Below are positions 1-40,392 of a stretch of DNA of 40,392 nucleotides, one piece after another. Position 1 is the first letter of the stretch, and every line of letters begins with the position of its first letter. The position numbers and the translations under genes were made by a program. Origin of the DNA: Bacteroidia bacterium (GTDB lineage: Bacteria; Bacteroidota; Bacteroidia; UBA4408). Where the stretch lies: the NCBI GenBank assembly GCA_023262495.1, contig JALRAS010000013.1:1-40392 (forward strand). Direction: 5' to 3'. Below the pieces are notes generated by a model. It was not told where the DNA came from. It ran no database searches and saw nothing but the letters and a program-made list of their open reading frames with translations.

Positions 1-1
1 G

Positions 2-616
2 CAGTATCTTGATTTAGGGGGAGGATTTCCAAGTGCCAACACCCTGAAAGGCGCTTACTTACCGGGATCGGATACGGTTCCTCATATTGAAGAGTTTGCT
101 GAAGCTATTGCCAATACCATTTTAGGTTATGGTTTTAAACCCGATGAATTGCCGCTGCTGGTGCTTGAAAGCGGGCGTGCACTGATTGATGATGCCGGTT
201 ATCTTTTAGGCACCGTTTTGGCAAATAAAAGATTAAGTGATGGAAGACGTGCTACTATCATGGATTTTGGCGTGAATATTTTATTTACTTCGTTTTGGTA
301 TGATCATAAAATAAGTCCGGCTCAAGATTTTACCCATCATTCAGAAGATCAGGTATTATATGGTCCACTGTGTATGAATATTGATGTCATCAGAGAAAGT
401 GTAAATTTGCCACTATTGAATAAAGGAGATCAAGTGGTGGTGCATAAAGTTGGCGCTTATAATATGACCCAGTGGATGCAGTTTATTGCCATGCGACCTA
501 ATGTGGTGATGATTGATATGCAAGGAAAAACACATATTATTCGTCAGAAAGAAACGTTGCAATATATGGAGATGCTTGAGCAACTGCCCACACACTTGAA
601 AGACTTCTCGTTATAA
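2..616 (+). CDS. Fold-III PLP-dependent decarboxylase/racemase-like enzyme, C-terminal part
   Basis: The reading frame is open from the window edge, so the start and the PLP-binding lysine lie upstream. Visible are a glycine-rich GGGFP phosphate-binding loop near the left edge, an LESGRALIDDAG segment, a GPLCMNID segment at the place of the CES(G/D) motif of diaminopimelate decarboxylases, and a GAYN motif that normally contributes the PLP-contacting tyrosine. These are hallmarks of alanine-racemase-fold (fold III) PLP decarboxylases such as LysA, SpeA and Y4yA-type enzymes. The substrate cannot be read: CMNID departs from the LysA consensus, so ordinary lysine synthesis is doubtful. It ends 6 bp before a urea-transporter/M23 fusion on the same strand and is probably co-transcribed with it. 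Family assignment is firm; specific activity is unknown. Confidence 0.8.
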   Translation, partial: QYLDLGGGFPSANTLKGAYLPGSDTVPHIEEFAEAIANTILGYGFKPDELPLLVLESGRALIDDAGYLLGTVLANKRLSDGRRATIMDFGVNILFTSFWYDHKISPAQDFTHHSEDQVLYGPLCMNIDVIRESVNLPLLNKGDQVVVHKVGAYNMTQWMQFIAMRPNVVMIDMQGKTHIIRQKETLQYMEMLEQLPTHLKDFSL

Positions 617-622
617 AAATGT

Positions 623-2800
623 ATGTCAATCAAAAAAAGTATTGCACCTATTTTTGAGGGTGTAGTTAATAGCTACTCCATTCTGTTTTTTTCGAACAGC
701 AAGATATTTTCATTGCTGCTGCTGCTCATTAGTTTTTTTAATCCTGTAGCCGGATTATCGGGGCTGATTGCGGCCTTCGCAACTGTTTGTATGGCATTGC
801 TTATGGGTTTTAATCAAAGCAATACTGTATCAGGTGTTTATAGCTTTAATGCGTTGTTGTTTGGAATTGGATTTGGTTCTTTTTTTGAAAGCTCTGCCGT
901 TTTTTATTTTTTATTGATTATTGCTTCACTCCTTACTTTAGTGATATCAGTTAGTTTGAGCGGCCTGCTAGGCAAATATGGTTTACCCTTTTTGTCCATT
1001 CCGTTTATCATCACTTTTTGGATGATTTTATTGGCCACCAAAGAGTTTAACAACCTAGGACTTAGTGAGAGAAACATTTATTGGATTAATGAAATGTATG
1101 CTGTTGGTGGCAAACCCCTGCTGCAGTTACTCAACAACATAGAAAACTTACCCTTCCCAAAATGGCTTTCAACTTATTTTAGGGCCATGAGTGCCATCTT
1201 TTTTCAAGAAAATATGTTGGCCGGCATGTTGTTATCGTTAGGTATTTTGTTGCATTCACGCATTGCTTTTACTTTAAGTTTTATTGGTTTTTTTGGCGCT
1301 TATTTGTTTAATGAGTTTACAGGTGCTTTTCAGGCAGGCATCAATCCTTATCATTTGGGAAGTAATTACATGATGGTTGCAGTGGCTATTGGTGGTTTTT
1401 TTGCCATACCCGGTGTTTACAGTTACCTGTGGGCTTTCTTTAGTATTCCTGTAACCAATATCATGGTGATTGCACTCACAAAGATATTCGGAGTGTTTTT
1501 ACTACCCATCTTCTCTTTACCTTTTTGTTTGATGATTTTGTTGTATCTCTATTTTTTAAAGATGCGCGCGGTGCCCGGCAAATTGGTGTTAACACCCATA
1601 CAACACTACTCTCCCGAAATAAATTTGTATCAATACAAAAACAATATAGAGCGGCTAAAGGATGAGTATTACTTTCGATTTAGTTTACCATTTATTGATC
1701 AGTGGATGGTTACACAAGGATATGAGGGCAGCATAACGCATAAAGATGAATGGAGCAAGGCGCTTGATTTTATGATACTTGATAAGGAGATGAAATCGTA
1801 TGCTGGCCAAGGCCAAACTCTTGATAGTTTTTACTGTTACAATAAGCCGGTGCTTGCTCCTGCAGATGGCTATGTGCAAGAAGTGGTAGATTATATTGAA
1901 GACAATGGCATTGGTGAAATCAACCGCAATCAAAATTGGGGTAATACAATTGTGATCTATCACCTACCGCATTTATACTCCAAACTTTCACATCTGAAAA
2001 AAAATTCAATTATCGTTAAAGCAGGTGAATTTGTGAGGAAAGGACAGGTAATTGCCTACTGCGGAAATTCAGGAAGATCTCCCGAGCCTCATTTACATTT
2101 TCAAATTCAGAGCACACCTTATATTGGAAGCAAAACGTTGGCTTATCCTATTGCCTGTTTCTTTGAAAACAATGGTAAAGAAACATCCTACAAGGTATAT
2201 GCAACACCGCAAGAAGGCACAGTGGTTTCAAATATTGAAGTGAATAAATTATTGCAACAGGCCCTTTCATTTCAGCCCGGATATCGCATACAGATGTGCG
2301 AAAATAATCTAACTGAAACATGGGAGGTCTATACCGATGCCTACAATCAAACTTATATTACTTGCAAAGAAAACAACGCTACTGCTTATTTTGTGAACAA
2401 TGGATCAGTGTTTTATTTTACCAATTATTATGGTAGTAAAGCTGCACTGCTTTATGAATTTTATTTATCGGGATTTAGAATTGTACTGAGCTACATGCCT
2501 CAAATAACAGTTAAAGATGTATATCCTTTAAGTGTAGTAAAGGCCCCGTTCTTCAAATGGATACAAGATTTTGCAGCACCATTTGTGCAATTGATTAAAC
2601 CTGTATACATGCTCAATTACAGCAGTGTAGATGATCAAATTTTCAGCACAGAAATGACTCTTGAAACAAGTATTGAGGTTGATATTTTAGGGCAAAAGAA
2701 GATCAAACGAACAAGTCAGTTACTCATTAAAAACGGGGCTTTGCAACAATTAATTATTACTAAAAACGGAAAGGAGAGAATTTTAAAATGTACAGAATAA
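623..2800 (+). CDS. Urea transporter domain fused to M23 (LytM-type) metallopeptidase domain
   Basis: The 725-residue protein has two parts. Residues ~1-315 are very hydrophobic and follow the urea transporter (UT) family plan of two homologous halves: NPVAGLSGL and GVYSFN (40-76) in the first, and SRIAF, LGSN and GGFF (212-260) in the second. Residues ~355-500 are an M23 zinc endopeptidase domain: H373 with D382 (the spaced H...ALDF form of the HxxxD motif), LSHL with H457, and HLH with H490/H492; all expected zinc and catalytic residues are present. Residues ~510-725 form an unrecognised, probably beta-rich extension. M23 enzymes cut peptidoglycan cross-links; UT proteins are passive channels for urea. 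The fusion suggests an envelope role, but substrate and coupling are inference. It starts 6 bp after the PLP enzyme and overlaps the next gene by 13 bp. Confidence 0.85.
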   Translation: MSIKKSIAPIFEGVVNSYSILFFSNSKIFSLLLLLISFFNPVAGLSGLIAAFATVCMALLMGFNQSNTVSGVYSFNALLFGIGFGSFFESSAVFYFLLIIASLLTLVISVSLSGLLGKYGLPFLSIPFIITFWMILLATKEFNNLGLSERNIYWINEMYAVGGKPLLQLLNNIENLPFPKWLSTYFRAMSAIFFQENMLAGMLLSLGILLHSRIAFTLSFIGFFGAYLFNEFTGAFQAGINPYHLGSNYMMVAVAIGGFFAIPGVYSYLWAFFSIPVTNIMVIALTKIFGVFLLPIFSLPFCLMILLYLYFLKMRAVPGKLVLTPIQHYSPEINLYQYKNNIERLKDEYYFRFSLPFIDQWMVTQGYEGSITHKDEWSKALDFMILDKEMKSYAGQGQTLDSFYCYNKPVLAPADGYVQEVVDYIEDNGIGEINRNQNWGNTIVIYHLPHLYSKLSHLKKNSIIVKAGEFVRKGQVIAYCGNSGRSPEPHLHFQIQSTPYIGSKTLAYPIACFFENNGKETSYKVYATPQEGTVVSNIEVNKLLQQALSFQPGYRIQMCENNLTETWEVYTDAYNQTYITCKENNATAYFVNNGSVFYFTNYYGSKAALLYEFYLSGFRIVLSYMPQITVKDVYPLSVVKAPFFKWIQDFAAPFVQLIKPVYMLNYSSVDDQIFSTEMTLETSIEVDILGQKKIKRTSQLLIKNGALQQLIITKNGKERILKCTE

Positions 2801-3987
2801 TTTTATCGATACTATTCCTTACATGCATAACATTGCCCACAAAAGGTCAATCAATGAGCTATGCTGAAATTGACAGCATCAGCTATCATCAGTATTTGAT
2901 TGGCGACTGGGACGGATTGCTTACAACTATGCGTTTGGCGGAGCACAACAATAGCTTGTATCCTAATTTATTACTGCGAGGTGGCTATGCAGCAATGATG
3001 AAAGGCAATCATAGTTTATCTTTAAAGTATTACCAAAATGTATTGCAATTAAATAGTTATAATGAGGCAGCACTTTATTTTGCAGCATACAACAACATAC
3101 AAATCTCTCGATATGATGCAGCAGTTTATCATGCCAAAAAACTGAGTATCGATAACCGAAACAAACTTGGTTTACAAACAAAAAAATCGGTTGAATTTGC
3201 AGATGCCGAAATCAGCATCAAACCCAATAATGCTGCCTATCGTCAAACGGGAACGTATTTTCGTGCGAGGTTCAATAGCCGCATCAATCACAGATTAAAA
3301 CTCACTTATTGTTTTGCCACCTATCGACAAAATTTTCTTGAACCGATTCCTCCTCCACCGGGTCCATTTAGAAATCCTAATCCTGCGTTAAGAACATTGG
3401 CTGTTGGCGATTTACAAGGTTATCTCAAATCTGAATACTACATCAATGCTAAACTTTCACTCACCAATGCACTGCATATTGCCAATACTAATTTTGACAA
3501 TAATCAATATCGAACAGCTATTTTTCATGCCGGCATTAAATATATGATGCCATCGGCAGATGTGAGGTTAGAAATTAATGCAGGGCCTTTACTTGATTCC
3601 TTGATTAGCCAACTGGCTATTTCTTCCACTTATTATCCTTTAGGCAATTTGAATTTTTATGGCAATAGCAGATTGAGTTATCAAAAAAGAACTAACTTAT
3701 CGCATTTAAATTGGTATCAAATGATTGGTTTTAAACTGCATAAAAAAGTATGGTTAGAGGTGCATGGCACTGTAGGAGAAATTAAGAATTTAATCGACCA
3801 TGAATCACTTTATATTTACGATGCCCTAGACCCTGGTAAGTACAGGATTGGCAGTTCCATTTTGATTCCCTTTAATACAAGGTTTACCCTAAATACAAAT
3901 TACTTTTATGAAAAAAAATATTTAACTCCTCAAAACACAAACTATCACTTACATTCACTAACATTAGGATTTACATGGAAAATTTAA
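2788..3987 (+). CDS. TPR protein with C-terminal outer-membrane beta-barrel-like region
   Basis: This 399-residue protein begins with a signal peptide (cleavage probably after TKGQ, about residue 21). Residues ~55-130 contain tetratricopeptide-like helices (GGYAAMMKGNHSLSLKYYQ, AALYFAAYNNIQISRYDAA). From ~145 to the end the sequence alternates polar and aromatic residues and finishes LGFTWKI, as outer-membrane beta-barrels do. The arrangement resembles YaiO-type outer-membrane proteins, but I cannot confirm that family. The start lies 13 bp inside the urea-transporter/M23 gene and its end overlaps the next TPR gene by 13 bp, so translation is probably coupled. It could be the outer-membrane partner of the upstream membrane protein. 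Function is otherwise unknown. Confidence 0.7.
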   Translation: MYRIILSILFLTCITLPTKGQSMSYAEIDSISYHQYLIGDWDGLLTTMRLAEHNNSLYPNLLLRGGYAAMMKGNHSLSLKYYQNVLQLNSYNEAALYFAAYNNIQISRYDAAVYHAKKLSIDNRNKLGLQTKKSVEFADAEISIKPNNAAYRQTGTYFRARFNSRINHRLKLTYCFATYRQNFLEPIPPPPGPFRNPNPALRTLAVGDLQGYLKSEYYINAKLSLTNALHIANTNFDNNQYRTAIFHAGIKYMMPSADVRLEINAGPLLDSLISQLAISSTYYPLGNLNFYGNSRLSYQKRTNLSHLNWYQMIGFKLHKKVWLEVHGTVGEIKNLIDHESLYIYDALDPGKYRIGSSILIPFNTRFTLNTNYFYEKKYLTPQNTNYHLHSLTLGFTWKI

Positions 3988-4595
3988 AGCAACTTTTATT
4001 GGCAGCATCATTTATGGTATTAAGCTTGATGGCTAAGGCACAATCAGATGCAATTATTCAGAAAGCATTTGCAGCTAGTTATAGCGCAGAAAGCAAGTAC
4101 AATTACAACGAGGCCATTGCCACAATCAATAACATTTATGCCGAGCAAAATTACGAGATGAACCTAAGGTTAGGTTGGCTCTATTATTTAAGTAAAAACT
4201 ATACCTCATCTATTAAATTTTATGAAAAGGCCACCACCATCAGACCATACGCAATTGAGGCAAAATTGGGATTAATAAAACCATTGGCCGATACCGAAAG
4301 TTGGGACAAGGTAATCAAGCAGTATGAAACTATATTGAGTATTGATCCCCAAAATACCACTGCTAATTATTATTTAGGTTATGCGCTTTATACCAGAAAG
4401 CAGTATGATGCAGCAGCCAAATATTTCGAAAAGGTTGTGAACTTATATCCTTTTGATTACAACAGCAATTTAATGTTAGGTTGGACTTATTACAGACTTG
4501 GCAAAAACAATGAGGCGAAGGTACTTTTTAATAAAGTATTGCTCATCAGTCCTGCCGATGCTTCGGCTGTAGAAGGCCTATCATTGATTAAATAA
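3975..4595 (+). CDS. Secreted tetratricopeptide-repeat protein
   Basis: The 206-residue protein has a signal peptide ending in AKAQ (about residue 23) followed by four to five TPR units covering nearly all the mature protein (NLRLGWLYYLSKNYTSSIKF, NYYLGYALYTRKQYDAAAKY, NLMLGWTYYRLGKNNEA). It should be a periplasmic helical scaffold for protein-protein contacts. It is the last gene of the plus-strand cluster, overlapping the barrel protein by 13 bp. No terminator hairpin with a T-run follows directly; instead an intergenic repeat zone starts about 100 bp downstream. The TPR assignment is clear, the partner unknown. Confidence 0.8.
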   Translation: MENLKQLLLAASFMVLSLMAKAQSDAIIQKAFAASYSAESKYNYNEAIATINNIYAEQNYEMNLRLGWLYYLSKNYTSSIKFYEKATTIRPYAIEAKLGLIKPLADTESWDKVIKQYETILSIDPQNTTANYYLGYALYTRKQYDAAAKYFEKVVNLYPFDYNSNLMLGWTYYRLGKNNEAKVLFNKVLLISPADASAVEGLSLIK

Positions 4596-4709
4596 TTGCA
4601 GGCCATATTCACCGTTGAGTGCGGGTAATGCTCAACAAAACATTGCTGCCGTATTCAACAAAAGTTGACTGATCACATATTGTTGCTCCCTGAGATGCGG
4701 AATCATGGT

Positions 4710-4833
4710 GATTTCACTTTCAATATTGTCCAATTTAGGCATTGCCTCATTGTACCATTTTCAGGTAGTATCGGCATTAACCATTGCGTATTTATTTTTT
4801 AGTTGGATTAAAAAATAAATGCAATTGGTATAA
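4710..4833 (+). repeat. Dispersed intergenic hairpin repeat, copy 1
   Basis: This 124-bp stretch aligns with 10155-10280 with only a 2-nt length difference in the hairpin loop; shared landmarks are CACTTTCAAT, ATTGTA, AGTATCGG and CAATTGGTATAA. Near its right end is a 12-bp perfect stem, ATTTATTTTTTA (4790-4801) pairing with 4809-4820. The stem sequence differs from that of the other copy while pairing is kept. Like the other copy it lies downstream of a plus-strand gene. Confidence 0.65.
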
Positions 4834-4855
4834 GTAGGATTGTAATGACCCCGTA

Positions 4856-5013
4856 TTGATCTCAAATTCCGCATTGGAAAATGCGGAATAGCTAAAACAT
4901 CTGTAATTCAATCCATTGTTTCAATGGATTGAAAACACCTGCTAAGCCGCATTTCCCACATAAAATCACTAGTGCGTTATATGCGTAACTTCTACTGATT
5001 AATTCGGGTTGAA
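4856..5013 (+). repeat. MITE-like 158-bp element, copy A
   Basis: This is 158 bp long and about 90% identical, without indels over 153 bp, to 25314-25471. The right end AATTCGGGTTGAA (5001-5013) is an inverted match to the left end of copy B (TTCAACCCAAATT, one mismatch); the left end here, TTGATCTCAAATT, is degraded. Inside are two perfect stem-loops: ATTCCGCAT/ATGCGGAAT (4866-4874 with 4881-4889) and CAATCCATTG/CAATGGATTG (4909-4918 with 4922-4931, triloop). No coding capacity, so mobilisation would need a transposase in trans. Confidence 0.65.
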
Positions 5014-5045
5014 ATTTGCATGCATTTCAACTCAAAAGTTTGCGC

Positions 5046-5081
5046 AAAAAAAATCGGACAAGTATGTTTCACCCTGTCCGA
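5046..5081 (-). terminator. Rho-independent terminator for the 5101-6451 transcript
   Basis: Read on the minus strand, the stem CGGACA...TGTCCG (5055-5060 with 5075-5080) is followed by an eight-base T run (A run 5046-5053 on the plus strand). It sits 20 bp after the stop of the secreted-protein gene. Confidence 0.85.
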
Positions 5082-5100
5082 ATTTAGTAAAATAACTTGA

Positions 5101-5541
5101 TTATTGTTTAAATCCTACCAAAACTGCTGCACAACCAACTTTGCTGAGCTCATTTGCGGCTTTACCTCCTGGTGGAATGATCACAACCACTTTCATTTTT
5201 TGGGTACTTGCAACTTCAAACTCCCATGAACTTGCAAAGTCGTGGTCTTTGTTGTCGAACACCACCTTATCTTTACTGTCAAAAACTTGAAATCTTGCCT
5301 TACCTATGGCCTCCTGTGCACAAATCAATAATTTATAGCTCATGCCCGAGTAAAATGTAAGATCTAATTCTGCCTCATCGCCCGGAGCCATTTGTTGAAT
5401 GTTTAATTGACCATTGTGGGTAAAAGGATTGAGTTCAGGCATGCAATTCTTTTTGGCATATTGATTACACTGTGCACTCACATTACCTGCCATGGCAAAA
5501 AATAAAAATCCTGCCAATACTACTTTTAAAGTTGTTTTCAT
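5101..5541 (-). CDS. Secreted hypothetical protein with four cysteines
   Basis: The 146-residue protein has a clear signal peptide cleaved after VSAQ (about residue 24). The mature part is beta-rich with cysteines near the start (CNQYAKKNC), in LLICAQ and in GCAAVL, compatible with disulfides in the periplasm. No family is recognised. It begins 19 bp after the stop of the lipoprotein gene (5561-6451) and ends before a strong terminator, so the two form a two-gene transcript. No functional claim can be made. Confidence 0.7.
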   Translation of the reverse strand: MKTTLKVVLAGFLFFAMAGNVSAQCNQYAKKNCMPELNPFTHNGQLNIQQMAPGDEAELDLTFYSGMSYKLLICAQEAIGKARFQVFDSKDKVVFDNKDHDFASSWEFEVASTQKMKVVVIIPPGGKAANELSKVGCAAVLVGFKQ

Positions 5542-5560
5542 ATTCTAATAAATGTTTTTT

Positions 5561-6451
5561 CTAGCTAATAATCATCGTTCTTATGGAAGTAATCTTCTTG
5601 GTAATTTCTGCTAACTGCTCTGGTGTAAGATTCAATTCGCCTGCTGAACCAATCACTGTTTTCTTGGCTGCTGCATCTGTTTTTACCTCAGCTGCAGGGG
5701 CATCAGAAGCTTTGATGTTATCGAAAATAGATTTCAAAGCCTTCATTTCAGTCATTAACTCGGGCGCATTATCGTTGGCCTCATTGGTTTCTAGTAAACC
5801 TATCAGGTTCTCTAAAATTAATTTTTGCTCAGCAATACGTTTTACAAGCAATTCGTTTTTAGCATTTTGGGCTGCAATATTTACTGAAATATACAGTCCT
5901 TCAATCCAACCACCTGCAACAACAAGAGCAGATACACCGGCACGTTCATTGTTTTTCAAATAAATATCAGTTTCAAGATAGGTATCAGAAATAATTTTGA
6001 GCAAGGAGTCTTTATTATTAATATTTTTCTCCATGCGTTTTACCGTATTTTCATTGATGGCACCGGTGATCCCCAAACCATCTGCTAGTTTTTTACAAAC
6101 ACCCATGTAAAGCATGGCCTCTTGTGTTTGATCGAAGGTACTAGTATAACTTAAATCCGCACCGTAAACACCAAGGTTTAAGGACTTTTGAATAATTGAA
6201 GTGTACTTTGATTCATTAGCAGGCGTGTTCAACATGTTTTTGTTAAAGTTTGCCCCTGTTGCTTTTATCATGGCCGACAATTCGCTTGGAGAAGGCACCG
6301 CATAAAATACTTTGGAAGCTTTTTTCTGACTTTCTACAGCAACAGCATCAACATCATCTGAATCGGTTTTTGAACCGCCTTTGCAAGCGAATAGGGAAGA
6401 AATAATTGCGATTGCAATTACATAATTTAGTTTAGTGCTTAGCCACTTCAT
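5561..6451 (-). CDS. Hypothetical lipoprotein, mainly helical
   Basis: The 296-residue protein has an SPII signal with lipobox LFAC (C23) followed by GGSKTDSDD, so it should be lipidated and exported. The mature part is mostly amphipathic helix and includes an Ala-rich stretch around 250-260. No catalytic motif or known family is recognised. It is first in a two-gene transcript and is preceded by a near-ideal Bacteroidota promoter (6490-6520, minus strand). Confidence 0.7.
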   Translation of the reverse strand: MKWLSTKLNYVIAIAIISSLFACKGGSKTDSDDVDAVAVESQKKASKVFYAVPSPSELSAMIKATGANFNKNMLNTPANESKYTSIIQKSLNLGVYGADLSYTSTFDQTQEAMLYMGVCKKLADGLGITGAINENTVKRMEKNINNKDSLLKIISDTYLETDIYLKNNERAGVSALVVAGGWIEGLYISVNIAAQNAKNELLVKRIAEQKLILENLIGLLETNEANDNAPELMTEMKALKSIFDNIKASDAPAAEVKTDAAAKKTVIGSAGELNLTPEQLAEITKKITSIRTMIIS

Positions 6452-6489
6452 ATTGAGTTATTTAAATGTTTATAAGTATAAATTACTCA

Positions 6490-6520
6490 CAAACTTACAA
6501 ATTTTAAAGATAAAACCAAA
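6490..6520 (-). promoter_or_regulatory. Bacteroidota-type promoter for the lipoprotein operon
   Basis: On the minus strand, TTTG (6520-6517), a 19-bp spacer, then TAAGTTTG (6497-6490) match the Bacteroidota sigma-A consensus TTTG-N19-TAnnTTTG. It lies about 40 bp upstream of the ATG at 6451. Confidence 0.7.
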
Positions 6521-6591
6521 TCATTTTAGTTTGTGTGCAGAAAAAATTAAATAACACGCGATTTATAGTTACTTTGCAAGTTGTTTTACTT

Positions 6592-8109
6592 ATGCCGTTT
6601 ATTCTTACATTCTTATTGACTTTTGCCCTATGTGTATTCATTTACAGATGGTCATTTTTCAAACAATCACATTTTCCACCAAGCAACTTTATCGGTATTT
6701 TTATTCTTAAATTATTGTTTGGCATTGCTTTTTATTTGGTGTACACCAAATATTACACCGACAATCAAACAAGCGACATGCATAAATATTTTAATGATGC
6801 AAAAAAAATATATTCATTAACCAAAGATGAACCTCTAAGCTATTTGAGTATTTTAAGCGGCATTGATTTAACAGGGAAAACTGCTCTCGTTACAGGTAAG
6901 TTAGATTTTTGGGACTTGGAAGAAAGTGCCTCTGTGATTAATGATGCAAGAATGATCATTCGTTTTAATTTACTCATGCTGCCTTTCAGCAAAGGCAATA
7001 TTTTTATACACCTGGTAAGTATTGTTTTTCTCTCCTTTATTGGTCTTTATTTGATTTACTGCAGCTTTGAGAAATACTTCCGCAACTATGAAATACTCCT
7101 ACTCATTGCTTGTTTTGGCATACCCTCTGTGATGTTTTGGTCATCGGGTATCATGAAAGAAGGGGTACTTATTTTTTTTACAGGTGTGTTTATTTATCAA
7201 TTGTTCAAACAAACTCATCAACTGTTGCTTCAAATTATTTGGTTAACAATAGGCTTTTTCGGAATTTTTTTCGCGAAATTTTATGTGGCACTCTCCCTCA
7301 TTCCATCACTAATTTTTATTGCAGTTTGTGGTACTTTCAAACAACAAACGGTGCTACGCAATTTATTTTTTGCGCTTGCCATTACCATCGGTGGTGCATT
7401 TTTGTTTAATGAGGCACTCAATAATTTGCCCCTGAAAAAGCTTTCAAAAAAGCAAAACGACTTTATCAATTTATCAATCGGAGGCACCTATCTTAAAAAT
7501 ATTGAGGCGCCATACGACACTATTTTTACGCTTCAAAACAATGCGGTTGAAATAGATCATCAACTATCAAACAATACTGCCACATTAAAAAAAGGAACGA
7601 TTTATCATCACTGGAAGAATCCCGGCTATGCTGATACTCTGATAGCTAAGGAGGATCAACAGAGGTATCAAATCATACAAGTTTTAGAACCTACACGCAG
7701 TGCTATTTCACTCAATAGATTGATGCCTACTTATTGGAGTGTGATGAAATTACTACCAACTGCATTGGTCAATGTGTTTTTCAGACCTTTTATAAACGAT
7801 GCTGATACTGTATTTGCACTAGTTGCTTGTCTCGAAAACATCCTAATTATGCTACTCCTATTCCTCCTATTTTTTACATTCAAAAGACCTGATCAAGACA
7901 CTTTAAAGATGATTATATTTTCATTGCTTTTTGTATTTGTTTTGTTTGCGCTTGTAGGCATCACAACTCCTGTGATTGGTGCTGCAGTGAGATATAAGGT
8001 TCCTGCTCTGCCATTTCTAATCATGAGTATTTTCTTGTTGTATGACAAACAAGCCATTCGCAATTTTTTCTTTTCAATTAAAAAAAATAACCCAAACAAT
8101 CAACAATAA
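6592..8109 (+). CDS. Polytopic membrane protein, possibly envelope-polysaccharide related
   Basis: About 505 residues with roughly ten hydrophobic segments and one longer polar loop around residues 280-370. A conserved-looking patch PSVMFWSSGIMKEG occurs near residue 178. Multi-pass proteins with a large loop of this sort include Wzy/EpsG-type polymerases and GT-C glycosyltransferases, but I cannot place it firmly. An in-frame GTG at 6535 would add 19 residues; I prefer ATG 6592 because a near-consensus -7 element (TTACTTTG, 6569-6576) lies just upstream of it. It is divergent from the lipoprotein operon and has no obvious partner. Confidence 0.65.
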   Translation: MPFILTFLLTFALCVFIYRWSFFKQSHFPPSNFIGIFILKLLFGIAFYLVYTKYYTDNQTSDMHKYFNDAKKIYSLTKDEPLSYLSILSGIDLTGKTALVTGKLDFWDLEESASVINDARMIIRFNLLMLPFSKGNIFIHLVSIVFLSFIGLYLIYCSFEKYFRNYEILLLIACFGIPSVMFWSSGIMKEGVLIFFTGVFIYQLFKQTHQLLLQIIWLTIGFFGIFFAKFYVALSLIPSLIFIAVCGTFKQQTVLRNLFFALAITIGGAFLFNEALNNLPLKKLSKKQNDFINLSIGGTYLKNIEAPYDTIFTLQNNAVEIDHQLSNNTATLKKGTIYHHWKNPGYADTLIAKEDQQRYQIIQVLEPTRSAISLNRLMPTYWSVMKLLPTALVNVFFRPFINDADTVFALVACLENILIMLLLFLLFFTFKRPDQDTLKMIIFSLLFVFVLFALVGITTPVIGAAVRYKVPALPFLIMSIFLLYDKQAIRNFFFSIKKNNPNNQQ

Positions 8110-8546
8110 TTTTCTAGTCGATTGTTTTTATCATGCTGCGTACTCAACAATATTTATGTATTCAAGTATTCCTTTCATTTTACGTTTATATAGATGTGAA
8201 ATAATACCGATACGGTTTATGTAATAGTCCAAATTTGCACAAACACATTTCTACCAAAATCTTTCCGCTCGGCATTAACCGATGCTTGATTTACAATTAT
8301 TGATATATGCTTTAAATCGCATTGGTATTTCATCCTGTGAAATTAAAATACGGTGTAATTCAGATACACATTACTCTGTAAATCCAAAGCTATCGCTCAA
8401 GGCAGATTTCGCTCAATTAAAGGCAGCAATGCAAAGCTCACATTTGTTCAGTATAGTTAGGCAGATAAAATTAAGGTTATACAGAGTTTTCATCCTGCAG
8501 ATTATTTCAGGTTTAATTTATAAATTTGCATCTATAATTATTGTCG
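8110..8546. other. Intergenic stretch without a supported gene
   Basis: A 98-codon frame (8282-8578) overlaps the start of ribF and has no recognisable features, so it is not called. TAAATTTG at 8521-8528 fits a -7 element for ribF. Nothing else was recognised. Confidence 0.5.
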
Positions 8547-9476
8547 GTGAAGATACATTACGATTTAGATTCTATTAGTGAACTTAAGCACACAGCCGTT
8601 ACCACCGGCACCTTTGATGGCGTGCATCTTGGTCACAAAACAATTATTGACAAATTGATATCGGTGGCCAAACAAATTGATGGAGAATCGGTATTGCTTA
8701 CCTTTTACCCGCATCCGCGCATGGTGCTGTTTCCCGATGATCACGAAATACGACTCTTGAATACCCAATCAGAAAAGGAACAACTGCTCGAATCATGCGG
8801 TATAGATCATTTGGTGGTAGTTAACTTCACAAAAGAATTTTCCAGACTCTCATCCCTCGAATTTGTGAGAAATATTTTAGCCAACAAATTAAAAGCTAAA
8901 AAGCTGGTAATTGGCTATGATCATCATTTTGGTAGAAATCGTGAGGGTAGCTTTGCTCACCTGCTCGAATTTGGTTCGCTTTATGGATTTGAAGTGGAAG
9001 AAATTCCTGCAAAAGATATTGATGAAGTTGCGGTTAGCTCGTCAAAAATCAGAAAAGCAATTGAGGCCGGTGATATAGATACTGCCAACAAATACCTTGG
9101 ATATGCTTATTCCTTCACCGGAAAGGTGATTAAAGGCAAACAGCTTGGAAGAACGATTGGTTACCCTACTGCCAACATAGCAATTACCGACCCTTATAAA
9201 TTAATTCCGGCTATAGGTGTGTATGCCGTAAAGGTGATGTTTGCCAAACAAACATATGAGGGTATGCTCAGCATTGGAAAAAATCCTACGGTAAGCAATC
9301 AAAATATTTTGAGTATTGAAGTCAACATTTTTGAGTTCAATGCAGATATTTACAATAAGGAAATAACTGTTTTCATTTACAAGAAATTGAGAGATGAAGA
9401 AAAGTATAGTTCTCTTGATGAACTTAAAGCACAACTCGCTGTTGATAAGCAAAACGCCCTTAAATTTCTGATTTAG
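8547..9476 (+). CDS. ribF: Bifunctional riboflavin kinase / FAD synthetase
   Basis: RibF phosphorylates riboflavin to FMN and adenylylates FMN to FAD in the cytoplasm. The N-terminal adenylyltransferase domain shows GTFDGVHLGH (residues 21-30), the FYPHPR segment and VSSSKIR; the C-terminal flavokinase domain shows GRTIGYPTANI. The length of about 309 residues is normal. No ATG fits: the candidates are GTG 8547 (giving MKIHYD, typical of the family in this phylum) and TTG 8541, and I chose GTG. A TAnnTTTG element at 8521-8528 leaves a very short leader. The LRR gene follows directly after the stop codon. Confidence 0.95.
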   Translation: MKIHYDLDSISELKHTAVTTGTFDGVHLGHKTIIDKLISVAKQIDGESVLLTFYPHPRMVLFPDDHEIRLLNTQSEKEQLLESCGIDHLVVVNFTKEFSRLSSLEFVRNILANKLKAKKLVIGYDHHFGRNREGSFAHLLEFGSLYGFEVEEIPAKDIDEVAVSSSKIRKAIEAGDIDTANKYLGYAYSFTGKVIKGKQLGRTIGYPTANIAITDPYKLIPAIGVYAVKVMFAKQTYEGMLSIGKNPTVSNQNILSIEVNIFEFNADIYNKEITVFIYKKLRDEEKYSSLDELKAQLAVDKQNALKFLI

Positions 9477-10088
9477 ATGAATAGGTTTTATGCATTTACT
9501 TTTTTTTTAGGCTTCTATTTTTTGAGACCTATGCATGTTGATGCCCAAAATATATCTAAGGAACTATCGGAATCGCCTCATAAAGTTTACACCTCTATTG
9601 AGCAAGCCATGCAAGCGCCCGACAGTGTGCGTTATTTGAGTTTGCGTCATCAAAAACTAAAGCAACTTCCGGCTGAGATTTTTACTTTCACGAACTTAGA
9701 AATTCTCGACCTCAGCAAAAATAAATTGACAGAACTACCTGCTGAAATTGAGAAGCTCAGCCAACTGCGTGAGGTCAACGTGTCCAATAACAAGCTCACG
9801 AGTTTACCCATTCAATTAGGAAATTTAACTCGACTAGAGAAAATTTTGGCATATCAAAACAACATTGCCATTTTACCCACCACTATTGGCAATTTGGTTA
9901 ATTTAGAGCTGCTTGATTTATGGAGCAACGAAATTGAAACCTTTCCTGAAGAAATCAGCGAGCTTAAAAAGCTTAAGTATGTTGATTTAAGAGGAATCAT
10001 GATGACTGATGAGCAAAAATCTTCAATTAGGTCATTACTGCCCAAAACCGAAATCATGTTTTCTGCCGGTTGTAACTGTTTAAAGTAA
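9477..10088 (+). CDS. Secreted leucine-rich-repeat protein
   Basis: The 203-residue protein starts at the base after the ribF stop, so it is probably co-transcribed. A signal peptide ends at VDAQ (about residue 24). Residues ~50-175 hold about five LRR units of the form LxxLPxEIxxLxxLxxLxLxxNxL (for example LEILDLSKNKLTELPAEIEK). The C-terminus CNCLK has two cysteines. LRR proteins of this type are binding scaffolds, here periplasmic or surface located. There is no obvious functional link to flavin synthesis. Confidence 0.8.
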   Translation: MNRFYAFTFFLGFYFLRPMHVDAQNISKELSESPHKVYTSIEQAMQAPDSVRYLSLRHQKLKQLPAEIFTFTNLEILDLSKNKLTELPAEIEKLSQLREVNVSNNKLTSLPIQLGNLTRLEKILAYQNNIAILPTTIGNLVNLELLDLWSNEIETFPEEISELKKLKYVDLRGIMMTDEQKSSIRSLLPKTEIMFSAGCNCLK

Positions 10089-10154
10089 TTGCGGTGCCGA
10101 CATACCACATTTTATATTGTCTCTGTATAGGGCTCATCGTGGTATTTTAGTAGC

Positions 10155-10280
10155 GATTACACTTTCAATTTATTCCAATTGCGGCCAAGCCTTATTGTAA
10201 CAGCTTAAAGAAGTATCGGTATAAAACATTATAAATTTATTAAACAGCTTTGAGCTATTTAATAAATACAATTGGTATAA
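10155..10280 (+). repeat. Dispersed intergenic hairpin repeat, copy 2
   Basis: Homologous to 4710-4833. The stem ATTTATTAAA (10235-10244) pairs with 10258-10267; a C/A mismatch and an inner AGCT/AGCT pair with a TTG loop continue the hairpin. The gap 10089-10371 also contains an ATACCAC...GTGGTAT inverted repeat before this copy and the nonamer ATGCGGAAT at 10323-10331. No gene was seen in the gap. Confidence 0.65.
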
Positions 10281-10371
10281 CTTGTATTTTTTATTACCTC
10301 ATTTATGATTGAGCAATTTATGATGCGGAATTTTGGTTAATTTTACGATATTCGCAAAAACATTTTTAAGT

Positions 10372-11400
10372 ATGGCATTAAAAAAGATGGTCACCACACT
10401 GGGACAATTTATCATTGAAAGACAGGCTGAATTTCCTTACTCAAAAGGAGAGTTATCTAGATTATTAAGAGACATCGGGATCGCGGCAAAAATTGTTAAT
10501 CGCGAAGTAAATAAGGCGGGTTTGGTTGATATTCTGGGCGAAGCCGGTGAAACCAATGTTCAGGGCGAAACGGTAAAAAAGCTTGATACTTTTGCCAATG
10601 ATCAATTTATTATTGCCTTGAGTTCGGGTGGTGAGTGCTGTGCTATTGCTTCAGAAGAAAATGAAGAAATTATCCCTATCGACAATTCGGTTTCTCAAAA
10701 TGCAAAATATGTGGTGTGTATCGACCCACTTGATGGCTCTTCCAACATAGATGTGAATGTTTCTATTGGTACTATCTTTTCCATTTATCGCAGAAAATCT
10801 AAACATCACGGACCAGGCACAATTGAAGATTTCTTACAAAAAGGAACTGAGCAAGTAGCCGCAGGATACATCATTTACGGTTCATCAACCATGTTGGTTT
10901 ACACAACAGGCAACGGTGTTAATGGTTTTACCTTAGACCCTTCAATTGGAGAGTTTTGCCTATCGCATCCCGATATGAAAGCGCCCGATATAGGCGAAAT
11001 ATATTCGATCAATCAAGGTAACTTTGTGCACTTCCCTCCCGGTGTCAAAGAATACATCAAGTATTGTCAAGATTTAGATAAAAATACCAATAGACCATAC
11101 ACGTTGAGATACATTGGCTCACTAGTAGCCGATTTTCATCGTAATTTAATTAAAGGGGGTATCTACATTTATCCTCCTACTTATAAATCGGCCAATGGTA
11201 AATTAAGGTTGTTGTATGAATGCAATCCTTTAGCATTTATCGCTGAACAAGCTGGTTCCCGCGCAACTGACGGGTTCAAAAGAATTCTTGAGATTGAGCC
11301 AACTGACATTCATCAGCGCGTCCCTCTGTTTATTGGATCAACCAATATGGTAGAGAAGGCCGAAGAATTTATGGCCAAGCAACCCGAATTACAAAACTAA
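10372..11400 (+). CDS. fbp: Fructose-1,6-bisphosphatase, class I
   Basis: This enzyme hydrolyses fructose-1,6-bisphosphate to fructose-6-phosphate, the committed step of gluconeogenesis. The metal-binding signature [10 protein letters not shown] is intact, as are the acidic ASEENEE patch, the GTIFSIYRR segment and the substrate-site region [15 protein letters not shown]. The ATG at 10372 gives 342 residues, a normal length, and begins with [13 protein letters not shown] as family members do; an upstream in-frame start would add 13 residues of non-family sequence. Stand-alone gene, followed by a hairpin at 11416-11438. Confidence 0.95.
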
Positions 11401-11408
11401 ACTGATGT

Positions 11409-11438
11409 AAAAAAAATGGTTCAATTTTATTGAACCAT
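11409..11438. terminator. Hairpin between convergent fbp and icd
   Basis: The stem ATGGTTCA (11416-11423) pairs with 11431-11438, with an A run on its left (11409-11416) that becomes a T run on the minus strand. It suits termination of leftward transcription from icd and may also stop fbp transcripts, although the T-rich tail on the plus side is weak. Confidence 0.6.
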
Positions 11439-11466
11439 ATTCTGTTATTTCGCTAATAGCCAACGC

Positions 11467-11495
11467 AAATTTATTGAATAGCTCTAGGCTATTTA
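11467..11495 (+). repeat. Short third match to the hairpin repeat
   Basis: These 29 bp match 10233-10261 with about five differences (AAATTTATT..AA.AGCT....GCTATTTA), and AATAGC/GCTATT still pair (11477-11482 with 11488-11493). It is probably a decayed fragment of the same hairpin repeat; it is short, so chance is not excluded. Confidence 0.4.
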
Positions 11496-11544
11496 TCTCC
11501 TACCAAAGGTGTAAAACGCGGTTTAATCAGCACAAAGCCGAAAT

Positions 11545-12774
11545 TTATTTACCCAGTTTTACTTTCAAATTAGCGTCAATAGTGCTCAAGAAATCTTCTG
11601 TCGTAAGGTAATGATCTTTCGATACATGATTTCCATGAATGCATACTGCCAAATCTTTTGTCATTTTTCCGCTTTCAACTGTTTCGATACAAACTGTTTC
11701 TAAAGCTTTACAAAAATCTACAAGTTCTTTATTTCCATCTAACATCCCTCTAAATGCCAAACCTTGTGTCCAAGCAAAAATGGAGGCAATTGGATTGGTA
11801 GAAGTGGGTTTACCCTCCTGATGCATGCGATAATGACGAGTTACTGTGCCATGTGCAGCTTCGGCCTCCATAGTTTTACCATCAGGTGTAATCAATGAAC
11901 TAGTCATTAAACCCAAAGAGCCAAATCCTTGTGCTACAGTATCACTTTGTACATCACCATCGTAATTTTTGCATGCCCACACAAAATTTCCATGCCACTT
12001 TAATGCAGAAGCCACCATATCATCAATTAAGCGATGCTCATAAGTTATGCCAATCGCATCCATGCGACCTTTGAATTCTGACTGATATATTTCTTCAAAA
12101 ATATCTTTAAAGCGACCATCATATTTTTTAAGAATGGTATTCTTTGTTGACAAATATAGAGGCCATTTTTTCATGAGGGCCTGATTAAAGCATGAACGCG
12201 CAAAACCTCTAATTGACTCATCGGTATTGTACATGGCTAAAGCCACACCATCGCCTTTAAAATTATATACTTCAAAGGTTTGAGGCGCACTGCCATCTTC
12301 GGGTGTGTAGGTAAGAGTTAATTTTCCTTTTCCTTTGGTAACAAAATCTGTTGCTCTGTATTGATCGCCAAAAGCATGACGACCAATGCAAATAGGCGCA
12401 GTCCAGTTAGGAACCAATCGAGGAATATTTTTCATCACAATGGGTTCACGAAAAACAGTACCATCTAATATGTTTCTGATGGTGCCGTTCGGGGATTTCC
12501 ACATTTGCTTGAGGTTAAACTCCTTCACACGTGCTTCATCAGGGGTAATTGTAGCACATTTTATACCTACATTATAATGTTTTATAGCTTCGGCTGCGTC
12601 TACCGTTACCTTATCATCAGTTGCATCACGATTTTCTATTCCTAAATCGAAATACTTGATATCCAAATCAAGATAAGGATGAATTAATTTGTCCTTGATG
12701 AATGCCCAAATTACACGGGTCATTTCGTCCCCATCTAATTCTACAACAGGGTTCTTTACTTTAATTTTACTCAT
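11545..12774 (-). CDS. icd: NADP-dependent isocitrate dehydrogenase, eukaryote-like type
   Basis: This enzyme converts isocitrate to 2-oxoglutarate with NADPH formation in the TCA cycle. The 409-residue sequence follows the homodimeric eukaryote-like class: [13 protein letters not shown] at the N-terminus, KSPNGTIRN isocitrate loop, [10 protein letters not shown] and NYDGDVQSD metal-site segments, and GTVTRHYR, the NADP-specificity region. All expected residues are present. It lies 39 bp downstream of the M16 peptidase gene on the same strand and is likely the last gene of a dnaX-M16-icd transcript. Confidence 0.95.
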
Positions 12775-12813
12775 AATTTATTTATTGAATTTAATTGTGG
12801 TTGGTCAGCGTTG

Positions 12814-15789
12814 TTAGTATCCAAATACATCCTCAAGCTTTAAATAGGTAACCTTTCCGTAACCTTCCAAGGTTTTGATGTCCAAAGAATTTTTGTTTCC
12901 AAGTACCATGATGTTGTATTTTTTATCTTTAAAGTGTGCCATTTGAAAATTCAAGATATCGTTAAACTCCATAGTAGGTACCTTAGCAAATACATCTTTT
13001 CTCATATCATAAGAATGATCCATTTTTTTGGCATTCATGTATGAAAACAGGATGTTACTTTTGGTAATTCTCTCGGTTCTGATTTGTTCTTCCACGGCCT
13101 TCTTGGCATTACTAAACATATTATCGCTCTTAGGAAGATTGTTCATCAACTCAAACATTCCTTTCATGGCTTCAGGTAATTTATCCACCTGTGTACCAAT
13201 ATAGGCGAGTGCAAAGTGTGATCTGTTTTTCGTAGTTGGCATTCTGTAGCTGCTAAATACAGAGTATGCCAATGCCTTTGATTCCCTCATGGTTTGAAAC
13301 ACAATACTTCCCATACCACCACCAAAGTATTCGTTAAACAAGGTAATTACCGGCATATTACTTTTATTGTAAACCTCATCTTTAGACAACATCATAATTT
13401 CGGCTTGCTTCATATCGTAATCAATCACAAATACCTGAGTTTCCTTGTTGTCTTGTTCAGTAAAATTGGTTGGTTCAGGTATCTTTTTCAAAGGTGTAGC
13501 TGGCTTATGTACAGCATTCAACTTGTTGGCCAAAGCGTCAGGAGCAAGCGGTCCGTAGTAATAAATATCATGTTGAAAGGAGGTTAATTCCTTAATTCTT
13601 TTAATCAACTCATCGGGTGTAACTGCTTTAAGTTCGTTGGCAGATAAAATGTTGGTGAAAGGTGATTTAGCACCAAAAATACCATAGTTATACATCCCGC
13701 TCCAAAGAATTTTCCCCTTACTTAATTTATCATCAGCACGCTGCTTAAGGATAGATGATACCAGGTTATCAAGTGCCTCCTTGTCGGCCTTCGGGTTATT
13801 CAACAATCCTTCAAACAACTTCAACGCATTGTCATAGCTTTCATTTAATCCTTCTAGACTCACATACACTCTGTCTTCAGAAGTAAATACGTTATAGGTA
13901 CAACCCAATTTATAAAACTCCTGTTTGATCTGCTCATTACTCATTTCGGATGTTCCCAAAAAGTTAAGATATTCCACCGCAAGACCTAGCATCTTGTCAT
14001 GATTTTTTCCCATTTCCAACACATAGTACATGTTGAATAAGTTGTTCTCTTTATTTTGGTATGCATAGATCGGTGCGCCTATCACAGTTCTGTACTGAAT
14101 AATATCTTTTTCATAATCAATAAACACCGGATTAATAACAGGAGCTTGTGCATCTATAATTGTTTTAAGGAAGGGTGATTGCGCATCACGATTTACCTCT
14201 ACGGGAGTAATTTCCGGCTTCACAACCTTTTGTAAATTCTTGTCCTCACCTGTGCGCTTATAAACTACCACATAGTTGTCCTTGAAATTGGCATTGGCCC
14301 ATGCTACCAATTGTGCTTTGGTAATAGCAGATAGCTTGTTGATATGATTGACATAATCGTTCCAAGATTGCTCATTGATAAAGGCATCAACCATACTCAT
14401 AGCTCTTGCTCCATTCGATTCATACTCTTTAGTCTTTTGCAATTTAATGTCATTGATAATGGCTTTCATCATCCAATCAGGAAAATCACCTTTTTTAAGT
14501 TTTTCAATTTCACCCAATACAAGATCCTTTGCTTGCTCTAATGTTTGCCCCTCTTTAGCATTGGCATCAAGCAAGAAAACACCGTAATCTTTGAGTATGT
14601 AAGGAAATGCAGAAGCGCTCAACACCTTTTGTTGTTGATTCAAATTCAAATCAATTAACCCTGCCGTTTCGTTAAACAAAATTTTGCCCGCTAGCTCAGC
14701 ATAATCAGCATCTTCAGTAGACACACCACCTACACGGTAAGCAAGCAACAATGACTCAGCATCAGGGCCAAATACCTCTTTTACAATCGGCTTCGTAATT
14801 GGTGTTTCCTTACCGGGAACGTATGCAGGAACCGCCTTAGATTTCATACTTCCAAAGCGACTATCAATTAAACGAATAGCTTGATCGTAATCAAAATCAC
14901 CTGACATACAAATAGCCATATTGTTGGGAACATAAAATGTGTTGTAGTATTCCTTGATTTTAGTGATTGATGGATTTTTTAGGTGATCAATAGTTCCTAT
15001 AGTTGTTTGTTTTCCATAATTATTATTTGGAAACATCGCCTCAAATAAAGTTTCAAAAACCTTTCTTCCATCATTATCTAACCCTCTGTTTTTCTCTTCG
15101 TATACTGCTTCAAGCTCGGTATGAAAAATACGCAACACAGGATTACGAAAACGCTCTGCTTCAATGCTAACCCACTTTTCGAGTTGATTAGATGGGATAT
15201 CATTTACATAAACTGTTTGCTCAAATGAAGTAAATGCGTTGGTACCTTTAGCACCTATGGAACTTAACATTTTATCATACTCATTAGCAATGGCATATTT
15301 TGCAGCAACACCACTGATACTATCAATTTGATGGTACATAGCTTTACGCTTTGCCTCATCTTTGGTTGCTCTGTATGATTCATACAATGCTTCAATTTTA
15401 TCAAGTTCAACTTTTTCTTTTGCATAATCCAAACTGCCATATTTATCGGTCCCCTTAAACAACATGTGCTCTAAATAATGGGCAAGACCTGTTGCATCAG
15501 CCGGATCGCTTTTACTTCCTGCTTTAGTAGCAATGTAAGTTTGAATGCGTGGTGCATCTTTATACACACTTAAATACACTTTCAATCCATTGTCGAGTGT
15601 GTAAATTCTGGCATTGAGTAAATCACCTTTAACCGATTCATACTTGTATTCCTTCACATCTGCAGCTGTTGCAGATGCGGTTGCGGTAATTTGTGAACTC
15701 TTAAGCGCTTGAACATTCTTCTGAGCAATCGCTATACCTGTGATCAACACAAGCGATAAGATACCGATTTTGATTTTTAGTTTTTGCAT
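12814..15789 (-). CDS. Periplasmic M16 (pitrilysin/insulinase-like) zinc peptidase, double-length
   Basis: The 991-residue exported protein has a signal peptide (cleavage after AIAQ, about residue 23). The N-terminal half carries the inverted zinc motif HYLEH (H104, E107, H108) with a downstream Glu cluster ELEAVYEEK (225-232) that supplies the third ligand. A second M16 half lacks HxxEH and contains ESKALAYSVFSSYR, typical of the inactive partner domain. One polypeptide thus supplies both halves of the peptide-degrading chamber. It starts 10 bp after the dnaX stop and is followed by icd. Substrate is unknown; the family degrades peptides and partly unfolded proteins. Confidence 0.9.
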   Translation of the reverse strand: MQKLKIKIGILSLVLITGIAIAQKNVQALKSSQITATASATAADVKEYKYESVKGDLLNARIYTLDNGLKVYLSVYKDAPRIQTYIATKAGSKSDPADATGLAHYLEHMLFKGTDKYGSLDYAKEKVELDKIEALYESYRATKDEAKRKAMYHQIDSISGVAAKYAIANEYDKMLSSIGAKGTNAFTSFEQTVYVNDIPSNQLEKWVSIEAERFRNPVLRIFHTELEAVYEEKNRGLDNDGRKVFETLFEAMFPNNNYGKQTTIGTIDHLKNPSITKIKEYYNTFYVPNNMAICMSGDFDYDQAIRLIDSRFGSMKSKAVPAYVPGKETPITKPIVKEVFGPDAESLLLAYRVGGVSTEDADYAELAGKILFNETAGLIDLNLNQQQKVLSASAFPYILKDYGVFLLDANAKEGQTLEQAKDLVLGEIEKLKKGDFPDWMMKAIINDIKLQKTKEYESNGARAMSMVDAFINEQSWNDYVNHINKLSAITKAQLVAWANANFKDNYVVVYKRTGEDKNLQKVVKPEITPVEVNRDAQSPFLKTIIDAQAPVINPVFIDYEKDIIQYRTVIGAPIYAYQNKENNLFNMYYVLEMGKNHDKMLGLAVEYLNFLGTSEMSNEQIKQEFYKLGCTYNVFTSEDRVYVSLEGLNESYDNALKLFEGLLNNPKADKEALDNLVSSILKQRADDKLSKGKILWSGMYNYGIFGAKSPFTNILSANELKAVTPDELIKRIKELTSFQHDIYYYGPLAPDALANKLNAVHKPATPLKKIPEPTNFTEQDNKETQVFVIDYDMKQAEIMMLSKDEVYNKSNMPVITLFNEYFGGGMGSIVFQTMRESKALAYSVFSSYRMPTTKNRSHFALAYIGTQVDKLPEAMKGMFELMNNLPKSDNMFSNAKKAVEEQIRTERITKSNILFSYMNAKKMDHSYDMRKDVFAKVPTMEFNDILNFQMAHFKDKKYNIMVLGNKNSLDIKTLEGYGKVTYLKLEDVFGY

Positions 15790-15799
15790 TTTGATAGTT

Positions 15800-17596
15800 T
15801 TATATTTCTAGATCTAATTGGGTTCTTAATTTTTCGAGGTTGGGATTAATTTGCGCCAACCGTACGTACTTTTCTCTGTTGGTGTAGGGCTTTCTTTCAC
15901 TCTCATCCTTACTCACTTCAATTTTCACTTGAATGAGATCGTTACTTAAATCGTTACGCAACCGCATACTCAATTCGGTTAATACAGATTGCACATCACT
16001 TTCTTGCACAGCATTAAATACCTTGAAGTGTATCACATTATTTTCACCGATAACCGGTTTGGCTAAACTTAAAGTATGAGAGAGCGATTGCTTTCCTTTT
16101 TCGGTAATATTTTGCACGTAGGATGACCAAGAAGCTTGTAATTGTTCGTTGGTGAATGCATTGCTCCTGGTATTTGCACTAGTCACTGCAGCTTCCTTAT
16201 CACCGGACTTTACCTGATTAAGCATGCTTGCAATTGATGGTTTTCCGCTAGAAAAATTCTTTACAGAGATTACCTTTTTGGGCTCTGACTTGGGCTCAAT
16301 CTGATTGGCAGTTGTATTCGAAGCCTGCTCCTCATGGTTTGATACAATGCCGGCTATTACTTCCGGTGTTTGTGCAGCATTTATGGTTGTAGGAGAAATA
16401 GGTGCTTGGGCAGATATATCCCTTTTTTGAGGCACGTATGGCGTTACCGCATCTGAAGCGATGGGGTTTGAATCAGTGTTTTTTTTTTCGCTGTCAGGAA
16501 TTAAACCCTGCAACGCACACAACTGCATCAGCGCTAGTTCGACCAGCAGCCGCTGATTCACGCTCATTTTGTAGCCCGCTTCTGTTTTGGTACATATTTC
16601 GAGGCCTTTAATTAAAAAACCAATCTCGCTGCGTGAAGCTTGTACTTTATATTTTTCCTTTATTCCGGGGCTTGTATCCAACAATTGCAGTGTGACTGCA
16701 TCGCGGCTTACCAATAAATTTCTAAGATGCTGTGCCAATCCGTTAACAAAAAAGTTTCCTTCAAAACCGCTGCTCAAAATATCATTAAACAATAGCAAGG
16801 AGGAGGACACATCAGCGGCTAATAAATAATCGGTGAGTTTAAAATAGTAGTCGTAATCGAGTATATTTAGATTTTCGATTACTGCTTTGTAACTTACATG
16901 ATTACCTGAAAAAGTTACAATTTGATCGAACATACTTAAGGCATCACGCAATGCTCCATCCGCTTTTTGTGCAATTACATGCAGACCGTCAATCTCGTAG
17001 GTGATGTTTTCCTTTATTGCAATTTCTGCCAAATGATTGGCCATATCTTCTACTTTAATTCTGTTGAAATCGAAAATTTGACAACGAGATAAAATAGTTG
17101 GAATAATTTTATGTTTTTCGGTGGTAGCGAGAATAAAAATTGCATGAGGAGGTGGCTCTTCCAATGTTTTTAAAAAAGCATTGAAGGCGGCATTACTGAG
17201 CATGTGCACCTCATCTATGATGAACACTTTGAATTTACCTAGTTGAGGTACAAATCGCACTTGATCAACTAAATTCCGAATATCGTCAACTGAGTTATTA
17301 CTTGCCGCATCTAACTCAAGAATATTGAGCGAACGGCCCTCATTGAATGACACACAAGACTCACATTGATTGCAAGGTTCGGTATTGGCATCTGCTTGAA
17401 AACAATTAATGGTTTTGGCTAGGATACGCGCGCTAGTTGTTTTACCAACACCACGTGGCCCGCAGAATAAAAATGCTTGCGCAAGGTGATTGCTTTTAAT
17501 CGCATTTTTAAGGGTTACAGTAATATGGCCTTGCCCAACCACCGAATTGAAAGTGGAGGGACGATATTTTCGGGCCGATACAACGTATTTTTCCAT
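15800..17596 (-). CDS. dnaX: DNA polymerase III subunit gamma/tau
   Basis: DnaX is the AAA+ motor of the clamp loader. Seen in order are ARKYRPSTFNSVVGQ, Walker A GPRGVGKTT, a zinc-binding cysteine set (CFQ..., CNQCESC), Walker B with FIIDEVHML, and sensor 1 ATTEKHKIIPTILSRC. Beyond about residue 370 the linker is Ser/Thr/Ala-rich and low-complexity, followed by a tau-like C-terminal domain. Start: ATG 17596 is chosen over an in-frame TTG 12 bp upstream because TATCTTTG (17613-17606, minus strand), a perfect -7 element, overlaps the TTG. No slippery-site analysis was possible. First gene of the dnaX-M16-icd run. Confidence 0.95.
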   Translation of the reverse strand: MEKYVVSARKYRPSTFNSVVGQGHITVTLKNAIKSNHLAQAFLFCGPRGVGKTTSARILAKTINCFQADANTEPCNQCESCVSFNEGRSLNILELDAASNNSVDDIRNLVDQVRFVPQLGKFKVFIIDEVHMLSNAAFNAFLKTLEEPPPHAIFILATTEKHKIIPTILSRCQIFDFNRIKVEDMANHLAEIAIKENITYEIDGLHVIAQKADGALRDALSMFDQIVTFSGNHVSYKAVIENLNILDYDYYFKLTDYLLAADVSSSLLLFNDILSSGFEGNFFVNGLAQHLRNLLVSRDAVTLQLLDTSPGIKEKYKVQASRSEIGFLIKGLEICTKTEAGYKMSVNQRLLVELALMQLCALQGLIPDSEKKNTDSNPIASDAVTPYVPQKRDISAQAPISPTTINAAQTPEVIAGIVSNHEEQASNTTANQIEPKSEPKKVISVKNFSSGKPSIASMLNQVKSGDKEAAVTSANTRSNAFTNEQLQASWSSYVQNITEKGKQSLSHTLSLAKPVIGENNVIHFKVFNAVQESDVQSVLTELSMRLRNDLSNDLIQVKIEVSKDESERKPYTNREKYVRLAQINPNLEKLRTQLDLEI

Positions 17597-17605
17597 GAGG
17601 GAGTG

Positions 17606-17613
17606 CAAAGATA
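17606..17613 (-). promoter_or_regulatory. -7 promoter element for dnaX
   Basis: TATCTTTG on the minus strand matches the Bacteroidota TAnnTTTG consensus and lies about 10 bp before the dnaX ATG. No good TTTG is seen 19 bp upstream, so the -33 box is weak. This predicts a very short leader. Confidence 0.5.
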
Positions 17614-17742
17614 TAAGAAATGTTGGTTTGAAAAAATAGATTTTTAAATCCGTTTCAAAGCGTCAGCCACATTGTAGGTGAAACAGCTAAAACAACCAAA
17701 AACCTGTGAGTTAACATCAATTTATGTAAAATCACCGCTGCA

Positions 17743-18081
17743 CTATTTACATTTGATCACATCAAATATGGCTGAAATATTTTTCTTGTTTTTAACATCC
17801 CAACGCACATTTTGGATGGTTACATCTTCGCCATATTTTTTCTTGGCTACTGCCAACAAATTGTACAATGTCAGCGTTCTTTGCTCAGTGATGGTATCGC
17901 TTGTTGTAGCATCAACTCCCATAGTGGCAATGTAAATTGGACCTGGACAGGCAGCACCATACATATCCTCATGATTAACATCACGATTTTGCAATGACCT
18001 TTGATGTACTTTGTAGGTGTCGCAAGCAGCAAAACCAGCAAGTGGCAACATTAATGTGAAAATAGCTTTGTTAAATTTCAT
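17743..18081 (-). CDS. Small lipoprotein of unknown function
   Basis: The 112-residue protein has an SPII signal with lipobox GFAAC (C20). The mature part holds NHEDMYGAACPGPIYIATMG and then a segment resembling a small alpha/beta domain ending in IKCK; three cysteines remain after the lipidated one is excluded. It is flanked by dnaX on one side and the isomerase pair on the other, about 120 bp from the latter. No family is recognised. Confidence 0.65.
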   Translation of the reverse strand: MKFNKAIFTLMLPLAGFAACDTYKVHQRSLQNRDVNHEDMYGAACPGPIYIATMGVDATTSDTITEQRTLTLYNLLAVAKKKYGEDVTIQNVRWDVKNKKNISAIFDVIKCK

Positions 18082-18203
18082 TTGTGATGGGTAATTAAGT
18101 TTAATGATTTAAAACATTTTTTTACTCAATAGCCTATGGGAGCAACTACTCAAAATAATGTTACGTACATCATTCAATCTTCATCGTTTCAACTCCTTCA
18201 CTC

Positions 18204-19076
18204 CTATTTCTTCACCTCAATCTCGCCCTTATTCAATGCTTCCTCATACACCTCTTTTTGCATATCTTGTATGAGGGTTAGCTTGCGTTTATTGCGGATG
18301 ATGTTTCTAATATTTTCTCGCTCAAAGCTCAAAGGTGAAAGCGAGTCTTTAATTTTAAATCCTTTAATATTTACAAAATACAAGTAGTCACTGTCTGTAA
18401 GTTCGATGAATCGGTTGTTCTTTAAGTATTGTTCCTTATCGTATGTTTCAATGGGAATTTCCTTCAATAAATCATCAAACAACAACCATGAGCCCTCGTC
18501 TAAAAAAAAGTTTTCAGCAAACTGATGGCAATACTCTTCCAAAGCAGCTCTATCTGCTGTTTTTTCAGATTTGTACCACTCCTTTAGCTTATTAACTTTA
18601 GGGGCATTTTTTTTTACCTTGATGTAAATTACTTTTATGATATTATCCTTCAACTCAAAGTTCTGGGGATTTTTGTTGTAGTAGGCCTCAATCTCTGCAT
18701 CACTCACTGCCGTATCCAAACGCTGATTAACTAGCGCTTTCTCAAAAGCATAGGTGATAAGCGCATTGCGATAACTTTCTAATTCATACTCCATATCTTT
18801 TTGATCCTCGGTAAGATTTTTTTCGGCATGTAATAATACCGCTTGTTGTCGCACCCAATTGTTGGCATAGTTCTGTACAAATGCTGTACTATCTTTGCCA
18901 TGCAATCTTTCGGGCATTTGCTCAATTACCTCATCTAGGTATAGATAGGAATCATACACACGGGCCAATACTTCTCCATCTTGATTCTTTTTCTTTTTAA
19001 AAAATTTACACCCTGAAAAAAGCAACAACAGAGCCATTCCTGAATATACCCAAAACAGACTTTTATTATGTTGCAT
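18204..19076 (-). CDS. SurA/parvulin-related lipoprotein, probably without isomerase activity
   Basis: The 290-residue protein has lipobox FSGC (C23) and a Lys-rich region, then a SurA_N-like helical segment (~40-130: YLDEVIEQMPERLHGKDS, LITYAFEKALVNQRLD) and a sequence around 140-240 that occupies the place of a parvulin domain but lacks the usual HIL...F.....S.D.....GG...G pattern. It sits 75 bp downstream of a bona fide two-domain PpiC protein. In Bacteroidota, neighbouring periplasmic isomerase-like proteins of this kind assist outer-membrane protein assembly; that role is inferred from family and position. Confidence 0.7.
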   Translation of the reverse strand: MQHNKSLFWVYSGMALLLLFSGCKFFKKKKNQDGEVLARVYDSYLYLDEVIEQMPERLHGKDSTAFVQNYANNWVRQQAVLLHAEKNLTEDQKDMEYELESYRNALITYAFEKALVNQRLDTAVSDAEIEAYYNKNPQNFELKDNIIKVIYIKVKKNAPKVNKLKEWYKSEKTADRAALEEYCHQFAENFFLDEGSWLLFDDLLKEIPIETYDKEQYLKNNRFIELTDSDYLYFVNIKGFKIKDSLSPLSFERENIRNIIRNKRKLTLIQDMQKEVYEEALNKGEIEVKK

Positions 19077-19097
19077 ATGAATTTCTTTCTTTAAAAT

Positions 19098-19134
19098 AAA
19101 AAAAGTTTACATCATGCCTTATCATGATGTAAAC
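19098..19134 (-). terminator. Strong hairpin terminator after the SurA-like gene
   Basis: An 11-bp perfect stem, GTTTACATCAT (19105-19115) with 19124-19134, is followed on the minus strand by a T run (19104-19098). It lies between the SurA-like gene and the parvulin lipoprotein, so the latter may depend on read-through or its own promoter. Confidence 0.75.
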
Positions 19135-19151
19135 TTGATGGGTAATTTAAA

Positions 19152-21128
19152 TTATTTTACAGTTGACAGTACTGCTTTATCAACCGAAAACTGGTATTTG
19201 TTTCTGAGCGATGCTATCCATTGCTTCTCCAAATAATTTTGATAATCGGCAGTAATCAATCCTTTGGCCTCAGCTATAGATTTGTTGGTTGGCGCAATGA
19301 TGTTTTCGAAATCAACAAATACAACCTGCTTATCTACTGTGCTGTTGGCGCTTAATCCTTTTTTCCATTCAAACTTATCCACAATGTCGTTATCACCTTT
19401 ACTGTATTTTCCTGTTTCAATGTTTAGATTAAGTTGTGAGTCTTTGTTGATGGCCTTTAAAATATCATCATTGGTGTATTTCTTTTTGGCTTTATCCTTT
19501 AACATCTTGCGTACATCAACTGCTACTTTCTCTGTAGCACATTTGTAAACGGTAGCTTCGGCACGAGTATCCCACATGTATTTTGATTTATTTTCCTCGT
19601 AGAATGCTTTCAATCCCGTGGTATCTTTTACCGCTTTTGACCAAACGTTTTTGTCTGTTAAATCAAACAACAATATTCCATCTCTATACTCTTGTAACAA
19701 CGCTTTGAACTCGGGATATTTTGACGCTAGTTTACTTTCTTCGTAACCTAAACAAGACTCATTAACAAACTCTTTGTACATGTCTTTAACCAATAACGTG
19801 AAATCAGTTTTAGCACGCTTGCTCTGATGATTCTCTAAATACATAGCAAAATCTTTTTGGCTATATGTTTTTTCACCTATGCTAAATAAGGCATCTTTGT
19901 TTAGCTTGGCAGCAGCTTCATGCTTCCACTTTGCATCAAAGAAAGTGGTATCCATCACCTTCACAAATTCGTCACGCAATTTGAGATTTTCTTTGAAGTT
20001 GTATTGCTTTTTAATTTTGGCAATCATGCTTTCTTTCCCATTCTGAGAACGGCTGTCCTTACCGATTTTAGCTTTGAGCTCTGGCTTTAATTCATCAAAG
20101 CTTCCAAGCTCTTTTTTGCTGAGTCGTTTGATGATGTGCCAACCGTATTGTGTTTGAATGGGCATTGACATATCGCCATCGTTTTTTAGGGCAAAAGCTG
20201 CTTTTTCAAACTCAATTACCATGCGTCCGGTTCCAAACATAGGCAATTCACCGCCTTTTTTGGCCGAACCTTTATCATCACTAAACTGCTTGGCCATCTC
20301 TGCAAAATCAGCACCTGCCTTAATTTTAGCATACATTTCATCAATTTTTGCTTTAGGATCGGTTTTGGAAGTATCCTTTACGGCTGCATCTTTTTGAGGT
20401 GTTTTAACCATAATGTGTGCCACTGTAATTTGCCCTTGATTAGGTCTTTCGTCTGTCTTCAAAATGATGTGGTAACCAAATCGGGTGCGCACGGGCATAC
20501 TTACTTTATTCGTTTCGGCATTGAATGCGGCAGTTTCGAAGGTATATACCATTTGCATGCTGGTGAAATATCCTAAATCACCACCATTATCCTTGGCTGA
20601 GGGATCTTCGGATAGCTCTCTCGCAACCTTGGAAAAATCCTCCCCTTTGAGAATTCTGTTTCTTGCTGCAATGGCTTTGTTGAAGGCAATTAATGTATCC
20701 TTAGGCAGGGCCGCTGCATCACATTTGATCAGAATATGACTAGCGCGCACATCTTTTTTCATTCTGTCATAGGCCTCCTTCAACAGCATATCATTTACTT
20801 CATTGTCGGTTAAATATGGGGCTGCCAATTGCTTGCGATACCCTTCCAATTCATTTTTGAATGCTGCCACCGTATCTAAACCTAGCTCCTCGGCCTCTCT
20901 TACTTTTAGCTTAAAGTTGATAAAAAGCTCGAGATAATCTTGCAAAGATTTTGAATCTGCTGAAGCACTTTTGTTATTGTTTTTGTGATAAATGGCTTCA
21001 AATTCTGACTTGGTGATATTCTTTCCTGCCACTGTCATTAGTACTTGATCAGCGGAAGTTTGCGCTTGGGCTACCATATGGCAGCAAGTAATGGCGAAGG
21101 TTAATACATAAAGCTTTCTGAGTTTCAT
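19152..21128 (-). CDS. SurA-like peptidyl-prolyl cis-trans isomerase with two parvulin domains
   Basis: The 658-residue periplasmic protein has a signal peptide cleaved after AQAQ (about residue 23). A SurA_N-like helical region (~25-125) precedes two PpiC/parvulin domains, the first starting ASHILIKCDA with LSEDPSAKDNGGDLGYF and FGYHII, the second starting VAHIMVKTPQ with FSDDKGSAKKGGEL and YGWHII. Both keep the residues expected of active parvulins. The C-terminal ~300 residues are a helical region of unknown role. It probably chaperones beta-barrel proteins across the periplasm. TAGGTTTG (21162-21155) may be its -7 element. Confidence 0.9.
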   Translation of the reverse strand: MKLRKLYVLTFAITCCHMVAQAQTSADQVLMTVAGKNITKSEFEAIYHKNNNKSASADSKSLQDYLELFINFKLKVREAEELGLDTVAAFKNELEGYRKQLAAPYLTDNEVNDMLLKEAYDRMKKDVRASHILIKCDAAALPKDTLIAFNKAIAARNRILKGEDFSKVARELSEDPSAKDNGGDLGYFTSMQMVYTFETAAFNAETNKVSMPVRTRFGYHIILKTDERPNQGQITVAHIMVKTPQKDAAVKDTSKTDPKAKIDEMYAKIKAGADFAEMAKQFSDDKGSAKKGGELPMFGTGRMVIEFEKAAFALKNDGDMSMPIQTQYGWHIIKRLSKKELGSFDELKPELKAKIGKDSRSQNGKESMIAKIKKQYNFKENLKLRDEFVKVMDTTFFDAKWKHEAAAKLNKDALFSIGEKTYSQKDFAMYLENHQSKRAKTDFTLLVKDMYKEFVNESCLGYEESKLASKYPEFKALLQEYRDGILLFDLTDKNVWSKAVKDTTGLKAFYEENKSKYMWDTRAEATVYKCATEKVAVDVRKMLKDKAKKKYTNDDILKAINKDSQLNLNIETGKYSKGDNDIVDKFEWKKGLSANSTVDKQVVFVDFENIIAPTNKSIAEAKGLITADYQNYLEKQWIASLRNKYQFSVDKAVLSTVK

Positions 21129-21455
21129 ATGCGTTTATCTTTTTTTTTGGAGTGCAAACCTACTAATTTTTAGTGGATTATCTAATGTAAAATGATTTTC
21201 TGAAATCGCATAAAATTAAAAAAAAGTTAAACCTCAAGGCTCTTATCAATGCTCTGTTCATTGTTTTAAATCTATAGGGTAAAATTTTTAAATATTGATA
21301 AAGCATTGTGGCATAGGTAAAACGTTAGATCCATATCGATGATTGATCAAATACTAAACAATTTTATTCCTTCTTTGTATATTCGTTACACATGATTCAA
21401 ACAGGTAAAAAGTCATCGCTATAAAAAAATTAAATTGTAGCTTTGCTTCTGCAAA
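21129..21455. other. Divergent intergenic region upstream of the His-rich/TonB operon
   Basis: AT-rich with no supported gene. It holds the -7 element of the SurA-like gene near its left end (21155-21162, minus) and TAGCTTTG (21438-21445, plus) at the right end. An inverted repeat TTTGC-TTCT-GCAAA (21442-21455) overlaps that element and touches the start codon of the His-rich gene. Confidence 0.5.
21438..21455 (+). promoter_or_regulatory. -7 element with overlapping inverted repeat, possible operator
   Basis: TAGCTTTG (21438-21445) matches the Bacteroidota -7 box. TTTGC (21442-21446) and GCAAA (21451-21455) form an inverted repeat over it, where a repressor would block transcription of the metal-uptake-like operon. 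No -33 TTTG is seen, and no regulator is identified. Confidence 0.4.
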
Positions 21456-21791
21456 ATGAAAAAGTTTCGGTATATATACACCTGGTTTTTCTTGATTGTA
21501 TTGGTATTTACCATTACTCCAAAGGAATTTTTTCATGCCTTTCATGATCATCATAACGAAATTGAGCACGTTGATTTAGATTGTCATAGCATTCATTTCG
21601 AGAAAAAACACGAACACTGTTCAGCACTAAATGTTATCACTCCTCCATTTTGTATCGATGCCTACAAGGGTGTGTTACCTTACTTTGAACACATTGGCTG
21701 TTACACATTTTCTTATCAAACAGTTTTAAGAACTCCTGTTCATTTTCTTTTCAGTTTGAAAGCTCCACCTTCGGAACTGAACATATCCTAA
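21456..21791 (+). CDS. Small histidine-rich membrane or secreted protein
   Basis: The 111-residue protein starts with a hydrophobic segment (residues ~7-22) that may be a signal anchor or signal peptide. Residues ~26-56 are crowded with potential metal ligands: HAFHDHHNEIEHVDLDCHS, then HFEKKHEHC, and further cysteines in PPFCIDAY and HIGCYTF. Such His/Cys-rich small proteins often precede metal-related TonB receptors in Bacteroidota. It starts 66 bp before the TonB receptor gene. A metal-binding or buffering role is inference; zinc or copper would be the first guesses. Confidence 0.65.
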   Translation: MKKFRYIYTWFFLIVLVFTITPKEFFHAFHDHHNEIEHVDLDCHSIHFEKKHEHCSALNVITPPFCIDAYKGVLPYFEHIGCYTFSYQTVLRTPVHFLFSLKAPPSELNIS

Positions 21792-21857
21792 ATCAAAATA
21801 AAATGTCTTTGTATTCATATGTCATGAATAACAAAGCTATCTTTCATTTAATTCTCA

Positions 21858-24185
21858 ATGCATAAAATACTTATGCCGGTATTTTTGTTGTTTGCTAATT
21901 TTTTATTGGCACAACAGCAACAAGGCGGCTGTCATATTACACTTCAGGGTAAAGTTCTTGATGAACACAACAAGGAATTTTTGCCATATGCTACTGTTTT
22001 AATAAAAAATCGTGGGTTAGCAGTGGTTTCTGATAGTTTAGGAATGTTCTCGTTCCAGAATCTTTGTGCAGGCAGTTGCGTGCTTGTTGCTAAGCATATT
22101 GATTGCGAAGATGTGACTATCACATTCAATCTTAGCGTTGACACGGTTATTGCTATTTATCAAGAACATCATACGAAAGAGTTGCAACAGTTGGTAATTT
22201 CGTCTCAAAGAAGTACGGTTCAGCAGAGCCTTAATCTTGCAACAATAGGGCGAAGAGAAATGGAAAGCAATGCCGGAAAAGCACTCGGAGAAATGCTGAA
22301 AGAGGTGAGTGGCGTAAGTAGTTTGCAAACCGGAAACAGCATCAGCAAGCCAGTTATTCATGGGCTTCACAGCAACCGTGTATTGATATTAAATAACGGA
22401 GTGAGGCAAGAAGGTCAGCAGTGGGGAAATGAGCATGGACCTGAAATTGACCCTTTTGTGGCCGATAAAATTACTGTATTGAAAGGTGCAGCAGGCGTAA
22501 GATACGGTCCTGATGCTATTGGAGGTGTGGTAATACTTGAACCCGCAATACTTAGAGACAGTGCGGGATATGATGGCGTAATTCACATGGCAGGTGCTTC
22601 CAATGGAAGACAGGGTACTGTGAGCGGACTCATCAATGGAAATATCAAAGCACTCAACGGTCTTAACTTCCGACTTCAGGGCACACTTAAAAAAGCAGGA
22701 AATGCACACACACCCGATTACTACTTAAAAAATACCGGATTCAATGAAAAGAACTTTTCTGCTGCGCTAGCTTACCAAAAAAACAATTATGGCTCTGAAG
22801 TATTTTACAGCAGATTTAATAGTACAATTGGAATTTTTTCGGCAGCGCATATCGGTAATTTAACCGATTTACAGAGAGCTTTCAGAAGTAGTGTACCGCT
22901 TGATACAGCCGGTTTTTCATATGAAATCAACAGACCATATCAGCAAATTATTCACGATTTGTTTAAATGGAAATCGTATATCAATTTGAACAAGGCAGGT
23001 AAACTAACTTACACCTTCTCGCGACAGCATGATAACAGAGCTGAATACGATAAGCATCGCCCGCGAAACGATAGTGTGGCAGCATTAAACAAACCTGAAT
23101 TAACTTTTATCATTCATACGTTAATGCACGAGGTAGTATATGATTTACAACATCATCGTAAATTTAACCTACAAGCAGGAGCAGTGAGCATGCACCAAGC
23201 AAATAGCTATGAAGGCAGATATTTTATTCCTAATTTTATTAATAGAGGTTGGGGATCATTTATCATAGAAAATTACAAATACCGTCACTTTTTTGCCGAA
23301 GCAGGTATCAGATACGATGAAAGAAAACTAAGGGTGTTTTTAGAACAAAATGGTTTTATAACACAGCCATACTTTCGCTACAGTAGTTTATCGGGATTGA
23401 TTGGAACAGGCTTTAACTTCGAAAAATTTGATGTTAAATTAAATTTTGGAAGTGGCTGGCGAGCGCCATCTGCCAATGAGTTATATGCTAATGGAGTGCA
23501 TCATGGTGCGGCTGCTGTTGAAATTGGTGATGAAAATCTAACACGCGAAAACAACATCAATACTGCTTTATGGTTAGGAATTAAACCGCAGAAAAAACTG
23601 AGTGGCGAAATAGAAGTTTATCAGAATAATATTCAAAACTTTATTTATTTACTTCCTGTTCAACCTGCTACACTTACCATCAGAGGCGCTTTTCCAACAT
23701 TTAGATACACACAAATCAACGCAGTATTGCGAGGTGCAGATGTTCAACTTAAATATTCGATCAATAACAATTTACAGCTAACGGTAAGAGGAAATTATTT
23801 GTATGCAATCAATGCAGATGATCAAACACGCTTAACACAAATGCCACAAAACATGATTGAGCCCACACTCACTTGGGAGCCTAAATTAAAGATTAACAAA
23901 ATCAGCGATTTATTCTTTAAGGTGTCTTACCAAATGTTTGACCGTGCACCGCTGCTTGGCAACGATGAAGATTATGTAATGCCCCCACCCGGCTATAGAT
24001 TATTAAATACCAATGCAGGTTTTAAATTTAAATTACATAGGCAATTTTGTACTACCGGCATAAGTATTAATAATGCACTAAACACGCGTTACAGAAATTA
24101 CTTGAACAGATACAGGTACTTTGCAGATGAGCTAGGTACCAATGTTTTACTTTATTTAAAAATCCCAATTCATTTTAAATCTTAA
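21858..24185 (+). CDS. TonB-dependent outer-membrane receptor, metal-type (ZnuD-like)
   Basis: The 775-residue protein has a signal peptide ending at LLAQ (about residue 19), a carboxypeptidase-regulatory-like beta-sandwich (~28-100: LQGKVLDEHNKEFLPYATVL), a plug domain (~115-235, with PVIHGLHSNRVLILNNGVRQ and VLKGAAGVRYGPDAIGG) and a 22-strand barrel to the C-terminus. The loops are notably histidine-bearing (GNEHGPEID; NGVHHGAAAVEIGDE), as in zinc receptors of the ZnuD group, and the His-rich and lipoprotein neighbours point the same way. The receptor class is certain; the ligand (zinc, copper or a chelate) is inferred. Confidence 0.9.
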   Translation: MHKILMPVFLLFANFLLAQQQQGGCHITLQGKVLDEHNKEFLPYATVLIKNRGLAVVSDSLGMFSFQNLCAGSCVLVAKHIDCEDVTITFNLSVDTVIAIYQEHHTKELQQLVISSQRSTVQQSLNLATIGRREMESNAGKALGEMLKEVSGVSSLQTGNSISKPVIHGLHSNRVLILNNGVRQEGQQWGNEHGPEIDPFVADKITVLKGAAGVRYGPDAIGGVVILEPAILRDSAGYDGVIHMAGASNGRQGTVSGLINGNIKALNGLNFRLQGTLKKAGNAHTPDYYLKNTGFNEKNFSAALAYQKNNYGSEVFYSRFNSTIGIFSAAHIGNLTDLQRAFRSSVPLDTAGFSYEINRPYQQIIHDLFKWKSYINLNKAGKLTYTFSRQHDNRAEYDKHRPRNDSVAALNKPELTFIIHTLMHEVVYDLQHHRKFNLQAGAVSMHQANSYEGRYFIPNFINRGWGSFIIENYKYRHFFAEAGIRYDERKLRVFLEQNGFITQPYFRYSSLSGLIGTGFNFEKFDVKLNFGSGWRAPSANELYANGVHHGAAAVEIGDENLTRENNINTALWLGIKPQKKLSGEIEVYQNNIQNFIYLLPVQPATLTIRGAFPTFRYTQINAVLRGADVQLKYSINNNLQLTVRGNYLYAINADDQTRLTQMPQNMIEPTLTWEPKLKINKISDLFFKVSYQMFDRAPLLGNDEDYVMPPPGYRLLNTNAGFKFKLHRQFCTTGISINNALNTRYRNYLNRYRYFADELGTNVLLYLKIPIHFKS

Positions 24186-24191
24186 AAAAAT

Positions 24192-24752
24192 ATGAAAATT
24201 ATTAAATTATTTATTGCAATAGCAGTTATGTCAGCTGTTTTTCAAGGATGTAAAAAAGATTCTGATTTACCAAAGCTTCCTGAACCTGTAAACGAACCAG
24301 AGGTGATTACTTCAGTAAAAATTACCCTTACAGATTCATCAAATACAGCCAATATCATTACAGCCAGTTTTATTGACAAAGATGGTGACGGAGGAAATCA
24401 GCCCACCACATTCGACACCATTAAACTTAAAGCTAATAAAACCTACTTAGCTTCTATTGAAATTTTCAATCACATCATGAATGAAGACCTTACCGAGGAA
24501 ATTGAAGAAGAGGCAAATGAACATTTATTCGTTTTTAAACCAACAGGGGTAAATCTTTCGATTGCTATCACTGATTTTGACACCAATTCACCGGCATTGC
24601 CAATTGGTTTAAAGTCGAAGTGGCGAACAGGAGCAACAGGAAATGGCAACTTGCAACTTATACTTAAGCATCAACCTGACAGCAAAAACGGTACAGAGGC
24701 ACCGGGTGATACTGATATAGACTTGAACTTTACAACTACAATTACTAACTAA
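24192..24752 (+). CDS. Lipoprotein accompanying the TonB receptor
   Basis: The 186-residue protein has lipobox FQGC (C20). The mature part has a repeating beta pattern with PVNEPEVITSVKITLTD, DKDGDGGN and an acidic helix EDLTEEIEEEANEHLF. This combination resembles a Bacteroidota lipoprotein family found beside TonB receptors of this type (often carrying an uninformative periplasmic-binding-fold name). It begins 6 bp after the receptor stop, so co-expression is nearly certain. Likely a surface or periplasmic accessory for the receptor's ligand; the DxDGDG loop could bind calcium. Confidence 0.7.
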   Translation: MKIIKLFIAIAVMSAVFQGCKKDSDLPKLPEPVNEPEVITSVKITLTDSSNTANIITASFIDKDGDGGNQPTTFDTIKLKANKTYLASIEIFNHIMNEDLTEEIEEEANEHLFVFKPTGVNLSIAITDFDTNSPALPIGLKSKWRTGATGNGNLQLILKHQPDSKNGTEAPGDTDIDLNFTTTITN

Positions 24753-24767
24753 TTTATAATAGCAACT

Positions 24768-25226
24768 ATGAAACAATTTAAAATAAAACCAATTAATTTT
24801 ATTGCGATACTTTCGCTCATAATCATCACCTCGTGCAACAAAACAAAACAACACTCAAAGTGGCTCACCGGTGAAACTTGGCAGGTTAATACAGTTACAA
24901 TTGACGGTCAACCTTTTGATTTATTGCCTGCCTTAAGTTTTGATGATTGCGACATTTATGATGAGATATGCTTTGGAAATTTAAGTATTGAAAATAAAGG
25001 AGCAGCAAGATTTGCGTGGCAAATTAGAGAGAAAGGTAAAATCTTCGAATTAAGCGATCAAACCCAAAAAAAGGATGAAAGCAACGAAGAAGCAGTGGGT
25101 TTTTCTTCCTCCTTTAGCGGAGTTTTTAATGTAACCGAGGTTGATAAGCAAAATATGGCACTTGAAAGTCAAAACTGCAAGAGGTATCCCGGTAAAAAGG
25201 TGGTCATTAAGTTAACAAAAAAGTAA
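24768..25226 (+). CDS. Lipocalin-like lipoprotein
   Basis: The 152-residue protein has lipobox ITSC (C23) followed by a segment like lipocalin-domain lipoproteins of Bacteroidota: LTGETWQVNTVTIDGQ near the start, then alternating beta strands and a C-terminal KVVIKLTKK strand. It contains a CDIYDEICFGN pair of cysteines. It is the fourth gene of the operon, 15 bp after the previous one. Ligand and role are unknown. Confidence 0.65.
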   Translation: MKQFKIKPINFIAILSLIIITSCNKTKQHSKWLTGETWQVNTVTIDGQPFDLLPALSFDDCDIYDEICFGNLSIENKGAARFAWQIREKGKIFELSDQTQKKDESNEEAVGFSSSFSGVFNVTEVDKQNMALESQNCKRYPGKKVVIKLTKK

Positions 25227-25480
25227 TACCATCGTGATTTGTAAATTGTATCGAGATTTTACAAATCATACAGTGGTAAATACCGATAACGATTTACATT
25301 GGAATAATACCACTTCAACCCAAATTCCGCATCAGAAAATGCGGAATCGCTGAAACAGCTGTAATTCAATCCATTGACTCAATGGATTGAAAACACCTGC
25401 TAAGCGGGTTTGCCCTCATAAAATCACTAGTACGTTACATGCGTAACTTCTATTGATTAATTCGGGTTCAAATAAAAAAA
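25227..25480. other. Intergenic stretch with hairpins and the second MITE-like element
   Basis: No gene. From left to right: an 11-bp stem TGATTTGTAAA (25235-25245) with 25258-25268 and no T run; an AGTGGTA...TACCACT inverted repeat that ends close to the MITE; then the MITE-like element (25314-25471). Confidence 0.5.
25314..25471 (+). repeat. MITE-like 158-bp element, copy B
   Basis: Second copy of the element at 4856-5013. Terminal inverted repeats: TTCAACCCAAATT (25314-25326) and AATTCGGGTTCAA (25459-25471), matching at 11 of 13 positions. Internal stem-loops: ATTCCGCAT (25324-25332) with 25339-25347, and CAATCCATTG (25367-25376) with 25380-25389. Differences from copy A fall in the loops and in the segment between the hairpins and the right end, while both stems are unchanged. 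Confidence 0.65.
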
Positions 25481-25517
25481 GGGGCAAATCTTTTTCACAA
25501 GATTTGTCCCTTTTTTT
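25481..25517. terminator. Bidirectional hairpin terminator
   Basis: A stem of about 12 bp (25481-25492 with 25499-25510, one mismatch) is flanked by an A run on the left and a seven-base T run on the right (25511-25517). It can end the TonB operon on the plus strand and leftward transcripts on the minus strand. Confidence 0.8.
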
Positions 25518-25562
25518 GATGATAAGTGTATTTGAAAACCTCAAATTACAAATTATTCAATT

Positions 25563-25588
25563 AAAAAGCCCGCATTTGCGGGCTTTTT
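25563..25588. terminator. GC-rich hairpin terminator after thx
   Basis: AAAAAGCCCGC-ATTT-GCGGGCTTTTT is a perfect 11-bp stem with built-in A and T runs, 23 bp after the stop of the thx gene. Works in both directions. Confidence 0.85.
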
Positions 25589-25610
25589 AAGATGCTTTAA
25601 GAAAGATAAA

Positions 25611-25859
25611 TTACTCTGCTGTTTTGCTTGTTTTTTTTGCTGCTGCTTTTTTGGGAGCAGCCTCTTTCTTTGGTGCGGCCTCCTTCTTTGGTGCGGCCTC
25701 CTTCTTAGTGGCCACTTTTTTTGGAGCTTCTGCCTTTACCGGCTTAGCTTTTTTTTCGGTTGAAACAACAGCAGACTTTTTGTTTCTGCGCGCACGACTT
25801 ACGCCATATGAGCCGATGCTTATTTTACCTTTTCTAGATTTTTTATCTCCTTTTCCCAT
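25611..25859 (-). CDS. 30S ribosomal protein Thx (bTHX) with lysine/alanine-rich tail
   Basis: The first ~27 residues (MGKGDKKSRKGKISIGSYGV, then SRARRNKK) match the tiny ribosomal protein Thx, which sits in the head of the small subunit. Thx of Thermus is only about 26 residues; here a tail of about 55 residues follows, rich in Lys, Ala and Pro, with the six-residue unit KKEAAP repeated in tandem. The tail resembles histone-H1-like sequences and would be disordered and strongly basic. The gene has its own ideal promoter (25903-25933) and a strong terminator, in keeping with high expression. Confidence 0.85.
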   Translation of the reverse strand: MGKGDKKSRKGKISIGSYGVSRARRNKKSAVVSTEKKAKPVKAEAPKKVATKKEAAPKKEAAPKKEAAPKKAAAKKTSKTAE

Positions 25860-25902
25860 AGTTATGTTTATTAATTAATCAGTAAGTTTTAAAACACATT
25901 TA

Positions 25903-25933
25903 CAAACCTATACATTTTAGGCAATTAAACAAA
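25903..25933 (-). promoter_or_regulatory. Promoter of the thx gene
   Basis: On the minus strand, TTTG (25933-25930), 19 bp, TAGGTTTG (25910-25903): full agreement with the Bacteroidota consensus. It predicts a leader of about 35-40 nt before the ATG at 25859. Confidence 0.75.
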
Positions 25934-25942
25934 AAAATGTTT

Positions 25943-27004
25943 TCAGTTTTGGGGTAATCGTGCTTCATTACTTTTTGAAACCAAATTGCAAATTCGATAG
26001 AGCAACCTGCTGCTTACGTTGGCATCCCATGCTCCATTCCCCGTTTCATTCAAATCAAATGCAATTATTTTTCTACCACTTTGTACTACCTTTTCGAGTA
26101 AATATAGCACCTCGTCAGTCTCAAACCCACCTGCAACTGGTGTTCCGGTATTAGGACATAATTTTGGATCTAAAGCATCAGCATCAAAACTCAGGTAAAC
26201 GTGCTGTGGTAACTCGTTAACAATATCGTTGAAAATAGCTGCAGTAGTTTTTCCGTGCATCCTTGCTTGCTTAATATCTCTGTCGAAAAATGTAACAACC
26301 TTGCCCTTCGAATTATTGATATAGTTTACTTCTTCTTCACAATAATCGCGTATGCCAACTTGCACAAGCTTGCTAACCTGCGGCAATTGCATGGCATTGT
26401 ACATAATGCTTGCGTGCGAATAGGTGAATCCTTCATAGGCGTTTCTCAAATCACAATGAGCATCTAATTGTAAGATACCAAAGTCTTGATGATGCTTACA
26501 CAAGGCCTGAATAATACCTAACGGTGTGCTATGATCACCTCCGACCCCGCCAATTATTTTGCCTGCACTCAAAACTTCCTCCGTGTAACGCTTTACATCT
26601 TCATTAAATTGTGCACTTCCATCATTAACCTCCTTGTAAAGTGCCTCCATTTGCGCAGGTGTTTCGCTTGCATGAGCAGATGTAAGGTTCGATATGATCT
26701 GAACCGCTTTACTTCTCAGATGCTGACTTTGTTTTTGCCAATCTTGATTGGGTTCATCCATGTAAATACCAATTTTCCATGCATCTTTTATGTATGGATC
26801 ATATAAGTCAACCTGATGAGAAGCCTCAAAAATAAGATCGGGAGCATTGGCTGTTCCTGCACTAAATGACACTGTAACCTCCCAAGGCAATGGCAGCAAT
26901 ATGATGTCTGCTTCCTCTTTGTTGAATGGCAATCCAAAGATATTGCTATCCTCCGTGGCTGGATTATTAGGATTAAATTGTTTTATTTTTTCTTCCTTTG
27001 ACAT
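25943..27004 (-). CDS. Arginase/agmatinase/formimidoylglutamase-family ureohydrolase
   Basis: The 353-residue sequence has the binuclear manganese motifs of ureohydrolases: GGVGGDHSTP (first histidine ligand), QLDAHCDLR (Asp-His-Asp) and SFDADALDPKLCPNTGTP (paired aspartates plus substrate loop). DADALDP has Ala where many relatives have Val, a mild change. Family members hydrolyse arginine, agmatine, formimidoylglutamate or related guanidino compounds, releasing urea or formamide. The substrate cannot be assigned; no his-utilisation or arginine genes are adjacent. A TACATTTG element (27031-27024) lies 20 bp upstream. Stand-alone gene. Confidence 0.85.
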   Translation of the reverse strand: MSKEEKIKQFNPNNPATEDSNIFGLPFNKEEADIILLPLPWEVTVSFSAGTANAPDLIFEASHQVDLYDPYIKDAWKIGIYMDEPNQDWQKQSQHLRSKAVQIISNLTSAHASETPAQMEALYKEVNDGSAQFNEDVKRYTEEVLSAGKIIGGVGGDHSTPLGIIQALCKHHQDFGILQLDAHCDLRNAYEGFTYSHASIMYNAMQLPQVSKLVQVGIRDYCEEEVNYINNSKGKVVTFFDRDIKQARMHGKTTAAIFNDIVNELPQHVYLSFDADALDPKLCPNTGTPVAGGFETDEVLYLLEKVVQSGRKIIAFDLNETGNGAWDANVSSRLLYRICNLVSKSNEARLPQN

Positions 27005-27349
27005 GACTGTGATAATAATTGCGCAAATGTACTCAACTCATTTGAATGAAAGTACTAAACATCATTGGAAATATGATTTTAGTGAATGTGAAGCTAAGCA
27101 CAGTATAATGTTGAAAGCCAAAGAGCAAAGTTACGATGGCTAATGCGGACATAACCCAATATAGTTCAATAAAGTTGGACCATTTATTTTTTATAATGGT
27201 TATAAGTTTGGGACAAATACCAAAAAAACAAATTTGATCAATTACTTATTTCACATTGCTGCTAGCGAAAGTATTTTGCATTCTTATTGATAATTGGACA
27301 AAAAAAAAGCTCCTCGTGATGAGAAGCTTTCTTTTGTGTGCTAAAGAAA
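27005..27349. other. Intergenic stretch between ureohydrolase and HU genes
   Basis: Contains the ureohydrolase -7 element near its left end and the HU terminator at its right end. The middle (27040-27298) is AT-rich with no recognised gene, RNA or repeat. Confidence 0.5.
27299..27330 (-). terminator. Terminator of the HU gene
   Basis: AAAGCT-C-CTC (27306-27315) pairs with GAG-A-AGCTTT (27321-27330), and the A run 27300-27308 gives a T run on the minus strand. Located 20 bp after the HU stop. Confidence 0.75.
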
Positions 27350-27634
27350 TTATTTTTTCTTTTTGTTAACTGTCTCAGCTAATTCAGCACCTGCTTTGAA
27401 ACGTACTACTTTCTTTGCAGAAATTTTGATTTCTTTACCGGTTTGTGGGTTACGGCCAGTACGAGCAGCACGATCAGCTACTGAAAAAGAACCGAAACCT
27501 ACTAAAGCTAATCTGTCACCTTTTTTCAAGGCAGCAGTAGTAGCACCAATAAAAGCGTCAACTGCTTTCTTAGCATCAGCTTTTGTTAACTCAGCATGCG
27601 AAGCGATAGCTTCAATTAATTCTTGTTTGTTCAT
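27350..27634 (-). CDS. HU-family DNA-binding protein
   Basis: About 94 residues starting MNKQELIEAIASHAELTKAD, with the HU signature region GFGSFSVADRAARTGRNPQT, in which the arginine/proline arm that intercalates into DNA is visible, and a lysine-rich C-terminus. HU bends and compacts DNA as a dimer in the nucleoid. An upstream in-frame start would add 15 hydrophobic residues that HU proteins do not have, so ATG at 27634 is used. A well-spaced promoter and a terminator bracket the gene as a single transcript. Confidence 0.95.
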   Translation of the reverse strand: MNKQELIEAIASHAELTKADAKKAVDAFIGATTAALKKGDRLALVGFGSFSVADRAARTGRNPQTGKEIKISAKKVVRFKAGAELAETVNKKKK

Positions 27635-27676
27635 GTTTTTAATTTTTAATTGGATTAATAAAACGTTTAACAGGAG

Positions 27677-27706
27677 CAAAGTTAAATCAATTCAAATACG
27701 CACCAA
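27677..27706 (-). promoter_or_regulatory. Promoter of the HU gene
   Basis: On the minus strand, TTG (27706-27704), 19 bp, TAACTTTG (27684-27677). Matches the phylum consensus; leader of about 35 nt to the ATG at 27634. Confidence 0.7.
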
Positions 27707-27889
27707 CACTGTGATGCAGAAATTTGCTCTTTTGTTGAAAAATCACCTTTTTTGTTAATAACTGTGGGCAAAATCCCCCTTTTAACGCACCTTTCGGGAC
27801 ATTACCACCCCCTATTATCGCATTTTCATTCAGTTTTTTCATCAAAAGAATTGTCAAAGTGTTGCTATCATAGCGTTACAGGACTGTCA

Positions 27890-29023
27890 TTATTTTACAC
27901 TTAATAACTCCCTAATCTTTAACTCAAGCTCTTCACCTCTGAGACCTTTGGCAGCAATCTTTCCACTCTTATCTATTAAACAAGTAAACGGTATTCCTGA
28001 TATCTTATATTGTTTAACTACCGATGATTGCCAGTAGCCTAAATCGCTTACGTGTGAAGGCCAAACCAAGCCATCATCAGCAATAGCTTTAACCCACATA
28101 TCTTTATCCTTATCCAACGACACACTGTAAATATCAAATCCTTTATCTTTATAGGCATTGTAAATTCTAACTACATTGGGATTCTCGGCACGACAAGGGC
28201 GGCACCAACTGGCCCAAAAGTCAACCAATACCACTTTACCTTTTAATGAGCTTAGTGCAATATTCTTTCCATCGGGGGTATTCAGTGAAATTTCGGGAGC
28301 ATTTGAACCAACACTCAACGCCATCATATCTGCAACACGATCATGAAATAGTTTTGTATAGGCATTGTTAGGCATCGCCTTCGATAATCCTTTGTCCAAC
28401 TTCACATAACTTTCCAAGTAATCATCAGGAGAGAGCTTGTCAATAACCGCCAAACATGTCAACGAGCTACTATTGTTGTCGATATAAGATTTAATAAAAG
28501 TTGTTTCCTCATCCATCATCTTCACATACATGTTTTGAAGAATTTCTTTTATTGAATCGATACGCGGATTGGCCTGTTCGCGCTGAAATACCATGTTAAG
28601 TGAATCCAACTTTTCTGCATTGCGTTGAAGTTTATTAGTCATTTCCATGAGCTTAATACTCTCCGGAGAACCTTTCACCTTAGCGGTTTTACCCAAATTA
28701 TTAGCATCAGCAGAAAACTCAACCTGCTCTTGCTTATTCATCACCAACAAAACAAAATTCTTTTCGCTTAATCTAATTCTGTAAAAACCGGGCTCCTTGG
28801 CATCATATTTCAAATTAAAATTTCCTTCCGCGTCTGCTTTGACACTGTCTTTAGGGACAACAGAGGTAGCTGTTAATTCATCGAGATAAACATAAGCATC
28901 TTTAAAATTTTTCAAATTTCCTTTAATACTACCGTGCTCAGGTTTACTACTGCAACTTAAAAAAGACACTACCAATACTGACATCATACCTGCTGATATC
29001 AGGTTCACATTATTTTTTTTCAT
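27890..29023 (-). CDS. TlpA-like thiol-disulfide oxidoreductase lipoprotein with DUF4369-type N-domain
   Basis: The 377-residue protein has lipobox FLSC (C24). Residues ~32-120 form a beta domain of the DUF4369 kind (GSIKGNLKNFKDAYVYLDEL, SVKADAEGNFNLKYD), followed by a helical linker. From ~238 a thioredoxin-like TlpA/AhpC domain carries the redox pair WCRPC (C274, C277) and a cis-proline at GIPFTCLID. It should reduce disulfides in periplasmic proteins. Last gene of the lpxK-pnp-OMP-tlpA run, 19 bp after the outer-membrane protein gene. Confidence 0.9.
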   Translation of the reverse strand: MKKNNVNLISAGMMSVLVVSFLSCSSKPEHGSIKGNLKNFKDAYVYLDELTATSVVPKDSVKADAEGNFNLKYDAKEPGFYRIRLSEKNFVLLVMNKQEQVEFSADANNLGKTAKVKGSPESIKLMEMTNKLQRNAEKLDSLNMVFQREQANPRIDSIKEILQNMYVKMMDEETTFIKSYIDNNSSSLTCLAVIDKLSPDDYLESYVKLDKGLSKAMPNNAYTKLFHDRVADMMALSVGSNAPEISLNTPDGKNIALSSLKGKVVLVDFWASWCRPCRAENPNVVRIYNAYKDKGFDIYSVSLDKDKDMWVKAIADDGLVWPSHVSDLGYWQSSVVKQYKISGIPFTCLIDKSGKIAAKGLRGEELELKIRELLSVK

Positions 29024-29042
29024 ATATATTGATTAAGGAATA

Positions 29043-29636
29043 TTAGAATAAAAAGCCCACCCTAAACAATATGGGCACACTGCCATTATAGTAGGGAGAA
29101 TAAGGATTATTGATTAAATCGTAAAGCGCTGATAAGTATACCCCACCTATTTGCCCACCGGAAAAGTAACCTAAACCAACAGGTGCGCCACCAACCCACA
29201 TGCGCTCAGTTGCATAAGGAGGTAATGGGTTGTATGATGCTACATTAAATGCATTGAATTCGCCATAGGCAAACAAACCAGAAACTAAGGCATATTGTGC
29301 AAATACATTAGGTCCATAAATATGGGTCACAAAACGTTGCCCATAATCGCGAACACTGAAATATATGTAATTGGCTCCAACTCCTGCTACCAATCGCTTA
29401 TCTACTTTGTATCCCACCTTTGGACAAAGCTCTATGTATGTTTGACGGCCAAAAAATGCTCCGAAACTACCACCATACATTAGCTTGTCCGCAAAGTCGC
29501 TTTGAGGCGATGTATTTTTTTTATTGGTACCCGGATTAACATAGGAATCGGATGTTTCATTTTGAGCAGTAACCATCGTCACTACCAATAAACATATTGC
29601 AAGCAGATGGATGAATTTTTTGCAACCAATTAACAT
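29043..29636 (-). CDS. Outer-membrane beta-barrel protein, small
   Basis: The 197-residue protein has an N-terminal hydrophobic signal (residues ~8-24, ending VTAQ) and alternating aromatic strands such as LMYGGSFGAFFGRQTYIEL, ending in ILFRVGFLF, the phenylalanine-terminal strand of outer-membrane barrels. About eight strands are likely. It lies 12 bp after pnp and 19 bp before the TlpA-like gene in the same orientation. No further family can be named. Confidence 0.75.
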   Translation of the reverse strand: MLIGCKKFIHLLAICLLVVTMVTAQNETSDSYVNPGTNKKNTSPQSDFADKLMYGGSFGAFFGRQTYIELCPKVGYKVDKRLVAGVGANYIYFSVRDYGQRFVTHIYGPNVFAQYALVSGLFAYGEFNAFNVASYNPLPPYATERMWVGGAPVGLGYFSGGQIGGVYLSALYDLINNPYSPYYNGSVPILFRVGFLF

Positions 29637-29648
29637 GATGACAGTGAT

Positions 29649-30461
29649 TTAAATTTGACTGATTAATTCTTTCATGATGAGGGTCATTTTTGGCTCAGCA
29701 ATTTCTGCTACACGTTGCACATCTTCGTGTGTAACTTTAACTATTCTGCCATCTACTCCCATATCGGTTATGATTGAAATAGCGAAACATGGAATACCCA
29801 TATGTCGGCCAACAATTACCTCAGGCACTGTGCTCATACCTACTGCATCTGCACCAATATTTCTGATGTATCTATACTCCGCGGGTGTTTCTAAACATGG
29901 ACCACTCACCCCGGCATACGAACCAACTTGTACCCTTATTTTGTGTTTATCTGCAATAACCTTTGCCATCTTAATCATTTGTAAATCGTATGGCTCACTC
30001 ATATCCGGAAATCTTGGGCCCAATTCAGGATAGTTTTTTCCAATTAAAGGGTTAGTAGGAAATAAATTAACGTGATCATTCAAAATCATTAAATCTCCAA
30101 TTTCAAAATCGGGATTTACACCTCCGCTGGCATTGCTTACAAATAACCTTTCTATCCCTAAAAAACGCATCACCCGAACTGGAAAGGTAACCTGTTTCAT
30201 ATCATAACCTTCATAGTAATGAAAACGGCCTTGCATAGCCACCACATTTTTGCCTCCAAGCATCCCCAAAATTAACTTGCCTGAATGCCCTTCAACCGTA
30301 CTCAAGGGGAAGTTGGGAATCTCCTCGTAGGGAATAACATATTTGGTTTCAATTTCCTTTACTAAACCACCCAACCCCGTACCTAAAATAATTCCTATTT
30401 GAGGATTAAAATTTGTTTTATTCCTAATAAAATCGGCCGTTTCCTTAATTTGTTCCAACAT
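29649..30461 (-). CDS. Purine nucleoside phosphorylase, class I trimeric
   Basis: This enzyme cleaves inosine/guanosine nucleosides with phosphate to free base and ribose-1-phosphate for purine salvage. The 270 residues include GIILGTGLGG (phosphate loop), STVEGHSGKL, MQGRFHYYEGY, VSNASGGVN and the ribose/phosphate-site segment AVGMSTVPEV, all typical of the trimeric PNP class. Length is normal. Its start overlaps the lpxK stop by 17 bp, so the two are co-translated. Confidence 0.95.
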   Translation of the reverse strand: MLEQIKETADFIRNKTNFNPQIGIILGTGLGGLVKEIETKYVIPYEEIPNFPLSTVEGHSGKLILGMLGGKNVVAMQGRFHYYEGYDMKQVTFPVRVMRFLGIERLFVSNASGGVNPDFEIGDLMILNDHVNLFPTNPLIGKNYPELGPRFPDMSEPYDLQMIKMAKVIADKHKIRVQVGSYAGVSGPCLETPAEYRYIRNIGADAVGMSTVPEVIVGRHMGIPCFAISIITDMGVDGRIVKVTHEDVQRVAEIAEPKMTLIMKELISQI

Positions 30462-31518
30462 AATTGATTATAATTTGATTAAATTTTTCTTCATCTTGAG
30501 CATGCATTTGTACTGCAATACTAACAAAAAACAAAGGCAAATGCTGCCATTCGTTAAGCAAATTTAATGGTAATAAACGCATTGCATCCTTTTCGGTTGT
30601 TAAAATTATCTTATTAGATGATTTAATTTCGTCAAAATGATGCTTTATTTTTTTTAAATCTTGGGCTGTAAAATGATGATGATCGTTGAATACAATCATC
30701 TGATAGGACATACTGTTATCCCTCACAAAATCTTCCAATAAGGCAGGATTAGCTATTCCGGCAAATAGCAGTACCGATGTTTGCTTATTCAACACTTTAT
30801 GAAAATTTTCCTCGGCATATATGGCACCTGAAAAAAACTGTGTGATTGAATGGTATTTGATGTAGCTAAAAAAAATATGTTGATAAGGAGCTGCTGCTAT
30901 TTTAGAAGTAATATGCCTGCGCTCGATAGGTGAAAAAATTGCCGGTGTTTTGGTTACCACAATCATATCTGCACGCTTAACTCCATTACTAAACTCTCGC
31001 AAATTGCCTGTGGGTAGCATATGATCATCGTAATACATGTGCGCATAATCGGTAAGCATAATGTTTAGTCCGGCCTTCACTGACCTATGCTGATAGGCAT
31101 CATCAAGCAATATCATTTTTAAATCAGGAATTGCAGCACATAATTTTTTAATCCCTCTTTTTCTATTACCATCAACGGCCACCGAAATGTGTTTGAATTT
31201 TTGGGCAAATTGTGCGGGCTCATCTCCAATTGTATCTGCATGATCGCTGTCGTTGGCAATTTTAAATCCACTTGTTTTTCTGCCATATCCACGGGAGAGC
31301 GTAGCTAAACGATAACTGTTGGCTAGCAACCGTACAAGATATTCAATATGAGGAGTTTTTCCTGTGCCCCCAGTGCTTAAATTACCTACAGCAATAGTTT
31401 TCACAGGTGGCCTATATACAGGTAAAATACGTAAATCGTAGAGCCAATTTCTACATTGAACTAACATGCCATACAGCAACGATACAGGAAAAAGTAAATA
31501 ACGAATTATCCTTAACAT
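30445..31518 (-). CDS. lpxK: Tetraacyldisaccharide 4'-kinase
   Basis: LpxK phosphorylates the 4' position of the lipid A disaccharide precursor at the inner membrane. The 357-residue protein has an N-terminal membrane-associated helix (~5-20), Walker A GNLSTGGTGKTPH, the SRGYG motif, GDEPAQFA, and DDAYQH. All are family hallmarks. It is first in the lpxK-pnp-OMP-tlpA run and overlaps pnp by 17 bp. Its upstream region (31519-31684) holds a nested inverted repeat but no clear promoter. Confidence 0.95.
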   Translation of the reverse strand: MLRIIRYLLFPVSLLYGMLVQCRNWLYDLRILPVYRPPVKTIAVGNLSTGGTGKTPHIEYLVRLLANSYRLATLSRGYGRKTSGFKIANDSDHADTIGDEPAQFAQKFKHISVAVDGNRKRGIKKLCAAIPDLKMILLDDAYQHRSVKAGLNIMLTDYAHMYYDDHMLPTGNLREFSNGVKRADMIVVTKTPAIFSPIERRHITSKIAAAPYQHIFFSYIKYHSITQFFSGAIYAEENFHKVLNKQTSVLLFAGIANPALLEDFVRDNSMSYQMIVFNDHHHFTAQDLKKIKHHFDEIKSSNKIILTTEKDAMRLLPLNLLNEWQHLPLFFVSIAVQMHAQDEEKFNQIIINYVGTN

Positions 31519-31620
31519 CGATTAAGTTTTACCTTTTTAAAGTGGCATGATTAAATTGTTTTAAAATGCTTTTTTTGCCTGCCAAATGCAATTAAATATA
31601 ATGATATTGAAATGCCAATG

Positions 31621-31663
31621 TTTGTTTGATATGTTTATTAATTAAACTAAAACAACAAACAAA
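31621..31663. repeat. Nested inverted repeat between TDO and lpxK genes
   Basis: TTTGTTTG (31621-31628) is complementary to 31656-31663, and inside it GTTTA (31633-31637) pairs with TAAAC (31643-31647). It lies between the stop of the dioxygenase gene and the start of lpxK. There is no T run, so it is not a standard terminator. Confidence 0.4.
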
Positions 31664-31684
31664 GTATATAGTCAACATTTACTA

Positions 31685-32599
31685 TCAATCACCACCCCAA
31701 TGCTCAAGTTCATCCGCTGACCAAAGTTCAGGAAAAAATATTCTTCTCTGATATTTTGGATGCATGTACTTTCGCCAATCACTACCACCGGTAGCCTCTG
31801 CATTACCCAGATACTTTCCTGCTGCATTGTAATGTGCCATCACCCAAGTAACATTAACAGTGTAATCATAATGACGCATGGCTTTTATCAATTCTGCATC
31901 TGATTTCACCTTATCAGGCAGCTGTTTAAACCTTGTCCATAAATTGGTGGTATTATACTTCTCCATCATCTCTATAAAATGCTTTTTGTACTTTTTCTCA
32001 AACAAGGTCAGTAGCGTATTCTTTTTACCGGTCTTATAATCTTTACCTGCCGCCTGCCAATAAAGGTGATTAAATGCATGTTCGTAGGGAGTATTTCGAT
32101 CTATATCAGCCCTGAATCGGTAATCAATTAAATTGATTAATTCAGTTGATGAAAATTCAATGAGCCTATATTGAGCACTTTGAAAACCACTTGCAGGCGT
32201 TAGGGTGTTTCTAAACTTCATGTATTGCTCCCTTTCCATGCCATCTCCCATGATACTAAATGAAGAGGCCAACATATCGAAATAGCGACTAATTCTTTTG
32301 AGTTTTTCAGTAAAAAAAGCTGCGTTTACAGTTGTTGACTCACAAACCTGATTGATTTCCCACAAAATCATTTTAAACAACAACTCATTGATTTGATGAT
32401 ACATGATAAAAACCATTTCATCGGGTTGGGTGGTCCTTTGAATTTGCAGACTGAGCAGCGCATCAGGCAAAATATAATCCCAATAGGTTATGGGATTTGC
32501 CCATACCAAACCTTCTAAGTGAACATTGGTTTGTTGTCCTATGGCCTCGAATTTTTCATCCAATCTTTTAATGATATCCTTTTGTTGTTCAATTGACAT
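31685..32599 (-). CDS. Tryptophan 2,3-dioxygenase family protein
   Basis: The heme enzyme opens the tryptophan indole ring to N-formylkynurenine. The 304-residue sequence has MYHQINELLFK, the TPASGFQSAQYRLIE segment that contacts heme and substrate, and the C-terminal ATGGSDWRKYMHPKYQRR with FFPELW, all highly typical. Other kynurenine-pathway genes are not next to it. It is 98 bp downstream of the saccharopine/alanine dehydrogenase-like gene, so co-transcription is possible but not shown. Confidence 0.9.
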   Translation of the reverse strand: MSIEQQKDIIKRLDEKFEAIGQQTNVHLEGLVWANPITYWDYILPDALLSLQIQRTTQPDEMVFIMYHQINELLFKMILWEINQVCESTTVNAAFFTEKLKRISRYFDMLASSFSIMGDGMEREQYMKFRNTLTPASGFQSAQYRLIEFSSTELINLIDYRFRADIDRNTPYEHAFNHLYWQAAGKDYKTGKKNTLLTLFEKKYKKHFIEMMEKYNTTNLWTRFKQLPDKVKSDAELIKAMRHYDYTVNVTWVMAHYNAAGKYLGNAEATGGSDWRKYMHPKYQRRIFFPELWSADELEHWGGD

Positions 32600-32697
32600 G
32601 ATGGTATTATATTATAGATACGACAAAATTTTAATTTGTATAAAGTACACAGCTTTTCATTATTCAACAAATCTAAAAATTAATGAACATAATATCT

Positions 32698-33894
32698 TTA
32701 AAATGCATAATCTTTAAGGTAATGAAAACGCTCTCCAAGATTTCCATCTTTTGCAATTGTTGCACGATCTATGATACCCTCGGTATCCTGATGAAGTAAC
32801 GATGGCATAACTTTATCAATAAGTTCTTTGCCAAAATCCTCTGATGCATCTCGAGGCAACTCACATGGTAAATTATCAACTGCCATCACAGTGATTGTTT
32901 TATTATCGAATGGTTCAGCAATCTCTTCGGTAATGGGGTTATAACCAAAAAACTTATTTTCTATGGTTGTCGACTGCGTTGTTGAAGGTATTGAACCATC
33001 AATATCACAAGTAATATCAGCAATTACACTGATATGAAAATCGTGCGAGCGCATTTCCTCTTTGGTAAACAAACGAGGGGCTGCAGGATTCCAATAACTG
33101 CAATGAATTAACAAATCACAGGCTTTTGTATATTTACTGAAAGTAGATCTAAACCTTTCGGGATGCTTATAAAAAGTTTGCAAGTTCCATCCCGATCCAT
33201 CGAGCGCCTCATTGTAATTATTACTGTGCAACTGCACATAGGTGGGCTCTCTATACGAGAATTTCACAAACTCAAAAGGGGTAATCCGCCTTATTTGCAG
33301 CGCACCCAACAACTCTACAGCACCATTCGCAACACGACCATTACCGGTTACAATAATTTTGATATTAGGAAGTCGTACCTTTTGTAACTCTATCATCATT
33401 TCGCGTTTGTCATGACATAAATGCGCAGGTTTTAAATCAAACAAATTATATTTCAGTCCATAACCCATTATACCGTTGTAGGTTCCTACAATGCCTGCGT
33501 AATGGCCAAAGCCAATAATTCGATTATGTTCACTATCTACCAAACATTCATAATCTATCAAGTGTATTTTCTTTTTAATAATTTCATGCATCAACTTTTG
33601 ATTGTGCGCTTGCTTTTTTATGGTGTGTGAAAAAAATAAATATTGCTTTCCTGATATCAACTGCTCAACAGGCACCTCTTTAACACCTACTAAAATATCG
33701 CAATCATCTACATGATCAACCACAGCTATGCCTTGTTGCTGATACTCTTCATCGGCATAACAGCGAATGTTACTTTTTTGAACATATATCTTCGTTCCGG
33801 GAAAACCTTGTTCAATCATTCTACACTGTACCGGGGTAAATGGCACTCTTTTATCAGGCGGCACTTTTCCTTCCCTTAAAATTCCAATCTTCAT
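32698..33894 (-). CDS. Saccharopine/alanine dehydrogenase-like NAD(P)-dependent oxidoreductase
   Basis: The 398-residue protein opens with MKIGILREGKVPPDKRVPFT, the conserved start of the AlaDh/PNT N-terminal domain, followed by YLFFSHT and a nucleotide-binding loop VTGNGRVANGA (about residues 183-193). The C-terminal half (ISVIADITCDIDGSIPSTT, AVDNLPCELPRDAS) matches the lysine-forming saccharopine dehydrogenase branch better than alanine dehydrogenase. Members catalyse NAD(H)-linked reductive or oxidative steps of lysine metabolism. The direction of the reaction here is not evident. Confidence 0.8.
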   Translation of the reverse strand: MKIGILREGKVPPDKRVPFTPVQCRMIEQGFPGTKIYVQKSNIRCYADEEYQQQGIAVVDHVDDCDILVGVKEVPVEQLISGKQYLFFSHTIKKQAHNQKLMHEIIKKKIHLIDYECLVDSEHNRIIGFGHYAGIVGTYNGIMGYGLKYNLFDLKPAHLCHDKREMMIELQKVRLPNIKIIVTGNGRVANGAVELLGALQIRRITPFEFVKFSYREPTYVQLHSNNYNEALDGSGWNLQTFYKHPERFRSTFSKYTKACDLLIHCSYWNPAAPRLFTKEEMRSHDFHISVIADITCDIDGSIPSTTQSTTIENKFFGYNPITEEIAEPFDNKTITVMAVDNLPCELPRDASEDFGKELIDKVMPSLLHQDTEGIIDRATIAKDGNLGERFHYLKDYAF

Positions 33895-34243
33895 AAATAG
33901 CTTTGTTTTACATTATTTTATGGGTTCAAATTTAGAAATAGTTACGAAATATGAACCCCAATAATTCAGTAAAAGGCATGAGGTTGCTAAACTACTGACT
34001 GAATTGCGCCTAACAATTGCTTTCAATTCACGCTCCAATTAACTGCACAACATCTTCTTCAGCGAATTAGCCATCTATGCTAAACTTACTCTTGCTTGAG
34101 CAAACTGCACAACTCAAAGCCACACCAAACCCGTGAGTTGGAAAAACTAATAAGATATTGCGTACACACAACTCGTTGAAAGTAATTTAAAATGTCATTG
34201 CTGCTGCACTTTTATTTTGACTAATTTGGATGTATATTTGTAT
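33895..34243. other. Divergent intergenic region with inverted repeats
   Basis: No gene was supported. Stem GGGTTCA (33922-33928) pairs with 33952-33958; AATTCAGT (33963-33970) pairs with 33998-34005; CAACTC (34110-34115) pairs with 34135-34140. TATATTTG at 34233-34240 fits a -7 element but lies only 3 bp before the ATG of the S4-domain gene, implying an almost leaderless mRNA or a different promoter. Confidence 0.45.
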
Positions 34244-34645
34244 ATGGATTCAGAGCAAATAACAAAGGTAAGAATTGATAAATATTTATGGGCCATCAGG
34301 TTATTCAAAACCCGCTCCTTATCCGCATCGGCATGCAACGAAGGAAAGGTAAAAATTGATGAAGAAACCCCTGTGAAGGCCTCCAAAGTTGTGAAACCGG
34401 GAGAGATTTACAGCATCAGAAAAGAGGGAAAACGTACGGTTATCAAAGTAATCACGCTCATAGAAAATCGTGTAAATGCCTCAATTGCAACAACCTGCTA
34501 TGCCGACATTACCCCTGAAGAAGAAAAAGAGAAACAACAAATGATCAGTGCATTTTACTTTCCTGCCGGAAAAAGAGGCAATAAGCAATCGCGCCCGACA
34601 AAAAAAGACAGAAGAAAGTTAACCGAAATGCGTGGAGATATTTGA
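34244..34645 (+). CDS. S4-domain RNA-binding protein, Hsp15/HslR family
   Basis: About 133 residues. The S4 fold covers residues ~8-60 (VRIDKYLWAIRLFKTRSLSA, then KVKIDEETPVKASKVVKPGE), followed by a basic C-terminal tail (KRGNKQSRPTKKDRRK) as in Hsp15, which binds stalled 50S subunits carrying nascent chains. I start at ATG 34244 because the S4 domain begins soon after it and a longer frame from 34217 adds nine non-family residues. Its stop codon abuts the stop codon of the glycosyltransferase gene on the other strand with no spacer. Confidence 0.85.
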   Translation: MDSEQITKVRIDKYLWAIRLFKTRSLSASACNEGKVKIDEETPVKASKVVKPGEIYSIRKEGKRTVIKVITLIENRVNASIATTCYADITPEEEKEKQQMISAFYFPAGKRGNKQSRPTKKDRRKLTEMRGDI

Positions 34646-36610
34646 TTAGTTTTTAGAATGGCTAAAAAGAAAGTGATCCTTCCGTAAACCATATAAATTT
34701 TCATTTCCTTGTTCCACTTTGATCATGAAATTATCAAGTTGAATTTGCTTCTTGTTTTGATTATAAACATATATTGATATCTTATCATCGGCCGACTTTA
34801 TAATAGGTAATCGTACAGAAAAATAACAGTCATTCCAGTCGCCAACTTTACGCAAAAATGTTTTCACGTTAAATCCGGCCCAATAATAATTTTCATCCCC
34901 GTGATTGATACTGAAAACAATCAAGGCATCGTCTTCTGCAGATTGCGGCCTGATGCTTACCTTGGCATGTATGATATCAGAGCTGCTGTTGATTATTTCT
35001 TTCAGTGGTAAAGAAAAAGTTGAACTGTATTCAACCTTATCATTCATCACTTCAAATTGATTAAAGGCAGCTTTAGTAGTATCTTTGCCTGTTATTGGTG
35101 CGTTAGAAAAATAGATGGGCTGATGATCGTAATCTTGCACGAATTCATTCACCTTATTTTTTATTTGATACAAAGAATCAGAAGGATTATTGCTGAACAA
35201 ATAATATTCACAATTAAAATATAATCGTTGCTCAATCAAATACGGATATTTATTTCTAACCAAGTTGGTCATTTCAGGGGGGCAATCGGAATTGCTCCAA
35301 CAGTAGATAAAATAAGGAGTTTGAGCTGCTTCAATAAATTTCAAAGCAGTTATCGATTCTTCTCTACCCTTATTGTGATAAAAAACAAACGGACTTTTAT
35401 TATTTAATCTCAACAAATAGTAATTGATGTAGGAAGCATCGGTAACATTCATAGCCCTTGTAATATTTTTAGTACCGTATTTATTATCTGCATCATTGAT
35501 ATGTTGGGCAATTTCTTTAAAACGAGCAAATTCATTACTTCCGTTAAAATGATTCATGGCATATATTTGAATACATCCAACAATTAATATAAAGGGGACA
35601 AGCACAAACACCAATTTTTGGTTGTCGGCAGTAAAGGAAAAAATAAAAAACAACAAAAAAGGAAACGAGAAGATGATAATGCTATGCTGCAAAACCGGTG
35701 TTACATAAACACTGTAAAAATAGGCGGTAAGTAACGGAATCAAAAACCATATCAATGCAATGACTGAGAATTTGAAATTTAAGGGTTTGATTGGCAATTT
35801 GACAATAGCAATCAGTGCAGTTATCAATATAAAAATCAAATACCATTTTGATTGATTGAAAGCGTATAATGTAAATGCCTTAAAGTAGGAGGAGTCGGGC
35901 TTGGCCACCCATCCAATGCCTCCTGCAGAAAATTGATGAATAGTGATTTGCAGATGAGGTAGAAAAAGCGCCACAGCAATGCCCCCGCAGATTAAATATA
36001 CCTTTCGGATTTCCTTGTCAACTAAAAAAACTCCGGTTATACCTATCAAGGCAACCATTAAAAAACTAAAGTAATGATTGTACATACTAAGCAACATACC
36101 CATCACAAAAGAAACCACAGCAGTTACTCCAATTTGTTGATGCTTGGTTTTGAATACAAATCGGTTCCAACCATAAAGTGTAAGTGCAACAAAAAACAGA
36201 CCCGAGCTGTATGGACGAGCGATTTGACTGTAAAGAATTGCAAATTGTGTAACAGCAAGAGTTGCCGCAATCATTACAGCAGCATAGTAATTAAACCATT
36301 TTCTAGCATTCAAGTAGGTAAGGTAAACAGCAGCCGTTCCCATCAACACAAAAGGCAAACGAAGGGCAGTTTCTGAGGTGCCAAAAATTTTACACCAACA
36401 CCAAATCAAAACTTGTAATCCTGCCGGGTGAAAATCTGTGAACACATATTCGGTAATGTTTTTGTACAGTCCGCCATAGCTTAAACCAAGCAATGCACTC
36501 AACTCATCATTGGTTAACGACCATGAATTATATCCAAAAAATCTTGTTGTGGCAGCAAACAATAAAATGAGTAACAACAATCTGTCTTTGGGATTAACTT
36601 TCATCATCAT
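34646..36610 (-). CDS. GT39/ArnT-like membrane glycosyltransferase
   Basis: The 654-residue protein has about 10-12 membrane segments over residues 10-350 and a soluble C-terminal region of about 300 residues. The first periplasmic loop carries the catalytic acidic motif LTNDELSALL, followed by FTDFHPAGLQVLIW and TALRLPFVLMG, the pattern of GT-C enzymes that use polyprenyl-phosphate sugar donors. ArnT-like proteins add sugars to lipids or proteins in the periplasm. Donor and acceptor are unknown, and no polysaccharide cluster surrounds it. The gene is a single unit, converging with the S4-domain gene. Confidence 0.8.
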   Translation of the reverse strand: MMMKVNPKDRLLLLILLFAATTRFFGYNSWSLTNDELSALLGLSYGGLYKNITEYVFTDFHPAGLQVLIWCWCKIFGTSETALRLPFVLMGTAAVYLTYLNARKWFNYYAAVMIAATLAVTQFAILYSQIARPYSSGLFFVALTLYGWNRFVFKTKHQQIGVTAVVSFVMGMLLSMYNHYFSFLMVALIGITGVFLVDKEIRKVYLICGGIAVALFLPHLQITIHQFSAGGIGWVAKPDSSYFKAFTLYAFNQSKWYLIFILITALIAIVKLPIKPLNFKFSVIALIWFLIPLLTAYFYSVYVTPVLQHSIIIFSFPFLLFFIFSFTADNQKLVFVLVPFILIVGCIQIYAMNHFNGSNEFARFKEIAQHINDADNKYGTKNITRAMNVTDASYINYYLLRLNNKSPFVFYHNKGREESITALKFIEAAQTPYFIYCWSNSDCPPEMTNLVRNKYPYLIEQRLYFNCEYYLFSNNPSDSLYQIKNKVNEFVQDYDHQPIYFSNAPITGKDTTKAAFNQFEVMNDKVEYSSTFSLPLKEIINSSSDIIHAKVSIRPQSAEDDALIVFSINHGDENYYWAGFNVKTFLRKVGDWNDCYFSVRLPIIKSADDKISIYVYNQNKKQIQLDNFMIKVEQGNENLYGLRKDHFLFSHSKN

Positions 36611-36708
36611 GTTAATTAATATGCAAATATAACAGATGAATTCACTTTAGCATGTTATTAAAATCGATTAAAATGAAATTATTTACGACATACTTTTAAA
36701 AAATTTCC

Positions 36709-36716
36709 TATATTTG
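36709..36716 (+). promoter_or_regulatory. Possible -7 element for the surface-protein operon
   Basis: TATATTTG matches TAnnTTTG; no clear TTTG lies 19 bp upstream. If used, the leader would be about 170 nt. The rest of 36611-36895 shows no gene. Confidence 0.4.
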
Positions 36717-36895
36717 TTGCTTAATTATTTGATTTTGTCGTATAAAATTGTGTTTTGAAACCTTAAACCCAAAAAAAACGTTAAAATGCATGTTTGTTAA
36801 ACCGAGATTTCAATCAATTTGAAATTTATTTAACTTTTTGGCTATACAAATACTCTATCAATGTTGTAAAAAAAATTAAACTAAATATACGTGTT

Positions 36896-37279
36896 ATGAG
36901 AAAAATCAATTTTTACAAGCTTCTTTTCCTGCTGTGTTTGACAGCTTTTACAGGAAAGGTGAAGGCGCAATCGGATATAATTCCGGTGCCCACCTACAAT
37001 TCTCAAGCAGAAATGCCCATGCAAATTACTCCCGAACAAAAAATGTTGAGGGAGTTACCCCGAGTAATTGTTTACAATAACGGAGCAGATTACTCAACCT
37101 TTGAATCTTCCATGAATAAATGGTTGGTCAGCAACGAAAATTTGCGCTCCAAACTCGATCCAAAAGTAAATGAAATGTTTAAAAATAAGAATTTTCGTGA
37201 GGTGGCCGATTTATTAGTTGATTTTAATCACTTTGTGAAGATAAATACAAATATTCCAAAAGGAGGTAATCATGAATAG
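36896..37279 (+). CDS. Small secreted protein coupled to giant surface protein
   Basis: The 127-residue protein has a clear signal peptide ending KVKAQ (about residue 25). The mature part is soluble and partly helical, with a PVPTYNSQAEMPMQITPEQ linker. Starting upstream at 36794 would put 34 charged or odd residues before the signal peptide, so ATG 36896 is chosen. Its last 8 bp overlap the start of the giant surface protein, and the AGGAGG Shine-Dalgarno for that gene lies within this gene's end. No family is recognised; it may assist the export or anchoring of its neighbour, which is inference. Confidence 0.75.
   Translation: MRKINFYKLLFLLCLTAFTGKVKAQSDIIPVPTYNSQAEMPMQITPEQKMLRELPRVIVYNNGADYSTFESSMNKWLVSNENLRSKLDPKVNEMFKNKNFREVADLLVDFNHFVKINTNIPKGGNHE
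37260..37265 (+). promoter_or_regulatory. Strong Shine-Dalgarno for the giant surface protein
   Basis: AGGAGG lies 6 bp before ATG 37272. Strong Shine-Dalgarno sites are uncommon in Bacteroidota, where most genes in this window have none, so this one fixes the start of the downstream gene and suggests high or coupled translation. Confidence 0.6.
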
Positions 37280-40200
37280 ATTTTTCCAAAATAAACACAT
37301 CAAATCTCTTCTTTCGGCAACTGCACTGATACTTTCTTCAGGTTCATCAAATGCACAAGTTGCTTCACCGGCCTACACCTTTTCCACATCGGTAGTTACT
37401 TATACAGAGATTACAGGGGGGACTCAGCTAATCTTGTCAAATGAAACTACTTCTGTTCCTTGGGACAATGAAACCTACACAGTAACCTGCCCATTCACAT
37501 TTACCTATAGTGGTGCTGCATACACACAAATGACACTCAGTGCCAACGGAGTGGTTGCTATGGGTAATACAATTATTAATGGATTTCCTAATCTACCTAT
37601 TTCATCCAGTTCCAATAGCAACAATGTGATTGCTGCATTTGGCCGAGATCTAGTTGGCTCACACACCTTTAATGGCAACACAACTGCTGGTTCAAATGTA
37701 ATTACCGGGACCACTCAAACTGATGGTGTAGTTGTTGGTGCAAGAATCTATGGCACAGGAATACCTACAGGTGCAACCGTTACCGGTAAAAGCGCCAATA
37801 CCGTTACAATTTCAGGAAATGCCACAGCCGCTGGCGCAGCAATATTTTCGCAGTTTAGAGGTGAGATCAGGTGGCAAGTAATTGGATCATCCCCCAATCG
37901 AACTCTTGTATTTCAATGGAAAAACGCAAGAATTGCAAGTATCAACTTGCAACATTATAACTTTCAAATTAGACTCAACGAAAGCGACAACTCAGTTGAG
38001 GTGGTATACGGTAACTGTAATTTTGCCAACACAGCTTCCTCAACTGCACCCCAAGTTGGGTTGAGAGGAAGTGCAAACACAGACTACAATAATCGTCTCG
38101 GAAATTCAACCTCTGGTCACAACTGGAATACTACTTTAGCAGGAACAGCCAACAGCAGTACTGTTTCAATCAATGCATTAGGTGTTCCGCCTGTAAGTGG
38201 TAGAACTTTCAAATGGACACCGGCTCCTCCTTCTGCTATAGATATTGCTGTCAATAGTCTTGTTTCTCCCGGTGTTACTTGCGGTTCGAGCGCTGAGAAC
38301 GTAGTGGTACAAATAAAAAATGTTGGTTCACTGGTGCACGATTTCAGTGTAAATCCAACCACGGTATCGGTTAATATAACAGGGCAATTGACCCAAAGTG
38401 TAAGTGCAACTGTATCTACTGGGACTCTCGCAGCTAACGGCACCTTAAACGTAACCTGCACACCACCCATTGATATGGATAACAATGGCACCTATAATTT
38501 TGCCTGCTCACATACTACCACTGGTGATGTATCTCTCGCGAACAATTCTTTATCTTCTGTAAGCAGAGTAATTTCAAGAAATAGCACCTTCCCTTACACC
38601 GAAACCTTTGCTGTAACGCCTAACCCAGGTTATGTGACACAAGCAATTGCCCCCAACGTAAGTAATAATTGGGCTATACTATTCAATTCAACTTTCGAGC
38701 CCGGGTTCAGCCCTCCCCCCTCGTTAAACACCGTTAACAATGGCTTTGCTGTATTTTCAAGTTATAACTTTTCTGCAGGCACCGAAAGCAGATTGATTTT
38801 ACCCTGTATGGATTTTTCTTCCATTACCTCTCCTGTGATGACTATTAGTATGGCACAAAATGATGATCTTTCAAACAGAGACGATCGTGTAAGAATTGAG
38901 GTTTCAACAGATGGAGGCAATACATGGAGTTTCGTGCCCGGAGCACCAACATGTAACCGATATAATGCTGCAGCCACTACCATGTTTTGGCAAGATTTTT
39001 CAGTATGCTTATCCGCTTATGCAGGTAACCCAAATGTTCGTTTAGCCCTAAGAGCTATTGGTGAAAATGGATATAGTATGGCAGTAGATCAAATAAAAAT
39101 TGAGGATACCTGCCCAACTGTAAATACACTAAGTGCCTCGGGTATTGGATTTACCTCAGCAACGGTAAATTGGAATGCCATTGATTGTGGAGCATCCGCA
39201 TTTGATGTTGAATATGGACCTGCTCCATCAGGCCCATATACCATGATTCCTCTTGGTTTGGTCACCTCTGCTAACTTAACAGGATTAACATCTTCCACAA
39301 CCTATCAATACAGGGTCAGAACCAATTGTGGCGGTCCTGTAAGTCCTTGGAGCGCTTTCCAAACATTTTCTACATTAGCAGCTCCGCCTGCCAATGATGC
39401 ATGCCCTGGTTCATTGTTAACACCGGGTTTAACATGCACTTATGTAGCTGCCACAACTGTTAATGCTACCCCTTCAGCTGTAGCAACACCAACCTGCGGA
39501 GGAAATCCCGATGATGATGTTTGGTATAATTTTGTTGCCCCATCCAACAATGTAACAATCAATGCGCAAGCTACCTCAGGAATAGACCTTGTTGTGGTGC
39601 TTTATCAAGATAACGGCTGCACCACCCCTGCTGAATTGGCCTGCGCTGATGCTACCTTTGCAGGTGGTACAGAATCGCTCAACATCACCACACTCACTGC
39701 CGGTAATACCTACCGAGTGAGAGTTTACGATAAAAATGCAGGAGCTACAGGAACCTTCAACATTTGTGCAACCTATGTTCCTAACGCACCCTTAAATGAT
39801 AACTGCGGAGGAGCTTTCACACTTACTCCTGGATCATCTTGCACTATTACTGCCGGCACAGCTGAAGCAGCAACTCCTTCACCACAAGCAACAGCTTGCA
39901 GCGGTGACCCTGATGATGATGTGTGGTACAAGTTTGTGGCCTCTTCAACTTCAGTTGATATTACAGCAGTAGGTGCCATTGGCATGGATTTAGTGCTTGA
40001 ACTTTTCGATGGCTCCTGTGGTGCACCAACCAATTTGGCATGTGCCAACCTATCGGGATCTGGTGGAACTGAGGTAATTTCTCAAGGCGGTCTTGTTCTT
40101 GGAAATACTTATTTGGTAAGGGTTTATGATTTTGGCAGTGGTTACCCCAGCGCAAGCACTTTCGATATATGCGTTGTTAATCAAACTGTACTCAATCCTC

Positions 40201-40392
40201 CCCCTGCTAATGATTTGTGCGCCAATGCCATTTCATTAACCTCCAATCCAACATGTGTTACAACTGCAGGAACAACCCTTGGAGCAACAAATTCGGGTTT
40301 GGCAGGCAACTTATGCGGTGGCTTTGTAGCCAATCCTGATGATGATGTTTGGTATAGTTTTGTTGCTAGTTCTACTGCCCACGATATTATTG
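37272..40392 (+). CDS. Giant multidomain surface protein, probable type IX secretion substrate, 3' truncated by window
   Basis: The frame is open for 1040 codons to the window edge. A signal peptide ends at SNAQ (about residue 29). Approximate domains: ~35-320 a beta-sandwich domain starting PFTFTYSGAAYTQMTLSANG and later EIRWQVIGSSPNRTLVFQW, interrupted at ~131-195 by a glycine/threonine-rich insert; ~325-435 a CARDB-like domain; ~440-611 a MAM-like jelly-roll (FPYTETFA...DDRVRIEVSTDGG); ~613-702 a fibronectin type III domain; then PPC-like repeats from ~707, ~842 and ~980, each with a PDDDVWYxFVA signature. Such architecture is typical of T9SS-exported adhesins or enzymes; a C-terminal sorting domain would lie beyond the window. 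Function is unknown. Confidence 0.85.
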   Translation, partial: MNRFFQNKHIKSLLSATALILSSGSSNAQVASPAYTFSTSVVTYTEITGGTQLILSNETTSVPWDNETYTVTCPFTFTYSGAAYTQMTLSANGVVAMGNTIINGFPNLPISSSSNSNNVIAAFGRDLVGSHTFNGNTTAGSNVITGTTQTDGVVVGARIYGTGIPTGATVTGKSANTVTISGNATAAGAAIFSQFRGEIRWQVIGSSPNRTLVFQWKNARIASINLQHYNFQIRLNESDNSVEVVYGNCNFANTASSTAPQVGLRGSANTDYNNRLGNSTSGHNWNTTLAGTANSSTVSINALGVPPVSGRTFKWTPAPPSAIDIAVNSLVSPGVTCGSSAENVVVQIKNVGSLVHDFSVNPTTVSVNITGQLTQSVSATVSTGTLAANGTLNVTCTPPIDMDNNGTYNFACSHTTTGDVSLANNSLSSVSRVISRNSTFPYTETFAVTPNPGYVTQAIAPNVSNNWAILFNSTFEPGFSPPPSLNTVNNGFAVFSSYNFSAGTESRLILPCMDFSSITSPVMTISMAQNDDLSNRDDRVRIEVSTDGGNTWSFVPGAPTCNRYNAAATTMFWQDFSVCLSAYAGNPNVRLALRAIGENGYSMAVDQIKIEDTCPTVNTLSASGIGFTSATVNWNAIDCGASAFDVEYGPAPSGPYTMIPLGLVTSANLTGLTSSTTYQYRVRTNCGGPVSPWSAFQTFSTLAAPPANDACPGSLLTPGLTCTYVAATTVNATPSAVATPTCGGNPDDDVWYNFVAPSNNVTINAQATSGIDLVVVLYQDNGCTTPAELACADATFAGGTESLNITTLTAGNTYRVRVYDKNAGATGTFNICATYVPNAPLNDNCGGAFTLTPGSSCTITAGTAEAATPSPQATACSGDPDDDVWYKFVASSTSVDITAVGAIGMDLVLELFDGSCGAPTNLACANLSGSGGTEVISQGGLVLGNTYLVRVYDFGSGYPSASTFDICVVNQTVLNPPPANDLCANAISLTSNPTCVTTAGTTLGATNSGLAGNLCGGFVANPDDDVWYSFVASSTAHDII
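39391..40392 (+). repeat. Tandem PPC-like domain repeats within the giant gene
   Basis: Three related coding units of about 400 bp, beginning near 39391, 39797 and 40210, the last cut by the window end. Each encodes ND.C....L or similar, then PDDDVWYxFVA about 40 residues later, and the first two an xYRVRVYD-like strand (TYRVRVYD, TYLVRVYD). The array may continue to the right. Confidence 0.75.

Follow-up and report, generated by a model that had tools for sequence, protein, structure and literature searches.

The four genes at the start of the window (the whole stretch of 40,392 nucleotides from a Bacteroidia bacterium that was analysed) belong to one conserved operon of the Bacteroidota, of which the window holds the 3' part. 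We propose, with a probability of about 0.45, that this operon encodes a pathway in which an ATP-grasp ligase and a PLP decarboxylase are scaffolded by an RRE, the product is released by an M23 peptidase domain at the mouth of a urea transporter (UT) channel, and the channel together with barrel and TPR proteins forms the exit route. The features concerned are the following:

2-616, forward strand: fold-III PLP decarboxylase of the FslC/BtrK/LysA superfamily with a GPLCMNID motif; the contig edge truncates the gene and leaves the last 204 residues
623-2800, forward strand: UT-M23 fusion protein, 725 aa
659-1555, forward strand: UT channel domain with 10 predicted membrane helices (Pfam, profile against PDB)
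1685-2167, forward strand: M23 metallopeptidase domain, about residues 355-515, predicted cytoplasmic (H373, D382, H457, H490, H492)
2168-2797, forward strand: about 210 residues at the C-terminus of the fusion, a domain matched neither by Pfam above cut-off nor in a profile search against PDB
2788-3987, forward strand: secreted TPR and outer-membrane-barrel-like protein (family c5)
3975-4595, forward strand: secreted TPR protein (family c3; Pfam TPR)
Contig C6 of the same genome (G000), 9501-10211 (locus L111): N-terminus of the decarboxylase, 237 codons, with a YESPVI..G tail

The open reading frames (2-616, which is open at its 5' end, 623-2800, 2788-3987 and 3975-4595) form the array that an earlier note on this DNA had described, with a 6-bp gap between the first two and overlaps of 13 bp between the second and third and between the third and fourth. 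The domains it had named hold as well: Pfam detects an Orn/DAP/Arg decarboxylase C-terminal domain in the product of 2-616 (9e-12), UT (3e-50, residues 13-311) and Peptidase_M23 (1e-16, residues 403-497) in the 725-aa protein and TPR in the 206-aa protein (1e-20), the TPR match of the 399-aa protein being weak. Since the window starts at base 1 of contig C44 and its left edge is thus a contig end, the PLP gene is truncated. A search with the decarboxylase of a relative showed that contig C6 ends in the missing half; this contig encodes in series a PqqD-like protein, an ATP-grasp ligase and the N-terminal part of the decarboxylase, MSKLKYESPVIKKMNAGLMNKFG; the join between C6 and the window is based on the gene order in relatives. 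The ATP-grasp ligase that had been named as a telling find to the left of the window is therefore present upstream.

In a survey of 395 Bacteroidota genomes, 45 gave a UT match, and of these 33 carry a long single-frame UT-M23 fusion (>500 aa) and one (G005) carries it in two adjacent frames. An ATP-grasp ligase of the operon type (E <= 1e-45) is found in 34 of the 395 genomes, which, on comparison of the two lists by hand, are the identical 34 that carry the fusion. The order PqqD, ATP-grasp, PLP, UT-M23, barrel and/or TPR is kept in nearly all surveyed loci, with intergenic gaps that are short or overlapping (mostly <50 bp), and the distances of the operon proteins co-vary between members (Spearman 0.62-0.86). 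Thus the UT-M23 architecture exists elsewhere, and its PLP and TPR neighbours accompany it in practically all relatives whose contigs reach far enough. Among the neighbouring genes, the recurrent families that we identified comprise PqqD, ATP-grasp, PLP, UT-M23, barrel and TPR, plus a GNAT family in four loci. The system is widespread, occurring in about 9% of the sampled Bacteroidota genomes and in many families; no relative of the operon ATP-grasp ligase was found in the plasmid collection. One 8054-bp contig present in two collections (L004 and L101), in genome G396 and in a MAG titled Chitinophaga pinensis, entered the neighbourhood survey once.

Some further observations were made at these loci. 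In the four loci with a GNAT acetyltransferase, which are related (L006:4704-5210, L008:420-920, L010:4200-4718 and L099:5700-6203), the gene lies ahead of that for PqqD and possibly encodes an optional tailoring enzyme. Proteins of cluster c7, encoded near the operon in 17 loci (e.g. L088:2856-3698), have a C-terminal end resembling a type IX secretion sorting domain and are probably common surface proteins that were clustered through that domain. In genome G124 a single contig carries the operon at its end (L070) and a second copy at its start (L107:1-1177) with identical ATP-grasp match scores; the two copies may represent the overlapping ends of a circular chromosome that was not closed, one of them containing errors.

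Because one-frame copies exist in about 33 of the 395 genomes, the union of UT and M23 in one chain, which the earlier note had seen in the sequence, is not a sequencing artefact. Only two copies are split (L105:8944-11198 and L009:259-2450), and both are broken inside or beside homopolymer runs of the linker, so that they are probably sequencing errors and were uninformative as a test of topology. The fusion contains a complete two-repeat UT domain (PF03253), which aligns over its full length with DvUT (3k3f/3me1) and human UT-A (8blo) in profile comparisons against PDB (1e-50 to 1e-67). Residues that are invariant in standalone UTs are partly changed in the fusion: the conserved Gln of the first repeat (position 24) is Ser in 32 of 39 fusions, and the invariant Thr at position 125 is Ser in 36 of 39. 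In the M23 domain (PF01551) the five active-site residues claimed for it are all intact, H373, D382, H457, H490 and H492 being invariant in 39/39 aligned fusions. The C-terminal domain is missing from one relative (L076, 532 aa) and is possibly an unnamed domain.

UT pores admit very small molecules only, which limits the products that could be exported. Simple urea nutrition is unlikely, since, counting strong matches, 1 of 37 fusion genomes has a urease, as against 6 of 10 genomes with a standalone UT; weak matches in five fusion genomes (E about 1e-4 to 1e-5) were taken as other amidohydrolases because they score 23-25 bits compared with 180-199 for true urease. Some members of the arginase/agmatinase family release urea, and the window encodes a protein resembling this family at 25943-27004 (judged by eye), for which no link to the operon has been shown. 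The channel might instead import urea, ammonia or a small amide as nitrogen donor for the ATP-grasp ligase, with a regulatory or processing role for the M23 domain. The ligase, whose EINPR and related motifs are intact, is indeed closest, at a distant relationship, to the carbamoyl-phosphate-synthase-like proteins of PRK12767, and UTs also conduct ammonia (PMC12171576). However, the near absence of urease speaks against import, which would moreover leave the secreted barrel and TPR proteins and the M23 domain unexplained, and we regard it as distinctly unlikely.

On which side of the membrane, then, does the M23 domain lie? UT channels have 10 helices with both ends in the cytoplasm. Under a ten-helix model with both termini inside, in which the loop boundaries were drawn by hand on the basis of hydropathy, the predicted cytoplasmic loops of the fusion contain 0.145 Lys+Arg per residue and the other loops 0.046, and all 39 members agree. 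The M23 and C-terminal part contains 1.08% cysteine, about five times the content of the exported partners (TPR protein 0.26%, barrel families 0.11-0.22%) and of 13 other M23 proteins from the window's family (0.20%). No signal sequence was found in the linker between UT and M23, and in UT-A1 an intracellular loop joins the two UT units (PMC12171576). The AlphaFold model of the whole fusion, for which six sequences were allowed, was poor, with a mean pLDDT of 51, and was left out. Loop charge, the full-length UT alignment and cysteine content together make a cytoplasmic M23 domain most likely. The first reading of this DNA had tied cell-wall cutting to a small amine or urea-like molecule, which would mean a periplasmic domain that edits peptidoglycan in coupling with a urea-like molecule passing the UT. 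Such a role would suit the intact catalytic residues, the secreted barrel and TPR partners and the fact that M23 enzymes normally are wall hydrolases, but it conflicts with the positive-inside charges in 39/39 members, with the full alignment to a channel of even helix number, with the high cysteine content and with a linker lacking a signal sequence. We therefore consider it decidedly improbable; with M23 predicted to be cytoplasmic, wall cutting is unlikely. To our knowledge M23 enzymes are extracytoplasmic, and a cytoplasmic one would be unusual in itself.

The decarboxylase likewise gives no support to a function in wall modification, which had been suggested for it. The nearest solved decarboxylases are FslC (2e-55) and BtrK (2e-28), and it carries GPLCMNID in 38 of 40 members in place of the GPxCE[ST]xD motif of LysA. 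The possibility that it is the cell's LysA was rejected: besides lacking that motif it scores about 211-227 bits with TIGR01048, below the cut-off of 298, and a separate LysA above the cut-off is found in most operon hosts with LysA matches listed, a few, among them the genome of the window, being without one. FslC decarboxylates N-citrylornithine, and a metallophore pathway akin to that of rhizoferrin, with an FslC-type decarboxylase and its own exporter, would account for the closest solved enzyme and the shared GPxCM motif. Yet neither an NIS synthetase nor a TonB receptor is among the recurrent neighbour families identified at the loci, and a citrate amide would be too large and too charged for the UT pore, which makes this explanation very improbable indeed.

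The feature that connects the decarboxylase with the PqqD-like protein is its N-terminus. All 40 full-length decarboxylases have an extension of about 30 residues ahead of the LysA-homologous part, and all 40, Phe variants counted, carry in it the motif [YF][ET][RKSG]Px[ILV], with Y possible at the last place, which runs on into a conserved G..NKFG-like stretch (G[LM]MNKFG). In ten out of ten true LysA proteins of this phylum, of which nine come from hosts of the operon, the N-terminus lacks the motif; one of the ten has a fortuitous match well ahead of any plausible start. Lasso and PQQ RREs recognise sequences of this YxxP type (PMC12710340, PMC13381572). The PqqD-like protein matches Pfam PqqD at 1e-12 to 2e-15, and its AlphaFold model (pLDDT 90) superimposes on TbiB1 with a TM score of 0.88; the PDB matches of the model below E 0.001 are six, all of them lasso RREs with leader peptide (TbiB1 5v1u/5v1v, 6jx3). 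In LppB the YxxP sequence is contacted by N33, D70 and F74 (PMC13381572), whose counterparts in the operon RRE, by our own mapping of positions in the fold, are N26, D63 and F67, conserved as N in 36/36, D in 31/36 and F in 33/36 members. Among 64 distinct loci a tail Tyr (44 loci) is paired in the RRE with Asp (43) or Asn (1) and a tail Phe (20 loci) with Tyr (18), His (1) or Phe (1), with zero exceptions. The hydrogen bond between Asp and Tyr is impossible for Phe. The loci with a Phe tail group in a single clade, possibly with one reversal, and because the tree needs only one or two tail changes the pairing is suggestive and not a statistical proof. From motif, contact residues and model we have good grounds to suggest that the RRE docks on the decarboxylase tail.

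Could the tail itself be the peptide that is modified? A RiPP-like fusion of precursor and enzyme, as in the borosins, would have the ATP-grasp ligase modify MNKFG and the M23 domain free it. The conserved G[LM]MNKFG stretch directly after the motif, the combination of RRE and ATP-grasp, which is a usual RiPP pair, the apparently cytoplasmic M23 domain and the want of a separate precursor ORF would all suit this idea; when the loci were scanned for a recurrent small ORF with the tail motif, none was found, and the motif recurs in the decarboxylase only. Against it, the residues behind the motif form a short stretch and no variable core, a fully conserved decarboxylase body would be a strange leader, and the UT pore is too small for a peptide. 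We therefore think it unlikely that the tail is the product.

We thus favour the RRE-scaffolded pathway ending at the channel. The RRE would grip the YERPxI...G tail at the decarboxylase N-terminus as lasso RREs grip their leader peptides, and this docking would either hold ligase and decarboxylase together or offer the tail as acceptor to the ligase. The ATP-grasp enzyme would join an amino acid via an amide bond, and the decarboxylase would remove the alpha-carboxyl group from the bound substrate, in the way that N-citrylornithine is decarboxylated by FslC and glutamyl-ACP by BtrK. Next, the M23 domain, anchored to the UT on its cytoplasmic side, would hydrolyse an amide or peptide bond and thereby set free a small amine or amide where the channel opens, the UT would pass it into the periplasm, and barrel and TPR proteins would carry it onward and outward. 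We infer the substrate and the order of these reactions, and we put forward their chemistry and the direction of transport tentatively; the UT might just as well bring in urea or ammonia to serve as substrate. An export role across the envelope is reasonable for the barrel and TPR proteins. The 399-aa protein is related by profile comparison to the TPR protein in its N-terminal part and to two other barrel-like families in its C-terminal part, and the barrel-like families (c5, c6 and c21), which are distantly related, replace each other between lineages, while TPR family c3 is present in 36 surveyed loci. Of the envelope system for a small amine or urea-like molecule that the earlier note had envisaged, the conserved system stands and amine chemistry and export are reasonable, whereas the cutting of the wall is not supported.

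Our literature search did not find this system described; it returned no urea transporter paper with ATP-grasp or PqqD and no report of a urea transporter with peptidase M23 for Bacteroidetes. We consider it possible, if somewhat doubtful, that this is an RRE system with no separate precursor, in which an RRE binds a leader-tagged enzyme to a partner ligase and a cytoplasmic M23 domain releases the product into the pore of its own channel; the operon would then encode a biosynthesis-and-export machine of a previously undescribed kind. The presence of an RRE is taken to mark a peptide natural product; if this one binds an enzyme tag, genome-mining tools will misread such loci, and the tag represents a new way of assembling a metabolic complex. 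Both M23 peptidases and UT channels would have broader roles than those known, should the M23 domain on this urea-type channel indeed be cytoplasmic.

Each part of the operon comes from a known family, but in at least one defining feature the set departs, or may depart, from every known system with which we compared it. Like DvUT, UT-A and UT-B, the fusion has a full 10-helix UT channel domain; different from them, it adds a C-terminal M23 domain and an unmatched domain and has no urease link. It shares all five zinc and catalytic residues with the M23 peptidases ShyA, lysostaphin and TagE, but its first motif is spaced (H...W..A.DF) and its M23 domain is predicted to be cytoplasmic and is tied to a channel. 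With RRE-dependent RiPP clusters the operon has in common a PqqD-fold RRE and a YxxP-type sequence, while a separate precursor gene is absent from the loci. The lasso pairs TbiB1-TbiA and FusB1-FusA resemble it in the stand-alone PqqD-fold RRE, the contact residues and the YxxPxI...G partner. In the operon, however, this motif lies at the N-terminus of a 450-aa decarboxylase and not on a precursor peptide, and neither the B2 protease nor the asparagine-synthetase-like cyclase of lasso clusters is among the recurrent neighbour families identified. FslC (7kh2), the N-citrylornithine decarboxylase that is the closest solved structure, has the GPxCM motif in common with the operon enzyme, which in turn possesses the additional YxxP tail; an FslA-type NIS synthetase does not recur in the loci. 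Finally, in butirosin biosynthesis the ATP-grasp ligase BtrJ and the fold-III PLP decarboxylase BtrK, a clear homologue of the operon enzyme, work on a carrier. The operon has the same pairing of ligase and decarboxylase, but in place of an acyl-carrier protein it has the RRE and the tail, and it adds membrane and secreted partners.
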